From Acinetobacter pittii (lineage in GTDB: Bacteria > Pseudomonadota > Gammaproteobacteria > Pseudomonadales > Moraxellaceae), in assembly GCF_034064985.1 (NCBI RefSeq), contig NZ_CP139249.1:3472001-3536000 (forward strand): a DNA stretch of 64,000 nt, given 5' to 3'. The notes under the pieces were generated by a model, which saw nothing but the letters and a program-made list of their open reading frames with translations, made no database searches and was not told the origin of the DNA. The position numbers and the translations under genes were made by a program. Numbering within the stretch: the stretch's first letter is position 1; each line of letters begins with the position of its first letter. Below are positions 1 to 64,000 of the stretch, in pieces.

Positions 1-1
1 C

Positions 2-496
2 TCTCGTAACTTTGGCCCAGCGATGCATAAATTTGGTCAATGGATGGGTGGTGCATTTAACTTTATCGACCAGAATGTCTTTAAAGTGCCATTCACTTTA
101 CATGACTTGAAGCAAGACTTTGCTGCATTGAAAACTGTTGATGCAACAAGCTTTAAGCCAAACTATCCAAAACCAGACGGCAAACTTACATTTGACCGTT
201 TATCTTCAGTGTTTATTTCAAACACTGTACATGAAGAAAACCAGCCAGCTCACTTGAAGCTTACTGATCCTTCAATTCCAGTGAATGTGAACTTACCAAA
301 ATGGGATGAGCCAGCTCAGCGCTACTGCCCTGCTGGTGTTTACGAAATCATGGAAAATGATGATGGTTCTAAACGCTTCCAGATTAACGCAGCGAACTGT
401 GTTCACTGTAAGACCTGTGATATTAAAGACCCATCTCAAAACATTACGTGGGTAACGCCTGAAGGCGGCGGTGGTCCGAATTATCCTAATATGTAA
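2..496 (+). CDS. Electron transfer flavoprotein-ubiquinone oxidoreductase, C-terminal part
   Basis: The gene enters from the left edge; the reading frame is open from the first bases, so only about the last 165 residues are present. The C-terminal ferredoxin-like domain is clear: one cysteine in RYCPAGVYE followed by CVHCKTC gives the four ligands of the single 4Fe-4S cluster of ETF-QO. The protein passes electrons from reduced electron transfer flavoprotein (fatty acid and amino acid oxidation) to ubiquinone at the inner membrane. The end GGGGPNYPNM is typical of the family. The FAD-binding part lies outside the window. A strong terminator follows directly. Confidence 0.93.
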   Translation, partial: SRNFGPAMHKFGQWMGGAFNFIDQNVFKVPFTLHDLKQDFAALKTVDATSFKPNYPKPDGKLTFDRLSSVFISNTVHEENQPAHLKLTDPSIPVNVNLPKWDEPAQRYCPAGVYEIMENDDGSKRFQINAANCVHCKTCDIKDPSQNITWVTPEGGGGPNYPNM

Positions 497-497
497 T

Positions 498-530
498 AAA
501 AAAGCCCCGATTATTCGGGGCTTTTTTATT
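498..530 (+). terminator. Rho-independent terminator after ETF-QO
   Basis: GCCCCGA and TCGGGGC form a perfect 7-bp stem with a TTAT loop, flanked by an A run and a T run. It begins within two bases of the ETF-QO stop codon. The flanking A and T tracts let it work in both directions, so it may also end the convergent minus-strand gene that finishes at 540. Confidence 0.9.
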
Positions 531-539
531 AGTATCCAC

Positions 540-932
540 TTATTGAAAAGGCGGTATTTTTGCTACGTTTAAATTAAAATTCTTTTTATAGAAAATAAAT
601 GTGCCTAATAAAAATAAGCTAAGAAAACCAAAGTTTCGCACTAAATCGAAGTACCAAACCGATTTACCAAATAATAAATCAAGAATTAACATGAGCCCCA
701 TAAAACTTGTATGTAAGATCAAACTCATCTTTATCTTTGGTTCAGGAGCAAAATATGTATTTCTATAACCAAGTAAAATAGTACCTAAAATAATAAGAAT
801 ACATATAACAATGATAGCGACAGTTTCAGATATCCAAGGGGTTTCTAGATGTAATAAACCAGCTATAGAGAAAAACCAAAGAAAAATAAATAAGCTTCGT
901 TTCAAAAAATAATCTTTCATTTTATACGTCAT
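540..932 (-). CDS. Small hypothetical membrane protein
   Basis: This 130-residue protein is not recognised. About four hydrophobic segments are visible, at roughly residues 13-30, 36-55, 69-88 and 95-115, with short basic loops, so it is probably an integral inner-membrane protein. There is no catalytic motif. The sequence is unusually AT-rich next to its neighbours, and no good Shine-Dalgarno precedes either the first ATG or the in-frame ATG four codons later. It stands alone between a convergent terminator and tusA. It could be a recently acquired or species-restricted gene. The start is uncertain. Confidence 0.6.
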   Translation of the reverse strand: MTYKMKDYFLKRSLFIFLWFFSIAGLLHLETPWISETVAIIVICILIILGTILLGYRNTYFAPEPKIKMSLILHTSFMGLMLILDLLFGKSVWYFDLVRNFGFLSLFLLGTFIFYKKNFNLNVAKIPPFQ

Positions 933-1051
933 TTATATGCTTAATTTTATAAATTATATAACGATTCTTATTTGTAAAAAATTATCATTTCAAATTAAAG
1001 TTGAATTATTCATGGCTTCTAACCGCCTTTATTAGAAGCCTTATTATTCTA

Positions 1052-1309
1052 TTAACCTTTCTTCACTAAATAATGAAATTCTTTATGACCATTTTCATCT
1101 AAGCGTTCTTCTTGCAACAACAACTCATGACCTAAATGCATACAAAACTTAGGAATATCCCACGAAGTCGAATTATCAGTTGCGAAGACTTCAACCACAT
1201 CCCCGGACTTAGATTTGCGGATGGCTTGATGCAACATCATGACAGGTTCCGGACAACGTAAACCACGCGTATTGAGTTGTACAGTAGGTGAAATGGGTTG
1301 CTCTGACAT
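1052..1309 (-). CDS. tusA: TusA-family sulfurtransferase
   Basis: This is a protein of 85 residues, close to the usual 80 of TusA. The family signature RGLRCPEPVMM near residue 20 holds the cysteine that carries persulfide sulfur. TusA relays sulfur from cysteine desulfurase IscS towards tRNA thiolation and other sulfur pathways in the cytoplasm. The open frame could start five codons earlier at a TTG, but the ATG at 1309 gives the normal length and is preferred; the ribosome site is weak in either case. No tusBCD genes are adjacent, so the exact branch of sulfur relay is inferred from the family only. Confidence 0.85.
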   Translation of the reverse strand: MSEQPISPTVQLNTRGLRCPEPVMMLHQAIRKSKSGDVVEVFATDNSTSWDIPKFCMHLGHELLLQEERLDENGHKEFHYLVKKG

Positions 1310-1493
1310 AACAAACTCGAACAAATAGAATTTTCACATTTTAGCATAAACAAATTACTGAGCTGTTAACTGTAACTGGCTTTTACATAACAATATACGT
1401 TTTGTCTTTTAGCTTGTTTTATAGATGCATAAGCATCTTTTCTTCGGTATGATCTGTGTATTCATTTGATACATTGAGTCTTTAGGAAAGATC

Positions 1494-2333
1494 ATGCAAG
1501 AGGAACCAAGTCCGTCGTGGGGAATGCGAGGCTTACGAAAATGGTTAGGTACAGCGCCAGAAACCCGTGATGAATTATTAAAATTAGTCCAAAATTCACG
1601 CCGCTTTTTAGAACCAGATACTGTTGCTATGCTTGAAGGCGTTCTTGACCTTCCAGCTACAAAAATTCGTGAAGTCATGACACCACGAACAGCAATGATC
1701 AGTTTACAAGAAGATGATCAATTACTTGATATTCTTGATGTACTGGTTGAGTCTGCTCACTCACGCTTTCCAGTCTTCTCTGCCGATCAACCGGACAATG
1801 TTGTCGGGATTTTGCTCGCAAAAGATCTGTTGCCGTTTCTAACTGAACCGAATACCAAAGTCGATATTCGAGTTCTTATGCGCCAACCGTTATTTGTTCC
1901 TGAAAGTGCACGTTCCGATCAGGTACTACGCATGTTAAAACATACTCAGACTCACATTGCGATTGTGATTGATGAATATGGCTCAACAGCAGGTCTTGTT
2001 ACGCTTGAAGATATTCTTGAAGAGATCGTTGGCGAAATTGAAGATGAGCACGACACTGTCGATGAAGATGCTCAGTACATTGTTCCTGACAATGACCATA
2101 CGGTAGCAAATGCGTGGATGGTGCAAGCACTTACACCAATCGAACATTTCAATACTGTTTTAGATGCTGATTTTTCTGACGATGAAGTAGAAACTGTCGG
2201 CGGTTTATTGCTTCAAGAGATTGGTCTGGTAAGTGATTTACAAGGTCAAACTGTTGAGCTTGGAAATTGGTTATTTACAATCGTTGAAGCAGATGCCCGC
2301 ACTATTCATCTGATTCGAGCTGTACGTCAATGA
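1494..2333 (+). CDS. corC: CorC/YbeX-type CBS-domain protein
   Basis: A soluble 279-residue protein with a pair of CBS domains (about residues 60-180; motifs VMTPRTAM and IDEYGSTAGLVTLEDILEEIVGEI) and a C-terminal CorC_HlyC domain. It lacks the DUF21 membrane domain of the longer transporters. The family is linked to Mg2+/Co2+ homeostasis and, as YbeX in E. coli, to ribosome function. The start ATG follows TTTAGGAAAG, a good ribosome site. The stop overlaps the lnt start by four bases (ATGA), so the two are translationally coupled, an arrangement widely conserved in gammaproteobacteria. Confidence 0.93.
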   Translation: MQEEPSPSWGMRGLRKWLGTAPETRDELLKLVQNSRRFLEPDTVAMLEGVLDLPATKIREVMTPRTAMISLQEDDQLLDILDVLVESAHSRFPVFSADQPDNVVGILLAKDLLPFLTEPNTKVDIRVLMRQPLFVPESARSDQVLRMLKHTQTHIAIVIDEYGSTAGLVTLEDILEEIVGEIEDEHDTVDEDAQYIVPDNDHTVANAWMVQALTPIEHFNTVLDADFSDDEVETVGGLLLQEIGLVSDLQGQTVELGNWLFTIVEADARTIHLIRAVRQ

Positions 2334-3889
2334 GAGCATACTTTGAAAAGCTGTTAGATTCTTCGCAACAACAAAAACAGATTCCTTTAATTTTTCCTTT
2401 ACTCATTGCTTTATTTTCAGGTGCCGTGTTCAGTTTTTCACTGGCACCTTATTATTGGTGGTGGTTGGCAATTTTATCTCCTGCCCTACTCTATGCAACA
2501 TTACATAAGCGCTCAGCTAAACAAGCCTTTGCGATTGGTTGGAGCTATGGCTTCGGCTTATGGTTTGTAGGCGCTTTCTGGCTCTATACTTCCATCCATG
2601 TATATGGCGATACCAATGCATTTCTAAGCGTGTGTATGATTGCTGTTATGGCCCTTGTGATGGGTTTATTTACAGCATTTCAGACATGGGTTTACCGACG
2701 ATTCTTTCCTGAAACACCACTTACTTTTGCCCCACTCTGGATTGTTTTCGAATGGGCAAAAACTTGGGTGTTTACAGGTTTCCCATGGTTATTTGTAGGT
2801 TACGCCTTTACTGAACGTTTACTTGATGGTTATGCGCCGTTCTTTGGTATTTATGCAATTTCCTTCGTCGTCATTGTATTAGCATGTGCTTTAGTTGAAG
2901 TTCTGCGTAAACGTATTTTTTGGGTTATCCCTTCTGCCCTATTGGTTTTGAGTGCATGGGGAGCATCATATATACAGTTTGTAAAACCTAAAGCGGCTAA
3001 ACCACTTAGCGTTTCACTCATTCAAGGTAACATTCCACAAGATTTAAAATGGCTGACTGAATATCAAGTTAGAACATTAGAAATTTATGCTGGTTTGACT
3101 CAATCTGAATGGGGTCGTGACTTAATTGTATGGCCTGAGTCTTCAATTCCGCTTTTCCAAACCGATATTGAACCGTTTTTGGATGCAATGGATGCACAAG
3201 CGAAAAAGAACCATACTGCTTGGGTAACTGGCATTCCTTATTGGGATTTCGAAAAATCGCATCAAGTTGGTAGCCCACTGTATTACAACAGTATTATGGC
3301 TTCTGGCAGTGATTCAAGTGGACTCTATAAAAAGCAGCGTCTTGTTCCATTTGGTGAATACATCCCTCTTTCAGGTTTACTCTCTTGGGTGTTACCAGCC
3401 ATGCAAAATGATATCAGCATGAGCGGTTTTACACGTGGTGAGAGTGACCAGAAGCCCCTCTTAATTAAAGGGCATGCACTTGCTGCTGCAATTTGTTATG
3501 AAGTGGCTTACCCGAACCTGACAAGACGTAATGCGGAAGACAGCGACTTCTTGGTAACTGTATCGAATGATGCTTGGTTTACGGGTACTGCTGGGCCTTG
3601 GCAACATTTACAAATGGTGCAGATGCGCGCGAAAGAAAATGGCCGCTGGTTTATTCGTGCAACCAACACTGGTGTAACAGCATTTATTGATCAAAATGGC
3701 CATATCACTGAACAAGCACCAATCGATAAAGAGTTCGTCTTGAGAGGCGATTTACCTGCTATGCAAGGCCAAACTCTTTATAACCGTTTAGGTGATTATC
3801 CAATTTTAGGATTTGCGGTCTTACTGCTGATTTTAGGTTGGGTTTATCGTCCACGTAAAGTTGACGTTTCTTTTAAATCTCGACGCTAA
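2330..3889 (+). CDS. lnt: Apolipoprotein N-acyltransferase
   Basis: Lnt adds the third acyl chain to the N-terminal cysteine of lipoproteins at the periplasmic face of the inner membrane, the last step of lipoprotein maturation before Lol sorting. The 519 residues match the family length. The N-terminal 210 residues hold about six membrane segments, followed by the nitrilase-like domain, with the catalytic Glu in LIVWPES, the Lys in LYKKQRLVPFGEYIP and the Cys in AAICYEV. A last membrane segment precedes the basic C-terminus. It overlaps corC by four bases and converges with the next gene. Confidence 0.96.
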   Translation: MRAYFEKLLDSSQQQKQIPLIFPLLIALFSGAVFSFSLAPYYWWWLAILSPALLYATLHKRSAKQAFAIGWSYGFGLWFVGAFWLYTSIHVYGDTNAFLSVCMIAVMALVMGLFTAFQTWVYRRFFPETPLTFAPLWIVFEWAKTWVFTGFPWLFVGYAFTERLLDGYAPFFGIYAISFVVIVLACALVEVLRKRIFWVIPSALLVLSAWGASYIQFVKPKAAKPLSVSLIQGNIPQDLKWLTEYQVRTLEIYAGLTQSEWGRDLIVWPESSIPLFQTDIEPFLDAMDAQAKKNHTAWVTGIPYWDFEKSHQVGSPLYYNSIMASGSDSSGLYKKQRLVPFGEYIPLSGLLSWVLPAMQNDISMSGFTRGESDQKPLLIKGHALAAAICYEVAYPNLTRRNAEDSDFLVTVSNDAWFTGTAGPWQHLQMVQMRAKENGRWFIRATNTGVTAFIDQNGHITEQAPIDKEFVLRGDLPAMQGQTLYNRLGDYPILGFAVLLLILGWVYRPRKVDVSFKSRR

Positions 3890-3890
3890 A

Positions 3891-4229
3891 TCATAATAAC
3901 TTTGTACCCAGAGGCACTTCAAACTCTGGGATACAAAGTGCGACATCACCATCTGCATTATGAAATCCTGTCACCAAACATTCTGACTGAATAGGCCCTA
4001 TTTGTTTTTTAGGGAAATTTACTACAGCAACGACTAATTTACCCACCAAATCTTGTGGCTGATAAAGCTTGGTAATCTGCGCACTTGATTTACGTACACC
4101 CAATTCTTCACCGAAGTCTACATGCAAAATATAAGCAGGTTTACGCGCCTTTTCAAAAAACTCAGCTTGAATAATTTTACCAACACGCAGCTCTACTTTA
4201 AAAAAATCATTCCACTCGATTTGTTCCAT
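3891..4229 (-). CDS. csaA: tRNA-binding OB-fold protein, CsaA/YgjH type
   Basis: A single-domain protein of 112 residues matching the tRNA-binding OB fold found at the C-terminus of some MetRS and PheRS and in free-standing CsaA/YgjH. Visible family features are VELRVGKIIQAE at the start and VVNFPKKQIGPIQSECLVTG near residue 70-90. Such proteins bind tRNA and CsaA has been described as having chaperone-like activity; the physiological job is not settled. It ends one base beyond the stop of the convergent lnt gene, and no terminator is visible in between. It is read as a single gene. Confidence 0.85.
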   Translation of the reverse strand: MEQIEWNDFFKVELRVGKIIQAEFFEKARKPAYILHVDFGEELGVRKSSAQITKLYQPQDLVGKLVVAVVNFPKKQIGPIQSECLVTGFHNADGDVALCIPEFEVPLGTKLL

Positions 4230-4311
4230 TTCATATTTCTCATTTTCTTAAATTGCTGATTTGAAGCATATAATATGTACAAATGAAGAAACACCCTGTT
4301 TTTAAGTCCAA

Positions 4312-4347
4312 TTAAAAAATAAAACGTAGATATTGAGTCTACGTTTT
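4312..4347 (-). terminator. Terminator of the 4375-4719 gene
   Basis: AAAACGTAGA and TCTACGTTTT form a perfect 10-bp stem around a 7-base loop (4321-4347). Read on the minus strand it is followed by a T-rich tract at 4312-4319, just after the stop of the small membrane protein gene. Confidence 0.85.
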
Positions 4348-4374
4348 ATCTAAAAATTTGGTTTTAAAATATTA

Positions 4375-4719
4375 TTAAAAAGCGATTGATAATTGCAGAG
4401 ATAAATATGCAACTAAACTCGATAAAAAGACCATGGGTACATAACGGTAAGCTTTAAAAAGGAATTGCTCATATTGAGTAGAGATTTGTTTAGCTTGCCA
4501 GACGCTCGCTTTTAATGCAGTAAAGAAGCTCACCATTAACCATGCGCTCACAATACTTAATGCGAAGAAACCAATCATGATTTGGCTACTTCCCTCTGTA
4601 CTCAGCCATAACTTTAATGAAACCTCAGCAATCGGCAATAAACCCAAAATCAATAGGACAGACTTGAGCATTACCCAATGAAACTGAGTCAGTTCATCTA
4701 ATATGAGAAATGCTTTCAT
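4375..4719 (-). CDS. Small hypothetical membrane protein
   Basis: A 114-residue protein that I cannot assign to a named family. Three hydrophobic stretches are visible, at roughly residues 17-36, 48-70 and 92-112. The middle loop holds a polar stretch KASVWQAKQISTQYEQ, and the short N-terminal part precedes the first segment. It is probably an inner-membrane protein. The ribosome site GGAGAG lies seven bases upstream of ATG, so the start is good. It is monocistronic: a terminator follows and a long AT-rich gap precedes. Confidence 0.7.
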   Translation of the reverse strand: MKAFLILDELTQFHWVMLKSVLLILGLLPIAEVSLKLWLSTEGSSQIMIGFFALSIVSAWLMVSFFTALKASVWQAKQISTQYEQFLFKAYRYVPMVFLSSLVAYLSLQLSIAF

Positions 4720-4919
4720 TTAATCTCTCCTTTTAATTGAATAAAGTGCTTTTTATTTATTATGCAAAGCTTTTATTTAAATATATAGCTTATTTTTCTC
4801 TACATTTTAACTTTCTTGTAACTATTAAATATGGGAATAATTCTTATTATAAATCTCAAATATTTATATTAACTTTAATTTATATTTTTCAGTTAGTTAT
4901 TATATTTTTCTGATTGAGA

Positions 4920-4973
4920 GAGATTATCAATTCGTATTTATCATTTTAACTGTTTAACTGAATTGATAATCTC
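4920..4973. repeat. Perfect 14-bp inverted repeat downstream of gspG
   Basis: GAGATTATCAATTC (4920-4933) and GAATTGATAATCTC (4960-4973) are exact inverted copies separated by 26 bases. They lie within a very AT-rich 267-bp gap (4720-4986) that has no other feature I can support. The element starts 13 bases beyond the gspG stop. It could be a long stem-loop ending the gspFG transcript, although no T run follows on the minus strand, or the ends of a small mobile remnant. Confidence 0.6.
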
Positions 4974-4986
4974 CATTACATTTTAA

Positions 4987-5574
4987 TTAAGGTTGATAAT
5001 AAATATCTGCATCATTACCTTCACCGCCTTCTTTGCCATCTGCTCCAAATGAGTACAAATCAAAAGCTCGCCCATCTGCCCCAGGAATGACATATTGAAT
5101 ATCATTTTTCCAGCTGTCTTTAGGATAACCACCTTTTACATAGCCACCTGGCATCCAGTTTTTCGCTGTAGCTGGCTGATTAACCAAAGCATCTAGCCCA
5201 CCTTCTTGCATGGTTGGGAAATGGCCATTATCAAGTTTGTACTGATCTAAAGCACCCGCCACACCCTTTAATGCAATTTGAGTCGTATCAATTTTAGCTT
5301 TTTCACTACGCCCCATGACATTTGGTACGATTAAAGCTGCTAACACACCTAAAATTACAATCACGACCATGACTTCAATGAGGGTAAAGCCTGAGGCACG
5401 CTTCATTCGAGCACCGCTCGAACGTGCCGCAAGTCCGAAAGCTGTGCTTGAGGAGCAAACATCTGATAGAGAGCTATGCTCGGAATGGCACGTTGGCTCA
5501 AACTGATTTGAAACCGCAGATTCACTATGTTGTTCCATCGCTGTTTCGCTTTGAATATTTTTTACTTTCATCAT
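4987..5574 (-). CDS. gspG: Type II secretion major pseudopilin GspG with unusual N-terminal leader
   Basis: GspG is the main subunit of the T2SS pseudopilus. The prepilin peptidase site and hydrophobic helix are plain (GFTLIEVMVVIVILGVLAA), followed by a normal GspG globular domain ending in a Ca2+-site-like GADGKEGGEGNDADI. The odd part is the N-terminus: the open frame runs about 60 codons before the usual short leader. Possible starts are the ATG pair at 5574/5571, shortly after the gspF stop with GAG just upstream, or an internal ATG at 5406 that gives the normal leader MKRASG. The internal ATG is overlapped by a 7-bp hairpin and has no clear ribosome site. Function is certain; the start is not. 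Processing is expected by PilD. Confidence 0.9.
   Translation of the reverse strand: MMKVKNIQSETAMEQHSESAVSNQFEPTCHSEHSSLSDVCSSSTAFGLAARSSGARMKRASGFTLIEVMVVIVILGVLAALIVPNVMGRSEKAKIDTTQIALKGVAGALDQYKLDNGHFPTMQEGGLDALVNQPATAKNWMPGGYVKGGYPKDSWKNDIQYVIPGADGRAFDLYSFGADGKEGGEGNDADIYYQP
5406..5494. repeat. GC-rich dyad cassette inside the 5' end of gspG
   Basis: Two perfect inverted repeats lie here: TTCGAGC/GCTCGAA with a 3-base loop at 5406-5422, and AACGTGCC/GGCACGTT pairing 5421-5428 with 5487-5494. The stretch is richer in G+C than the rest of the gene and reads through in frame with gspG. The folded, palindromic make-up looks like a short REP-like insertion; that is inference. Confidence 0.5.
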
Positions 5575-5594
5575 TATCTCTAATATCAAAGTTA

Positions 5595-6800
5595 TTAAAT
5601 CATATTGTTCATATTTACGATTGGCAGCATAACCGCGATTACAATAACCAGTACAATGCTTGCCATTAAAACCAGCATAAGCGGTTCAAGTAATGCCAGT
5701 AAGGTTGAAATAAATGTCGTCACCTCACGATCTTGCATGGTCGATGCTCGTTCTAACATGCGGTCAAGCTCGCCTGATGCCTCTCCACTTCGAATCATTT
5801 GTACCATCATTGGTGGGAAATAACCACTGCGCTCCAGTTGCGTACCCAAGTTACCACCTTCGGTAACACGCTCAGCCGCATGAGCAATCGAATCGCGGAT
5901 TACCCAGTTGTTGGTCACTGCTGCACCAATTTTTAAGGCATCCACCAAAGGGACACCTGAACGGGTCAAAATAGATAAGGTACTAGCAAAGCGTGCAGCA
6001 TTAATACCACGTGACAGTTTACCGAATAATGGCAATTTGAGTGTTAATCGATCAAAAGCATAATGTCCAGCAGTGGTTTTTAAAAACCGTACGAATGCAA
6101 CAACGCCCACCACTGCAAAAAGAATAATAAACACCCACGCGTGGCGAATAAAATCACTGGCTTTCATTAAAGCGACTGTAATCCACGGTAAAGCATCTTT
6201 ATTTTGATCAAAAGTTTTTACAATCTCTGGCACAACATAAGTCATTAAACCCATCACAATACCGAAAGACATCAGCATTAAAATGATGGGATAAATCATG
6301 GCGCCCTGAACTTTCTTTTGCATGGCAAAGCGGTTTTCAGTGTAATCCGAAAGCTGATCTAAAATGAGATCTAAATGTCCCGAGCGCTCGCCAGCAGCCA
6401 CCGTTGCAATATAAAGGTCTGGAAACCGTCCAGACTGCTGCATACCTTGTGCAAGTGAATGCCCTTCTAAGACTCGAGAACGCACGGATAGTAAAAGATT
6501 TTGTACATGTGTTTTTTCACTTTGCCTACTCACGGCGCGCAAAGCTTCTTCAAGTGGAATAGCAGCGGCAACCAAGACCGAAAGTTGTCTAGTCATGAGC
6601 GCCAAATCGTAAGCACTGAACTTTTTTTGGAATAACCCCTGACTCTGATGTTTATCTTTTTGTTCAACAGGGTCAACGCTAATTGGTGTCCATGCTTTAT
6701 CGCGTAATTGTTGGCGAATCTGGCGTGCTGAGTCTCCCTCAAGCACTCCTTTTTGCTGCTTCCCTGAAGCATCAATGGCAGTAAATTGATATGCAGGCAT
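5595..6800 (-). CDS. gspF: Type II secretion inner-membrane platform protein GspF
   Basis: The protein has 401 residues, the usual GspF length, with two T2SF repeats each followed by membrane segments: about residues 70-195 (LALMTRQLSVLVAAAIPLEEAL), helices near 170-190 and 220-240, repeat two near 270-390 (FASTLSILTRSGVPLVDALK) and a last helix at the C-terminus. It forms the inner-membrane platform that couples the secretion ATPase GspE to pseudopilus growth. It lies upstream of gspG with about 20 bases between them, so the two form an operon. The other gsp genes are not in the window. It is a paralogue of pilC at 57189-58415. Confidence 0.95.
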   Translation of the reverse strand: MPAYQFTAIDASGKQQKGVLEGDSARQIRQQLRDKAWTPISVDPVEQKDKHQSQGLFQKKFSAYDLALMTRQLSVLVAAAIPLEEALRAVSRQSEKTHVQNLLLSVRSRVLEGHSLAQGMQQSGRFPDLYIATVAAGERSGHLDLILDQLSDYTENRFAMQKKVQGAMIYPIILMLMSFGIVMGLMTYVVPEIVKTFDQNKDALPWITVALMKASDFIRHAWVFIILFAVVGVVAFVRFLKTTAGHYAFDRLTLKLPLFGKLSRGINAARFASTLSILTRSGVPLVDALKIGAAVTNNWVIRDSIAHAAERVTEGGNLGTQLERSGYFPPMMVQMIRSGEASGELDRMLERASTMQDREVTTFISTLLALLEPLMLVLMASIVLVIVIAVMLPIVNMNNMI

Positions 6801-6948
6801 GGTAATGTTCTAATTTTCCAAAAATAATAGTCGCTGCTGTTGCATCTATGCTACGCAATCATTCATATTCGTTCTATAGCCTGTGTAGAATACCCAAGTA
6901 CTCTTCACGACGCTATGCCGTTTTTTAAAATTGACGAAATGAGCCTCT

Positions 6949-9177
6949 ATGACCATAACGCCAAAGCCTGATTCAGTTGTTTATCGTGTGCGTGTAGCCG
7001 TACCTGTACATCTGTACGACACTTTTGACTATACACTCACCCAAGCACAATATGAACGGGCTCATGTAGGCTCACGCGTCGCTATTTCATTTGGACGCCA
7101 AAACCTGATTGGTATCATTACTGAAAAAGTGAACCCAAATGAATCATTTACAGGCACCTTTCAGCTTAAAGCCATTTCTGAACTTTTAGACGAACAGCCT
7201 ATTTTAGATGAACAAGTTTTAAGTTTATTGACATGGTCAGCTCAGTATTACCAATTTCCGATTGGCGAGGTCATGCAAACCGCCCTACCCGCATTATTAC
7301 GTCAGGGCAAACCAATGGATGTTTTGTTCCATCTTTGGAAAATTACACCATGTGATAATGTTGAAGCACTTCTTAAACGTTCTGTTAAGCAACAAGACGC
7401 GTATCAAATTTTAAAGTTACACCCTGCCGGAACTACAGAGAATATTCTTAATTTAAGTGGTGTAGAAACGGCTACGCTTAAAGCACTTCAAAAGAAAGGA
7501 CTGGTTGACTGTACGCTTGAACCGCACGACTTTAGCCCATCGCCTGTTGAATTGGCACAAATGCCGCTCACGCTAAATGAAGACCAAAAGAAAGCAACCC
7601 AGCACGTCGTAAACGCACAGCATCAATACCAAGCCTTTTTATTAGATGGTTTAACAGGAAGTGGTAAAACTGAAGTTTATCTGCACATCATGCACGAAGT
7701 GCTAAAGCAAGGTAAGCAAGTACTGGTGTTAGTCCCTGAAATTGGTCTAACCCCTCAAACGATTTCTCGTTTTAAATCACGTTTTAACTGTGATATTGCT
7801 CTATTACACTCGGGCTTAAATGACTCTAAACGCTTGCAGGCATGGCAACAGGCCCAGACTGGCAAAGCATCTATTATTTTAGGAACGCGCTCTGCCATCT
7901 ATACGCCACTGCCACGTTTGGGCCTCATCATCTTAGATGAAGAACATGATCTGTCTTATAAGCAACAAGAAGGCTTCCGCTACCATGCGCGTGATGTCGC
8001 TCTTTATCGAGGTCACTTACAAAGCTGCCCTGTTATTTTAGGTTCAGCAACTCCAAGCATAGATAGTTATTATTTAGTCGAAACTGGCAAATTAACTGCA
8101 CTGCAACTCAACAAACGTGCTGGACATGCACTTTTGCCTAAAATGCATTTGATTGACCTTAAAATTGTCAAAAAACAGCATGGAATTAGCCAGCCCCTTA
8201 TTGAACAAATCAAACATACATTAGCTAGAAAAGAACAGGTTTTAATCTTTTTAAACCGTCGTGGCTATGCACCTGTACTGGTTTGTGAAAGCTGTGGGTG
8301 GCAAGCAAATTGTCCACATTGTGATGCGCATTTTACATTGCACACTCAGCCTTATTCTTATTTACACTGCCACCACTGCGGTACTGTTCATCGCTTGCCC
8401 GATCACTGCCCTGAATGCCAGCAAAAAAGCCTAAAAACCTTAGGTGCTGGAACGGCCAAGGTTGAAGAGCACTTACAAGAACTATTTCCAGACTATGATG
8501 TGATTCGGGTTGACCGTGACAGTACCAGTCGTGTCGGTAGCTGGCAAAAAATTTATGACCGTATTCACCAAAACAAACCAACAATTTTGCTTGGCACTCA
8601 AATGCTGGCAAAAGGTCATCATTTCCCACACGTGACTTTGGTTGCCATTTTAGATATTGATGCGGGGTTACTTAGTGTCGACATTCGCGCGCCAGAACGT
8701 ACTGCGCAGTTAATTGTACAAGTCGCTGGACGTGCAGGCCGTGGTGAACATAAAGGCCATGTTTATTTACAAACATTAAGACCTGACCATCCATTACTCA
8801 CCACACTCATCGAAAAAGATTATCGGGCGGTTGCTAAACAAACTCTTGCGGAACGTAAAGTCGCATTGCTGCCACCTTATCGCTATGCCGTACTGATACG
8901 TGCAGAATCCAAAGATCGTGACTATACCTTACATTTCTTAAATGAAGCGGCGGAACAATTACGCCAAATTGCAGGTGACATTGTTGATATTTGGGGACCA
9001 ATTCCAGCCCCTATGGAGCGTAAAGCTGGACGCTACCGCGCCCACATGGTGATTTTATCTGCTGACCGTGCTCGCCTCCATTTTTACTTAAGACAATGGT
9101 GGTCACAATTGGTTCATGCACCAAGGCAGCATCAACTTCGACTCTCAATTGATGTTGATCCGCAAGAATTTAATTAG
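6949..9177 (+). CDS. priA: Primosomal protein N', replication-restart helicase
   Basis: PriA recognises stalled forks and D-loops and reloads DnaB, acting downstream of RecBCD-mediated repair. Its 742 residues match the family. An N-terminal fork-binding domain (about 1-200) is followed by the SF2 helicase with Walker A DGLTGSGKTEVYL near residue 230 and the DEEH box LIILDEEHDLSYKQ. The paired zinc sites hold eight cysteines between about residues 445 and 490 (CESCGWQANCPHC, CHHCG, HCPEC), and motif VI-like QVAGRAGRG follows. It is divergent from gspF with about 150 bp between them. Confidence 0.97.
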   Translation: MTITPKPDSVVYRVRVAVPVHLYDTFDYTLTQAQYERAHVGSRVAISFGRQNLIGIITEKVNPNESFTGTFQLKAISELLDEQPILDEQVLSLLTWSAQYYQFPIGEVMQTALPALLRQGKPMDVLFHLWKITPCDNVEALLKRSVKQQDAYQILKLHPAGTTENILNLSGVETATLKALQKKGLVDCTLEPHDFSPSPVELAQMPLTLNEDQKKATQHVVNAQHQYQAFLLDGLTGSGKTEVYLHIMHEVLKQGKQVLVLVPEIGLTPQTISRFKSRFNCDIALLHSGLNDSKRLQAWQQAQTGKASIILGTRSAIYTPLPRLGLIILDEEHDLSYKQQEGFRYHARDVALYRGHLQSCPVILGSATPSIDSYYLVETGKLTALQLNKRAGHALLPKMHLIDLKIVKKQHGISQPLIEQIKHTLARKEQVLIFLNRRGYAPVLVCESCGWQANCPHCDAHFTLHTQPYSYLHCHHCGTVHRLPDHCPECQQKSLKTLGAGTAKVEEHLQELFPDYDVIRVDRDSTSRVGSWQKIYDRIHQNKPTILLGTQMLAKGHHFPHVTLVAILDIDAGLLSVDIRAPERTAQLIVQVAGRAGRGEHKGHVYLQTLRPDHPLLTTLIEKDYRAVAKQTLAERKVALLPPYRYAVLIRAESKDRDYTLHFLNEAAEQLRQIAGDIVDIWGPIPAPMERKAGRYRAHMVILSADRARLHFYLRQWWSQLVHAPRQHQLRLSIDVDPQEFN

Positions 9178-9253
9178 ATGGCTTGAATATCATAGTGTGA
9201 AGAAGCCTTTTTGGCTTTACACTTAAAAGAGACTAATACATTCGAGGCAATGA

Positions 9254-11098
9254 ATGTCATTCTTACTGCAAGCAACAATTTTTCTTGGAGCTTCTCTGAT
9301 TTTAGTCCCTCTTGGCAAGCGCCTAGGGATAGCAACAGTTTTAGGTTATTTATTTACAGGAATACTTCTGGGTCCTAGTGTTTTAAATATTGCACATGAC
9401 CCTGAAGCAATTATGGAACTTGCCGAATTCGGTGTCATTTTATTGATGTTCTTAATCGGCTTAGAGTTACGCCCCCAACGTTTATGGGAAATGCGTGACT
9501 CTATTTTTGTAATGGGAAGTCTGCAAGTCCTCATTAGTGGGGCTATTCTTATGCTGATCGTACTATTACTCTTTCAACAGCAGCTTTCTGTCAGCTTTGT
9601 CATTGGTTTTGCCCTTGCGCTGTCTTCTACAGCTTTTGTATTACAGCTTCTGACCGAAAAGCAGCAACTCAATACGACTTATGGTCAGCAGTCTTTTTCC
9701 ATTTTACTTTTCCAAGATATAGCGGCTATTCCGTTGCTTGCCATCATTCCACTCTTGGCAGGAACAGAATCAACCCATCACGGCGTCGCTTATTTTGCAG
9801 CTATTATTGCAACCTTTACTGGCCTGTTTCTGTTTAGCCGTTATGTAATGCGTCCCTTCTTCCGCTTTGTTGCTAAAAGTGGAGCGACTGAACTTATTAC
9901 AGCAGTAGGATTATTTATTATTCTTGCTGTTGTCTTGCTTATGGATACTTTGGGAATTAGCACCACATTAGGTGCATTCCTCACAGGCGTATTATTAGCA
10001 GATTCAGAATTTCGCCACGAAGTTGAAGCGAGTATTGCACCGTTTAAAGGCCTACTGCTTGGCTTATTCTTTATGACCGTGGGTATGACCACACAGCTAT
10101 CACTACTGATTGATATGCCTTTGCTTATTATTGGTGGCGCAGTCGGCTTATTGCTCATTAAAACACTGATATTAACTGCAATTGCCCGCTATAAAAAATA
10201 CAGCTGGAACAATAGTTTGCTTTTAGGTACGTGCTTGGCACAAGGTGGAGAATTTGCTTTTGTAATTTTGAGCCTTGCAAAAAGTGAGAAGATTTTAACT
10301 CAAGCTCTATTAGAGCCAGTGACCCTTATTGTGACGTTGTCGATGGTACTTACTCCAGTAATTTACTGGATTATGGCAACTCAGATCATTCCTCTGTTTA
10401 ATAAAGAACGTCCACCTGAGTATGACGAAATTCCTCAGCAAGACAACCCGATTATCATTGCTGGTTTTGGCCGATTTGGACAAATTATCGCGCGTATTGC
10501 CCGCCTACAACATTTAGGCTTTACTGCAATCGACAACAATCTTCATCAAGTAGACTTTGTTCGTCGCTACGGCGGTAAACTCTATTATGGCGATGTAACC
10601 CAGCCCGATTTACTGCGTTCTGCCGGTATTGAAAAAGCTAAAGTATTTATTTTAGCGATTGATGATGTTGAAGACTCCATGAATGTTGCTCGTCATCTTA
10701 GATTAAATTATCCAAACTTAAAGCTATTAGCCCGTGCTCGCGACCGTCACCATGTCCATCTTTTAAGAGATTTAGGCGTGGAATATATTTGGCGTGAAAC
10801 GTATTTATCTTCATTAGGTATGGCTTATCGCGCTTTACGAGAACTTGGAATCTCTGATGAACAAGCCTATAACAATATCGAAATCTTTCGGGATTATGAT
10901 GAGAAATTGCTCATACAGCAGCAAAGTATTTATACTGATGAACAGAAGATTTTTGAAACACATCGTAATGCCTTAGCCGAGCTTGAACATTTGTTTGAAA
11001 GTGATGCGCAGCAACAGGCTACATCAAAGCATGATGTTAATTTAAAGCGTCATTTACAACCAAATCGCATCGACATTACAAGAGATCATCTAGAATAA
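9254..11098 (+). CDS. Kef-type K+/H+ antiporter (CPA2) with TrkA-N domain
   Basis: A 614-residue protein of KefB/KefC build. The N-terminal 380 residues form a CPA2 antiporter with about twelve membrane segments. The TrkA-N/RCK domain begins near residue 400 (PIIIAGFGRFGQIIARI, a Rossmann-type nucleotide site), and the C-terminus is polar. KefB/C proteins in E. coli are glutathione-gated K+ efflux systems that acidify the cytoplasm to protect against electrophiles. No kefF/kefG ancillary gene is adjacent, so gating by glutathione is not shown here. The start ATG follows GAGGCA. Confidence 0.9.
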   Translation: MSFLLQATIFLGASLILVPLGKRLGIATVLGYLFTGILLGPSVLNIAHDPEAIMELAEFGVILLMFLIGLELRPQRLWEMRDSIFVMGSLQVLISGAILMLIVLLLFQQQLSVSFVIGFALALSSTAFVLQLLTEKQQLNTTYGQQSFSILLFQDIAAIPLLAIIPLLAGTESTHHGVAYFAAIIATFTGLFLFSRYVMRPFFRFVAKSGATELITAVGLFIILAVVLLMDTLGISTTLGAFLTGVLLADSEFRHEVEASIAPFKGLLLGLFFMTVGMTTQLSLLIDMPLLIIGGAVGLLLIKTLILTAIARYKKYSWNNSLLLGTCLAQGGEFAFVILSLAKSEKILTQALLEPVTLIVTLSMVLTPVIYWIMATQIIPLFNKERPPEYDEIPQQDNPIIIAGFGRFGQIIARIARLQHLGFTAIDNNLHQVDFVRRYGGKLYYGDVTQPDLLRSAGIEKAKVFILAIDDVEDSMNVARHLRLNYPNLKLLARARDRHHVHLLRDLGVEYIWRETYLSSLGMAYRALRELGISDEQAYNNIEIFRDYDEKLLIQQQSIYTDEQKIFETHRNALAELEHLFESDAQQQATSKHDVNLKRHLQPNRIDITRDHLE

Positions 11099-11154
11099 CT
11101 TGAGATTTCAGAAAATGGCTATATTAAGGACTTATTCACATTGCCTAAATAATT

Positions 11155-11183
11155 GGACAATGGGCACAAAGCTGCCCCTGTCC
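11155..11183. other. Hairpin in the gap upstream of hslO
   Basis: GGACAATGGGCA and TGCCCCTGTCC form a long, nearly perfect stem (one bulge) with a 6-base loop. It lies midway in the 163-bp gap between the antiporter and hslO and has no T run, so it is not a standard terminator. It could be an mRNA leader structure, a 3' stabiliser, or part of a dispersed repeat. Confidence 0.5.
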
Positions 11184-11261
11184 GGCTTGCGGCTTAGCTG
11201 CATTTCCTGAGCTTGATTAAAACGAAATAGTTATACTCTGCTTAGGGCCCTGGAGAATATT

Positions 11262-12137
11262 ATGTCTGATTTACGCCAACGCTTTTATATAGAGAACTTT
11301 CCAGTACGTGGAGAAGTAGTTCATCTAGAAGAAGCCCTACAAACTATCTTAGCTCAACGTGACTATATGCCTGCGGTTAAAATTCTGCTAGGTGAAATGT
11401 TGAGTGCGACTGCATTACTTGCAAGTACACTAAAAATCAAAGGCCGTATCAGCTTGCAAATCCAGGCTAGCGGCACCTTCAAATGGGCGATGGCTGAATG
11501 TAACCATTTAGGAGAGGTTCGTGCTTTAGCGGACTATGAAACCGACCCTCGCTTTGTTGAAGCAACAGACAGCAGCACAGTTCTTGGTGCTTTAGTTAAT
11601 CCGGTTTTATTTATTAACATTGAACCGGAATTTGGCGAACGTTATCAAGGGATCGTGCCGCTTGATCAAGTGACTTTAGCGGGTTGCTTAATGCAATATT
11701 ATGATTTATCTGCACAAATTCCAACTCGTATTGTGTTGGCAAGTACAGATAAGCGTTCTGGCGGTTTACTGATTCAACTCTTACCACGTCATGATGAAGA
11801 AGAGCAAAACTTGGTCGATGAAGATTTATGGCCACGTTTGACGATGTTGACCGAAACATTAAAAGCTGAAGAGCTGACCAATTTAGATGCAAATGAAATC
11901 TTATATCGTTTATATAACGAAGAAGAAGTTCGTTTACCAGAAATTGAAGCATTAAAATTTGGCTGTACATGTTCAAAAGAACGCTGTGCAAATGCCCTGA
12001 TTCAAATTGGTGTAGACGCTGTTCATGAAACTCTAGAACAGCAGAACCCGATTCGTATGGACTGTCAGTTCTGTAATACGCAATATACCTTTACCGCTGA
12101 AGAAGCTTTAGCGTTATTTGGTGAACATTTAAGTTAA
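11262..12137 (+). CDS. hslO: Redox-regulated chaperone Hsp33
   Basis: The protein has 291 residues, as in E. coli Hsp33. The C-terminal redox switch is intact: a CxC pair in FGCTCSKER (near residue 235) and a CxxC pair in MDCQFCNTQ (near 265) hold zinc when reduced. Under oxidative stress plus unfolding, the zinc is lost, disulfides form and the holdase becomes active in the cytoplasm. The ribosome site TGGAGA lies at a good distance before the ATG. A strong terminator follows, so the gene ends its own transcript. Confidence 0.97.
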   Translation: MSDLRQRFYIENFPVRGEVVHLEEALQTILAQRDYMPAVKILLGEMLSATALLASTLKIKGRISLQIQASGTFKWAMAECNHLGEVRALADYETDPRFVEATDSSTVLGALVNPVLFINIEPEFGERYQGIVPLDQVTLAGCLMQYYDLSAQIPTRIVLASTDKRSGGLLIQLLPRHDEEEQNLVDEDLWPRLTMLTETLKAEELTNLDANEILYRLYNEEEVRLPEIEALKFGCTCSKERCANALIQIGVDAVHETLEQQNPIRMDCQFCNTQYTFTAEEALALFGEHLS

Positions 12138-12151
12138 TATTTTAACTTTAT

Positions 12152-12176
12152 AAAAAGGCGGTTATACCGCCTTTTT
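12152..12176 (+). terminator. Terminator after hslO
   Basis: AAAAAGGCGG-TTATA-CCGCCTTTTT is a perfect 10-bp hairpin ending in a T run, 15 bases after the hslO stop. Confidence 0.92.
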
Positions 12177-12274
12177 ATTTACCTGTATTTTTTGATGATA
12201 ATTTTCAACATGTTAATTTAAATAGGATAATATAAGGCTACTTTATAGCCTAATAAATAAGATGCCTAAATACC

Positions 12275-12886
12275 ATGAATTATTTTGATTATTTTCTCTT
12301 TATTTTTAGTGTAGTTATCATGATTGCGACCCCTGGCCCTGTCATGATTTTAGTTGCAAGCGCTGGACTTAAAGGGGGCTATAAAAAAGCACTAGAAACC
12401 ATTTTTGGTACAAACCTAGCATCCCTTGTTTTAATTTTTATTTCAGTACTGGTTTTAAAAGGAGTACTGAGTGTCAATGATAGTTACCTCAATATCATTC
12501 GTATTTTAGGCTGCCTATATATTGGTTATTTGGGTTTTAGTATTCTCAAAGAAGTGATTCAAGCACCTCACCCAGAAGCGATACAAACAGTTTCAGCACA
12601 AAATGGTGGCTTTAAAAAAGGTTTTCTTGTCGGTATTTCAAACCCAAAAGATATTATCTTTTTCTCGGCTTTCTTTCCGCAATTTTTTTCTATTACACCT
12701 CAGTTAAATTTAAGTCTAACCCTACTTACGCTGACATGGATTGTTTTAGACTTCCTCACATTATCTTTAGTTTATATCTTTTTCCGCCGCCTTTCTAACA
12801 GTCATTTATATCCAAAAATATTAGGCCTCTGCGGTTTATTACTTCTACTTATTGCCCTGTATGGCTTATATCAAAGTTTCATCTAA
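12275..12886 (+). CDS. LysE/RhtB-family amino acid exporter
   Basis: A membrane protein of 203 residues with the family's typical start, ATPGPVMILVASAGLKGGYKKAL (shown in part near residue 19-40), and about six hydrophobic segments. The second conserved part, KKGFLVGISNPKDIIFF, includes the NPK motif of RhtB proteins. These carriers export amino acids such as lysine, threonine or homoserine lactones by proton exchange across the inner membrane. The substrate cannot be told from the sequence. The gene stands alone between the hslO terminator and the cbpA promoter. Confidence 0.9.
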   Translation: MNYFDYFLFIFSVVIMIATPGPVMILVASAGLKGGYKKALETIFGTNLASLVLIFISVLVLKGVLSVNDSYLNIIRILGCLYIGYLGFSILKEVIQAPHPEAIQTVSAQNGGFKKGFLVGISNPKDIIFFSAFFPQFFSITPQLNLSLTLLTLTWIVLDFLTLSLVYIFFRRLSNSHLYPKILGLCGLLLLLIALYGLYQSFI

Positions 12887-12973
12887 ATCCTGAGAAATAC
12901 GGGCTTCACTTACCTATATCTTTTTCTATCAATTTCATTTCGTAATAGAACAACTCTTATACAATCTAGCTTA

Positions 12974-13001
12974 TTGAAAACTCTAAAAATCGTTTCATAA
13001 T
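12974..13001 (+). promoter_or_regulatory. Likely sigma-70 promoter of cbpA-cbpM
   Basis: TTGAAA (12974-12979) and CATAAT (12996-13001) are separated by 16 bases, each one mismatch from consensus, and lie about 30 bases before the cbpA ATG. No heat-shock sigma-32 match was seen. Confidence 0.55.
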
Positions 13002-13032
13002 GAAATAAACAACACCATCGTGATAAAACATT

Positions 13033-13989
13033 ATGGCAAAAAATTATTATGAAGAATTAGGGGTTACACGCAAAGCCTCTGCTGATGAAATTAAAAAAGC
13101 TTATCGAAAATTAGCCCGTAAATATCATCCCGACATCAGCAAAGAAAAAGATGCAGAAGAAAAAATGCAGGCCATTAATGTTGCCTACGACACACTAAGC
13201 AATGCGGATAAAAAAGCTGAATATGACCAGATGTTAGATCATCCTCAAGGTTTTAATAACTTTGGTCAAGGTGCTGCACAAGGGGGCTTTGATGGAGCAC
13301 AGTTTTATCGTCAAGGTTTTACAGGCGGTGAACAAGCAGATTTTAGCGGTTTTGAAGATTTATTTGGTCGCTTTGGTGCAGGCTTTGGCGGTGGACAACA
13401 ACAATATCAAAGACAACAACGTAGTTATCGCGGTGAAGATCAACATGCCAGCATAGAGGTTGATCTTGATATTGCCTATCACGGATCAACCCAACAGATT
13501 ACCCTGCAAATCCCAACCATGAATGCTTATGGCGAGCCTGAAGTTCAACGCAAAACCTTACAGGTAAAAATACCAAAAGGCATGAAAGAAGGTCAGCAAA
13601 TCCGCTTAAGTGGACAAGGCCAAAGTGGGATTAATGGTGGTGCTAACGGCGATCTTTATATTGAAATCCAGTATAAAGATACAGACCGTGTTCATGTCGA
13701 AGGCAGTGATGTGTATTTGACTGTAGATGTAGCTCCATGGGAAGCAGCATTAGGCCAAGGTATTGAAGTGAAAACACCTGCAGGATCTTTACATGTCAAT
13801 TTACCTAAAAATGCAAAACAAGGACAACAGCTACGTTTAAAAGACAAAGGGATACCAAATAAAACGCCAGGGCATCTGTATTTAATTTTAAATATTGTAT
13901 TCCCCCCTGCAAATTCTGAAAAAGAAAAAGAAGCGTATCAGCAATTGGCAGAAGCATTTGCTTCATTCGAACCTCGTTCATCTCATTAG
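13033..13989 (+). CDS. cbpA: Curved DNA-binding protein, DnaJ-class co-chaperone
   Basis: A 318-residue DnaJ homologue. The N-terminal J domain (about residues 4-70) has the HPD tripeptide in KYHPDIS needed to stimulate DnaK. A Gly/Phe/Gln-rich linker covers about residues 75-135, and two C-terminal substrate-binding beta domains follow. The zinc-finger region of true DnaJ is absent, which defines the CbpA type. CbpA acts as a DnaK co-chaperone and as a nucleoid protein that prefers curved DNA in stationary phase. The cbpM modulator follows 11 bases later, so the two are co-transcribed. Confidence 0.94.
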
Positions 13990-14000
13990 GGAGCAAGATC

Positions 14001-14330
14001 ATGACAACCATTCACTATCGAGAAATTGTATATGACGGCCATACCTTTAGTGCAGAGGTCGTTGATGAACAATCTACATTTGACCTACAACAATTTGCCC
14101 AAGCTTGCGGCCAAAGTCCTGACTGGATTCTTCAGCTCATTGAATATGATATTTTATCAGTCGAGAATAAACCTGAAGCACATCAGTTTATGGGCGAAGA
14201 TGTCGCACGTGCACGTAAAGCGTATCGTTTACAACGTGACTTTGACGCAAGTTTAGCAGCAGTTGCGGTAATGTTAGATTTGATTGATGAAGTGCAACAA
14301 CTTAGAAAACAGTTGAAGCATTTTCATTGA
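14001..14330 (+). CDS. cbpM: CbpA modulator CbpM
   Basis: A 109-residue helical protein of the MerR_2/CbpM family, which binds the J domain of CbpA and blocks both its co-chaperone and its DNA-binding activity. It ends in a coiled-coil-like helix (LIDEVQQLRKQLKHF). The ribosome site GGGAGCAAG precedes the ATG. Its position directly behind cbpA is the strongest support for the name, since sequence conservation in CbpM is modest. Confidence 0.9.
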   Translation: MTTIHYREIVYDGHTFSAEVVDEQSTFDLQQFAQACGQSPDWILQLIEYDILSVENKPEAHQFMGEDVARARKAYRLQRDFDASLAAVAVMLDLIDEVQQLRKQLKHFH

Positions 14331-14377
14331 GTTTTTTCTTCTAAATAGCCATTAAACAGGCATGAACTAAGGTGATG

Positions 14378-14469
14378 GGCGGCATGGATGCCGCCTTTTG
14401 GACTGCGGTAACATGGATGTACCGTCAGTCCAATAAGGGGTTTTGTTACTTTTGCCCAGTCAAAAGTAA
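14378..14469. repeat. Three-hairpin intergenic repeat element (Acinetobacter type)
   Basis: Three stem-loops follow one another. The first is GGCGGCAT-GG-ATGCCGCC (14378-14395). The second, GGACTG...CAGTCC with inner GGTA/TACC (14400-14431), is capped by the same CATGGATG apex. The third is TTACTTTTG-CCCAGT-CAAAAGTAA with a perfect 9-bp stem (14446-14469). The element fills the 226-bp gap between the cbpM and corA ends, which holds no gene. I recall this composite as a dispersed repeat in Acinetobacter genomes; only one copy is in the window. Confidence 0.75.
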
Positions 14470-14556
14470 GGACAAGCCTATATAAAAAATATCTAATTAA
14501 ACCCTATAGTCGAGGCAATGCTAACCAAACAACTTCGTCATTTTTGGAAGTCTTTA

Positions 14557-15768
14557 TTACTTTAACCGAGTAATCTTTTCCACTTCCTTCAAAGTCTGCT
14601 TAATCGGTTCATATTCCAGAAACCAAAACAAATTCATCCGATCTTGACGATGCTGTTGAGCCAATAAATCAATCACACTTTTTTCACCGCGCCCGACCAA
14701 ATGTTGTCGATAAAAATAGTACAAAAGCAAAATGGTACTCAGTAGCATCACCCCTAACATTATCCAGAAACCAACTGGTGATTTAAGACCTGGAATAAAC
14801 TCAAAGTTCATTCCGTAAATACCCGTTAAAAGCGTCAGCGGTGCAAATACAGCAGTAATAATGGCAAGAATACGCATATTTTCATTGGTCTGGTTTGCAA
14901 TTGCCGAGAAATGCAAATCAATCGCCGACTGAATGGCACTACGTAAACGTAAAGTATGTTTTTGAATACGTTCGACATGACTCATTAAATCATTTAGACG
15001 CACTAATAAAAGGTCTTGGGAACTATGCGTCTTCTCACCAATCACATGATGATAGTTTTCTACAATTTCATCTCGAAACTCTTGTAAGGTTTCGATTTGC
15101 TCTTCGCATAAATTTTCAACCTGCTGAAAGGCCATGTTTTCATGAAACAGCTGATGCCATTGTTTAAAACGGCGATTACCTTGCAGCAATTGCTGTTGCC
15201 AATGCTCGACCCTTCTAGTCAAAGGTGAACGGATATCAAGGTAGCCATCCACCATACTATTGAGCAGTCGTAAACATAAATCTACAGGTGAATTAGGCAG
15301 CTTACGGGTTTTGTTTTGTTCTTCCAAAGTTTTACATAAAATATTTTCGAGACGTTGAATATAGTTTTCAATCGACTTATTGCCCTGCTCACGAACACTA
15401 ATCAGAACTTTAGGAGTAAAAATAAAGCTAATTGGCGTAGTTGCTAGGCCAAATACACTCTCGTGGGATTCCCCATTTTTAATTTCATCATCAGGTGTAA
15501 CGAGCTTTCTAAAAATAAGCAAATCATATTCTTCAAGCGTATCAAATGCACAAGGATGCTCAATATTCGCAATATCTCGCATATGAAATTCATTAATAAT
15601 CACGCCTGAAAGCTGTTGAATCTTTTGTTGCCATTCTTCGTTATGGTTCACCACATCAGCTCTGACACTATCAATCCAGAAAAACTCCAGAATGTGTTCA
15701 TTATGCTGTTCACGGCTTAAAAAGACATAACCATCAGCTTGATGGCGATAAAAGTAATAAACCTGCAT
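14557..15768 (-). CDS. corA: CorA-family magnesium/divalent cation transporter
   Basis: A 403-residue member of the CorA metal ion transporter family. The large cytoplasmic N-terminal domain (about 1-335) includes long helices near 180-300. Two membrane helices at the C-terminal end follow, the first ending in the family signature YGMNFE (GMN motif), the second near residues 355-375. The polar tail holds about 35 residues. The GMN loop forms the selectivity filter of Mg2+/Co2+ channels. ZntB proteins share the fold, so zinc cannot be excluded. The protein converges on cbpM across the three-hairpin repeat, and the pnp terminator precedes its start. Confidence 0.88.
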   Translation of the reverse strand: MQVYYFYRHQADGYVFLSREQHNEHILEFFWIDSVRADVVNHNEEWQQKIQQLSGVIINEFHMRDIANIEHPCAFDTLEEYDLLIFRKLVTPDDEIKNGESHESVFGLATTPISFIFTPKVLISVREQGNKSIENYIQRLENILCKTLEEQNKTRKLPNSPVDLCLRLLNSMVDGYLDIRSPLTRRVEHWQQQLLQGNRRFKQWHQLFHENMAFQQVENLCEEQIETLQEFRDEIVENYHHVIGEKTHSSQDLLLVRLNDLMSHVERIQKHTLRLRSAIQSAIDLHFSAIANQTNENMRILAIITAVFAPLTLLTGIYGMNFEFIPGLKSPVGFWIMLGVMLLSTILLLYYFYRQHLVGRGEKSVIDLLAQQHRQDRMNLFWFLEYEPIKQTLKEVEKITRLK

Positions 15769-15808
15769 ACCACAATGATCTGTTTTTGTATTACTTGCAT
15801 CATGCCAT

Positions 15809-15838
15809 AAAAAAAGTCCGCATCAAGCGGACTTTTTT
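15809..15838 (-). terminator. Terminator of pnp
   Basis: AAAAAAGTCCG and CGGACTTTTTT form a strong stem with a short loop. It lies between the pnp stop (15854) and the corA start, and on the minus strand is followed by a T run. Confidence 0.9.
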
Positions 15839-15853
15839 ATGTCACTAGAACAA

Positions 15854-17947
15854 TTATGCTTGCTCAATGTCTTTCATAGTCAATTTAATACGACCACGAT
15901 TATCAACATCAGCAACTTGTACTTTCACTTCCTGACCTTCTTTAAGAACATCTGTTACGTTCGCAATACGTTCATTTGAAATTTGCGAAATGTGAAGAAG
16001 ACCATCAGTACCCGGCATGATATTTACAAATGCACCGAATTCTACGATACGGATTACTTTACCGTCATAGATCTTACCTGGTTCAACTTCAGCAGTAATT
16101 GCTTGAATCTTAGCAATTGCAGCTTTAGCAGCAGCTTTAGTTTCACCAAATACGCGAACTGTACCATTGTCTTCGATATCAATTGCAGCTTTAGTTTCTT
16201 CAGTAATTTGACGGATAGTTGCACCGCCTTTACCAATAACATCACGGATCTTGTCTGGGTTAATGTTAATCACTTCAAACGTCGGTGCATGAGCACTGAT
16301 TTCAGCACGAGCACGTGAAATGACTTTGTTCATTTCATTGAGGATGTGCATACGACCAGCAAATGCTTGGTTTAATGCAACTTCCATGATTTCTTCAGTA
16401 ATACCTTCAATTTTGATGTCCATTTGAAGCGCAGTAATACCGTTTGCAGAACCTGCTACTTTAAAGTCCATATCACCTAAGTGATCTTCATCACCCAAGA
16501 TGTCAGAAAGTACTGCGAAACGCTCGCCTTCCTTCACTAAGCCCATTGCGATACCCGCAACTGGTGCTTTAAGCGGAACACCTGCATCCATAAGTGATAA
16601 TGAAGCACCACATACAGAAGCCATTGAAGATGAACCGTTAGATTCAGTAATGTCAGATACAATACGAATTACATACGGGAAGCGGTCAGCAGCAGGAAGA
16701 ACTGCTTGAACACCACGACGTGCTAAACGACCATGACCAATTTCACGACGCTTAGGACCAGATTCACGGCCTGTTTCACCTACAGAGTATGCAGGGAAGT
16801 TGTAGTGCAACATGAAGTTGTCAGTTTTAGTACCAGCAAGGGTATCAACCATTAACGCATCACGAGTATTACCCAAAGTTGTTGTTACCAACGCTTGAGT
16901 TTCACCACGTGTAAATAATGCAGAACCGTGTGCACGATCTAATACGCCAACTTGAACGTCGATAGCACGAACAGTTTTAGTATCACGGCCATCAATACGT
17001 GGCTTACCTGACAAGATGTTGTCACGTACTGTACGGTATTTAAGGTCTTCGAATAATTCGTTTACTTCATCAGCAATACCAGTTTCGTCATTTTCTGGAA
17101 CGAACTGAGCTACAGCTTCTGCATAAAGTGCATCAAGTGCCGCGTAACGATCTTGTTTAACCGCAATTGTATATGCTTCAGAAATTTTAGCTTCAAAAGC
17201 TGCTTTTAATTGCTCAAGAAGAGCTTCGTTTTTAGTTGGAGCAACCCAAGTTGACTCAACAGCACCAGCAGCGGCAGCAAATTCTTTAATCGCTTGAATT
17301 GCAATTTGCATTTCGTCATGACCGAAAAGCACAGCACCAAGCATTTGGTCTTCTGAAAGTTCTTTCGCTTCAGATTCAACCATCAATACAGCAGATTCTG
17401 TACCTGCAACCACAAGGTCAAGGTCACTTTCTTTCAACTGTTCGAAGTTCGGGTTAAGAACATATTCACCGTTGATTAAACCAACACGTGCGCCACCAAT
17501 TGGACCACGGAAAGGAGTACCAGCAATAGACAATGCTGCTGATGTACCAAGCATTGCTGCAATGTCAGCATCCATAGTTTTGTCAGAAGAAACAACTGTT
17601 GCTGTTACTTGGATTTCGTTGAAGTAACCTTCTGGGAACAACGGACGAATTGGACGGTCAATAAGACGTGAAATTAAAGTCTCAGCTTCAGAAGCACGAC
17701 CTTCACGCTTACCGTAACCACCAGGAATACGACCAGCTGCATATTGTTTTTCTTGATAGTTAACTGTTAACGGGAAGAAGTCTTGACCTGCTTTTGCTTT
17801 AGGTTGAGCAACAACTGCAACTAAAACAGTTACGCCACCCATAGTGATTAAAACTGTGTTTGCTTGACGTGCAACGCGACCCGTTTCTAAAACGACTTGA
17901 TGTTGACCGAATTGGAATTCTTTACGAACGATATTAAACATTGACAT
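15854..17947 (-). CDS. pnp: Polynucleotide phosphorylase
   Basis: PNPase degrades RNA 3' to 5' phosphorolytically and is the core exonuclease of the degradosome. The 697 residues show the standard order: two RNase PH-like domains (about 10-230 and 310-540, the second with the [11 protein letters not shown] stretch), then a KH domain (about 555-615, [13 protein letters not shown] with its GxxG loop) and an S1 domain (about 620-690, [18 protein letters not shown]). It lies downstream of rpsO with a processed-type hairpin between them, as in E. coli, where PNPase represses its own translation after RNase III cuts the leader. Confidence 0.98.
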
Positions 17948-18080
17948 GTATTGTATTTTCCTAATTTTATTCTAGTGAGACCCCTAAGGTTTGGCATTCA
18001 GACTACACCGATTGGTAGATAAATGACAAAGCTTAGAAGCCATCACACTAGATCAATTATTTAAAATAAGTTAAACGCAA

Positions 18081-18106
18081 AGAAGGAGCGCACAAGCGCC
18101 CCTTCT
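18081..18106 (-). promoter_or_regulatory. rpsO-pnp intergenic hairpin
   Basis: AGAAGG(A)GCGC-ACAA-GCGC(C)CCTTCT forms a stem of ten pairs with one mismatch in the 251-bp gap between rpsO and pnp. In E. coli the corresponding gap carries the rpsO terminator and an RNase III-cut hairpin through which PNPase autoregulates. The same role here is inferred from position. No clear T run follows on the minus strand, which fits a processing site better than a terminator. Confidence 0.55.
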
Positions 18107-18198
18107 AAAAATCACTTAACCTAACATTAAGTGAAACTCTCTTTTCAGCGATAAAGCATTGCGACATGCGAAATAGCGAAAACAAAGTAAAAATCGAA

Positions 18199-18468
18199 TT
18201 AACGACGTAAACCTAAAGCACCGATCAAAGCAGTGTAACGACCGTGGTCTTTACCATTTAAGTAGTCGAGCAATTTACGACGTTGGTTAACCATACGGAT
18301 CAAACCACGACGGCTGTGGTGGTCGTGTTTGTGAGCTTTGAAGTGACCTTGTAAATCATTGATTTGAGCAGTCAATAAAGCTACTTGTACTTCTGGTGAA
18401 CCAGTGTCATTTTCAGCGCGAGCAAATTTAGCAATGATCTCTGCGCGGTCTGCATTAGTTAAAGCCAT
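18199..18468 (-). CDS. rpsO: 30S ribosomal protein S15
   Basis: An 89-residue protein with the full S15 sequence, including the RNA-contact helix GDHxxHHSRRGL-type stretch [21 protein letters not shown]15 binds the central domain of 16S rRNA early in 30S assembly. The ATG is preceded by GGAGAAATCG, a good ribosome site. It is upstream of pnp as in most gammaproteobacteria. Confidence 0.98.
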
Positions 18469-18678
18469 TCGATTTCTCCGAGATGCTTAAAAAAGTAAAC
18501 GATATGAATCAGTTGAGGCAACTGACTGCCGTGCATCACTACAGCAAGTCGCCTATTTTAAGGTATCTATAGGTGGATTGCAAAATAGTTTTCAGTAACT
18601 TGTCATTTTAGACACTGACATCAGGTCCTTAACCCTGCACACTAGCCTCGAATAAAAAGAAAGAAGCGCGAGGGACGT

Positions 18679-19977
18679 GTGAAAATTTTTTCAACCAACA
18701 CTTGTCCAGTACCGGGCAATATTGAGCAAGTCATTCGACAAAAAGATGAAGTTGCTGCTGAACAGGGTGGAATGAGTGATCATCAGATTCAAAAAATCTG
18801 GAAAAGTATAGAAGCACTATATAAAACCGGAAACTATCCACTCATTACCTTTTGTTTACGCAGACAAGGTAAAATTTTGCTGAATCGAAGCATTGGATAT
18901 GCCCAAGGGAACTCTCCGGCAGGACTTCAAGAAAATGCCCTGATTGCAACACCCGATACACCTGTTTGCCTATTTTCAGCATCAAAGATGATCACAGCCA
19001 TGTTGATTCACCTATTAGATGAAAAGGGCGAAATCAATTTGCTTGATCCTGTAAGCTACTATATTCCGGAATACGGCGTAAATGGTAAGCGCCGTGCAAC
19101 GCTCTTTCATTTATTAGCACATCGCGGCGGCATTCCCTATATTGATGGCGATGTCACACCAGATTTATTATTTGATAAAGACGAAATTTTAAAACGTTTA
19201 TATGCTGCCCGACCTGTGTCTCCTGCTGGTAATCATCTCGCCTATCATGCGGTTACGGCAGGTTATATTTTAGGAGAAGTCATTGAACGGGTGACTGGGC
19301 AAGACTTACGTGAATTTGTACATCAAACTATCGAAAAACCAATGGGGATGCCTTATTTCAATTATGGCTTAAAACCAGAATACCGTTCAAAAGTCGCCTT
19401 AAACTGTGCAACAGGTCTGCACCCACGCCTTGGTACCGATCACTACCTGAATCATGTATTAGGTGGTAGTTTACAACTTGCAGTTGATGTAACTAACGAT
19501 AGTCGTTTTATGGATACCATTTGCCCAGCCGGTAACATCTATACCAGTGCAGAACAAGCTGGACGTTTCTTTGAAATGCTTTTAAGTGGCGGAAGCTACG
19601 GCGGTCAGCAAATCTTCAGTGAAAAAACTATTTTCAGAGCGACTCTTCCCACCACAGGCGTTAACATTGACCGTACTTTGCTAATTCCAATGCGCTATGC
19701 TTTAGGTCCAATGTTAGGCAGCAACCCTGTTGGCCTTTTTGGTCCAATGACAGGACAAGCATTTGGCCATTTAGGGTTTTCTAATATCTTATGCTGGGCT
19801 GACCCTGAAAGAGATATTAGTGTTTCCCTATTAACAACAGGTAAATCGGTCGTGGGTACCCACCTGCCTGCTTTAGCTAAAGTTCTCTATCAAATCTCAA
19901 CTCAATGTCCGCGTATACCGAGAGATCAACGCCGTTCTTTATTCGGTAGCGACTCTCATGAGACTGACTTAGTGTAG
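18679..19977 (+). CDS. Serine hydrolase of the class C beta-lactamase/esterase family
   Basis: A 432-residue protein with the beta-lactamase (Pfam PF00144-like) fold. Visible motifs are the nucleophile SxxK in LFSASKM near residue 110, a tyrosine motif YHAVTAGYILGEVIERVTG near residue 190, and a GHLGFSN box near 370 in place of KTG. This pattern is typical of family VIII esterases and beta-lactamase-like peptidases rather than of AmpC. No secretion signal is seen, so it is probably cytoplasmic and not a resistance enzyme. It starts at GTG with a strong ribosome site GAGGGA. The substrate is unknown. Confidence 0.85.
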   Translation: MKIFSTNTCPVPGNIEQVIRQKDEVAAEQGGMSDHQIQKIWKSIEALYKTGNYPLITFCLRRQGKILLNRSIGYAQGNSPAGLQENALIATPDTPVCLFSASKMITAMLIHLLDEKGEINLLDPVSYYIPEYGVNGKRRATLFHLLAHRGGIPYIDGDVTPDLLFDKDEILKRLYAARPVSPAGNHLAYHAVTAGYILGEVIERVTGQDLREFVHQTIEKPMGMPYFNYGLKPEYRSKVALNCATGLHPRLGTDHYLNHVLGGSLQLAVDVTNDSRFMDTICPAGNIYTSAEQAGRFFEMLLSGGSYGGQQIFSEKTIFRATLPTTGVNIDRTLLIPMRYALGPMLGSNPVGLFGPMTGQAFGHLGFSNILCWADPERDISVSLLTTGKSVVGTHLPALAKVLYQISTQCPRIPRDQRRSLFGSDSHETDLV

Positions 19978-19985
19978 AGGCAAAT

Positions 19986-20016
19986 AAAAAACCCAAGCAT
20001 TTCTGCTTGGGTTTTT
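19986..20016 (+). terminator. Terminator after the serine hydrolase
   Basis: AAAAACCCAAGCA-TTTC-TGCTTGGGTTTTT is a perfect 13-bp stem ending in T residues, nine bases after the stop codon. Confidence 0.93.
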
Positions 20017-20200
20017 GGCGCTGTAGTTTTTGTTTATCGTGTTATTACTGTTTTTATTGTCGTTGGTGAGATGCTAGTCACATCCTTCTTGTTGTTTTAA
20101 CTCACTTCCGTTGTTTTTGTTTCTATTTCCTTATGTGATGTATTGTGACATATCCAATTATGAAGAAAAGTAGTATTTTTCTTATCATCATGTAAGTAAA

Positions 20201-20272
20201 AACGTACAGGTCTGTCTAATATTTGGCAAATGACCACTTTTAACATTTAACGTACAGTTCTGTATAACATTT
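20201..20272. promoter_or_regulatory. Duplicated ACAGnnCTGT operator, TetR type
   Basis: Two 24-bp copies (20201-20224 and 20249-20272) agree at 21 positions and start 48 bp apart. Each begins AACGTACAG and contains the dyad ACAGnnCTGT. The second copy is a longer palindrome, TACAGTTCTGTA, and runs into TATAAC. Paired dyads of this sort near a promoter are typical of TetR/AcrR repressors. No tetR-like gene or target gene is next to them. Confidence 0.5.
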
Positions 20273-20428
20273 AACTTAACAATTCACAGGAAAAATGCCT
20301 GTTTTAAAAACATATTACAGATAAATATATTGATATTATTGATTTAAATCTTTACAAGAAAACATCGTGTGGAGAGCGCTAAAAGCAAAGCTTTCTCATA
20401 CTTTTTGAAAGGTAATAAAAATTAGGAT

Positions 20429-20468
20429 ATAAAAAAGCCTTGTAGTCTCTCCCAAAACTACAAGGCTT
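20429..20468 (-). terminator. Strong minus-strand terminator left of recD
   Basis: AAGCCTTGTAGT (20435-20446) and ACTACAAGGCTT (20457-20468) form a perfect 12-bp stem with a 10-base loop. The A run at 20431-20436 gives a U tract only on the minus strand. It ends either the recCBD transcript or a separate small RNA starting in the 210 bases before it. Confidence 0.85.
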
Positions 20469-20678
20469 AGCGGCTGTAAGTTTCCTCTTTATACACCTAC
20501 TTCATTGTAAGTTCGCAGTCTCTCGACTTAAGTTGTTATTATTGTGCGATTTTGCCCGACATTCCTTGCCAAGCTCGTTGTGCGTTTATAATCTCAAAAA
20601 CACGGGGTGTACTCTAGCAGCAAATATCTCGAATCTATGTAAGCTTTTTCTTACAAGTGTAAAAATATTAAGTTTGGC

Positions 20679-22442
20679 TTAACGAACTAACCGATTAACT
20701 TTTTGAACTAAACCACTTTTTCGTGTCGTACGAACTGTAAATGCCTGTAATAAAGCCTCTTGGTCAACTAAAAGACTGACTACCTTCTTAGCTCGTGTAA
20801 TCGCAGTGTAAATAAGTTCTTGGCTTAATAAGTTCTTTGCAGCCTGATCAAGAACAACAGCAGTATGTGTAAATTCAGACCCTTGTGATTTATGAATTGT
20901 TAAGGCAAAAGCACTTTGAATGCTTTTAGGCAATCGATTTGCAGCGACCCATTTATTCAAACTTGGGAAATATACTTCAAACTGCTGTGGCTGAGTTCTA
21001 TGTTCAAAACACAAACCAATGTCTCCATTTGAAATACCGAGTTGATAATCGTTATAGGTCATCATTACCGGACGGCCCACATACCACCCTCCGACAGTCA
21101 CGATTGATAACTGTTGCTGTATCCAACGCTGCGCATATTGGTTTAACTGCTGCAACCCAAACGGGCCATGACGAACAGCCGTTAAAATACGGTAGTCATC
21201 AAATGCTTTTACTACATTTTGGATCTGTTCAATCGAGCGCTCTTCCTGCAAATAGTTCTTTAGACTTTGTATATACCCTTGGAAACCGAGCATTAGCTTT
21301 TGATAATAAAGATCTAGGTCTAATTGATTCCCTTCTGGTAAATATTCAAGCTGAACTACATCGGGCATATCTGTTTGTAGAAGTATAGGCTTTAATTCTG
21401 AAGCTTGAACAATATCAATTTCAAACCGCTGTAAAACCTCTACATGATCTTGTTGATGGGTTTGCGCCTGAATAAATCTAGCAACTTGCCCAATCAGTGC
21501 CCCTTCAGCGAAACGGCGACTGGTTTGTAATTGTACCCTGTTGTCAGCCAATGCCTGTATTTGTTGCAAATCTGCAAGTACCGCCCCGACATCAACGGAA
21601 GCGAGTTGATTTGCATCTCCTAATAAGATAATTCGACAAGACTCGGGCACAGCTTCAAATAATAACGTTGCCAGATTTAAATCCAGCATAGAAGCTTCAT
21701 CCACGACAATAACATCATAAGGCAAAGGTTGTTTTTGATTAAACCGTGGTGTTTGGCTATGTCCCATCCCTAATAAGCGGTGAATCGTTTGTGTTCCCTG
21801 ATTCCTTAGCTCTTCACTCATTAATCCAGATTCAAGCAATTTAGGGTCGTTAAACGAGTTCTGTAAAGCCTCTTGCATGCGCTGTGCTGCTTTACCTGTT
21901 GGAGCAGCCATCGCTACACGAATATGCGGAATTGCCTGGCTCAGCACAGCAATAATACGTGCCAGCGTATAAGTCTTACCTGTACCCGGCCCACCCGTAA
22001 TAATACTCAAGCTTTGCCGAGCAACCATCTGCAAAGCTGCCTGTTGATGAGGATCGATGAGTAGGTCCAGATAGTCTTCACAAGCTACGGGTTGAATTAA
22101 CTGTTGCTTTAATCGACAAATTTGTTCTGCAAGTCGTTGCTCTAGGTGCCAATATCGGTATAATGCCAACCCCTGCTCATCGTAGACGCACGGCGCAACT
22201 TTTGAAGTTGCTTGATCGGCAGATATAGCAAGCTGACCAAGTGCTGCAATTTGCTCTGAACAGATATCGATACAACTATCGCCTTGTAAGCTCGCTTCAA
22301 TAAGCTGCTGCAAGTAAGAAGTGGCTTCTGACACTTGCGATTGTTCAGTAAATGGAGCCTGATTTAAGAAGCTACTCCATGTTGTTAACCAGCTTAAATC
22401 GGCTTGTTCAGGGCTATTTAGGTTGTCCACACACTTATCCAC
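20679..22442 (-). CDS. recD: Exonuclease V alpha subunit, 5'-3' helicase RecD
   Basis: RecD is the fast 5'-3' motor of RecBCD, which processes double-strand breaks for recombination and degrades foreign linear DNA. Its 587 residues show Walker A IITGGPGTGKTYTLARI near residue 150, Walker B VVDEASMLD and the C-terminal motif FALTIHKSQGSEFTHTAVVL with LIYTAITRAK. The start is a GTG at 22442, directly after an in-frame TAG and with GGAA seven bases upstream. Unlike the recC-recB junction, recB and recD are 96 bp apart, and that gap carries a promoter and six DnaA-box-like repeats, so recD may have its own control. Confidence 0.95.
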   Translation of the reverse strand: MDKCVDNLNSPEQADLSWLTTWSSFLNQAPFTEQSQVSEATSYLQQLIEASLQGDSCIDICSEQIAALGQLAISADQATSKVAPCVYDEQGLALYRYWHLEQRLAEQICRLKQQLIQPVACEDYLDLLIDPHQQAALQMVARQSLSIITGGPGTGKTYTLARIIAVLSQAIPHIRVAMAAPTGKAAQRMQEALQNSFNDPKLLESGLMSEELRNQGTQTIHRLLGMGHSQTPRFNQKQPLPYDVIVVDEASMLDLNLATLLFEAVPESCRIILLGDANQLASVDVGAVLADLQQIQALADNRVQLQTSRRFAEGALIGQVARFIQAQTHQQDHVEVLQRFEIDIVQASELKPILLQTDMPDVVQLEYLPEGNQLDLDLYYQKLMLGFQGYIQSLKNYLQEERSIEQIQNVVKAFDDYRILTAVRHGPFGLQQLNQYAQRWIQQQLSIVTVGGWYVGRPVMMTYNDYQLGISNGDIGLCFEHRTQPQQFEVYFPSLNKWVAANRLPKSIQSAFALTIHKSQGSEFTHTAVVLDQAAKNLLSQELIYTAITRAKKVVSLLVDQEALLQAFTVRTTRKSGLVQKVNRLVR

Positions 22443-22491
22443 CTAGTTTTCCACACGCTTGTCCACATGGTTATAGACAGGCTTATCCACA
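22423..22491. repeat. Six tandem 12-bp DnaA-box-like repeats
   Basis: Nine-base units start at 22423, 22435, 22447, 22459, 22471 and 22483, spaced exactly 12 bp: TTGTCCACA, TTATCCACC, TTTTCCACA, TTGTCCACA, TTATAGACA and TTATCCACA. The last is the exact DnaA-box consensus and four others differ from it by one base. All point the same way on the plus strand. They span the recD start codon, its ribosome site and the promoter upstream. Confidence 0.85.
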
Positions 22492-22497
22492 TGTCAA
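22470..22497 (-). promoter_or_regulatory. Sigma-70 promoter for recD inside the DnaA-box array
   Basis: On the minus strand a perfect -35 TTGACA (22497-22492) and a -10 TATAAC (22475-22470) are separated by 16 bases. The start of transcription would be near 22463, about 20 bases before the recD GTG. The exact DnaA box fills part of the spacer, and the deviant fifth repeat supplies the -10. Confidence 0.7.
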
Positions 22498-22538
22498 GTA
22501 TTTGTTAATCTTCAAATTACGCATTTTATCAGCATTTT

Positions 22539-25500
22539 TCATGCTATTTTATCCTCAGCAAAATACCCCAAAATGGCATCAAGACGAAGAATAAACTCGA
22601 CGCTAGGTTCCCAATAATAATGCCCCTGCTCCGCTTCACCATTCATACCACGTAAATAAAGATAAGTTGCCCCACCTAAATGTTGCTCAATTTGGTAATC
22701 CTGCATTTTGACTTGCAAATAACGATGTAATGCAACGAGATATAAACCTGCCTGTAGCCAGTAACTTGCTAAAGACATGCTTTGGGCAATGCTATCGCTA
22801 CGATAATCTGCAAGATCATCCCCTAAGTAATTACTTTTATAATCGGCAATGTGGTAACGATGACCATCAAAATAAACCAAATCGATAGAACCATTAAGGT
22901 AACGCGCTGAACGAGCTTCAAGCAGTTCTGGCATATGCAAACCATACTCAGCGAAGAGTTGCTGAATACGTGTCATCGCTAAAACCCGATCTGAAAGTGC
23001 CAAATAAAAAGGAAACTCTGACAAATACTGCTCTTGTTGGAGCTGATTTAGCCGGAAACCTTGATAAAGCGGTGTTCGCAAAATATCTTTCAACCAGTCT
23101 GCAACTGACTGGTAAAGCAGGCTCTCGGCGTCCTCTTGCTCTGGGAAGCTCTCGTTATATTTATTAAGTAAATCTTGCCAAAGGCCGCTATAGTCATTTT
23201 TAAAACGACGACGTATTTCTATGATCCACTCATCTGAACATTGAAAATCGATATGCTCAAATATTTCATGTAAGAAATTACCGGCAAGCGTCCCTCTAGG
23301 AAAATTATTCTTTATCCAGTCAATCGGCTGAGCACTGTTTGCTTCAGCAGTGTTAATTAAGTCTAACTCATCTTCTGCTAATACAGCATCATTGCTCTGA
23401 CTGGCCAATAAATCTATGCCAGCCTTATGTTTTAAATGCTGTGCCAAGTAACTGAAACTGGTTTTCCCTCTCGAATAAAAACGTTGTTCAGGAAACCGTT
23501 TTGCTTGTATTTCAATAACACTGGTTTGCTTGGTTACATGAATTGCGTGTGGAATCTGTTCCAAAACCATTTCATCCGTACAACAACGGTGTTGAAAAGG
23601 CTCAGCTCTATTTTTCCAAAATGCGAGTCCTGATACCGATTTACCATCAATATCTTGTAGGACAGCATAGACGCGGTGGCTTGCTCGCGTTAAAGCGACA
23701 TACCAAAGTCGATTCTGTTCAGCGAGCGCTCGTTCTTCGTGCTGCTTAAGTTCTATTTCATTCAAATAAGTCTTGTCAGCAATCGCAACGACACGTTGAG
23801 TCAAAGTCTGGTTTGAGTCCGGTTGGACTACATCTTGGGTCGAAAAATTGAGTGTTTTATTATTTTCTCGAAAGGGCTTATCTGCACCTAATAAAAATAC
23901 AATCTTAAATTCCAGCCCTTTTGACTGGTGAATTGTCATGAGCTGAACACCAGCTTCGCTCGATAATTTACGCTCTAACTCCCAATCACGGTCAAGAGGA
24001 GAACGCAACTGTTTGAGATACCAGTGATAAAGGTTCTGAGCACCTGAGTATTTCTCACTGTGCTGACTCAGAATTTCAGTTAAATGACGCAAGTTCACCA
24101 CAACCCGTTCATTATCTTTACTTTGAGCTGCAACCAAATTTTGCCATATATCAAACTGGATGAGGCATTGTTGCCAAGCCACTAAAAAGCCTTGAGCGGA
24201 CCACAATTCTCTAATCGTGTCAAAACCAGACATAAATCGGCTTAACCCTTCGGCTGTCTGCTCAAGCTGCAATAGTTGCTTTAAATCCATAGCAAATAGA
24301 CGGCTAATTAAAGCTCGCTTCACTTTTGCCTCATCGTAAGGATGAAGTATGGCGGTCAGCAAAGCCCCCACGTCTTGAGCAATCGTACAATCGAAAACAC
24401 TTCGTTTTGATGGCCTATTAACCCGAATTCCTAAACGTTCTAGCTCAAATTGAACTTTATCCAGCCCATCATGATTACGAGACAATACTGCAATATCATC
24501 TTCGTTTAAGGTTTGAGTCTGAGCATCTTTTTGAAAATATAGTTGTCCAGCATGTGACTGGTTGAGTAGATCTCGAATCTTCCAAGCAACTTGCTGAGCC
24601 TCTGTTTCTTTATCTTTGAGCATTAACCAGCGCAAAGGGTGAGGATTATGATTGTTCTGCTCAATCAGCACAGGATGAGACCGAGTGCCTGCTCGAATTG
24701 GGTCATATTGAACTTCTTCACCAAAGTCGATTTGTCTTTGAAATAAGGCATCGACCACTTCAACCAGATCAGCAACTGAACGATGGTTATGAATTAACTT
24801 ATATTCACGACCATGTTTGGCTTGAATATCTTTATAGGCATTTAAGAAGGTGAGCATATCCCCACCGCGGAAACCGTAAATCGCCTGTTTACGGTCGCCC
24901 ACCATAATCATGCAACCTTTTTTGTAGCGCTCTGGATGGCGCCAAATGCTCGCCAGCATATCGTCTTGATCTTGGTTGGTATCCTGAAATTCATCAACCA
25001 AAATTAAGGGATATCGAGCCTGCACAAATACAGCAAAACGTTGCCCCTGCTCACCTTTTAAAGCTTCAGAAAGTGTACGAATTTGCTGAGAAAAAGTAGT
25101 CTCACCTTTATTTTGTAAAACCTGTGGTAAGCGTTTTTTAACCTCCACACATAAATAGGCTTTTAAATAAATATGAAGCTGGTCGAACTGCTCGGCGTAG
25201 TTTTTCAGCACACCAAATAGCTGTTGAATCTGTTGAATACAAGGATGCTGATAGAATCCATCTGAAATTTCAGCAGGACATTTCTTGAAAACTTTCTGAT
25301 CGGCAAGTTGACCTAAAAACTTAAAAACAAGCTCACGTTGTGCAGTCAAAGACCCATCAAAAACCAAAATGCTGTCGCTTTGCGTTAGAACTTGTAAAAG
25401 CTGCGGTAAACACTCGCTAAATAATTTGTTAAACGCCCCATTCCGAAATATTGTGCCGCTCACATGTTTATAGTGCTCGCCATCAAGCTGGTAATAGTTC

Positions 25501-26237
25501 TCTAAAAGGCTTAAGTCAATTTCTGTTGCTAACTGTTTGAGCTGTGCAAGTTGTTCAAATTGAATGGTTGGTTTTTCAGGAAGCTTAAAATGAGCCGAAC
25601 TAAAATTAAGTGAGTCTTCAACCAGTTTAACAAAACTATCAACACTCTTAAGCTCACCTGCCAAATACAATGCATCAATCACGGTTTGAGGTTGAGACTG
25701 TATCCATTCACGTAAAACATCATGAATCAGTTGTCGGCTATAGGTTTTGGCATCATCGGTAATTTGAGCACGTTCAATTTTTCCGCTCTCAAAAGCAAAC
25801 TCACGTAATAGTTTTTGACTAAAGCTATCGAGTGTCCCGACAAATAACTCGTCTAATTGATCTATAACCAGTTTTAAACGTTCACACGCATAGGCAATAC
25901 GCGTCGCAAAATGCTTTAGAATATGCTGGAGTAATAAGTCAGATTCTTGCTCGGCCTGCGTAAGTAACTCTTGTTCCGTAAAACTACGCTTGGCATCTAA
26001 ATAACGATAAGTTTCGACCAAACGGGCACGAATACGGCTTTTTAACTCGGCAGCGGCTGCACGGGTAAACGTGGTCGCAATGACTTGTCTAGGCAAGTAT
26101 TTTTCAAGAAAGATACGGACCATCAAACTTGATAAGGTATAAGTTTTTCCTGTACCTGCCGAAGCTTCAATTAAGTGTAAGCCACTAAATTCAATATCAA
26201 TAATAGGTTGATAAGACACCTGTACTCTTGAGTTCAT
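22539..26237 (-). CDS. recB: Exonuclease V beta subunit, helicase-nuclease RecB
   Basis: The protein has 1232 residues, near the family norm. RecB carries the 3'-5' SF1 helicase (Walker A IEASAGTGKTYTLSS near residue 25; ILVDEFQDTNQDQ near 415; IHQSKGLEFKIVFLLG near 740) and a C-terminal nuclease domain with the metal-binding triad region LVYFDGHRYHIADYKSNYLG near 1120, where Asp and Lys of the DYK motif match the E. coli catalytic residues. It also loads RecA at Chi. The recC stop lies three bases before the recB ATG, so translation is coupled. Confidence 0.97.
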   Translation of the reverse strand: MNSRVQVSYQPIIDIEFSGLHLIEASAGTGKTYTLSSLMVRIFLEKYLPRQVIATTFTRAAAAELKSRIRARLVETYRYLDAKRSFTEQELLTQAEQESDLLLQHILKHFATRIAYACERLKLVIDQLDELFVGTLDSFSQKLLREFAFESGKIERAQITDDAKTYSRQLIHDVLREWIQSQPQTVIDALYLAGELKSVDSFVKLVEDSLNFSSAHFKLPEKPTIQFEQLAQLKQLATEIDLSLLENYYQLDGEHYKHVSGTIFRNGAFNKLFSECLPQLLQVLTQSDSILVFDGSLTAQRELVFKFLGQLADQKVFKKCPAEISDGFYQHPCIQQIQQLFGVLKNYAEQFDQLHIYLKAYLCVEVKKRLPQVLQNKGETTFSQQIRTLSEALKGEQGQRFAVFVQARYPLILVDEFQDTNQDQDDMLASIWRHPERYKKGCMIMVGDRKQAIYGFRGGDMLTFLNAYKDIQAKHGREYKLIHNHRSVADLVEVVDALFQRQIDFGEEVQYDPIRAGTRSHPVLIEQNNHNPHPLRWLMLKDKETEAQQVAWKIRDLLNQSHAGQLYFQKDAQTQTLNEDDIAVLSRNHDGLDKVQFELERLGIRVNRPSKRSVFDCTIAQDVGALLTAILHPYDEAKVKRALISRLFAMDLKQLLQLEQTAEGLSRFMSGFDTIRELWSAQGFLVAWQQCLIQFDIWQNLVAAQSKDNERVVVNLRHLTEILSQHSEKYSGAQNLYHWYLKQLRSPLDRDWELERKLSSEAGVQLMTIHQSKGLEFKIVFLLGADKPFRENNKTLNFSTQDVVQPDSNQTLTQRVVAIADKTYLNEIELKQHEERALAEQNRLWYVALTRASHRVYAVLQDIDGKSVSGLAFWKNRAEPFQHRCCTDEMVLEQIPHAIHVTKQTSVIEIQAKRFPEQRFYSRGKTSFSYLAQHLKHKAGIDLLASQSNDAVLAEDELDLINTAEANSAQPIDWIKNNFPRGTLAGNFLHEIFEHIDFQCSDEWIIEIRRRFKNDYSGLWQDLLNKYNESFPEQEDAESLLYQSVADWLKDILRTPLYQGFRLNQLQQEQYLSEFPFYLALSDRVLAMTRIQQLFAEYGLHMPELLEARSARYLNGSIDLVYFDGHRYHIADYKSNYLGDDLADYRSDSIAQSMSLASYWLQAGLYLVALHRYLQVKMQDYQIEQHLGGATYLYLRGMNGEAEQGHYYWEPSVEFILRLDAILGYFAEDKIA

Positions 26238-26240
26238 GCC

Positions 26241-29200
26241 TTACTCCGAATGTTGAAATTGAAAAACCGGATGATACAAATCATAGGCAAACTCATCACA
26301 AGCATGTTGAAGCAAAGCTTGCGCATCTTGTTCTTGCAAAATAAAGCTCCAGTCTTGATGCAACTTGCAAGCTTCATTTTGAGTCATATCCATTGTGGTA
26401 AATGACCCTGTCTCATTCCAGTATTTTAACAGCTCTGTATAGCTCTTCTCATCCAGTTTTGCTTTTTCTGTCTGATTTGTTGTTTCCCACTGATATGCTT
26501 TAGCTTTTTCTAACGGCTTTAATAATAAAGCGGCTGGTAGAACCAAAGGTTGTTGCTGTGCATGGCGCCAGATTTTAAACCATGGCTGTAAATATTGCCG
26601 AGCTTGCTCAGAACTTATGCCACTACAAATCACAGTTTGATCGCTAAAAACCACAATACGGCGTTTTTCAGTTCCTGCACTTCCCTCATTTAAGTAAGCT
26701 AACCAGAGTAGATATTCTAACCAGACTTTAGCGCGTCTTTTTGCGCGAGCGCTTGAAGGCTCCATACTCACCCAGTCCCGAGTTTCAGACTTCGGAACGG
26801 TAATATTCATATGAAGCTGTTTAGCAATTCGCCAAATACGCTGAGTTGTTTGTGTCACTGCTGGTGCATAATGGTTAAGGCGTTCAAGTAAACATTCTTG
26901 CTCAAAAACACCTTGTTGCCATGCGCTATATTTGACTTTACCGACAGGCAACTGATCAATTAATACTTCAGGTTGTGCTTGCTGTTCAGATTGTTGTAAA
27001 AAATGTCGAATCGCATAGCGCCCTAAACCATCTAATAATAAAGGTTCATTTTGGTCGAGCACTCCGACACTTCCTAAGTTTTCTACCCCTAAAGTTTTCA
27101 AATATAATCGTGCAGGGAATGTTACATCCTGTATCCACTGCTGGCTTTCTAAAACCAGTATGTCAGGTATTTGTAGCGGATAGGTCGTGTTCGCCCAAGG
27201 CTGACGGTTTCCTGAGACTTGCTGAATTTGTGTAGCGACCTTAAACCAGTGATCTTGATAACGAATAACACGCTTCTCTACAGTAAAACCTTTCGGGTCA
27301 AAGGGCTGTAAATCATGGAAGTGATGGAGTTGTTTTAACTGTGAAGGTATCTCAATCCCTTCAACAACTATATTTTCAGGTTCACCATCTTCAGCTTTCA
27401 CAATCAAGGCAAGATGTTCACGGAACTCTTGAAGAATACTGGAAGGTTCGCGTACCTCGCCATCGTTCACATCAAAGCCGTTATAAAACAGCCATAAATT
27501 TTCTTGGGCTAATAATAAAGCATCTAAAAAAGCACCTTGATCATCTTCAAGTCGAGAGCGGTCACCTAACTGTTGGCGTAGTGCATCCATTAAATCAAAT
27601 GGAACGTGGGTATCACGGTTTGGAAATTGCCCTGCATCAAGATTTAACATGACCTTTAAGCGATAAGGTAGCGGCCGAATATGCCCAATTTGGGCAAAGG
27701 TAATTTGTCCTGTCGGTTCAGCTTGTGCACTTTGGCTTTCTAAAGTCCGTTGAATTTCTTCAATAATATAAGGCAGAGGCAAGGTAATTTTGCGCAAAGT
27801 TCCTGTTTCTGCCTCGGCGTAATAACTTGCGAGCGTTAACATTCGTTCTTGTTTTTTAACTATTTCCCGCACAGCTTTTAAAGCAGCAACACCGACCTGC
27901 TCAAATTCAACAATATCTTTGCCTAGCACTTGGAGCCAATATTCAACAGTATAGACTTTTCCTTGTTCGTGCAGAGTTAGCCAATCACGGCGCTCATTCA
28001 AATCTTGATAAATCTGAATGAGTGTACCAATCAGCTCGAAATCGCTCGGTTGGACTTTGGCATAACTCAACACTTGATTGAACCTTGCATGCACAGGCAC
28101 AGCAATGCCAAGGGCCAATCGCTCTAAGGCAAATTTAAAGCTATATCGATAATCATCATCACCGTCACACAAACTGCGCTTGAGATGCTCTGCATCAAGC
28201 CCTCGTTTAAAGCCAGCATCGGCAAGTAAATTTAAAATTCGCTCAACCTGAACATACTCAAGTTCGTAACGTTGCTGGGTCGCATGCAAGCTTAACCAGT
28301 CAGCAAAATCATCAAAGCTAAAACGGCCCTGCATCAGCTGAATACGCCCAATCACGGCACGCCAAGCATTAAGTGCATCAAGTGAGGCAACACCTGCGAT
28401 TTTCACAGGCAAATGTACACCCTGCTCAGTAGCAGTAGCGGGAAATACACTTCGAATTAAAGGCTCAATATCAGCCAAATTAGGAACTAAAACTAAAATA
28501 TCGTTTGGACGGCGCGGCTGCTCATGTGGTTTAGCCAACCAACAGATTAATTGCTCTTTTAATACTTCAAGCTGACGTAAAGTTGAATGACAAACATGAA
28601 TCTGAATCGAGTCATCGTCTGGGGCAAGCTCATATTGTTTCGCTTGTGGTTCTACCAAATGTAAAATATCTGACTGAACTTTACCGAGTAAACTTTCTGG
28701 AAAATCATCTACAAAAGCATCCACCCACTTACCTTCTTCGCCCGTGGACAAATTTGATAATAGCGAAAAGTGGTCGCGGGCTTGCTTACCCAATCTGGTT
28801 AAAAGCGGATGTCTGGACTCACGCGCTTCAGCATTAAAATTGAGTGTGAATTTATTAAAAAACTCACTAATTTCAGTGTCTGTAGCCTTCGGATTTTGCG
28901 CAATAAAACGCTCTTTTACCCTTAAGTCATAACGTTGCTTCCAGAGTGGATCGACACTATCGGCCCAATATTCTTGTGAAGGGTTATAATGCAAAATCAG
29001 CACATCAACGTATTGCCCTAAACGGCGCAAAAACTGTAATTGGCTTGGCGGTAAATCTAACAACGTAAAGATCACCACTTGATTAGGTAATCTTGAAATA
29101 GCACGCTTACTGCGGTCCGGATGATCTAATTCTTGCCAAAACAACTCATCGATTTGCTGCATCTGCACAAAATCATCATGAAAATGTTGTTGCCATAACC

Positions 29201-29876
29201 AACGCTGCCAACGTTCTAACTCTTGCGTTTGATGCAATGCAAAAGCAGTCACTTCTTCATCTTTTTGTACAATATATTTTTCAATATCCAGTGATCGGCC
29301 CTGCCCCCAAGCAGACAACCAGTTTTCCGGACAAGTACAACTATTTTCACAACCACGCTGGCACTGTCCACGATAAATCATATAGTTACTAAATAAATCA
29401 GCAACCTGCTCAGCGACCCAATACAGCATTTTTTGTTTTTTTAATTGTTTATCTATGCCTTGTTCGAGACGATCTGCGCTGTCATAAATACGCTGAACAA
29501 TAGAATGTAAAGGATGCGACGTATCGATGCTCATCGTGTCAGGTTGAATAAATTCGTGCAAAGCCTGATGCACCCGCCATTTAAAAATCAAACGGGGGAT
29601 GTTCGCTTTACGAACCTGCTCTTTATGCGCAGTTAAAACTTGCTGATAGGCAAACCATTGGAAACCTCGTACCCGTTGATGAAACTGGTAATTGGCACTC
29701 ATGCCTTGCTGTTCTGCAAGTTTTTGTATCAGCCACTGCTCGACCGCAGGACTTGGAACAATAAAATGTTGGGTTTTCAAAACCTGTAATGGATGCGTTG
29801 AAGCTTGAGATGTAGACGCCAATACACCTTGCAACAACACATCAATACGTTGACTTTGAATAACATGGATCCCCAT
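26241..29876 (-). CDS. recC: Exonuclease V gamma subunit RecC
   Basis: RecC holds the RecBCD complex together, splits the duplex and recognises Chi with an inactive helicase-like channel. The 1211 residues match the family (E. coli 1122) with some extension. It is recognised from overall length, position before recB and conserved parts such as TFAQIGHIRPLPYRLKVMLN near residue 730 and LDAGQFPNRD. A four-cysteine cluster CQRGCENSCTC near residue 175-185 is notable, possibly a metal site. It is the first gene of the recC-recB-recD operon; no gene such as ptrA lies inside it, unlike in E. coli. Confidence 0.95.
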   Translation of the reverse strand: MGIHVIQSQRIDVLLQGVLASTSQASTHPLQVLKTQHFIVPSPAVEQWLIQKLAEQQGMSANYQFHQRVRGFQWFAYQQVLTAHKEQVRKANIPRLIFKWRVHQALHEFIQPDTMSIDTSHPLHSIVQRIYDSADRLEQGIDKQLKKQKMLYWVAEQVADLFSNYMIYRGQCQRGCENSCTCPENWLSAWGQGRSLDIEKYIVQKDEEVTAFALHQTQELERWQRWLWQQHFHDDFVQMQQIDELFWQELDHPDRSKRAISRLPNQVVIFTLLDLPPSQLQFLRRLGQYVDVLILHYNPSQEYWADSVDPLWKQRYDLRVKERFIAQNPKATDTEISEFFNKFTLNFNAEARESRHPLLTRLGKQARDHFSLLSNLSTGEEGKWVDAFVDDFPESLLGKVQSDILHLVEPQAKQYELAPDDDSIQIHVCHSTLRQLEVLKEQLICWLAKPHEQPRRPNDILVLVPNLADIEPLIRSVFPATATEQGVHLPVKIAGVASLDALNAWRAVIGRIQLMQGRFSFDDFADWLSLHATQQRYELEYVQVERILNLLADAGFKRGLDAEHLKRSLCDGDDDYRYSFKFALERLALGIAVPVHARFNQVLSYAKVQPSDFELIGTLIQIYQDLNERRDWLTLHEQGKVYTVEYWLQVLGKDIVEFEQVGVAALKAVREIVKKQERMLTLASYYAEAETGTLRKITLPLPYIIEEIQRTLESQSAQAEPTGQITFAQIGHIRPLPYRLKVMLNLDAGQFPNRDTHVPFDLMDALRQQLGDRSRLEDDQGAFLDALLLAQENLWLFYNGFDVNDGEVREPSSILQEFREHLALIVKAEDGEPENIVVEGIEIPSQLKQLHHFHDLQPFDPKGFTVEKRVIRYQDHWFKVATQIQQVSGNRQPWANTTYPLQIPDILVLESQQWIQDVTFPARLYLKTLGVENLGSVGVLDQNEPLLLDGLGRYAIRHFLQQSEQQAQPEVLIDQLPVGKVKYSAWQQGVFEQECLLERLNHYAPAVTQTTQRIWRIAKQLHMNITVPKSETRDWVSMEPSSARAKRRAKVWLEYLLWLAYLNEGSAGTEKRRIVVFSDQTVICSGISSEQARQYLQPWFKIWRHAQQQPLVLPAALLLKPLEKAKAYQWETTNQTEKAKLDEKSYTELLKYWNETGSFTTMDMTQNEACKLHQDWSFILQEQDAQALLQHACDEFAYDLYHPVFQFQHSE

Positions 29877-30044
29877 TTATTTCATTTCCTGCTTGCATAA
29901 TTTATGCACAAAATCATAAACATTCATTACTATACAACTGAATCTGACTATGTCACGTTGGTTTAAACACAGCATAATTTAACTTAAGGTGTCACTTACA
30001 CTTGGTTTGAATGACGCCATCAAAAACTTATACAGGTAGACATT

Positions 30045-30551
30045 ATGAAAATTGACAAGATTCCTGACTATATTGATCCTAGCCTAAATCTGGAACAAAT
30101 TCGCGATGAGTGCCATGATCTCATCAAAAAAAGAGCTTACGTCTCAGCCGGAGCGGCAATTGTACCGATTCCTTTTTTTGACGTAGCGGTAGATTTGGGA
30201 ATTTTGTCGCACCTGATTCCAGATATCAATTCCCGTTTTGGTTTAGCGCCTGAACACGTGAGCGTTTACGACCCAAAAACTAAAACTATTCATTGGGATG
30301 AGTTACGTAAACGCGGTTTTGAATTTTCAGGTTTTGTAGTCGCACGTACTACCGTTAAAAAAACATTTAACGGCTTTTTGGGCAAAATCGTAACAAAACA
30401 GGTGACTAAATTTATACCGCTAGGCGGACAAATTGTAGCAGCAAGTTTAGGCTATTTCATGATGAAAAAAATAGCAGAAACTCATCTGAATGACAGTTAT
30501 AACCTTGCAAAACGTATTCAGCAAAAAAGTCGTGGTACAATTGTAAATTAA
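30045..30551 (+). CDS. Conserved protein, DUF697-like
   Basis: A 168-residue protein with a glycine- and alanine-rich hydrophobic stretch near residues 33-52 (SAGAAIVPIPFFDVAVDLG) and a second near 125-145 (FIPLGGQIVAASLGYFMM). This resembles the YcjF/DUF697 fold of small membrane-associated proteins, but I assign it only loosely. The ribosome site AGG lies just before the ATG. It runs divergently from recC and converges on the PPK2 gene, with a shared-space terminator. Function unknown. Confidence 0.6.
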   Translation: MKIDKIPDYIDPSLNLEQIRDECHDLIKKRAYVSAGAAIVPIPFFDVAVDLGILSHLIPDINSRFGLAPEHVSVYDPKTKTIHWDELRKRGFEFSGFVVARTTVKKTFNGFLGKIVTKQVTKFIPLGGQIVAASLGYFMMKKIAETHLNDSYNLAKRIQQKSRGTIVN

Positions 30552-30563
30552 TATGTGCATTTT

Positions 30564-30594
30564 AGCTGAGAGCTTAGTCTGCTCTCAGCTGTTT
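30564..30594 (+). terminator. Terminator overlapping the 3' end of the PPK2 gene
   Basis: AGCTGAGAGC (30564-30573) and GCTCTCAGCT (30581-30590) form a perfect 10-bp stem with a 7-base loop, followed by GTTTT. The PPK2 stop codon (30574-30576, minus strand) lies in the loop, so the right arm also codes for the PPK2 C-terminus. Confidence 0.75.
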
Positions 30595-31992
30595 TAAAAC
30601 TGCTCTTAATACTTCCAGACGTGCCGTATATTTATCATCAGTTGCGACGATATACCACGGTGCATATTCAGTACTGGTTCGCTCAAACATATCTGCGGCG
30701 GCTTTTAAATACTCGTCCCACTTATCACGATTACGCCAATCTTCTGCGGTAATTTTAAAACGTTTATGCGGTGTCTCTTCTCTGGCCTTAAAACGCTGCT
30801 CTTGCTCGTCTTTACTAATCGCCAGCCAAATTTTTACTACAACCGTTTGACTATCAAATAAATCTTTTTCAAAGCGGTTAATTTCATCATAAGCACGCTG
30901 CCATTCTAAAGGCGAAGCAAATCCTTCAACACGTTCAACGAGTACGCGCCCATACCATGTCCGGTCAAAAATCGTAATTTTTTCGGCTTCATTAATGCGG
31001 TTCCAAAAACGCCATAAGTAAGGATGCCGAGCTTCAAAGCGTTCAGGTGCACCAATACAATGAATATCGTATTCACGTGGGTCTAAGTTTTTAACAATTC
31101 GCTTAATCGCCCCGCCTTTACCGGCAGCATCCATACCTTCAAAAGCAATCACGACATTGCGTTTATCAAAACGCATGGCATCAGCAATTTTTTTGCTTAG
31201 TTTATCGAGCTCTTTTTTATATTCAGCTTTTTCAAGTGGTGCATTAGAAGGTTTTAATAAACTCTCTGGAATTTTAGCCTGCTGCCATTTTCCTTTAACT
31301 TCGGTTTCATGCTCTGGAAGTTGACGCATATGTTGTAAAAGGTATTGAGCAAAAAACTGATCACGCTGTTTTTCATCTTCACCATCAATAATGTACCAAT
31401 CGTCGGTAAAGCGACGGCGTAACTTTTGCAAAGTGTCATATTGTTTTTTATTACGCCAGTCTAGGCCATGAAGCTTATGCCAATGTTGCTCTGACGGGTC
31501 TATTTTGTCTAAACGTTTTTGTAGTGATTTCCATGAAAGATCAAACCAGACTTTAATCACATCAACGTAGTTATTTTTTATATCTTGCTCAAATGCCCGC
31601 ATATTTTCAACGTATTCATCAAAGCGCGCTTCATCTAAAGGTTCGGAAACATGTGTCGCGGTGACCAATAAATCGCTATACCAGTTGCCGAACATCACCA
31701 CAATTTGTCCTTCAGTCGGAATAAACGCTGAGTAAGATTGCCAAAATGCCTCATTGTCCGTCAGCACACGTGGCGCGTCTGCTTTAACTCGTAAATATCG
31801 TGGATCTAGCCATTCACGAAGTTGCTTAACGGCCTCGCCTTTTCCTGCCAGTTCAATACCACTCATTAAAATGAGTGTGCTTTTAGCGTTGGGTTTTCCC
31901 CGACTTTCTTTTAACGCATATTGTGCTTCAATCAAGTCGACTGAAAGCTGTTCTTCATCACGAATCTCAAATTTTGGTTGTTGTTCACTCAT
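30574..31992 (-). CDS. pap: Polyphosphate:AMP phosphotransferase, class II PPK2
   Basis: Class II PPK2 proteins use polyphosphate to turn AMP into ADP. The 472 residues are two fused PPK2 domains, each with a P-loop: SGIELAGKGEAVKQL near residue 45 and EGMDAAGKGGAIKRI near residue 285. The second domain has the full lid and catalytic set (FDRTWYGRVLVERVEG, FKAREETPHKRFKI) and is the active half in this class. The same enzyme was purified from Acinetobacter johnsonii, which stores polyphosphate. It faces the DUF697-like gene tail to tail. ATP regeneration from AMP under phosphate-rich or stress conditions is the likely use. Confidence 0.92.
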   Translation of the reverse strand: MSEQQPKFEIRDEEQLSVDLIEAQYALKESRGKPNAKSTLILMSGIELAGKGEAVKQLREWLDPRYLRVKADAPRVLTDNEAFWQSYSAFIPTEGQIVVMFGNWYSDLLVTATHVSEPLDEARFDEYVENMRAFEQDIKNNYVDVIKVWFDLSWKSLQKRLDKIDPSEQHWHKLHGLDWRNKKQYDTLQKLRRRFTDDWYIIDGEDEKQRDQFFAQYLLQHMRQLPEHETEVKGKWQQAKIPESLLKPSNAPLEKAEYKKELDKLSKKIADAMRFDKRNVVIAFEGMDAAGKGGAIKRIVKNLDPREYDIHCIGAPERFEARHPYLWRFWNRINEAEKITIFDRTWYGRVLVERVEGFASPLEWQRAYDEINRFEKDLFDSQTVVVKIWLAISKDEQEQRFKAREETPHKRFKITAEDWRNRDKWDEYLKAAADMFERTSTEYAPWYIVATDDKYTARLEVLRAVLKQLRAD

Positions 31993-32201
31993 AGTCCACA
32001 GCTCTAATCTTTTATTGTTTAATTTCGAAGATCTTTAACTTATGCGGTTAATTGATGAATTGCTATACAAATTATGTCATTGCGACAAAAATCTGCCTAA
32101 GAATTGACGCATGAATCATTTTTTTTACATCTACTCGCCATAGTACAAGGTTACAATGCCTTTTATGATTTTTTGCAAATAGCCCAATATTAGAGCCTTA
32201 A

Positions 32202-32909
32202 ATGTCTAAACTCGCTGCTTTTGATGATCTTTTACAACAATATAAAACATTTAATTATCACGACAATCCTGTGCTTGCCCAACGTTTGCAAGATGTACAA
32301 ACATGGCTAAAAGAGCGGATGAAAGATACGCATCACGACTTTTTTAATTTGCCAGCGCACAAGCTCATGTCAGAGTACTTTTTAAATCGTTTATATGGCG
32401 GTCCAGAGTTTGATGCCTTGGCAGCTCAAATTGAACGCCTATTGAAATATGCGCATAAAGCAGAAAAAGTTTTACCTGAAAATGCAATTAAAACAGGCAC
32501 TAAATCGGTAAGTTTGGCTGTACTTGCCACTCGACTTGATGAGCAAGTAGCAATGCAACTTCTTGAGGACTATCCGGCAGATACCGTACTCAATGATGAG
32601 ATTATGCGTTTAACCTTAATCAAGCTCGATCAAGCAGAAGAGCGTTATCAACAGCTTGCCCTTCTTGATGATTTAGGAGCAGCGCTCGATAAATACATGC
32701 GCTCATTTATGATGTTTACTGCTTTTAAAATGTGTAAAGGTATTGCCCAAAAATATCACTTCGAATTGATGTATGATTTCATTCAAGATGGTTTTAGTGC
32801 GATGAAACCGTTAAAATCAGCCGAGACCTTTATCAAGACTTTTACTGAAAAAGAACGCCAGATTATTGAAAATGTACATTCAGGGCATCCGAATCCGTTT
32901 AGAGTGTGA
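32202..32909 (+). CDS. Conserved hypothetical protein (FFLEELY-like motif)
   Basis: A soluble helical protein of 235 residues. Near residue 55-70 it has MSEYFLNRLYGGPEF, reminiscent of an FFLEELYG motif seen in a family of uncharacterised proteobacterial proteins. It has no signal peptide, no membrane segment and no catalytic motif that I recognise. The ATG follows AATATTAGAGCC with weak ribosome pairing. It reads towards ubiE and a hairpin terminator separates them, so it is probably not part of the ubi operon. Confidence 0.7.
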   Translation: MSKLAAFDDLLQQYKTFNYHDNPVLAQRLQDVQTWLKERMKDTHHDFFNLPAHKLMSEYFLNRLYGGPEFDALAAQIERLLKYAHKAEKVLPENAIKTGTKSVSLAVLATRLDEQVAMQLLEDYPADTVLNDEIMRLTLIKLDQAEERYQQLALLDDLGAALDKYMRSFMMFTAFKMCKGIAQKYHFELMYDFIQDGFSAMKPLKSAETFIKTFTEKERQIIENVHSGHPNPFRV

Positions 32910-32925
32910 TAAGGTCGGCACATAG

Positions 32926-32956
32926 AAAAACTCAACCTCGCGAAGTTGAGATTTTA
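32926..32956 (+). terminator. Probable terminator before ubiE
   Basis: CTCAAC and GTTGAG (32931-32936, 32945-32950) pair around an 8-base loop, with A residues before and ATTTTATT after. It falls between the hypothetical gene and ubiE. Confidence 0.55.
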
Positions 32957-33056
32957 TTCATTATATTTGCGTGATGATGCCTGTAAAAATAGACAAAATC
33001 TGTCATCATGCAGAACTTATTCCGTTTCACTTGAGTTTGAGTCTAGGAGAGACAAT

Positions 33057-34004
33057 ATGTCTAACGAAAACCAAAAGCCAACATCTCCAACTGAGCAGGC
33101 ACAAAGTTCAGACAAAGTTAGCCCATTCCTAAGCTCACCTTTACCTCAAGGTACACCTCAAGGGCAACAACAATCTTTACAGCAAACCTTAACAGACACA
33201 CCTGTGAATGGTTCTGTACCTAAATACAATTTACCTCGTGGTGCTGGTAATACCGGCAACGTTGGTGAAACCACACACTTTGGTTACTCAACAGTTAGAA
33301 CTGAAGATAAAGCACAAAAAGTTGCAGAAGTTTTCCACTCGGTTGCAAGCAAATATGACTTAATGAATGACTTGATGTCATTTGGTATTCACCGTTTATG
33401 GAAGCGTTTTGCAATTAACATGTCTGGTGTTCGCCGTGGTCAACACGTGTTGGATATTGCGGGTGGTACAGGCGACTTAGCAAAAGTATTTAGCCGTGAA
33501 GTTGGTCCGCAAGGTCATGTTGTACTTTCGGACATTAACGAATCTATGCTCAATGTTGGTCGTGACCGTCTAATTGATGCAGGCTGTACCAATGTCGATT
33601 TTGTACTTGCCAATGCAGAAACATTAGAACCTTTTGCAGACAACAGCTTTGATCTTGTAACAATCAGCTTTGGTTTACGTAACGTGACAGATAAAGACGC
33701 AGCACTTGCTTCTATGTTCCGTGTGTTAAAACCAGGTGGCCGTTTACTGATTCTTGAATTTTCTAAACCTGTATTTGAGCCATTCTCAAAACTTTATGAC
33801 CTCTATTCATTCACCGCTTTACCGATTATGGGTAAATTGGTTGCGAATGACTCAGAAAGCTATAAGTATTTGGCTGAATCAATCCGTATGCACCCAGACC
33901 AACGTACTTTAAAAGGTATGATGGAAAATGCTGGCTTCCAGAACTGTGACTATCACAACCTTACTGCAGGTATCGTTGCTGTTCACCGTGGCTTTAAACT
34001 GTAA
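33057..34004 (+). CDS. ubiE: Ubiquinone/menaquinone C-methyltransferase UbiE with long N-terminal tail
   Basis: UbiE adds the C2 methyl group during ubiquinone synthesis using S-adenosylmethionine. Conserved parts are [30 protein letters not shown] and the SAM site [16 protein letters not shown]. From the ATG at 33057, which has AGGAGA six bases upstream, the protein has 315 residues, about 64 more than the E. coli enzyme. The extra N-terminal stretch is rich in Gln, Pro, Ser and Thr and looks disordered. An in-frame start further upstream exists but has no ribosome site. ubiJ and ubiB follow closely, as in E. coli. Confidence 0.95.
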
Positions 34005-34015
34005 AGGATAACGAT

Positions 34016-34684
34016 ATGTGGTCGATTCTGGCACTCGGTGCAGTCGAACGTATCATTCATCATCTGATCGATCTGGATGCGGTTACACGCATTCAGCTTA
34101 ATCAGTTACAGGGCAAAATGTTGCGTGTTGTGATTGATAGCCCGCAGCTTTCTGTCGATGTGTTCTTTGACCAAGAAAAAGTACGTCTTGAACCTACCGT
34201 AACAGCTCATAGTGAAAAGCCTTCTATTTTTGAACAGCGTCCTTTTGATGCGCAATTCAAAATTTCTGAAGCAACAGCAACTTTGCATGTTAAAGATGTC
34301 GTTGAACTGATTAAATTATTGGTCAGCGATCCAGACCAGATTGGGAATATCCCGCTCCAAGGTGATTATCACCTCCTACAGGATATTCAAAAGATTATGC
34401 AGCAAGCTGAACCTGATTTAGCTGCGCATTTATCAAGATGGGTGGGTCCTCAACTCGCTCATGAAATTGGCAAGATTCAACTTGCACCAAAACATTTAAA
34501 ACGCTCCGTGCAAAGCCATCTATTTTTTGCTGAAGACGCATTAAAAGAAGATAGCGGTCTATTTGCCCCTCGCTGGGAAATGGATGACTTAACTCAAGCA
34601 ACTCGCAAGCTTAATCAAGACATTGACCGTCTAGAAGCAAGATTGCAGCAACTCAATGCACAACTACAACCCTCTCAAGACTAG
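34016..34684 (+). CDS. ubiJ: Ubiquinone biosynthesis accessory factor UbiJ (SCP2 domain)
   Basis: UbiJ binds the lipid part of ubiquinone intermediates through an SCP2 domain and works with UbiK as part of the soluble Ubi complex. The 222-residue protein has the SCP2-type N-terminal half and a C-terminal coiled coil (LNQDIDRLEARLQQLNAQL) that suits pairing with UbiK. Recognition rests on its place between ubiE and ubiB and on fold-level features. AGGATAACG precedes the ATG, and 11 bases separate it from ubiE. Confidence 0.88.
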   Translation: MWSILALGAVERIIHHLIDLDAVTRIQLNQLQGKMLRVVIDSPQLSVDVFFDQEKVRLEPTVTAHSEKPSIFEQRPFDAQFKISEATATLHVKDVVELIKLLVSDPDQIGNIPLQGDYHLLQDIQKIMQQAEPDLAAHLSRWVGPQLAHEIGKIQLAPKHLKRSVQSHLFFAEDALKEDSGLFAPRWEMDDLTQATRKLNQDIDRLEARLQQLNAQLQPSQD

Positions 34685-34696
34685 GTAAGATTGTAT

Positions 34697-36316
34697 ATGA
34701 TTCCGCACGTTTCACGTTTACTCGAACTTTGGCGTATTGCAGCGCACTATAGACTCGATACGTTGTTCCCTGCGGATGAACTACCAGTTAAAGCTCAACG
34801 TGCATTAAGTGTTATTAAAATGCACCCAGCTGCATGGTCAAGTCGCGAACGTAGAAATCCTTTAAAGCTCAAAGAAGCTTTAGAAGAGATGGGGCCGCTT
34901 GCAATCAAGCTTGGACAATTACTGTCAACTCGACGTGATTTGATTCCACCTGAAATACTCGCTCAATTGGTCTTACTTCAAGATCAGGTAAAACCTTTTG
35001 ATAGCAATGTTGCCAAACAACGTATTCAAGAATCGTTAAAAGCTGACGTTAATACATTGTTTGCACGATTTGATGACCAGCCATTAGCTGCTGCATCAAT
35101 TGCCCAAGTACATACTGCTGCTTTGCATGATGGTCGCGAAGTTGTGGTTAAAGTGACTCGTCCTGACATTCGCAATCAAATTTTACAAGACTTTGAGATT
35201 TTGGCATGGTTAGGCAATACCTTAGAAAGCCGCCTTGAAGCTGCTCGTGCATTGCATCTCACCGAAATTATTCAAGACTACCGCCAGATCATTTTAAATG
35301 AACTGGACTTGAGTATTGAGGCAGATAACACACGTCGTATGCGCCATTACTTTACTGGCTCAACCATGATGTATGTACCAGAAGTCTACATGGACACCAA
35401 AGATGTCATGGTGGCTGAGCGCATTACTGGTGTGCCTATTTCAGATACAGCTACCTTTGACCGTTTAGGCATGGATCGCGCACAACTTGCAGAAAAAGGA
35501 TTAACTATTTTCTTTACGCAAGTCTTCCGCGATAACTTTTTCCATGCCGACATGCATCCCGGTAATGTCTTTGTAGAAACCATTAATCCAAGCAATCCAC
35601 GCTTTATTGCGCTGGACTGTGCGATTATGGGCGAGCTATCTAAACACGACCAGATGACGGTTGCCCGCATGTTGCTTGCTGTCATGAACAGCAACTTTAT
35701 GCAGCTTATTCAAATTGTGCATCAAGCTGGCTGGATTCCACCGGGTACAGATCAAGACGCGTTAGCACGTGAAATGCGCCGCACTGTTGGGCCAATGGTG
35801 TCTAAACCAATGGATCAACTTGATTTTGCGGGTATCTTAATTCAAGTCATGGACATTGCTCGTCGCTTCCATTTAGAAATCCCACCACAGCTCATGCTGC
35901 TACTCAAAACTTTAGTGCATGTAGAAGGCTTAGGGACTGACCTTTATCCGCAGCTCGACATCTGGAAATTGGCAAAACCAATTTTGACGGAATGGGTCAA
36001 ATCCAACATGAACCCAGTCAAAAATGTAAAAGAGCTCGGCCAGCAATTACCTGATCTGCTTTTAGGTGCTCAAGATTTCCCAAGCTTAATTATTGACAGC
36101 CTAAATGGTTTAAAAAATCAGTCAGCTTGGCAAGACCGTCAGTTACGTGAAATTCAGCAACTTCGTTTGCAAATGGAACACCAACAACGCCGCAGTTGGA
36201 TGTTCGGTAGTAGCATGCTGATTTTACTGACTATTGCGATTATTAGTCCTTGGTTTGTCTCGATTATTCTGATTGTGCTGAGTAGTTTATTAGCACTTTG
36301 GCGCATATTGAAATAA
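34697..36316 (+). CDS. ubiB: Ubiquinone biosynthesis regulatory ATPase UbiB
   Basis: UbiB is an atypical kinase-like ATPase of the ABC1/ADCK family needed for ubiquinone synthesis. Diagnostic motifs are the KxGQ segment AIKLGQLLSTRRDLIPPEI near residue 75, the Ala-rich loop PLAAASIAQVHTA near 130 and the aspartate in FFHADMHPGNVF near 285. Two membrane segments end the protein (about 490-535), anchoring it in the inner membrane. The ATG at 34697 is preferred over a TTG six bases earlier because AGGTAAGA is better spaced. It is the last gene of ubiE-ubiJ-ubiB. Confidence 0.95.
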   Translation: MIPHVSRLLELWRIAAHYRLDTLFPADELPVKAQRALSVIKMHPAAWSSRERRNPLKLKEALEEMGPLAIKLGQLLSTRRDLIPPEILAQLVLLQDQVKPFDSNVAKQRIQESLKADVNTLFARFDDQPLAAASIAQVHTAALHDGREVVVKVTRPDIRNQILQDFEILAWLGNTLESRLEAARALHLTEIIQDYRQIILNELDLSIEADNTRRMRHYFTGSTMMYVPEVYMDTKDVMVAERITGVPISDTATFDRLGMDRAQLAEKGLTIFFTQVFRDNFFHADMHPGNVFVETINPSNPRFIALDCAIMGELSKHDQMTVARMLLAVMNSNFMQLIQIVHQAGWIPPGTDQDALAREMRRTVGPMVSKPMDQLDFAGILIQVMDIARRFHLEIPPQLMLLLKTLVHVEGLGTDLYPQLDIWKLAKPILTEWVKSNMNPVKNVKELGQQLPDLLLGAQDFPSLIIDSLNGLKNQSAWQDRQLREIQQLRLQMEHQQRRSWMFGSSMLILLTIAIISPWFVSIILIVLSSLLALWRILK

Positions 36317-36320
36317 GTTC

Positions 36321-36350
36321 AAAATCCCTTGCCAGTGCAAGGGATTTTTT
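36321..36350 (+). terminator. Terminator of the ubiEJB operon
   Basis: AAAATCCCTTGC-CAGT-GCAAGGGATTTTTT forms a long stem with T run directly after the ubiB stop. Confidence 0.93.
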
Positions 36351-36439
36351 ATGGAAAAACTTTAGTTTTAAAAAAATTTATAGCTCAACTATTCATTCAT
36401 TGCTAAATTGAACCCATAAATGCTTCAAAAGAATAAACA

Positions 36440-37753
36440 ATGAAAACACCTCATTTTGCCATTATTGGTGCAGGCACGGCAGGTTTAGCCACTGCGATTT
36501 TGCTCGCCCGTGAAGGCAACCACGTTACTATTTTTGAACAAGTTGATGAGTTATCTCCAGTAGGTGCAGGTTTACTGCTACAACCTGCGGGCTTAGCCGT
36601 ATTTGAGCACTTAGGTGTGCTCGACAAAGCCCTAACCTTAGGTGCGAAAGTCACAGGCTTAGAAGGACAACTTCCAGACAAGCGTCTTTTAGTGAACAGT
36701 CACTATCACGAAGCATCAGCAAATCTTTATGGTTTAGGTATACACCGTGCCACTTTATGTCATGTGCTCACTCAAAAGCTTAGTGAATATTCAAGCCAAA
36801 TTACTTGGCGTATGAACCACTCTGTTGAAAGCTTTGAGGAACATAACAATGAGGTTCGGCTATTCGGCATTCATCAAAACCAAAAGTTTGATGCTTGCTT
36901 TGATGGCCTACTTATTGCCAACGGTGCGCGTAGTCAATTAAGACCTAAAGCATGGGTAAAGGTTGACCAAGCTTACCCTTGGGGTGCGGCGTGGAGTATC
37001 GTGCCTGAATGCCAAGTACTCGACTCTGAAATTCTGCATCAATTTTATGATCGCTCGAAAATTATGATGGGAATTCTTCCTACAGGAGCGATTCCAACTG
37101 AACCTCAACAGCGCTTTTCAAGTGTTTTTTGGAGCTTACCTACGCCACAATTACAAAGCTTTTTACAAGATGAGCAGGCTAAACAAACTTGGTTAAAGCA
37201 AGTTTCAGAACGCTGGCCCAAAGTTGCAGAATGGCTGAAAGAGATTTTATATGACAATAAAACCCAGCCTAAATGGTTATCTGCAAATTACCGTGATGTA
37301 GTCATGAGTCAATTTGGTCAAGGTCGAATTGGGGTAATTGGAGATGCAGCTCATGCAATGAGTCCACAGTTAGGACAAGGGGCTAATATGGCATTATTGG
37401 ATGCTTGGGCTTTTTCTCAATCATTGCAACAAGCTCAAAAGAACCAAAATATTGATTGGTCCCTACTCTGGCAGCATTATCACCAGCTTCGCCGTTCATC
37501 TACCCAGTTTTATCAATTTCTCAGTCGCTTACTAACACCACTTTATCAATCTGACCATTGGTGGGCTGGAGGTTTAAGAGATTTAGTTTTCCCTTGGATG
37601 TATCAAATCCCTTATTTTCGAAAAGAAATGGCGATCACAATTTCAGGCTTAAAAACAGGGCCATTCCAACAACTTGATTATGATCGAGTAGCTCAATGGT
37701 CTAAAGAAAACAGTGCTTTTAATTTAAAAAGTGAATCTCTGTCGGACTTTTAA
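36440..37753 (+). CDS. FAD-dependent aromatic-type monooxygenase
   Basis: A 437-residue class A flavoprotein monooxygenase of the UbiH/PobA fold. The N-terminal FAD-binding dinucleotide fold is IGAGTAGLATAILLAREG near residue 8. The second FAD motif GRIGVIGDAAHAMSPQLGQG is near residue 300, with the GD pair that contacts the ribityl chain. The substrate is not visible: it could be a phenolic or a quinone precursor. It lies after ubiEJB but has its own promoter space and a terminator separates them. It is not clearly UbiH, UbiF or UbiI, so no symbol is given. Confidence 0.85.
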   Translation: MKTPHFAIIGAGTAGLATAILLAREGNHVTIFEQVDELSPVGAGLLLQPAGLAVFEHLGVLDKALTLGAKVTGLEGQLPDKRLLVNSHYHEASANLYGLGIHRATLCHVLTQKLSEYSSQITWRMNHSVESFEEHNNEVRLFGIHQNQKFDACFDGLLIANGARSQLRPKAWVKVDQAYPWGAAWSIVPECQVLDSEILHQFYDRSKIMMGILPTGAIPTEPQQRFSSVFWSLPTPQLQSFLQDEQAKQTWLKQVSERWPKVAEWLKEILYDNKTQPKWLSANYRDVVMSQFGQGRIGVIGDAAHAMSPQLGQGANMALLDAWAFSQSLQQAQKNQNIDWSLLWQHYHQLRRSSTQFYQFLSRLLTPLYQSDHWWAGGLRDLVFPWMYQIPYFRKEMAITISGLKTGPFQQLDYDRVAQWSKENSAFNLKSESLSDF

Positions 37754-37907
37754 AAGCAATCGTATTCAAGCTACTCATTAGGCTAACAAAGACAAAAAGG
37801 ACAAAGAATTTTTCCTAAAACTGACGTTGATGCCGTACACTATACAAGCTATTTTTTAGCATCTGATTGAAATCAATTTATAGTTCCTATTTCTTTGGTG
37901 ATTCCTC

Positions 37908-38681
37908 ATGAATAACACGCAATGGCTCGATGAAGTAAAATTTAACGAACAAGGTCTTATCCCTGCCATTGCTCAACATCATCAAACCGGACGTATTTTG
38001 ATGGTGGCGTGGATGAACCGTGAATCACTTGCGCTCACAGCAGAAAAAAATCAGGCTGTTTATTTCTCTCGCTCTCGCCAAAAACTCTGGCACAAGGGTG
38101 AAGAATCAGGTCACTTTCAAACCGTCCATGAAATTCGTTTAGACTGTGATGGCGACGTGATTGTATTACAGGTTGAGCAACATGGCGGTATCGCGTGCCA
38201 TACAGGTCGTGAGTCTTGTTTCTATCGCAAACTTACCCCACAGGGCTGGGAAATTGTCGATGCACAATTAAAAGATCCTAATGCAATTTATGGTGACAAA
38301 GCCAAAACTGAAAGCCACGACCATACTCACACTACTGAACAAGTTGATGTACTTGCTCACTTAGGGCAATTGATGCAAGAGCGTAAGCAAGCAGAAGCTG
38401 ATACTTCATATGTGGCAAGCCTCTACAAAAAAGGCATCAATAAAATCTTAGAAAAAGTCGGTGAAGAAAGCGTAGAAACGATTATCGCTGCCAAAGACTA
38501 CGCTGCTCAAAATACAGAAAGCAATTTAAATGACTTGATTTATGAAACTGCCGATTTGTGGTTCCATAGCATTGTCATGTTGGGTTATTTCGATCTTAAT
38601 CCACAACTTATTATTGACGAATTAGCTCGTCGTCAGGGTTTATCTGGTTTAGTTGAAAAAGCTAACCGCAACAAGGTTTAA
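37908..38681 (+). CDS. hisI: Bifunctional phosphoribosyl-AMP cyclohydrolase/phosphoribosyl-ATP pyrophosphatase
   Basis: HisIE performs the second and third steps of histidine biosynthesis. The N-terminal HisI domain (about 1-115) shows [10 protein letters not shown] and [15 protein letters not shown] with the zinc-binding cysteines in CDGD and HTGRESCFY. The C-terminal HisE domain (about 150-257) includes [22 protein letters not shown] linker rich in His and Thr joins the two. The gene is separate from any other his gene in the window. It is followed nine bases later by a helicase gene that may be co-transcribed. Confidence 0.95.
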
Positions 38682-38690
38682 AATCACTCA

Positions 38691-40193
38691 GTGTCGAATA
38701 TCGAAAAACCTAAAGCCACCTATGAGCAAGCTATTGCCATAGATAACGCACGTCTTGGGCAATCATTTAAAGTGATTGCCTATGCGGGTACAGGTAAAAC
38801 TACTACGTTACAAATGATTAGTGATGCCATGCCTGAACGGCGCGGTATGTATCTAGCATTCAACAAAGCCATTGCTGGTGAAGCGCAAAACAAATTTCAT
38901 CGTAATGTGGACTGCCGTACTTTTCACTCACTCGCTTTTCGCAGTGTGCCACGAGGTGTGACCGATAAATTACGCTTGCCTCGCTTAAGTCCAAGCTTTA
39001 TTGCCAAAGAATATCGACTAGAACCGATTACCTTACGGCGCATGATGGGTGGACGTTATGAAAAATACGTCTTGATGCCAAGTCGCCTAGCGAGCCTTGT
39101 CGCCAATGCAGTGAGCTATTTCTGTTCGACCAGTTCTCAATATCCAGCGCCTCGACATATTCAGGCGCCAAACTGGTTACATCCAGACGATATTACTGCA
39201 CTTCAAACCCATCTTTACCCTGCTGTTGAACGCCGCTGGTTAGAGTCCATCGACCCAAATCATCAGGCAGGAATTGGTCACGATATTTACCTCAAACTTT
39301 GGGCATTATCTGAACCTAACATTCCAGCCGATTATGTGCTATTCGATGAAGCACAAGATGCTGACCCTTTAATGTTGGGTATTTTACTTCGTCAGAAAAA
39401 TACGCAGGTCATCTATGTAGGTGATGCACATCAGCAAATCTATGCGTGGCGTGGTGCGATTAATGCAATGCAACAATTGCCGCTGCCAGAGTCTCGCCTC
39501 ACCACTTCTTTTCGTTTTGGTGAAACGATTGCCGACGTTGCCAATGCATTGCTGGGCGGCTTAAATGAAACTGTTCCCCTGCTTGGTAATCCAAACCAGA
39601 AATCAAGTGTTGTAAATAAACCACACACCAAAATGCGTGATGCGATTTTATGTCGCACCAATGCTCGGGCAATGGAGCTTTTATTAGCAGGTTTAGTTCA
39701 CGGCGATAAAGTGAGTTTGCAAGCTGATCATCAAAAACTAAACCGTTTTGTAGACGCTGCCAGCCTCTTAAAGCAAGGAAAACGGGTCACGGATGTTCCT
39801 GAATTAGCATGGTTTAATTCGTGGCATGATGTCCATGAATACTGTGAAACCAATGAAGGTAGTGACATTAAGCCATTAGTAAAACTGGTCGATGACCATG
39901 GCACAGACCCACTAAAAAAAGCGCTTGCAAAGATTACGCCACTTGAGCAAGCTGACTATGTCATCTCTACAGCTCATAAAGCGAAAGGCTTAGAATGGAA
40001 CCGCGTTCATATTGAAGATGACTATCAATTTAAAATTAATGGGTTAGAACACAAGATTACTGATGAAGAATTAAGACTACTGTACGTTGCCTGTACTCGT
40101 GCTAAAGTAAGTCTAAATATCCATCATCTTTATGATCTGATACAACAATTAAAACTAAGGGCGCCTTTAAGTCTTCGTCAGTCGGTTGGTTGA
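38691..40193 (+). CDS. Superfamily 1 UvrD/FBH1-like DNA helicase
   Basis: A 500-residue SF1A helicase. All main motifs are intact: Walker A VIAYAGTGKTTTLQM near residue 30, Walker B VLFDEAQDADPLML near 220, GDAHQQIYAWRGAINAM near 245, VISTAHKAKGLEWNRVHIED near 425 and LLYVACTRAK near 460. It is smaller than UvrD or Rep and resembles the bacterial relatives of eukaryotic FBH1, which remove RecA-type filaments; that functional parallel is inference. It starts at GTG, nine bases after hisI, and is followed 23 bases later by the AAA ATPase gene, which suggests they act together. Confidence 0.85.
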   Translation: MSNIEKPKATYEQAIAIDNARLGQSFKVIAYAGTGKTTTLQMISDAMPERRGMYLAFNKAIAGEAQNKFHRNVDCRTFHSLAFRSVPRGVTDKLRLPRLSPSFIAKEYRLEPITLRRMMGGRYEKYVLMPSRLASLVANAVSYFCSTSSQYPAPRHIQAPNWLHPDDITALQTHLYPAVERRWLESIDPNHQAGIGHDIYLKLWALSEPNIPADYVLFDEAQDADPLMLGILLRQKNTQVIYVGDAHQQIYAWRGAINAMQQLPLPESRLTTSFRFGETIADVANALLGGLNETVPLLGNPNQKSSVVNKPHTKMRDAILCRTNARAMELLLAGLVHGDKVSLQADHQKLNRFVDAASLLKQGKRVTDVPELAWFNSWHDVHEYCETNEGSDIKPLVKLVDDHGTDPLKKALAKITPLEQADYVISTAHKAKGLEWNRVHIEDDYQFKINGLEHKITDEELRLLYVACTRAKVSLNIHHLYDLIQQLKLRAPLSLRQSVG

Positions 40194-40216
40194 AGCGCTC
40201 ATACTTAGGTGAGCCT

Positions 40217-41608
40217 ATGAAACTTGAATCTGTCCAATTTAAACATATTGCTCTGTTTCACGATCTTAAAATACACTTTCATTATGACAAACAGCCGATC
40301 ACCTTAATTTTAGGTGAACAAGCCACTGGTAAAAGTATGTTGCTCAAACATACTTACCATGCTTTAACTTGGTTGCCCGCTCGTCTTAAAGATTTACGCA
40401 GTCCGGGAATTGTCACTCCCGATCAAGACATTACCCAGTCGCGCCTCCAATCAAAAATCGAAGTGACCATTCAAGTTCCTTCAGAAATTGGTCATCTGCC
40501 AGAAAGTACCTCTGCTCAGCAAGTAGATTCTTCGCTGTGTAGCTGGAAACTTTTTAAAACCTTAAATGCAAGTGGTATTGGAATGAGCCAAGTTGAAACT
40601 CAGCAACTCGATCAAACCATGGCGCTTTATCAACAAGTTACAAAAAAAGATCCATTACAAGGACTTCCCTTAATCGCTTACTATCCAGCCGAGCGATTTG
40701 TAAATGAAGTCAATCTTTTGAATAAAAATTTACCTGGTATTACCCAAGCTATTTCAGCCTATGACATTAGCCCGCTACCGTTCACAACGTTTGCGCGCTT
40801 TTTTGAATGGTTACGAGAAATTAGCGATATCGAAAATGCGCAAGCCGCTCACCTCGTACAACGGATTAGGTCTAAGCAATCAGATCAGCAAGATCACACA
40901 GAATTATTAAATGAGCTTCAAAAAGAATTATCTGGGCAACCTAAACAGCTTACTTCACCCAATCTCTACGCCCTCAAGAACGCATTAAATATAATTTTAC
41001 CTGAGCTTAAAGACCTCTATTTACAATATCAGCCTCGGTTGCAACTTATGGTTGATTATGAAGGTCAAACCTTACCTTTTCAGCAGCTTTCAAATACAAC
41101 CAAAACTTGGATTGCTTTAGTAGGCGATATAGCCCGCAGACTCTGTTTACTCAATCCATTAAGTTTAAACCCTTGCTTTGAAGGAGACGGCGTTTTACTC
41201 ATTGACCAGATTGATGCACAGCTCGACTCAACACATTGCTCCGAGATCTTAAATCGGCTTCATCAAGCATTCCCACGCCTACAAATTATTGCAACAGGAA
41301 GCCGTGAAGAGTTACTTGAACATGCTTCAACCTATCAATGTCTAAAATTAGAGCACGGTAAAATTAGCCATCTTGATTTAAACACCACTAAACAACAGCT
41401 TGAACATATCTACACTCTACTTCAAAGAAGCGAGCCATTAACACCACATATAGATGCACAGTCTCTAAGCTTAATAGATCCGACGCCAGCACCAGCACAG
41501 ATTGAAATTTTATTTCAGCAGATTCAGGGTTTAAATGAACAACAAAAAAATGAATTATTAAAGATGATCCATGCGGGAGATACCCCAGAAGAAAGCTCTT
41601 CGGTTTGA
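40217..41608 (+). CDS. AAA/ABC-type ATPase with degenerate active site (COG3950-like)
   Basis: The 463-residue protein begins at the ATG at 40217, which has AGGTGA six bases upstream; a TTG overlap with the helicase gene is less likely. It resembles the AAA ATPases of COG3950 and SMC/OLD type: N-terminal FxxI strand, Walker A LILGEQATGKSMLLK near residue 35, QLSNTTKTWIALVGDIARR near 290 and VLLIDQIDAQLD near 320. In typical members these last two read LSxGxRxxLALV and LLIDEID; here the signature glycine is lost and the catalytic Glu is Gln. ATP binding is likely, hydrolysis doubtful. No TOPRIM or HNH domain is seen. Confidence 0.75.
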   Translation: MKLESVQFKHIALFHDLKIHFHYDKQPITLILGEQATGKSMLLKHTYHALTWLPARLKDLRSPGIVTPDQDITQSRLQSKIEVTIQVPSEIGHLPESTSAQQVDSSLCSWKLFKTLNASGIGMSQVETQQLDQTMALYQQVTKKDPLQGLPLIAYYPAERFVNEVNLLNKNLPGITQAISAYDISPLPFTTFARFFEWLREISDIENAQAAHLVQRIRSKQSDQQDHTELLNELQKELSGQPKQLTSPNLYALKNALNIILPELKDLYLQYQPRLQLMVDYEGQTLPFQQLSNTTKTWIALVGDIARRLCLLNPLSLNPCFEGDGVLLIDQIDAQLDSTHCSEILNRLHQAFPRLQIIATGSREELLEHASTYQCLKLEHGKISHLDLNTTKQQLEHIYTLLQRSEPLTPHIDAQSLSLIDPTPAPAQIEILFQQIQGLNEQQKNELLKMIHAGDTPEESSSV

Positions 41609-41701
41609 ATTTTATAATCCCTAGACTGTCTTTTTATAATCAAAAAACTGCTCTCACAAAATATATGGTGGAGTAAGGTTTTTTAGACACGAAAATAACT
41701 A

Positions 41702-41728
41702 GATGTTGTTACTACATGTAATAACATC
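41702..41728. promoter_or_regulatory. Dyad in the mrp upstream region
   Basis: GATGTTGTTAC (41702-41712) and GTAATAACATC (41718-41728) are inverted copies with one mismatch and a 5-base loop. No T run follows, so an operator is more likely than a terminator. It lies in the 316-bp gap between the ATPase gene and mrpA, which holds no gene. Confidence 0.45.
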
Positions 41729-41900
41729 AGATTTTCAATGCTTTTTTAGTGTACAATAAATTTCATTTTGCGTTTTTATTCTTCAAGTTGCGCAATACAA
41801 CTTGTTTCTCGCTTTATTTTCTAATTTGGTTGGGTTTTCGGAATAATAAGCTTTGGAACTCTCTTTGAATTCCTATCTATTCTGAAATTAAAATTTCACC

Positions 41901-41918
41901 TTTAGGTTTCGACCTAAA
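41901..41918 (+). promoter_or_regulatory. UUCG-loop hairpin just before the mrpA start codon
   Basis: TTTAGGT-TTCG-ACCTAAA is a perfect 7-bp stem with a TTCG loop, ending six bases before the mrpA ATG (41925). The only Shine-Dalgarno-like bases (AGG) are inside the left arm, and no other ribosome site is visible, so folding would affect mrpA translation. Confidence 0.5.
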
Positions 41919-41924
41919 TCACAT

Positions 41925-44774
41925 ATGGATACGAGTGTGCTACCGATAATTATCTTATTACCGTTAATATTAGGCACCACCCTTGTTTCATTGCTTCAAC
42001 GGTTCTCGCGTGGAGTAACGGCTTTAGGGGCAATTGGAGTCAGTTTAACCAGTTTCGGATTATTACTGACTCAAGCTAAAACTGTGCTTGGTGGTGCAAG
42101 CATTCAACAAAGCTGGGATTGGTTACCTCAATTAGGGATCAATCTGAGCTTCAGACTCGATGCTCTTGGTTTATTATTTTCTCTTCTTATTACCGGTATC
42201 GGTACACTCATTTATATATACGCCTATTATTATTTAGGCCCTAAAAACTCTTTAAGTAAACTTTATACATTACTCATGCTGTTTATGGCAGCAATGCTGG
42301 GAATTTCGCTCTCTAATAATCTTATTATTTTATTAGTCTTTTGGGAACTTACCAGTATTTCATCTTTCTTGTTAGTGGGTTATTGGAGTCATTATGAGGC
42401 TGCTCAACGTGGCTCTCGCATGGCACTCACGATTACAGGGATGGGTGGTTTAGCAATGCTAGGTGGATTTGTTCTATTAGGGCAAATCACCGGAACCTAT
42501 GAAATTAGTGAAATCATGGGCATGAAAGATGCGATCCAATCCCACACTCTTTTTCTTCCAATGTTATTGCTAATTTTACTTGGTGCATTTACGAAAAGTG
42601 CTCAGTTTCCATTCCATTTTTGGTTACCTAACGCAATGGCTGCACCGACGCCGGTGTCTGCTTACCTACACTCTGCGACCATGGTAAAAGCCGGGATTTT
42701 TCTACTTGCCCGCTTACTTCCAATTTTTATAGGCGCTGCGCTTTATCATAATATCGTTACATTTGTCGGCCTATTTACACTCTGTATGGCAGCATGTTTT
42801 GCCATTTTCAAAGAAGATTTAAAAGGACTGTTAGCCTATTCAACCATTAGTCATTTAGGGCTTATTGTTTGTTTACTCGGGATCGGTTCTCCTTTAGCAG
42901 TTGCTGCTGCTATTTTCCATATTATTAACCATGCAACATTTAAAGCAGCGCTGTTTATGCTTGCAGGGATTATTGATCATGAAACTGGCACACGTGATCT
43001 TCGAAAACTTAGTGGTATTTGGCAATTACTTCCTTTCACTGCCACACTCACCATGATCACCGCTGCCTCTATGGCAGGTGTACCACTCACCAATGGCTTT
43101 ATTTCAAAAGAGATGTTCTTTACCGAGCTATTGGCAAATCTTTCAGGTTCAACAGTTATCTTTGCCAGCATTATTGCAACTCTGGCGGGTATCTTCGCAG
43201 TAAGTTATTCAATTCGCTTAGTGCATGGTGTGTTCTTTGACGGTCCAATTGGTAAACAAGTTCCAAATAAAGACGCACATGAACCACCAATTGGTATGCG
43301 TGCTCCTGCTATTCTTCTTGCTGTGCTCTGTATTTTGGTCGGTGTTCTACCTTCTTTATTAGTAGAACCACTGGTCAATAGCGTAACGAGAGCAAGCTTA
43401 ATGCAACCAGAATTTGCAGGTACACACCTTGCAATTTGGCACGGATTTAACACTCCTCTGGTGATGAGTATTATTGCTTTGGTTGGCGGTACGCTCTTCT
43501 ATTTTGCTTTAGCAAAAGACGGCATGATTCGTAAAATTGACCTTGACCCACGTCTAGGCAGATTACAAGGTCGCATCTTATTTGATTTATTTTTAAAACA
43601 TCTGCTGCTTACAAGCCGAAAAATCAAACAAAAAACTGAAAATGGTTCATTACAAAGTTATTTGTTCTGGATCATTGCTTTTAGCATCATCATGGTCACC
43701 ATGCCTTTACTCAATCAAGGGTTGAGCACTGGTACACGTGAACTCACCCATGCCCCATGGATTGCTGTAGTTCTTTGGCTGACGTTGTTCTCAGGTTGCT
43801 GGATGATGCTCTGGTTCCACCATGAGCGTATTAAGGCAGTACTTATTAGTGGTGCTATTGGTCTAGTGGTAACGATGGTTTTCGTCACCATGTCAGCACC
43901 AGATTTAGCGCTGACTCAAATTACAGTAGATGTAGTAACCACTGTTCTCTTACTAATGAGCTTATCATTACTTCCACAGCTCACACCGTATGAATCTCGT
44001 CGCTCTAGACGTTTGAGAGATGCTGCCTTAGCAATTATTGGAGGTTTAGGAATTGGCTGGATTACTTGGCTCATTTTAACCCGTGATCATAATTCAATTT
44101 CTTGGTTCTTTGCCCAACAGTCTTTACCACTTGGCGGTGGCTCAAATATTGTAAATGTCATTTTAGTTGACTTCCGTGGTTTTGATACCTTTGGAGAAAT
44201 TACAGTATTAGGAATCGCTGCGATTGGCGCACTATGTTTAATGGATGGTATGCGTGTACACGGTACAACCATGACCCCAGGTCTTACCTACCGTTTTAAT
44301 CCATCTCCGCTTATGTTCCGTATTACGGCCTCTTGGGTATTACCTCTGGCGCTTGTCGTCAGTGTTTATATCTTTTTGCGAGGACATAACTATCCAGGCG
44401 GTGGCTTCATTGCCGGTCTAATCACCTCAATGGCGCTAATCATTCAATATATTGCACTAGGTCAAGATCAAGCAGAACAGCTGTTAAAAGCGAAGTCTGG
44501 CCGCCTTTACGAAGTCTGGATTGGCACAGGATTAACGATTGCAGGCCTGACTGGTATAGCAGCATGGTTCTGGTTACGTCCGTTCCTCACGAGTGCTCAT
44601 GTCTATGTTGAATTACCAATTCTAGGAAAACTACATCTAGCTTCAGCTGCAAGTTTTGACTTGGGTGTTTATATCACCGTTGTAGGCGCGACAATGTTGC
44701 TCATCTCTGTATTAGGCGACTCTCGTCATTCGAGTATGTCCGGTCCTGTACCACATCGGGAGGAATCATCATGA
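41925..44774 (+). CDS. mrpA: Mrp antiporter subunit A fused to subunit B
   Basis: A membrane protein of 949 residues. The first part is the NuoL-like MrpA core with conserved stretches LLVFWELTSISSFLLVGYW near 140 and GAFTKSAQFPFHFWLPNAM near 220, which hold the Glu and Lys residues of the proton path. The last 150 residues match MrpB (VYIFLRGHNYPGGGFIAGL), normally a separate gene. Such AB fusion is the PhaAB type (group 2 operons). The six-gene complex exchanges Na+ or K+ for protons at the inner membrane and supports growth at high pH or salt. Its stop overlaps mrpC by four bases. Confidence 0.94.
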   Translation: MDTSVLPIIILLPLILGTTLVSLLQRFSRGVTALGAIGVSLTSFGLLLTQAKTVLGGASIQQSWDWLPQLGINLSFRLDALGLLFSLLITGIGTLIYIYAYYYLGPKNSLSKLYTLLMLFMAAMLGISLSNNLIILLVFWELTSISSFLLVGYWSHYEAAQRGSRMALTITGMGGLAMLGGFVLLGQITGTYEISEIMGMKDAIQSHTLFLPMLLLILLGAFTKSAQFPFHFWLPNAMAAPTPVSAYLHSATMVKAGIFLLARLLPIFIGAALYHNIVTFVGLFTLCMAACFAIFKEDLKGLLAYSTISHLGLIVCLLGIGSPLAVAAAIFHIINHATFKAALFMLAGIIDHETGTRDLRKLSGIWQLLPFTATLTMITAASMAGVPLTNGFISKEMFFTELLANLSGSTVIFASIIATLAGIFAVSYSIRLVHGVFFDGPIGKQVPNKDAHEPPIGMRAPAILLAVLCILVGVLPSLLVEPLVNSVTRASLMQPEFAGTHLAIWHGFNTPLVMSIIALVGGTLFYFALAKDGMIRKIDLDPRLGRLQGRILFDLFLKHLLLTSRKIKQKTENGSLQSYLFWIIAFSIIMVTMPLLNQGLSTGTRELTHAPWIAVVLWLTLFSGCWMMLWFHHERIKAVLISGAIGLVVTMVFVTMSAPDLALTQITVDVVTTVLLLMSLSLLPQLTPYESRRSRRLRDAALAIIGGLGIGWITWLILTRDHNSISWFFAQQSLPLGGGSNIVNVILVDFRGFDTFGEITVLGIAAIGALCLMDGMRVHGTTMTPGLTYRFNPSPLMFRITASWVLPLALVVSVYIFLRGHNYPGGGFIAGLITSMALIIQYIALGQDQAEQLLKAKSGRLYEVWIGTGLTIAGLTGIAAWFWLRPFLTSAHVYVELPILGKLHLASAASFDLGVYITVVGATMLLISVLGDSRHSSMSGPVPHREESS

Positions 44775-45139
44775 TCAGTTTAGAATTCTTACTGGCTTCT
44801 GCTATTGGTTTACTTGTTGCCACAGGTATTTATCTGATTTTACGTGCTCGTACTTTCCCTGTTGTGCTCGGATTGGCTGTAATCGGTTATGCAGTAAACC
44901 TATTTTTATTTGCTATGGGTCGATTACAAATCAGCTCACCGGCAATTTTAACTGAAACGACAAAAATAACCGATCCACTCCCTCAAGCGTTGGTGTTAAC
45001 CGCCATCGTGATCGGTTTTGCAACTACAGCGTTTATTGTACAACTTGCGCTACGTAGCCGTTATGAATCAGGTAGTGATCATGTTGATGCTAAAGAAGAT
45101 GCTTCCCCAACATACGACCCACGTGAGGATGAGCCGTGA
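44771..45139 (+). CDS. mrpC: Mrp antiporter subunit C
   Basis: A small subunit of 122 residues, homologous to NuoK, with three membrane helices (about 5-22, 30-48, 78-98) and the typical VVLGLAVIGYAVNLFLFAMGR stretch (shortened here). It begins inside the mrpA stop and overlaps mrpD by four bases, so translation is coupled along the operon. It is part of the hydrophobic core that joins MrpA to MrpD. Confidence 0.93.
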   Translation: MISLEFLLASAIGLLVATGIYLILRARTFPVVLGLAVIGYAVNLFLFAMGRLQISSPAILTETTKITDPLPQALVLTAIVIGFATTAFIVQLALRSRYESGSDHVDAKEDASPTYDPREDEP

Positions 45140-46950
45140 TGTTTGATTTTTTATCTTTTTGGCAACAACACACGCCTATTTTTAGCATTCTCATCCCAGC
45201 ATTTACTGCTTTTATTTTATTACTGTTAGGCAACCCTGGGGCAGGTGCTTTAAAAGATGACTGGCGCCAACCTTGGCGTCGTGGCATTAGCCTTATCTCA
45301 GCAATTGCCGGATTAATTACCGCTATTGTTTATCTTAGTTACGCCAGCACGGGGCAAATTACTGTTTACCAATTAAGCGAATGGTCAGCGCCATTTGGTA
45401 TTGTGCTTGTACTCGATCGTCTTTCTGCTTTTATGCTGGCACTGACTTATGCATTAGCAGTACCAGTTTTATGGTATGCAAGTGATAACTGGGATACGCG
45501 TGGTCGCTATTTCCATGCCATGGTACATTTTCTATTAATGGGGATCTGTGGGGCATTTCTAACAGGCGACTTATTTAACCTTTTCGTCTTTTTTGAAATT
45601 CTGCTAATGGCTTCGTATGTGTTGCTCTTACATGGACAAGGCAAACCTCGTTTTCAGCTTGGCGTTCACTATGTCATTATCAATCTTTTAGCCTCTGCCC
45701 TCTTCTTAATTGGACTTGGTATGATTTATGGCAGCGTGGGTAGCCTCAATATGGCGGATGTCTCACGTCTTATACCGACACTTGAAGCAGATCAACACAA
45801 ATTAGCAGTCGCGGGTTCCTTACTGCTCTTTGTTGTTTTCGGTATTAAAGCAGCAATGCTTCCTGTCGGTTTTTGGCTACCAAAAACCTATGCCGTTGCA
45901 AGTACGCCTGTAGCTGCAATTTTCACCATCATGACTAAAGTCGGGATCTATTCTATTTTACGTGTAAATGGAACAGTATTTGACGATGCGCTTAGTCAAG
46001 AAATCTTAAAAAGCTGGTTATTGCCTATTGGCTTAATTACTTCACTCTATGGTGTGATTGCCGCAATTGGGGCAGATCGTTTACGACGCTTTGTCGGCTT
46101 TATGGTCCTTTCTTCAATTGGTACCTTGCTCACAGCAATCGCCATGTCTAATACACAGGCATGGTCTGGGGCTTTATATTACTTAGTACATAGTACATTG
46201 ATCGGAGCAGCTTTTTATCTATTCTGTGGATGGATCACTTCACAACGTGGAGATTTTAAAGATCATTTAAAAGTTGCCCCAAGAATCAAACAAGAAAAAG
46301 CGGCTATGCTGACTTATTTCTTGATTGCGATGATGTTGGCTGGATTACCACCTTTTAGTGGTTTTCTTGGAAAAGTATTCATTTTACAAGCGACAGTTGA
46401 AGCTAGCTATCAAGGCTGGATTATTGCTGTTGTGCTTGTTGTAAGCCTATTAAGTATTATTGCTCTTACACGTGTTGGTTTTATCTTATTCTGGCGCGCC
46501 TCTCCTCCAGAGGAAGACCCAATCCACCCTGCTTATATTCTTTATCGTGCTTTACCGGAACGCGCACCACCACGTAACGATCAAGTCATCTATCTATTAC
46601 TGGCTGGTTTAATCGCTTATGTTGTCTTTGCTGCACCCATTCAGCATTACACATTAAGCACCGCAGAACAGATCCAAGACCATGCACTTTACCAACACTC
46701 TATTCTTAAAGTGGATAAAAACGGCGAAGTGATCAGTGTGCAGCCATATGACCCAGCTTACTTACCAGAAACTAAGTACGGCGGTGAAGTTGAAGATCAT
46801 AATGCTTATCTTGTTCCAAATATTATTTCGAAAGATACGTTCAATGGCGAACATATTTCTGAATATAAACAACGGCAAATTCAGCAACAGGACAAACTCC
46901 AAACACCTACCATTGTTGATGAAAGTCAATTGAAACCTATGGAGCCATAA
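45136..46950 (+). CDS. mrpD: Mrp antiporter subunit D
   Basis: The 604-residue NuoM/NuoN-like subunit with about fourteen membrane helices. Conserved are LFNLFVFFEILLMASYVLLL near 150, which carries the key Glu, and FGIKAAMLPVGFWLPKTYA near 240 with the key Lys. The C-terminal 90 residues form a long polar tail (from about 515) ending in a Gln-rich stretch, longer than in many MrpD proteins. It overlaps mrpC by four bases and is followed two bases later by mrpE. Confidence 0.94.
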   Translation: MMFDFLSFWQQHTPIFSILIPAFTAFILLLLGNPGAGALKDDWRQPWRRGISLISAIAGLITAIVYLSYASTGQITVYQLSEWSAPFGIVLVLDRLSAFMLALTYALAVPVLWYASDNWDTRGRYFHAMVHFLLMGICGAFLTGDLFNLFVFFEILLMASYVLLLHGQGKPRFQLGVHYVIINLLASALFLIGLGMIYGSVGSLNMADVSRLIPTLEADQHKLAVAGSLLLFVVFGIKAAMLPVGFWLPKTYAVASTPVAAIFTIMTKVGIYSILRVNGTVFDDALSQEILKSWLLPIGLITSLYGVIAAIGADRLRRFVGFMVLSSIGTLLTAIAMSNTQAWSGALYYLVHSTLIGAAFYLFCGWITSQRGDFKDHLKVAPRIKQEKAAMLTYFLIAMMLAGLPPFSGFLGKVFILQATVEASYQGWIIAVVLVVSLLSIIALTRVGFILFWRASPPEEDPIHPAYILYRALPERAPPRNDQVIYLLLAGLIAYVVFAAPIQHYTLSTAEQIQDHALYQHSILKVDKNGEVISVQPYDPAYLPETKYGGEVEDHNAYLVPNIISKDTFNGEHISEYKQRQIQQQDKLQTPTIVDESQLKPMEP

Positions 46951-46952
46951 CA

Positions 46953-47480
46953 ATGCAGTTATCTCATTTGCTTGAACGCTGGTTTCCACATCCATTTGTT
47001 TCGGTTCTCATCATTTTATTTTGGTTGATGCTGGCGCATAGTCTTGATGCGAGTGATCTTTTGACTGCAATGCTTTTGGGCTTAATCATCCCTCGTTTAG
47101 TCAAACCGTTTATTACCCGCACACCGCATATTCACTGGAAACCTGCGGTTAAACTATGTTTTGTGGTTCTTTGGGATATTATTATTTCTAACTTTAAGGT
47201 CGCAAAACTTGTTTTGGGACCTACTAAAAAATTACACCCTAAATGGTATCGTGTACCTTTAGAGACAGAACATGAGCAGGTCAACACCTTACTGGCAATG
47301 ATCATTACCACAACACCAGGTACGGTTTCTGCGGGCATTGATCAGGAACGTGGGGATATTCTGGTTCATGCGTTGAGCACGGATGATACCGAATCTGATA
47401 TTCAAGACATCAAACAACGTTATGAAATTCCTCTTATGGAAATTTTTGATGTGAAAAGTAAAACGGAGGCAAGTGCATGA
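46953..47480 (+). CDS. mrpE: Mrp antiporter subunit E
   Basis: A 175-residue protein with the MrpE pattern: two N-terminal membrane helices, then WDIIISNFKVAKLVLGP near residue 70 and the C-terminal cytoplasmic domain with MIITTTPGTVSAGIDQERGDILVH (shown in part). MrpE has no NADH-dehydrogenase counterpart and is needed for assembly of the complex. Overlaps mrpF by four bases. Confidence 0.93.
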   Translation: MQLSHLLERWFPHPFVSVLIILFWLMLAHSLDASDLLTAMLLGLIIPRLVKPFITRTPHIHWKPAVKLCFVVLWDIIISNFKVAKLVLGPTKKLHPKWYRVPLETEHEQVNTLLAMIITTTPGTVSAGIDQERGDILVHALSTDDTESDIQDIKQRYEIPLMEIFDVKSKTEASA

Positions 47481-47752
47481 CAATCCTACCCTATGCTTTA
47501 GGTATTAGCTTGATTGCCATTACAATCTCGATGCTACTTTGCCTTTTTAGACTGGTTATGGGGCCTTCAATTGTAGACCGCCTTTTAGCGCTCGATACAC
47601 TTTTCCTCAATGCAACTTGCCTCATTGTTGTGTTAGGCATTTATTGGATAACGACTTCTCTATTCGAAGGAGCACTGCTGGTTGCAATGCTAGGTTTCGT
47701 ATCTACAGCCGCCTTAGCACGTTACTTCACAACTGGTCATGTTATCGATTAA
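47477..47752 (+). CDS. mrpF: Mrp antiporter subunit F
   Basis: A 91-residue protein with three membrane helices and the conserved LVMGPSIVDRLLALDTL motif (near residues 27-43), whose Asp is important in the complex. The 12-base gap before mrpG contains AAGGAGAGG, a strong ribosome site. Confidence 0.92.
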   Translation: MTILPYALGISLIAITISMLLCLFRLVMGPSIVDRLLALDTLFLNATCLIVVLGIYWITTSLFEGALLVAMLGFVSTAALARYFTTGHVID

Positions 47753-47764
47753 GGAGAGGTCAAA

Positions 47765-48169
47765 ATGCAATTTACAATGGAAATTATTGTTTCGGTCTTT
47801 CTGGTTTTTGGTGCTTTCTTCATGTTAGTTGGCTCAATCGGTATGGTCCGTTTACCCGACTTATTCATGCGCTTACATGCGCCAACTAAGTCGAGTACGC
47901 TCGGCTTAGGAAGCTTCCTGATTGCTTCCATGATCTTTTTTGCTTTCCAAGGTCGTTTCGGTTTTGCCGAGCTACTCATTACCCTTTTAGCTTTCATTAC
48001 CGCACCAGTTTCGGCTAATTTGATTGCTCAAGCTGCGCTACATTTACGTTTACGCTCACTGAGTGGTGAAGTACCTGAAGCCATTGAACGTCCTCTACCT
48101 TGGGACCGTTACAAAATTGGTCAACGCTTTTCACAAAACAAACCGCCAATGGAACCTCCTAAAGAATAA
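47765..48169 (+). CDS. mrpG: Mrp antiporter subunit G
   Basis: A 134-residue last subunit of the operon, with three membrane helices and the family motif GMVRLPDLFMRLHAPTKSS near residues 25-45. A polar tail follows the third helix. It is preceded by a very good ribosome site (AAGGAGAGG), so it may be made at a higher rate than the overlapped subunits. A strong terminator follows. Confidence 0.93.
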   Translation: MQFTMEIIVSVFLVFGAFFMLVGSIGMVRLPDLFMRLHAPTKSSTLGLGSFLIASMIFFAFQGRFGFAELLITLLAFITAPVSANLIAQAALHLRLRSLSGEVPEAIERPLPWDRYKIGQRFSQNKPPMEPPKE

Positions 48170-48183
48170 AAAATTAAGCCAAT

Positions 48184-48211
48184 AAAAAAGCCACCCGAAG
48201 GTGGCTTTTTT
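48184..48211. terminator. Bidirectional terminator between mrpG and rbfA
   Basis: A run, GCCACC-CGAA-GGTGGC, T run: a strong stem with a GNRA-like loop serving the mrp operon on the plus strand and rbfA on the minus strand. Confidence 0.93.
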
Positions 48212-48226
48212 ATTTTTGAGTTTTAA

Positions 48227-48628
48227 TTACTCTTGGTCATCTGACTTACGTTCTGGTAAATCTTGTACCGCTTTTTCGATTAGACCAAACATATAGTTAC
48301 CATATGCATTCGTCTTATCGTAATGGAAACGTAAGCGAGGCGTAATACGAGTCTTAATGCGACGGCTCAATTCATGACGCAAGAAACCAGAAGCTTTATT
48401 TAATACATCTAAAGTTTCTTTATTTGCTGCTTCACTTTGCTCATCGCCTAGTTCACGTCCCATAACGGTGACATAAACTTCAGCATAACCCATATCTGCA
48501 CTGACTTTCACCGCAGAGATGGTCACTAGACCACCTAAGCGAGGATCTTTAAGCTCTTGACGGATTAGCTCAGACAACTCACGTTGTACTGAATCCGCCA
48601 TGCGCTTTAAGCGTTGGCTACCCGCCAT
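48227..48628 (-). CDS. rbfA: Ribosome-binding factor A
   Basis: RbfA is a small KH-like protein that binds immature 30S subunits and helps 5'-end maturation of 16S rRNA, especially in the cold. The 133 residues show the family start RLKRMADSVQRELSELIRQE and the block DPRLGGLVTISAVKVSADMG. Its ATG overlaps the infB stop by one base, so it is coupled to infB at the end of the rimP-nusA-infB-rbfA operon. Confidence 0.95.
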   Translation of the reverse strand: MAGSQRLKRMADSVQRELSELIRQELKDPRLGGLVTISAVKVSADMGYAEVYVTVMGRELGDEQSEAANKETLDVLNKASGFLRHELSRRIKTRITPRLRFHYDKTNAYGNYMFGLIEKAVQDLPERKSDDQE

Positions 48629-51327
48629 TAAAGACTCCGTTTAATCAATTGAACATCATACACTTCGATCTTATCTTGTGGTTTGATATCTTTATAACCT
48701 TTCACCGCAAGGCCACATTCCATACCGGCACGAACTTCATCAACAACGTCTTTATAACGACGAAGAGATTCAAGCTCACCTTGGAAAATTACAACATCAT
48801 CACGTAATACGCGAATCGGTTTATTACGATGTAATGTGCCTTCAAGTACCATACAGCCTGCTGCTGCACCAAACTTACTTGAGTGGAATACTTCACGTAC
48901 TTCCGCAACACCCAAGATTGTTTCACGATGTTCAGGAGCAAGTTTACCGCTCATGGCATCTTTCACATCATCAATTAATTCATAAATGATGCTGTAGTAA
49001 CGAATATCGATACCGTCTTGATCACTTCGCTGACGAGCAGTCGTATCGGCACGAACGTTAAAGCCTAACAATACCGCTTCTGAAGATTCAGCAAGAATCA
49101 CATCAGACTCAGTAATCGCACCAACACCTGAGCTAATTACACGAACTTTTACTTCGTCAGTAGATAATTCATGTAGAGCAGCATTCAATGCTTCTAAAGT
49201 ACCACGTACGTCTGTTTTCAAAACAACGTTCACTGTAGGAACATCTTTTTTGCCCATTGATGACATGATATTTTCAAGGCGCATAGCACTTTGACGATCA
49301 ATACGTTTTTGACGCTCACGGTCAGCACGAGCATCGGCAACTTCACGCGCTTTCTTCTCGTCATTTACAACAAGAACTTCATCACCTGCCATTGGAGCAT
49401 CTGGAAGACCCAGAATTTCTACTGGAATAGATGGTCCTGCTGATTTAATCGGCTTACCGTTTTCATCAGACATTGCACGGACACGACCATAAGATGAACC
49501 TGCAAGAACAAGGTCACCAATGTTTAATGTACCGTTTTGAACAAGAATCGAAGTTACTGCACCACGGCCTTTATCTACACGTGCTTCAATAACAACACCT
49601 TGCGCAGCACCTTCAGCAGATGCTTTTAATTCCATCAATTCTGATTGAATAAGAATTAAATCAAGGAGTTCATCAATACCTTGTCCGCTGTGTGCAGAAA
49701 CTTTAGCAATCGGAACATCACCACCCCATTCTTCTGGAACGATTTGTTTCGTTGTTAATTCATTTAACACACGGTCTGGATCAGCAGATTCTTTATCCAT
49801 TTTGTTGATTGCAACAATAATTGGAGTACCTGCTGCACGAGCATGGTCAATTGCTTCTGCAGTTTGTGGCATTACACCGTCATCTGCAGCAACAACTAAT
49901 ACAACGATATCTGTTGCTTTAGCACCACGTGCACGCATTGAAGTAAATGCCGCATGTCCCGGTGTATCAAGGAATGTAATAATTCCTTTGTCTGTTTCAA
50001 CGTGATATGCACCAATATGCTGGGTAATACCACCTGCTTCACCAGCCGCCACTTTCGAACGACGGATACGGTCAAGTAATGATGTTTTACCATGGTCAAC
50101 GTGACCCATAATGGTAACAACTGGCGGACGAGTTGTTTGCTCACCACGAGCTTCTTCAGCTGCTTCAAGCAAGTTATCTTCCGCTTGTGTATCAGAAACT
50201 AAAACAGGGTTGTGGCCCATTTCTTCTACAACAAGTGCCGCTGTGTCTTGATCAATAGCTTGATCTTGATTAACCAATTCACCCATTTTCATAAGTGTCT
50301 TGATAACTTCACGTACTTTAATCGCCATTTTTTGAGCAAGATCGGCAACAACAATGCTTGAGCCGATTTCTACATCATAAACTTGCTTTTTAACTGGCTT
50401 TTCAAATCCATGCTTATTCGCTTGGCTTGATTTTAAACCACGTTTGTTATGGTTAACAAAGCTTTGCTCTTCTTGACCACGACGACCACCTTTCTTCCCA
50501 GCACGTGGGTTAGTGGTTGCGCCACCGCGTTTAATTTCACGGTCTTCTTGCTTAAATGAATCTTCATAAGCTTGGCCAACCAGACCTGAAGCAAGTGGAG
50601 AATCATCAATCACACGAATTGTCGTAGTAGCATCGTCATTTGAATACTTAGATGCCATTTTGCGCATTTGTTCAAGTGTACGTTGCTGAGCTTCTTCAGC
50701 CGCTTTACGACGTGCAGCTTCTTCAGTTGCTTTTAACTGAGCTGACTGCTCTTCACGAGCTCTTTTCTGTTCTGGAGTTTCAGCAGGTTTTGGTGCAGGT
50801 TTTACTGTGCCACCACCACGCTTTTTCACTACAACAGCAGCTTTTGGAGCTGTCTGTGCAGCACTATCTTGTTGATGAGCAGCACGCATCGCATCTAAAG
50901 TTGCTTTTGCTTTTTGCTCTGTTTGAAGACGCGCTTTTTGCTCGGCAGTTTCACGCGTTTGCTGTTCTACACGTGCTTTCGCTTCTGCTTCTGCACGTGC
51001 TTTAGCTTCTGCTGCAATTTGTTCAGGGTTTGGTTTAGCAAAAACCTGTTTTTTACGTACTTCTACGTTAATTGTTTTTGCTTTACCTGAAGTACTTGCA
51101 ACTTTAGCGGTACTGGTTGTTTTACGTTTCAACGCAATTTTTCCTGTGTTACCACTTTCCTGACCATGAACTTTTTTCAAATGATTGACCAAAGTATCCT
51201 GTTGTTCAGTGGTAATAATGTCGTCTGCTGTACGTTGAGGCAAACCTGCTTCACGAGCCTGTTCTAGGAGCTTCTCAACAGGACGTCCTACACTGAGAGC
51301 TAACTCTTTAATCGACTTGTCCGTCAT
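48628..51327 (-). CDS. infB: Translation initiation factor IF-2
   Basis: IF-2 brings fMet-tRNA to the 30S subunit and hydrolyses GTP on 50S joining. The 899 residues comprise an N-terminal IF2_N domain (about 1-50), a long charged Ala/Lys/Glu/Gln-rich linker (about 60-240), then the G domain with [19 protein letters not shown] near 405, the DTPGH switch and the NKMD box, and the C-terminal domains. The ribosome site AGGAGAT is optimal. Operon with nusA, ten bases upstream. The two initiator tRNA genes nearby supply its ligand. Confidence 0.98.
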
Positions 51328-51337
51328 ATTTCATCTC

Positions 51338-52822
51338 CTAGTTAAACCATGATTCGCGAGCTTTCATGATCAATTGACCTGCTTTTTCATGACCAAGACC
51401 TTCAATATCAGAGATATCGTCAGTAGCCTGATCTGCCAAATCGTCGACAGTAATAATACCGCGAGCGGCAAGCGAGTAAGCGATCTCAGAAGTCATGCCT
51501 TCCATAGTGAGAAGGTCTGCGCTCGGTTCTTGAATATTTTCTTGCTGTTTCAAAGCATCAGTAAGGGCTGCTTCTTTTGCACGACTTTGCAATAACTCAA
51601 CCAATTCAGCATCAAGCTCAATTTCGTCAAAAGTCTCAGCAGGAACATAAGCAATCTCTTCTAAAGAAGTGAAGCCCATTTCCACCAATGCCATTGCTAA
51701 ATCTTCTTCAATATCGAGACGTGATACAAACATATCAAGATATTGCTGAGCTTCATTTTGCTGACGAGCACGATACTCTTCTTCAAGCATCATGTCGAGT
51801 TTGTAGCCAGTTAAATCAGAAGCTAAACGAACGTTTTGACCTTGAGAGCCAATCGCGCGAGCTAATTGATCGCTGGTTGCAAAAATAATGTCGGCACTTC
51901 TTGCATCTTCATCAAGCACGATGCCTGAAACATCAGCTGGTTCTAATGCGCTAGCAATGTATTGAGCCGGATCATCAGACCAGACCACTACATCAATACG
52001 TTCACCATTTAACTCTTGTTGTACAGCTTGAATACGCGTACCACGCATACCAATACATGCACCTACAGGGTCAATACGGTGATCATTTGTTTTCACTGCA
52101 ATTTTAGCACGAACGCCCGGTTGACGTGCCGCTGCTTTAATTTCAATGATTTCTTCAGAAATTTCAGGAATTTCTTTTTTCATTAAAGCGATTAACATTT
52201 CAGGCTTAGCGCGTGATAACAACAACTGAGCGCCACGACCTTCACGGTTAACATTATATAAAATAGCGTTTACACGTTGTTTTGGACGAAGAATTTCTTT
52301 TGGAATCATCTCTTCGCGTGCAAGATAAGCTTCTGCGTTGTCGCCTAAGTCGATAATGAAGCCATCTTTGGTTTGTTTTTTCACTTCGCCGTAAATTAAC
52401 TCACCAACTTTAGACTCGTATGCATCAGCAACTAAAGCACGCTCAGCTTCACGAATTTTTTGTACGATAACTTGCTTGGCAATTTGTGCAGCGATACGAC
52501 CAAACTCAATAGATTCTACTTCGAGTTCACGTACGTCACCAATTGACCATTTAGCTGGATCAACGTCAGAAATTGCATCTTGGCAAGCTGGCATTTCATG
52601 ATCTTCATCTGCAACCACAGTCCATTGACGGAACGTACGGTAATCACCAGTTTTACGATCAATTTCTACACGAAGCTGAGCTTCTTCAGCATGCGTACCT
52701 TCGTAAAATCTTTTCTTCGTTGCAGCAACTAGAGCTTGTTCTAAAGCCTCGAAGATCGCTTCACGACTAACACCTTTTTCATTACTAACCGTTTCAACAA
52801 CGGTAAGAATTTCGCGGCCCAT
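51338..52822 (-). CDS. nusA: Transcription termination/antitermination factor NusA
   Basis: NusA binds RNA polymerase and modulates pausing, termination and antitermination. The 494 residues show the NusA N-terminal domain (about 1-130), S1 domain (about 135-200, VKKQTKDGFIIDLGDNAEA), two KH domains (about 230-345, PVGACIGMRGTRIQAV and RAIGSQGQNVRLAS) and two C-terminal acidic repeats that in E. coli contact the alpha subunit. It follows rimP in the operon. Confidence 0.97.
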   Translation of the reverse strand: MGREILTVVETVSNEKGVSREAIFEALEQALVAATKKRFYEGTHAEEAQLRVEIDRKTGDYRTFRQWTVVADEDHEMPACQDAISDVDPAKWSIGDVRELEVESIEFGRIAAQIAKQVIVQKIREAERALVADAYESKVGELIYGEVKKQTKDGFIIDLGDNAEAYLAREEMIPKEILRPKQRVNAILYNVNREGRGAQLLLSRAKPEMLIALMKKEIPEISEEIIEIKAAARQPGVRAKIAVKTNDHRIDPVGACIGMRGTRIQAVQQELNGERIDVVVWSDDPAQYIASALEPADVSGIVLDEDARSADIIFATSDQLARAIGSQGQNVRLASDLTGYKLDMMLEEEYRARQQNEAQQYLDMFVSRLDIEEDLAMALVEMGFTSLEEIAYVPAETFDEIELDAELVELLQSRAKEAALTDALKQQENIQEPSADLLTMEGMTSEIAYSLAARGIITVDDLADQATDDISDIEGLGHEKAGQLIMKARESWFN

Positions 52823-52858
52823 AAGTCACCTACCGATTTCTTATAAAATTTAATAAAT

Positions 52859-53383
52859 TTAATCTTGATAGATCAAGTTTGCTTTATCGATATTGTTGCT
52901 GTCGATTACAAGCACATGCTTCCCATCAACTTCAACCTGAATTTCTTCATTTTCAAGGTCTACTGCGATAAGCTTTGCTTGAAATTTACGACGGTTTTCT
53001 ACTGCTGCAATTAGACGCAAAGCAATTTGTTGTCCGATGTAGCCTTGTAACTGTTCTAGTTGGAAAAATGGACGATCCCAGCCTGGTGAAGAAACTTCTA
53101 ATGAATACTCACCTGAAATTGGATCATGAACATCCAACATTGCGCCAACTTGTTGTGTTACACGCACACAATCTTGTACACCAATACCACGGCCTTGTTC
53201 TACTTCACCATCTTCATTAAGTACTGGCTCAGCATCTTCACTTACCGCTTTATCGATATAAATACGCAATAATGAACGTTTACCTTGTGGGAGAAACTCG
53301 ATCCCCCAAAGGTCGACACCACATGCTTCCACTGCAGGAACAATTAAGTCATGCAATGCTTGGGATTTATTTGATAATTTCAT
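52859..53383 (-). CDS. rimP: Ribosome maturation factor RimP
   Basis: RimP is needed for early 30S assembly. The 174 residues show both RimP domains ([25 protein letters not shown] and [13 protein letters not shown]; ending in the SH3-like domain [11 protein letters not shown]). It is the first gene of rimP-nusA-infB-rbfA, about 55 bases downstream of a good promoter. A stretch rich in acidic residues near 45-60 ([17 protein letters not shown]) is an insertion relative to E. coli. Confidence 0.95.
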
Positions 53384-53411
53384 TTACTCTCGTCATTCTC
53401 GTGCGATTCAA

Positions 53412-53428
53412 TCGGTTGTTTTAACCGA
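53412..53428 (-). other. Hairpin in the rimP leader
   Basis: TCGGTT and AACCGA form a 6-bp stem around a 5-base loop within the first bases of the predicted rimP transcript. It may protect the 5' end or take part in control of the operon. Confidence 0.4.
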
Positions 53429-53437
53429 CACAGACCT

Positions 53438-53466
53438 ACTATAGTGAAGCATGACTATTTGACCAA
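53438..53466 (-). promoter_or_regulatory. Sigma-70 promoter of rimP-nusA-infB-rbfA
   Basis: On the minus strand a -35 TTGGTC (53466-53461) and a -10 TATAGT (53443-53438) are separated by exactly 17 bases, about 50 bases before the rimP ATG. This lets the operon run independently of the tRNA genes upstream. Confidence 0.7.
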
Positions 53467-53504
53467 TTGATGTCGACACTACACGATAGCGATACGATAA
53501 CCAA

Positions 53505-53526
53505 TAAAAAAGGGCGTTAATCGCCC
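53505..53526 (-). terminator. Terminator after the tRNA genes (distal)
   Basis: GGGCG and CGCCC (53512-53516, 53522-53526) pair around TTAAT; the A run at 53505-53511 becomes a U tract on the minus strand. It separates the tRNA transcript from the rimP promoter. Confidence 0.8.
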
Positions 53527-53559
53527 CTATTTAGCACAGAAAACAATAGTCCACTGTGC

Positions 53560-53592
53560 AAAAAGGCCCACCTGTCTGTGAGCCTCTTTTAA
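53560..53592 (-). terminator. Terminator directly after initiator tRNA
   Basis: On the minus strand GGCTCAC and GTGGGCC pair (one G-T pair) around AGACAG, followed by TTTTT. It lies seven bases past the tRNA-fMet CCA end, forming a tandem with the second terminator at 53505. Confidence 0.65.
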
Positions 53593-53598
53593 GAAACT

Positions 53599-53675
<77 letters not shown>

Positions 53676-53764
53676 TCAACGTGCAAAAATTATATACAAA
53701 TATCGAAAAAAGTCAATGTAAACTTATCCAATATTCGCTTGATTAAGTTGCACCTTAATCAAAT

Positions 53765-53841
<77 letters not shown>

Positions 53842-53879
53842 TCAATAAACTGCTTGCACTCAACTTTCTGGTTCAAAGT

Positions 53880-53964
53880 TGGTGCGGAAGGGGGGACTTG
53901 AACCCCCACGCCCGAAGGCACTACCACCTCAAGGTAGCGTGTCTACCAATTCCACCACCACCGC
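53880..53964 (-). tRNA. leuU: tRNA-Leu (GAG)
   Basis: An 85-base class II tRNA with encoded CCA. The anticodon arm CTACC-TTGAGGT-GGTAG reads CUC/CUU leucine codons; the variable arm TGCCTTCGGGCG is long, as expected for tRNA-Leu, and the T-arm is GGGGG-TTCAAGT-CCCCC. In the acceptor stem, GCGGTGG against CTTCCGC leaves a U5:U68 mismatch and a G-U pair. It sits between secG and the initiator tRNAs, the same place as leuU in E. coli. Confidence 0.95.
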
Positions 53965-54020
53965 AGCTTGTGGGACGCATTCTAGTCCTTCCAACTGCAA
54001 AAGGAAAGCCTTATTTCGAA

Positions 54021-54350
54021 TTATTGACTCGATTTTGGTGCATTTGGTGAAGTTTCAGGCGATGTCGTTTGAACAGGTGCTGTAGTTTGTACAGTTTTCA
54101 AGCTATATGCATCCGTAGTCTGTTTTTTTGCAAAAACAGCAAGAGTTAAACTCGTTACGAAAAACAAGGCTGTTAAAACTGCAGTAAGGCGAGTAAGGAA
54201 GTTACCTGAACCCGATGCACCGAATACAGTTGCTGCTCCGCCACCGCCGAAAGAAGCACCAGCATCAGCACCTTTACCGTGTTGCACTAGAATCAAGGCA
54301 ATCATCAGTACCGCTAAAATAATATGTACGATCAGTACAAAAGAGTGCAT
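54021..54350 (-). CDS. secG: Preprotein translocase subunit SecG
   Basis: SecG assists SecYE and SecA in protein export across the inner membrane. The 109 residues have two membrane helices (about 4-22 and 50-72) with the family signature VLVQHGKGADAGASFGGG (about residues 20-40) between them. A Thr/Ser/Pro-rich tail follows. It is downstream of tpiA by 12 bases and upstream of tRNA-Leu, as in many gammaproteobacteria. Confidence 0.95.
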   Translation of the reverse strand: MHSFVLIVHIILAVLMIALILVQHGKGADAGASFGGGGAATVFGASGSGNFLTRLTAVLTALFFVTSLTLAVFAKKQTTDAYSLKTVQTTAPVQTTSPETSPNAPKSSQ

Positions 54351-54362
54351 ACCCTATCCTCG

Positions 54363-55157
54363 TTATTTACTTTGTGCAAAGGCTTGTACAATTTGATAAA
54401 AAGATGCTGCATTTAGTGAAGCACCACCTACCAACGCACCATTAATATCTGGACATGCTGCCAATTCGACTGCATTTTCAGCTTTTACACTACCGCCATA
54501 TAAAATCGCAATGTCTGAACCCGCTGAGGTAATCTGACTTAAACCTTCACGAATCTTAGCATGCATTGCCTGTGCATCTTGTGGAGAAGCAGTTTTACCT
54601 GTTCCAATTGCCCAGATTGGCTCATAGGCAATTACAATTTGCTTTTGCCACTGCTCAGCAGTAACTACAGGAGCAATATCACAAATTTGTTGCAATACAA
54701 CTTGCTCTGCCAAACCTTGTTCACGTTGTTCGAGGCTTTCACCAACACAATAAATGGCAGTCAAGCCTGCATTTAAAGCATTTTGGAGTTTAGCTTTCAA
54801 AATTTCAACGTTGTCACCAAAAATATCACGGCGTTCAGAATGACCCACTAATACAAAGTTAATTTGGCTATCTTTTAATAATTCTGCACTGACTTCGCCA
54901 GTATAAGCGCCAGTACCTGCTACACGTGATACGTCTTGTGCAACTGTATATACTGTTCTTGCAGCATCCTGCAATTGTGTTTGTACCATTGCAAGTGCAA
55001 TAGAAACCGGAGCAACCCCTACATGACAGCTTTCATCTGCAATTTGGTCTTGTTGCAATAGTTGTTTAAATTCTTCTATAAGTTGTTTGGCATTGGCACG
55101 CATTGGGTTCATTTTCCAGTTGCCAACTACCCAAGGCGTAATCGTCGAACCCGACAT
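54363..55157 (-). CDS. tpiA: Triosephosphate isomerase
   Basis: TpiA interconverts dihydroxyacetone phosphate and glyceraldehyde 3-phosphate in glycolysis and gluconeogenesis. The catalytic residues are all visible: Lys in VGNWKMN, His in LVGHSERR and Glu in [12 protein letters not shown]; the phosphate-binding ILYGGSV is present. The ATG at 55157 is chosen (264 residues) because AGGTGA lies seven bases upstream; a GTG three codons earlier is possible. It is the first gene of tpiA-secG-tRNA-Leu. Confidence 0.96.
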
Positions 55158-55448
55158 ACGGCTCACCTTTCATCAAAAATGCAGCACATTCTACACGCAT
55201 TTATACAAATTTCAGATACTTTTCTTTAACGGCTTTACCCATATCTTTTCTACTCATTGAAAACAGTTATAAAAGTTTATTGAATCTAAAGAATCATCTT
55301 TCAAAAATTAATGAATAAAAACTTCGACTAGTTCAAGCTTTGGCGAATGGATCAAGACCAGAGCATCATTTTCTCAGGTAGTAATTTTAGATAACAAAAG
55401 TATAATTTTTTATATACCAATTATAAACATATGAGCACAGGTAGGCAG

Positions 55449-57161
55449 ATGTCAGTCATACATACATCTCCAAAATTTTCGGGGTTTTTTCGACGATTAG
55501 TCGAAGAAAAACATGTGTCGGCAGCGACCATGCAAACAGCATTAGATGCAGCAAAAAGAGCTAAACGGGATACGGTTGCGTACCTGATTGAAGAGGTTCA
55601 TCTCTCCCCTTCTTTATTAGCTGAAACAATTTCTATTGAATTTGCTGAACCATATTTTGATCTGGATGTTTACGATACCAGCCAAATTCCCAAAGATTTG
55701 GTCGATCAGAAACTGATTTTAAAACATCGGGTCTTACCTCTTATACAAAGAGGGCAGATTTTATATGTCGCGACCAGCAATCCAAGTAATATTGAAGCGA
55801 TCGATGCTATTCGCTTTAATAGCAAGCTAATGGTTGAGCCAGTTATTGTCGAGCACCATAAGCTTGAGAAAATTCTGACGCAGCAATTTACCGAAGAAAG
55901 CAGTTTCGAGTTTAGTGATGAAGAGTTTGATCTTGATGTAGACCTTGAAGCTCCACCCTCACAAGAGGATGAGGAAGAAACACCTCAAGGCGATGAAGCA
56001 CCTATTGTTAAATATATTAATAAATTACTCATCGATGCGATTCGTATGGGAGCTTCAGACTTGCATTTTGAACCCTATGAAAAATCATATCGGGTCCGTT
56101 ATCGAGTCGATGGTGTATTGCGTCAGATTGCAAATCCTCCTTTGCAATTGGCTAACCGTTTAGCTTCACGCTTAAAAGTCATGTCCCAAATGGATATTTC
56201 CGAAAAGCGAGTCCCTCAAGATGGTCGTATTAAGCTCAAGCTATCGAAATCTAAAGCAATTGATTTTCGTGTGAACTCTCTTCCGACCTTATTTGGTGAA
56301 AAACTGGTTCTGCGTATTCTCGATCCATCTAGCGCGATGCTCGGAATTGATGCTTTAGGATATGAAGAAGATCAGAAAGCTCTTTTTTTAGAAGCACTCG
56401 ATAAACCACAAGGTATGCTTCTAATTACAGGCCCTACAGGTTCCGGTAAAACGGTATCTTTATATACGGGCTTAAATATTTTAAATACTGAAAGCTCTAA
56501 TATTTCCACTGCCGAAGATCCAGTTGAAATTAACCTTGAAGGAATTAATCAGGTTAACGTCAACCCAAAAGTAGGTCTGACTTTTTCTGCTGCACTTAAA
56601 TCATTTTTACGTCAAGATCCAGACATTATTATGGTCGGTGAGATTCGTGATTTAGAAACGGCTGAAATTGCGATTAAAGCTGCGCAAACCGGTCACATGG
56701 TCATGTCCACACTGCATACCAATAGTGCTCCAGAAACACTGACTCGCCTACGCAATATGGGAGTTCCATCCTTTAATATCGCAACATCAGTCAACTTGGT
56801 TATTGCACAGCGTTTAGCACGTCGGCTATGCCCGCAGTGTAAAATACCTACTGACATTCCTAAACAGAGCCTATTAGAAATGGGCTTTACCGAACAAGAT
56901 CTGACTCATCCCGATTTTCAAGTTTTCCAGCCTGTCGGTTGTACTGAGTGTCGTGAAGGCTATAAAGGTCGAGTAGGTATTTACGAGGTAATGAAAGTTA
57001 CACCTGAAATTTCCAAGATTATTATGGAAGATGGCAATGCTTTAGAAATCGCTGCTGCTTCTGAAAAACTGGGGTTTAATAATCTGCGTCGTTCAGGGTT
57101 AAAGAAAGTCATGCAAGGTGTTACTTCTTTACAGGAAGTCAATCGCGTGACTAGTGAATAA
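55449..57161 (+). CDS. pilB: Type IV pilus assembly ATPase PilB
   Basis: PilB is the hexameric cytoplasmic ATPase that drives pilus extension, which in Acinetobacter also serves natural transformation and twitching. From the ATG at 55449 (AGGTAGG just upstream; an earlier ATG at 55431 lacks a ribosome site) it has 570 residues: N-terminal MshEN/T2SSE_N domain (about 10-155), Walker A LITGPTGSGKTVSLY near 330, Asp box TAEDPVEINLEG, Walker B PDIIMVGEIRDLETAEIA and a C-terminal four-cysteine site (CPQCK, CTECR). Operon with pilC and pilD. Confidence 0.96.
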   Translation: MSVIHTSPKFSGFFRRLVEEKHVSAATMQTALDAAKRAKRDTVAYLIEEVHLSPSLLAETISIEFAEPYFDLDVYDTSQIPKDLVDQKLILKHRVLPLIQRGQILYVATSNPSNIEAIDAIRFNSKLMVEPVIVEHHKLEKILTQQFTEESSFEFSDEEFDLDVDLEAPPSQEDEEETPQGDEAPIVKYINKLLIDAIRMGASDLHFEPYEKSYRVRYRVDGVLRQIANPPLQLANRLASRLKVMSQMDISEKRVPQDGRIKLKLSKSKAIDFRVNSLPTLFGEKLVLRILDPSSAMLGIDALGYEEDQKALFLEALDKPQGMLLITGPTGSGKTVSLYTGLNILNTESSNISTAEDPVEINLEGINQVNVNPKVGLTFSAALKSFLRQDPDIIMVGEIRDLETAEIAIKAAQTGHMVMSTLHTNSAPETLTRLRNMGVPSFNIATSVNLVIAQRLARRLCPQCKIPTDIPKQSLLEMGFTEQDLTHPDFQVFQPVGCTECREGYKGRVGIYEVMKVTPEISKIIMEDGNALEIAAASEKLGFNNLRRSGLKKVMQGVTSLQEVNRVTSE

Positions 57162-57188
57162 AAGACAATTTAAAAATAAGGATAATTC

Positions 57189-58415
57189 ATGACTGTCAAA
57201 AAGGCACAAATGATGCCGACTTTTGCTTATGAAGGGGTTGACCGTAAAGGCGTAAAAATTAAGGGAGAACTTCCGGCTAAGAATATGGCCTTAGCCAAAG
57301 TCACCCTACGCAAACAAGGGGTAACTGTCCGTAATATTCGAGAAAAGCGTAAAAATATTCTTGAAGGTTTATTCAAGAAGAAAGTATCCACACTCGATAT
57401 CACGATTTTCACCCGTCAACTTGCAACGATGATGAAAGCAGGGGTTCCACTGGTACAAGGCTTTGAAATTGTAGCGGAAGGTCTAGAAAACCCTGCTATG
57501 CGCGAGGTAGTACTCGGCATTAAAGGCGAAGTTGAAGGTGGTAGTACCTTTGCTTCAGCTTTAAGAAAGTATCCTCAACACTTCGATAACTTGTTTTGTT
57601 CTCTTGTAGAGTCTGGTGAACAATCTGGTGCGCTTGAAACCATGTTGGACCGGGTGGCAATTTACAAAGAAAAAAGTGAATTACTTAAGCAGAAAATTAA
57701 GAAGGCCATGAAATATCCCGCAACGGTAATTGTAGTTGCTGTGGTTGTTACCATTATTTTGATGGTTAAAGTAGTTCCTGTTTTCCAAGACCTGTTTTCT
57801 TCTTTTGGTGCAGATTTACCTGCATTCACCCAAATGGTCGTGAATATGTCGAAATGGATGCAGGAATACTGGTTCATTATGATTATTGTGATTGGAGCAG
57901 TGATTGCTGCCTTTCTGGAAGCCAAGAAGCGCAGTAAAAAATTCCGTGATAGATTAGATAAACTTACACTGAAACTACCTATCTTTGGCGATCTGGTTTA
58001 TAAGGCGATTATTGCCCGTTATAGCCGTACTTTAGCCACCACGTTTGCCGCTGGTGTTCCGCTCATTGATGCGCTTGAGTCAACGGCTGGTGCAACCAAC
58101 AATGTCATTTATGAAGAAGCCGTCATGAAAATTCGTGAAGATGTAGCTACAGGCCAACAACTTCAATTTGCAATGCGTGTTTCAAATCGTTTTCCATCTA
58201 TGGCTATACAAATGGTCGCAATTGGTGAAGAATCTGGTGCACTAGACAGCATGCTCGATAAAGTTGCCACTTATTATGAAAATGAAGTTGATAATGCCGT
58301 TGATGGTTTAACTTCTATGATGGAACCTTTAATTATGGCAATTTTAGGGGTGCTCGTAGGTGGTCTAGTGATTGCTATGTATCTTCCAATTTTCCAAATG
58401 GGCTCAGTTGTATAA
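57189..58415 (+). CDS. pilC: Type IV pilus inner-membrane platform protein PilC
   Basis: The protein of 408 residues links PilB/PilT to the growing pilus. It has two T2SF domains (about 70-195, IFTRQLATMMKAGVPLVQGF; and 275-395, YSRTLATTFAAGVPLIDAL), each followed by membrane helices near 175-195, 225-245 and 380-400. Its build is the same as GspF at 5595-6800, the T2SS paralogue. AAGGAT lies before the ATG; the stop overlaps the pilD start by one base. Confidence 0.96.
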   Translation: MTVKKAQMMPTFAYEGVDRKGVKIKGELPAKNMALAKVTLRKQGVTVRNIREKRKNILEGLFKKKVSTLDITIFTRQLATMMKAGVPLVQGFEIVAEGLENPAMREVVLGIKGEVEGGSTFASALRKYPQHFDNLFCSLVESGEQSGALETMLDRVAIYKEKSELLKQKIKKAMKYPATVIVVAVVVTIILMVKVVPVFQDLFSSFGADLPAFTQMVVNMSKWMQEYWFIMIIVIGAVIAAFLEAKKRSKKFRDRLDKLTLKLPIFGDLVYKAIIARYSRTLATTFAAGVPLIDALESTAGATNNVIYEEAVMKIREDVATGQQLQFAMRVSNRFPSMAIQMVAIGEESGALDSMLDKVATYYENEVDNAVDGLTSMMEPLIMAILGVLVGGLVIAMYLPIFQMGSVV

Positions 58416-59275
58416 TGCAAGACATCATTGCGTATTTTATTCAAAACTTAACTGCACTTTATATTGCTGTTGCACTCGTGAGCCTATGTATCGGTAGCTT
58501 TCTTAATGTAGTGATTTACCGTACACCAAGAATGATGGAACAAGATTGGCAGCAAGAATGTCAAATGTTGCTTAATCCTGAGCAACCCATCATTGAGCAT
58601 GAAAAGCTGACATTAAGTAAACCTGCTTCATCATGTCCAGAGTGCCATCAACCTATCCGTTGGTATCAAAATATTCCTGTCATAAGCTGGTTGATGTTAA
58701 GAGGAAAATGCGGTCGTTGCCAACATCCTATTAGCATTCGTTATCCAGCGATTGAACTACTCACCATGCTATGTTCATTAGTCGTCGTCATGGTTTTTGG
58801 CCCAACTCTACAAATGCTTTGGGGACTAGTGCTCACTTGGATCTTAATTGCTTTGACATTTATAGACTTTGATACTCAGCTGCTCCCCGACCGTTTTACC
58901 TTGCCTTTGGCTGCACTCGGCTTAGGCATTAATACCTTTAATATCTACACCTCGCCTAACTCAGCTATTTGGGGATATTTAATCGGGTTTTTATGCCTTT
59001 GGATTGTGTATTACTTATTTAAAGTGATTACAGGCAAAGAAGGTATGGGCTACGGAGACTTTAAATTGCTTGCCGCATTAGGCGCGTGGATGGGACCATT
59101 GATGCTGCCATTAATTGTGCTATTGTCATCTTTACTAGGTGCAATTATTGGCATCATTTTACTAAAATTGCGCAATGATAATCAGCCCTTTGCGTTTGGG
59201 CCCTATATTGCCATTGCGGGTTGGGTTGCCTTTTTATGGGGTGACCAGATTATGAAAATCTATTTGGGAGGTTAA
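58415..59275 (+). CDS. pilD: Prepilin peptidase/N-methyltransferase PilD
   Basis: PilD cleaves prepilin leaders at the inner membrane and methylates the new N-terminus, serving both type IV pilins and T2SS pseudopilins such as GspG in this window. The 286 residues hold the N-terminal cytoplasmic tetracysteine zinc site (CPECHQ and CGRCQ, near residues 72-110) and the aspartyl protease aspartates, in FIDFDTQLLPD near 150 and GMGYGDFKLLAALG near 210, within about eight membrane helices. The start overlaps the pilC stop. Confidence 0.96.
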   Translation: MQDIIAYFIQNLTALYIAVALVSLCIGSFLNVVIYRTPRMMEQDWQQECQMLLNPEQPIIEHEKLTLSKPASSCPECHQPIRWYQNIPVISWLMLRGKCGRCQHPISIRYPAIELLTMLCSLVVVMVFGPTLQMLWGLVLTWILIALTFIDFDTQLLPDRFTLPLAALGLGINTFNIYTSPNSAIWGYLIGFLCLWIVYYLFKVITGKEGMGYGDFKLLAALGAWMGPLMLPLIVLLSSLLGAIIGIILLKLRNDNQPFAFGPYIAIAGWVAFLWGDQIMKIYLGG

Positions 59276-59276
59276 G

Positions 59277-59873
59277 ATGGCTTTTATTCTGGGAATCACA
59301 GGTGGAATTGGCAGTGGAAAATCTGCAGCAACACAATGGTTTGAGTCCCAAGGAATCCAAGTTGTCGATGCCGACATTGTTGCTCGCGAAGTGGTTGAAA
59401 AAGGCCAACCTGCCCTCCAAAAAATCCAACAAACTTTTGGCGATTGGGTGCTTCAATCCGACGGCAAACTAGACCGCCGTGCTCTACGTGAATATATTTT
59501 TCAAAATCCTGAAGCAAGACAGACCCTTGAGAAAATCACACATCCAGCCATTCGCCAATCTATTATTCAACAGCTACAAAATCCAAAAAGTCCGTATGTG
59601 ATTTTAGTTTCACCCCTACTTTTTGAAACCAACCAGCATGAATTGGTTAATCACACTCTATTAGTTGATGCGAGTGAACAAACTCAAATTCAGCGTGCAA
59701 GTCAGCGAGATGGGCAAAACCAAGAACAAATTCAGAAAATTATTGCTGCACAAATGCCACGCGAGCGCAAACGTGAACTTGCCAATGACATTGTGTTTAA
59801 TGACGGACTACTCGAACATTTATATCAGCAATTAGAGCCGTTACATCAAAGCTATTTGAAGCGCGCCAACTAA
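59277..59873 (+). CDS. coaE: Dephospho-CoA kinase
   Basis: CoaE phosphorylates the ribose of dephospho-CoA, the last step of CoA synthesis. The 198 residues start with the P-loop ITGGIGSGKSAATQWF; other family parts are VDADIVAREVVEKGQPAL and LVSPLLFE. The gene begins one base after pilD with the ribosome site GGGAGG within the pilD end. The pilBCD-coaE order is common in gammaproteobacteria. It overlaps the end of the convergent EamA gene by four bases. Confidence 0.96.
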   Translation: MAFILGITGGIGSGKSAATQWFESQGIQVVDADIVAREVVEKGQPALQKIQQTFGDWVLQSDGKLDRRALREYIFQNPEARQTLEKITHPAIRQSIIQQLQNPKSPYVILVSPLLFETNQHELVNHTLLVDASEQTQIQRASQRDGQNQEQIQKIIAAQMPRERKRELANDIVFNDGLLEHLYQQLEPLHQSYLKRAN

Positions 59874-60784
59874 TCTTGCTTATTTTGCTGCTGAATCTTT
59901 TGTGCCAAGCTATCTTGTCGAAACCAGCGCCAAGGTTGTAAGGCACCGATTCCCATTCCGACCAAGCCCACAACAATCGATGGGCTTAATGACTCGCCAA
60001 GTAAAGGTACAGCTAAAATGGCAGCAATAAACGGCGCTAAAGTAACAATACTTCCCGTTTTGAAAGCACCAAGTCTTTGGATAGCCGCAACATAGGTTAA
60101 TGTCGCAATAATCACGACAAACACACCGTGGAAAATGCCTTGTATCGCTAGATGAACAGGACTAACTTCCATAAAATGTTTAGGTAAGAATAAAGCATAG
60201 ATGGGTAAGTAAATAATTGCAGACCAAATCGCTACACTTGCCATAGAGTGCCATGCGGAAAGTTTCCACTGTTTAAGTAATACAGTGAAAATGCCCCACC
60301 AAATTGCACTAATAAAAAGAAGTAAATCCCCTACGCCAAAAGCAGAAGCATTACTTTGCAACATCAAAACACTCATGAGAGCCAAGGCAGTGATCATAAT
60401 CGCCAGACTAATCCATGTATGTTTATCAAATGGTTGTCTAAATAAAATGTATGCCGCAATTGCAGTACAAATAGGAATACAACCATTTAAAAAAATGGCA
60501 GCGTGCGCAGCAGGCGCGTAGAGAAACGCTGTGTAGACGGTAAGACAATAAATGACTCCGCCAATGAGCGCCAAAATAACAGCGTGCTTACTCCATAAAA
60601 AAGCGAGATCTTTCTTATAGATCAAAATCGGCATCAAAATTAGGAAGGCGATAGCAAAGCGCAGTGCAGCAATGTCCCAAGCACTGATGTGCCACTGTGC
60701 ATTTAAACGGGCAAAAAGTGTAAACCCGCCCCAAATGCACATGGTCACCAATACAAAAAAATAACCTTGCTTACGGGGAGACAT
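59870..60784 (-). CDS. EamA-family (DMT) transporter
   Basis: A membrane protein of 304 residues with ten hydrophobic segments arranged as two EamA repeats (about 8-140 and 150-285). The repeats share patterns such as WGGFTLFARLN and IWWGIFTVLLKQW. Drug/metabolite transporters of this sort move small metabolites or amino acids out of the cell; the substrate cannot be read from the sequence. The C-terminal tail is Gln- and Lys-rich. It is convergent with coaE and lies 35 bases downstream of rlmB, possibly in the same transcript. Confidence 0.88.
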   Translation of the reverse strand: MSPRKQGYFFVLVTMCIWGGFTLFARLNAQWHISAWDIAALRFAIAFLILMPILIYKKDLAFLWSKHAVILALIGGVIYCLTVYTAFLYAPAAHAAIFLNGCIPICTAIAAYILFRQPFDKHTWISLAIMITALALMSVLMLQSNASAFGVGDLLLFISAIWWGIFTVLLKQWKLSAWHSMASVAIWSAIIYLPIYALFLPKHFMEVSPVHLAIQGIFHGVFVVIIATLTYVAAIQRLGAFKTGSIVTLAPFIAAILAVPLLGESLSPSIVVGLVGMGIGALQPWRWFRQDSLAQKIQQQNKQD

Positions 60785-60819
60785 ATCAAGACTGCTTACA
60801 AACTAGAAAGGCAGCTAGA

Positions 60820-61569
60820 TTATACCTCAGAACGCTGACGGCAAGCCTCATAAAGTGCCATACCCGTTGCCACGCTCACATTTAGACTCTGTAAATTTCC
60901 AGACATCGGAATATAAACTTTATGATCACACTGTGCCTGTGTAATTGGGCGTAAACCTGTATCTTCGGCTCCCATCACAATTACGACTGGACCCGCGAAA
61001 TCACATTTTTGAATTGGCATTGCACTTTCATCCAGCATAGTGCCAATCACACGTGTATGAGTCGTCTCTTTGAGATGGGCTAATGTACGAGCCAAGTTTG
61101 TGACTTGAATGAATTTAACTTTTTCGGCTCCACCCGCTGCAACTTTACGAGCTGTTGGGGTTAAACTTGCCGAACGATCACGAGGCACAATCACCGCTTG
61201 CACGCCCATTGCAGCAGCTGTACGAATGCAGGCCCCTAAGTTATGCGGGTCTGTCACCTGATCTAGTGCCAATAACAATGCATCTGGGGTCTCAGCCAAA
61301 ATCTGATCTAGATCTTTTTCATTTAAAGTCGGATGCGGACGTACTGCGGCAACTACACCTTGATGAAATGGTAGACCTGCAAGCTTTTCGAGACTATCAC
61401 GGCTTGCTTTTTGTACACTGATTCCAAAAGGCTCTGCCAATTGCAAAATCTTTTGCAAACGCTGGTCATCCCTTCCTTTTAAAGTAAACAGGGTTAGCAC
61501 ACGTTCCGGCTCAAGTTCTAACAATGACTCCACTGAATGAACGCCATAATAATATTCCGGTTTTGCCAT
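60820..61569 (-). CDS. rlmB: 23S rRNA (guanosine-2'-O-)-methyltransferase RlmB
   Basis: A SpoU/TrmH-family enzyme of 249 residues. An N-terminal L30e-like substrate-binding domain (about 1-80, YYYGVHSVESLL) is followed by the knotted SPOUT domain with ALDQVTDPHNLGACIRTAAA near 110, VIVMGAEDTGLRP near 195 and IPMSGNLQSLNVSVATGMAL near 220. It methylates G2251 of 23S rRNA in E. coli numbering. TrmH-like tRNA enzymes share these motifs, but the N-terminal domain supports RlmB. Confidence 0.92.
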   Translation of the reverse strand: MAKPEYYYGVHSVESLLELEPERVLTLFTLKGRDDQRLQKILQLAEPFGISVQKASRDSLEKLAGLPFHQGVVAAVRPHPTLNEKDLDQILAETPDALLLALDQVTDPHNLGACIRTAAAMGVQAVIVPRDRSASLTPTARKVAAGGAEKVKFIQVTNLARTLAHLKETTHTRVIGTMLDESAMPIQKCDFAGPVVIVMGAEDTGLRPITQAQCDHKVYIPMSGNLQSLNVSVATGMALYEACRQRSEV

Positions 61570-61596
61570 GCATGACCTCTAACAACGTTTGAGCAA

Positions 61597-61634
61597 AAAA
61601 ATAAAAATCCTGCAAAGCCAACTTCACAGGATTT
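61597..61634 (-). terminator. Terminator of ppnP
   Basis: On the minus strand AAATCCTG and CAGGATTT pair around a loop of about 14 bases, followed by TTATTTTTT. It lies between the ppnP stop and the rlmB start. Confidence 0.75.
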
Positions 61635-61671
61635 CTTTGGGCATAGTGTACCCGATTTGAATAGGAATTTC

Positions 61672-61998
61672 TTAGCCTTCTAAATGGCACACATAATCGA
61701 GGACTTCATCAGTTTCGATTTTAAAAAGACTATTACCAGGCACATAAAATGATTGGCCTGCACGGAACAACTCACTTTCAGTGCTGTCCGCAATTGTTAC
61801 GCGACATTCACCTGAAATAATTTCCATACGCTCAGGAACATGCGTCTCAAAAGTTAAAGCCTGCTCAGTCGGCAAAATAACACCTAATGTTTTTTTAGTT
61901 CCATCTTCAAATTGCACGGTATGGCTAATACAAGCTCCGCCAAAATAAACGTTTGATTTTTTGATGACCGTTACATGATCAAATTGGGTTGAACTCAT
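61672..61998 (-). CDS. ppnP: Pyrimidine/purine nucleoside phosphorylase PpnP
   Basis: A small cupin-like protein of 108 residues (DUF1255/YaiE). PpnP splits nucleosides phosphorolytically, with broad range in E. coli. Family parts are [25 protein letters not shown] (shown in part), [13 protein letters not shown] near 60 and [12 protein letters not shown] near 90. The ATG at 61998 with GGAGAG seven bases upstream is preferred over a GTG two codons earlier. Confidence 0.92.
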
Positions 61999-62074
61999 GC
62001 ACACTCTCCAGATAATGCCGTATTTATATAAATTATGATGAATGTAGTTTAATTGTGCCTAAATAACTAATCAA

Positions 62075-63385
62075 TCAGTTTTCATACGGATAGACTTGTA
62101 ATTTCCACTGCTCTGCCTGAATTTTTTTGGCAAAAGCATGAGGTAAGTTAATCTCAATATTTCGATTAGTAGACACAATTGCATCGTATCTGCAAACTTC
62201 GACCTGATTTTCATCTAGGAGTACCCAACACACTCTTTGCGCGGTTGGATGAGCAACTGCTGTAGCAATTACCGGTGAACCGTCATTCATCCCTACATGA
62301 AAACTTTCACTGTCGTTTTGCATTAACGCCAGATCATAAGCTGGAAAATCGATAGCCTCTGGATCAAATTGCTGACTGTCGTGTTTCAGCACACTTTGTT
62401 TTAAAGTCGGCCAAATACAGTAACGCAAATAATGCTGATCCATCACCCGATTATCCAGATAACGTCCGGTGGCAACATAATCTCTGATATGTGCTTCAAT
62501 ATTATGAAAAATCCCCGTACATCCACCCCACATTCCAGCCAAAACTAACTCAGTATGAGAATAATTATCTCGCATTAAGTGAAACCACTTATCACTTTTG
62601 AGCCATTCATCTACAGCCGCTTTTTCACGATGTGACACAATAGAGTCGGCATCACGTATCAGAAAATGCTTAATTGTCGGATCATCCATCACAAAAAAGC
62701 GCCAAAATAGGCCAGATAGTTGTTTCTGAGAATCTGTAACCTGAATAACTTGCGCGCCCTTCTCTTTTAAGCGCTGTTGTACAAGTACTGGCACACTTTC
62801 ATCGACATAAAATCGACACGTCCATTCTGGATAAATCTGTTTGGCAAATTGAGTATTTAAAATAGAGGTTTCACAATAACGAGGGTTGGCTCCAAATAAT
62901 GAAAAAGCAATAATATTCTCTTTAGGATTTGCACTAAACTCAGGAGGTGCATGATCTGGAATCGCCAAAACAGGTTCACTCTTCGCTAATTCTTTTTTGG
63001 TTGCAATTGCCAAGCGCCCAAATTTGATAGTTTCTTCTTTTTTATTTAAATGGTGGCAAACTTCTGTAAGTCCATCATATAAGTTTGTATTTACGTTAGC
63101 TCCACTTGCTTGAATCGCTTGTAAATAATGTTGATAGGCGTCGTTATATCGGCCTAAACGTAATTCAGTATAAGCTAAATCTGACAAGGCACCTGGATGC
63201 TTAGGAACTAAGCTAACAGCTTGTTTAACATGTTGATAAGCTTTGGCATAATTCCCTTGTGCTGCGGCTTGTTTAAATGCATTAAAATGCTGATTTAAAA
63301 TTTTATTCATTTCCGCAGGGTTGTTTTTTTTATGGCGGTTGATCATCCCTATTGGTGGTTTCGGTAAGCTTAATGTTTTTTTCAT
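62075..63385 (-). CDS. TPR protein with glycosyltransferase-like domain
   Basis: The 436-residue protein has two parts. TPR-like helices span about residues 25-135 (AKAYQHVKQAVSLVPKHPGALSDLAYTELRLGRYNDAYQHY, given here as positions, with A8/G/Y spacing typical of TPR). A domain at about 155-380 resembles family GT-A enzymes that act on small sugars, with a DxD-like HFLIRDADSIVS near residue 240 and RDNYSHTE. The ATG at 63385 is chosen because the open frame upstream starts with TTG and has no ribosome site. No signal peptide. It is divergent from recN. The acceptor is unknown. Confidence 0.75.
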   Translation of the reverse strand: MKKTLSLPKPPIGMINRHKKNNPAEMNKILNQHFNAFKQAAAQGNYAKAYQHVKQAVSLVPKHPGALSDLAYTELRLGRYNDAYQHYLQAIQASGANVNTNLYDGLTEVCHHLNKKEETIKFGRLAIATKKELAKSEPVLAIPDHAPPEFSANPKENIIAFSLFGANPRYCETSILNTQFAKQIYPEWTCRFYVDESVPVLVQQRLKEKGAQVIQVTDSQKQLSGLFWRFFVMDDPTIKHFLIRDADSIVSHREKAAVDEWLKSDKWFHLMRDNYSHTELVLAGMWGGCTGIFHNIEAHIRDYVATGRYLDNRVMDQHYLRYCIWPTLKQSVLKHDSQQFDPEAIDFPAYDLALMQNDSESFHVGMNDGSPVIATAVAHPTAQRVCWVLLDENQVEVCRYDAIVSTNRNIEINLPHAFAKKIQAEQWKLQVYPYEN

Positions 63386-63499
63386 TGTAAATATCCGCAA
63401 TCTTGCTGTTCTATAATTTCAGTTAGAATAATAGATCACTTGTAGCAAATTCAAAACTTCTCTATCTTTAACCCATAATTTGGCGCGTTGGATGCGTTT

Positions 63500-64000
63500 A
63501 TGCTCACACATTTAACTTTAATTAATTTTGCATTAGCTGATCATTTGGCTATTGATATAGAACAAGGATTTAATGTTCTAACAGGCGAAACAGGTGCCGG
63601 AAAATCATTATTACTGGATGCACTCTCTGCCTGCCTAGGGGAACGTACAGATACAAATTATGTCCGTTATGGTTCGGACAAAGCGGATATTACCGCTGTT
63701 TTTACCTATCAAAATAATAGTCCTGAAGCAAAATGGCTCCAAGACCACGAGCTAGATGATGATTCTGGGGAAATTCATTTACGTCGTGTTATTTTTGCAA
63801 CTGGACGTAGTAAAGCTTGGGTCAATGGACGTCCGAGCAGCTTATCTGAACTTAAAGAATTAGGGCGTTTGCTGGTTCAACTTTATAGTCAGCACAGTCA
63901 ACAGCAACTTCTTGAACCGCCTTATCCAAAGCATTGGCTAGACCGTTATAACAATTTTTATACTGAAGCGAATGATGTACGTGAAGCCTATAGCACATGG
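63500..64000 (+). CDS. recN: DNA repair protein RecN, N-terminal part
   Basis: The first 167 residues of RecN, cut by the right edge. RecN is an SMC-like ATPase that holds broken DNA ends together and acts early in double-strand-break repair, alongside RecBCD in this window. The Walker A motif FNVLTGETGAGKSLLLDALS lies near residue 25, and VNGRPSSLSELKELGRLLVQLYSQHSQQQLL (residues about 115-145) is a family hallmark. The ATG at 63500 has no strong ribosome site. Confidence 0.95.
   Translation, partial: MLTHLTLINFALADHLAIDIEQGFNVLTGETGAGKSLLLDALSACLGERTDTNYVRYGSDKADITAVFTYQNNSPEAKWLQDHELDDDSGEIHLRRVIFATGRSKAWVNGRPSSLSELKELGRLLVQLYSQHSQQQLLEPPYPKHWLDRYNNFYTEANDVREAYSTW

What the first reader, a model, noticed from the sequence alone, without database searches (positions are those of the whole stretch)
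22423..22497. Six-unit DnaA-box array superimposed on a recD promoter
Six 9-mers related to TTATCCACA occur at exact 12-bp intervals in one orientation, running from inside recD across its start codon and ribosome site into a promoter (perfect TTGACA, 16-bp spacer, TATAAC). The exact DnaA consensus box occupies the spacer next to the -35. The one strongly deviating repeat (TTATAGACA) is precisely the one that creates the -10. DnaA-ATP could therefore shut off recD separately from recCB, changing the RecBC:RecBCD ratio with replication state, or the array could titrate DnaA in the manner of datA. I know of no description of DnaA control of recD. On the minus strand the 12-bp period keeps one reading frame (GTG-GA-), broken by a TAG just before the recD GTG.
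Basis: partly seen in the sequence, partly recalled or inferred. Interest (0 to 1): 0.78.

Follow-up and report, generated by a model that had tools for sequence, protein, structure and literature searches.

The report
DnaA docking ladder inside recBCD operon
Between the genes for two DNA-repair subunits (recB and recD), nearly all Acinetobacter genomes examined keep a ladder of three or more look-alike sites for the replication-starter protein DnaA at exactly 12-base steps, and most have a twin ladder at a second chromosomal place; the ladders would likely soak up or switch off DnaA after replication starts, as a known E. coli locus does.

Summary
Six TTATCCACA-like units lie at exact 12-bp steps (22423-22491). 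Of 141 distinct recB-recD junctions, 138 have a run of 3-7 such units; no other period from 9 to 18 bp exceeded 3. A second ladder of 5-6 units lies downstream of rpe in 79 of 97 Acinetobacter genomes. Both have an IHF-consensus-like site at a fixed distance: 7/9 or better in 126 of 138 recD junctions, exact in 34 of 77 rpe ladders at one position. E. coli DnaA prefers boxes 2-3 bp apart, which fits this spacing; 12-bp runs also occur at some Acinetobacter oriCs and beside dnaA in sister genera. In 22 chromosomes the recD ladder lies 8.6-13.7% from oriC. Instead, two neighbouring units hold recD's Shine-Dalgarno and start codon in 134 of 138. Most likely this is a datA-like DnaA-IHF locus that titrates or inactivates ATP-DnaA; control of recD is possible but secondary. 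Binding of DnaA or IHF is untested. My literature searches found no description.

The parts
22423..22431 (+). unit 1, TTGTCCACA; on the minus strand it holds the likely recD start GTG (22430-22428)
22435..22443 (+). unit 2, TTATCCACC; overlaps the recD Shine-Dalgarno AGGTGG (22444-22439, minus strand)
22447..22455 (+). unit 3, TTTTCCACA
22459..22467 (+). unit 4, TTGTCCACA
22471..22479 (+). unit 5, TTATAGACA, weak unit
   Evidence: TTATAAACA-type units also in the rpe ladder
22483..22491 (+). unit 6, exact consensus TTATCCACA; likely anchor box
   Evidence: exact in 113 and within one mismatch in 135 of 138 distinct junctions
22495..22507 (-). IHF-consensus-like element TAACAAATACTTG (8 of 9) at offset -16 from the anchor box
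   Evidence: 7/9 or better at this offset in 126 of 138 junctions; coordinates
20679..22430 (-). recD with the start codon proposed here (583 aa)
   Evidence: NCBIfam TIGR01447; start
22539..26237 (-). recB
   Evidence: NCBIfam TIGR00609 (613 bits, below its cut-off of 696)
26241..29876 (-). recC
   Evidence: NCBIfam TIGR01450 (452 bits, below its cut-off of 583)

Best explanation
The 12-bp ladder in the recB-recD gap is a genus-conserved tandem array of DnaA-box-like sites, and it would likely be filled by an ATP-DnaA oligomer nucleated at the strong end box with help from IHF, so that it titrates or inactivates DnaA the way E. coli datA does. Shown by sequence: exact 12-bp spacing, one orientation, a strong box at the recB-proximal end, an IHF-consensus-like site at a fixed distance, a twin ladder with its own IHF-consensus site downstream of rpe, a narrow range of distances from oriC, and recD's Shine-Dalgarno and start codon written into two neighbouring units. 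Inferred: that DnaA and IHF bind, that a DnaA oligomer forms, and that the locus, copied about a tenth of the chromosome after initiation, lowers free or ATP-bound DnaA. As a predicted side effect, a filled ladder could hinder read-through from recCB into recD, and recCB transcription could clear the site.
For: 138 of 141 distinct junctions have 3-7 units at 12 bp; other periods never exceed 3; 94 of 96 genus genomes read. Second ladder of 5-6 units after rpe in 79 of 97 genomes, flanks 0.0-0.8 bits against mostly 1-2 in box columns. IHF-like site at -16 in 126 of 138; exact ATCAANNNNTTR at +83 in 34 of 77 rpe ladders, control windows 12 of 2313. Same-spacing runs beside dnaA in 16 of 30 loci fetched from sister genera and at 5 of 11 Acinetobacter oriC stretches not chosen for the pattern. 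E. coli DnaA binds box pairs 2 or 3 bp apart and loses much binding with one more base pair (PMC11317965, abstract and passages). Distance from dnaA 8.6-13.7% in 22 chromosomes. IhfA, Hda and DnaA encoded.
Against: No binding or phenotype was measured. The recD IHF match usually has A for T at its third base; exact in only 9 of 138, and 12 of 138 score below 7/9. 40 of 77 rpe ladders have no exact IHF consensus in the stretch searched. 57 of 141 junctions have only 3 units, two of which also serve as ribosome-binding site and start. 18 of 97 genomes have fewer than 5 units after rpe and two lost the recB-recD spacer. Distance from oriC may be gene-order constraint. Titration and hydrolysis cannot be told apart by sequence.
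Confidence: 0.6

Rival explanations
1. DnaA bound to the ladder mainly controls recD: it blocks read-through from recCB, or a local promoter, so that the RecBC:RecBCD ratio follows replication state.
For: The ladder stays at recB-recD in 94 of 96 genus genomes read and in two genomes of another genus, and two units hold recD's Shine-Dalgarno and start codon in 134 of 138 junctions. In the window itself -35 and -10 hexamers overlap the boxes.
Against: Promoter hexamers both at 5/6 or better in only 8 of 138. A ladder of the same design lies after rpe with no gene start attached. Two genomes lost the whole spacer and keep recD.
Confidence: 0.25
2. The repeats are a neutral 12-bp tandem duplication, or a conserved ribosome-binding region that resembles DnaA boxes by accident.
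For: Unit number varies from 3 to 7 in 12-bp steps, as slippage would give, and two units are needed as Shine-Dalgarno and start.
Against: Box columns carry 1.53-1.79 bits on average in each unit, spacers 0.47-1.11, and units keep their own variants across species. An independent ladder lies after rpe. 346 pattern hits against 6 control hits.
Confidence: 0.05
3. The repeat acts in the RNA, as a row of GGA motifs (for instance for CsrA) over recD's Shine-Dalgarno.
For: Most units read GGA in the recD sense, one inside the Shine-Dalgarno; both ladders lie downstream of a gene in the same sense. CsrA's preference for GGA is recalled.
Against: No excess RNA structure: mean z 0.03, none below -2, in 40 junctions with 5 or more units. 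The units fit the whole 9-mer DnaA consensus, and same-spacing runs lie at oriC.
Confidence: 0.05

Closest known systems
E. coli datA
   Same: DnaA-box cluster with one IHF site outside oriC, about 10 of 100 map minutes from oriC (94.6 against 84.6; PMC4585315, passages), downstream of a transcribed operon whose read-through affects IHF binding (PMC10950094, abstract).
   Different: datA has five boxes and lies after glyVXY. Here the boxes form a strict same-orientation 12-bp ladder between recB and recD, part of it recD's ribosome-binding site, with a second ladder after rpe. Hydrolysis of DnaA-bound ATP was not tested.
E. coli double DnaA boxes (PMC11317965)
   Same: Boxes 2-3 bp apart bound as a unit (abstract and passages); a ladder of six is five overlapping doubles.
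   Different: Pairs, not ladders of up to 7 units; the passages I saw do not name recB or recD.
Low-affinity arrays of oriC
   Same: Strong box anchoring close-set weak boxes, as R4 and C1 at 3 bp (PMC4451416, passages).
   Different: Not at dnaA; opening and helicase loading not implied.
DARS1 and DARS2
   Same: DnaA boxes outside oriC, DARS2 with IHF (PMC4585315, passages).
   Different: All boxes here point one way; that DARS cores hold an opposed box is recalled.
Bacillus DnaA-box clusters outside oriC (recalled)
   Same: Conserved box clusters away from oriC thought to hold DnaA.
   Different: Unrelated loci; not compared here.

Membership tests
datA-type locus | Cluster of DnaA boxes outside oriC | tested here: met
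   3-7 units in 138 of 141 distinct junctions; by sequence only
datA-type locus | IHF-binding site within the cluster | tested here: inconclusive
   Consensus-like at fixed offset in 126 of 138 but exact in 9 of 138; binding not tested
datA-type locus | Stimulates hydrolysis of DnaA-bound ATP | not testable with these tools
   needs biochemistry
datA-type locus | Counterpart of E. coli datA by neighbourhood (after glyVXY) | tested here: not met
   neighbours are recB and recD; so it may work like datA but is not filed as datA
DnaA-regulated promoter of recD | Conserved promoter overlapping the boxes | tested here: not met
   both hexamers at 5/6 or better in 8 of 138; present only in close relatives
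Chromosomal origin (oriC) | Box cluster adjacent to dnaA | tested here: not met
   dnaA at C1:1 with boxes just upstream; the ladder is 384 kb away
DnaA-binding double box | Two boxes 2-3 bp apart | tested here: met
   3-bp gaps throughout; rule from PMC11317965; binding not tested
DARS-type locus | Core with boxes in opposed orientation (recalled) | tested here: not met
   all six units on the + strand

The most novel reading that the evidence does not exclude
Acinetobacter carries two dedicated DnaA-IHF checkpoint loci built as strict 12-bp DnaA ladders. One is embedded in the recBCD operon so that its end units are recD's ribosome-binding site and start codon, which ties the state of the replication initiator to the RecBC:RecBCD ratio while operon read-through resets the DnaA sink.
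Probability: 0.3. Interest if true: 0.88.

Novelty: new variant of a known kind. Interest (0 to 1): 0.7.

Why it matters
Extra-origin DnaA sinks are best known from E. coli and Bacillus (Bacillus recalled). This gives two precise, deletable candidate loci in Acinetobacter. The type strain of the transformable laboratory species A. baylyi has 5 units and an exact IHF consensus at recB-recD. It makes testable how this genus limits re-initiation, suggests a physical link between initiator state and the RecBCD recombination enzyme, and offers a natural series (3 to 7 units, one spacing) for the study of DnaA cooperativity.

Tried and rejected
Coding-repeat reading: the 12-bp period keeps one frame, but the conserved recD start lies in the unit nearest recD in most junctions, so the rest of the ladder is upstream of it, and only 2 of 138 ladders begin before recB's stop.

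RNA-structure reading: no excess folding in the 40 junctions tried.

Enrichment of loose box pairs in the own genome: none clear.

Acinetobacter oriC as a site of the same ladders: mixed. Of 14 dnaA-side stretches 8 have 3 or more units (up to 3 mismatches each), but 3 of those were fetched because they matched the pattern; the window's own oriC shows only a weak pair.

Literature: searches list no report of these ladders; most subscription papers are not held, and a 2010 review of Acinetobacter replication was not held.

Limits of counts. Runs of 7 can include a chance unit inside recD at the 3-mismatch limit. 240 loci were reduced to 141 distinct junctions before counting; the 3 with a run of 1 were dropped. 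Of 99 genus genomes, 3 junctions were not read: G030 (no recD found, 65% complete), G076 and G080. G076 has recD 22 kb from dnaA and no three-box hit. Control windows include coding DNA. Six of the ten left out give 291-427 kb (recD) and 609-800 kb (rpe) by direct subtraction; G047 and G161 lacked a contig length, G097 has dnaA and recD on different contigs, G076 has no ladder. A working note of mine misread the -35 of some relatives as TTTGGC; one search shows TTGGCA, and this report uses. The genomes were chosen because they had a match, and 30 of its 38 matches became loci.

Full report
What is there. The window lies in a 3.89-Mb genome with dnaA at base 1 of contig C1. The best RecD match among named records is Acinetobacter pittii ANC 4050, 97% (records of the window's own genome may be left out there). 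recC, recB and recD run on the minus strand. Between recB's stop and recD, six TTATCCACA-like 9-mers lie at exact 12-bp steps, all on the plus strand, the exact consensus at the recB-proximal end.

Is it more than chance. A three-box pattern at 12-bp spacing gave 346 hits in 90 of 99 genus genomes against 6 hits in 4 genomes for the reversed control. Loose two-box pairs are not clearly enriched in the own genome. I read the recB-recD junction in 240 loci, 141 of them distinct: 57 have 3 units, 4 have 4, 25 have 5, 38 have 6, 14 have 7, and 3 have 1. At periods 9 to 18 other than 12 no junction exceeded 3. By genome, the junction was read in 96 of 99, and 94 have at least 3 units. In the two that do not (G001, G089), recD begins at recB's stop and the spacer is gone. 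Of 80 named loci, 77 have at least 3 units.

A second ladder. Searching with the window's ladder also hit other places. One is the stretch just downstream of rpe, ribulose-phosphate 3-epimerase. There 79 of 97 genomes have 5-6 units at 12 bp on one strand; other periods and the other strand gave runs of at most 2. By a slightly different rule (strong first unit, at least 5 units, within 420 nt of rpe) 80 of 97 qualify, 77 distinct; columns before the strong box carry 0.0-0.8 bits, box columns mostly 1-2. In the window's genome the ladder lies between the rpe stop and the next gene. It has no evident coding or ribosome-binding role, so the ladder itself seems to be what is kept.

Why DnaA. The strong unit is the exact DnaA consensus. 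In other genera of the family the same pattern lies beside dnaA in 16 of 30 fetched loci; 5 loci from two genomes lie at recB-recD, 1 at nrdA, and 8 were not placed (genomes chosen for having a match). In the wider order 36 of 293 genomes have a match, the family included. Of 11 Acinetobacter oriC stretches not chosen for the pattern, 5 have 3 or more units at 12 bp. In E. coli, DnaA prefers box pairs 2 or 3 bp apart, and one extra base pair causes a large loss of binding (PMC11317965, abstract and passages); 9 plus 3 is 12. A box pair of this spacing also precedes nrdA in the window's genome.

The IHF-like element. Aligned on the strong box, 126 of 138 junctions match WATCAANNNNTTR at 7 or more of 9 at offset -16; the mean score there is 7.5, against 2.4-4.9 at the other offsets from -30 to -13. 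The informative columns form a block of six, then four weaker ones, then TTR, the shape of the IHF consensus (consensus as quoted in PMC4585315). The third base is usually A, not T; only 9 of 138 are exact. A. baylyi's junction is exact. The rpe ladder has the exact consensus at +83 in 34 of 77, at +95 in 3, and none in 40 within +60 to +140; control windows, coding DNA included, hit in 12 of 2313. The window's genome encodes IhfA and Hda above the curated cut-offs; IhfB was not searched.

recD's start. In 134 of 138 junctions a Shine-Dalgarno stands 7-8 nt before an in-frame start codon in the next unit; the start is GTG in 132. The usual unit, TGAGGATAA in the recD sense, differs from TGTGGATAA by the base that makes GAGG. 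In the window this gives AGGTGG at 22444-22439 and GTG at 22430. So two units have a second job, which explains part of their conservation and is the main caution for the 57 three-unit junctions.

Position. In 22 chromosomes the recD ladder is 296-461 kb from dnaA (mean 10.5%, range 8.6-13.7%), and the rpe ladder, in 21 of them, 566-772 kb (mean 19.3%, range 15.1-22.0%). In these all boxes point toward oriC, also where the two ladders lie on opposite arms. Six further genomes give 291-427 kb and 609-800 kb. E. coli datA is at 94.6 min with oriC at 84.6 (PMC4585315, passages). Gene-order constraint could explain the distance.

How it likely works (inferred). A DnaA molecule on the strong box nucleates ATP-DnaA along the weaker units, and IHF bends the DNA at the end. 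After initiation the fork soon doubles the locus, which adds sinks, or a datA-like complex that speeds ATP hydrolysis. In E. coli, read-through transcription lowers IHF binding at datA (PMC10950094, abstract), so recCB transcription could do the same here; a filled ladder could in turn slow read-through into recD. I hold DnaA binding at about 0.9, the sink or inactivation role at 0.6, and an effect on recD at about 0.3.

Against it. Nothing was measured; the recD IHF match is imperfect; 18 of 97 genomes have fewer than 5 units after rpe; titration and hydrolysis cannot be told apart by sequence. My searches list no report of these ladders, in a library that lacks most subscription papers.

Noticed in passing
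L104, L105 (G001, G089): These two genomes lost the whole recB-recD spacer, ladder and IHF-like site together, and also lack the rpe ladder, hinting at joint loss.
   Followed up: partly
L432:3788-3965 (genome G125): The recB-recD junction holds a run of 8 units and, nearby, a further run of 3, the longest ladder seen.
   Followed up: no
L126:4678-4717, L121:5047-5079, L122:8636-8655 (own genome): Clusters of two or three strong DnaA boxes in mixed orientation and not at 12-bp steps; other candidate DnaA loci.
   Followed up: no
L125:5732-5752 (own genome): A 12-bp-spaced box pair, TTATCCACA and TTATCTATA, upstream of nrdA; fits a DnaA-controlled ribonucleotide reductase gene.
   Followed up: partly
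rpe ladder, e.g. L322: A conserved AT-rich stretch (AATAAACAA-like) between the ladder and the IHF-consensus site.
   Followed up: no
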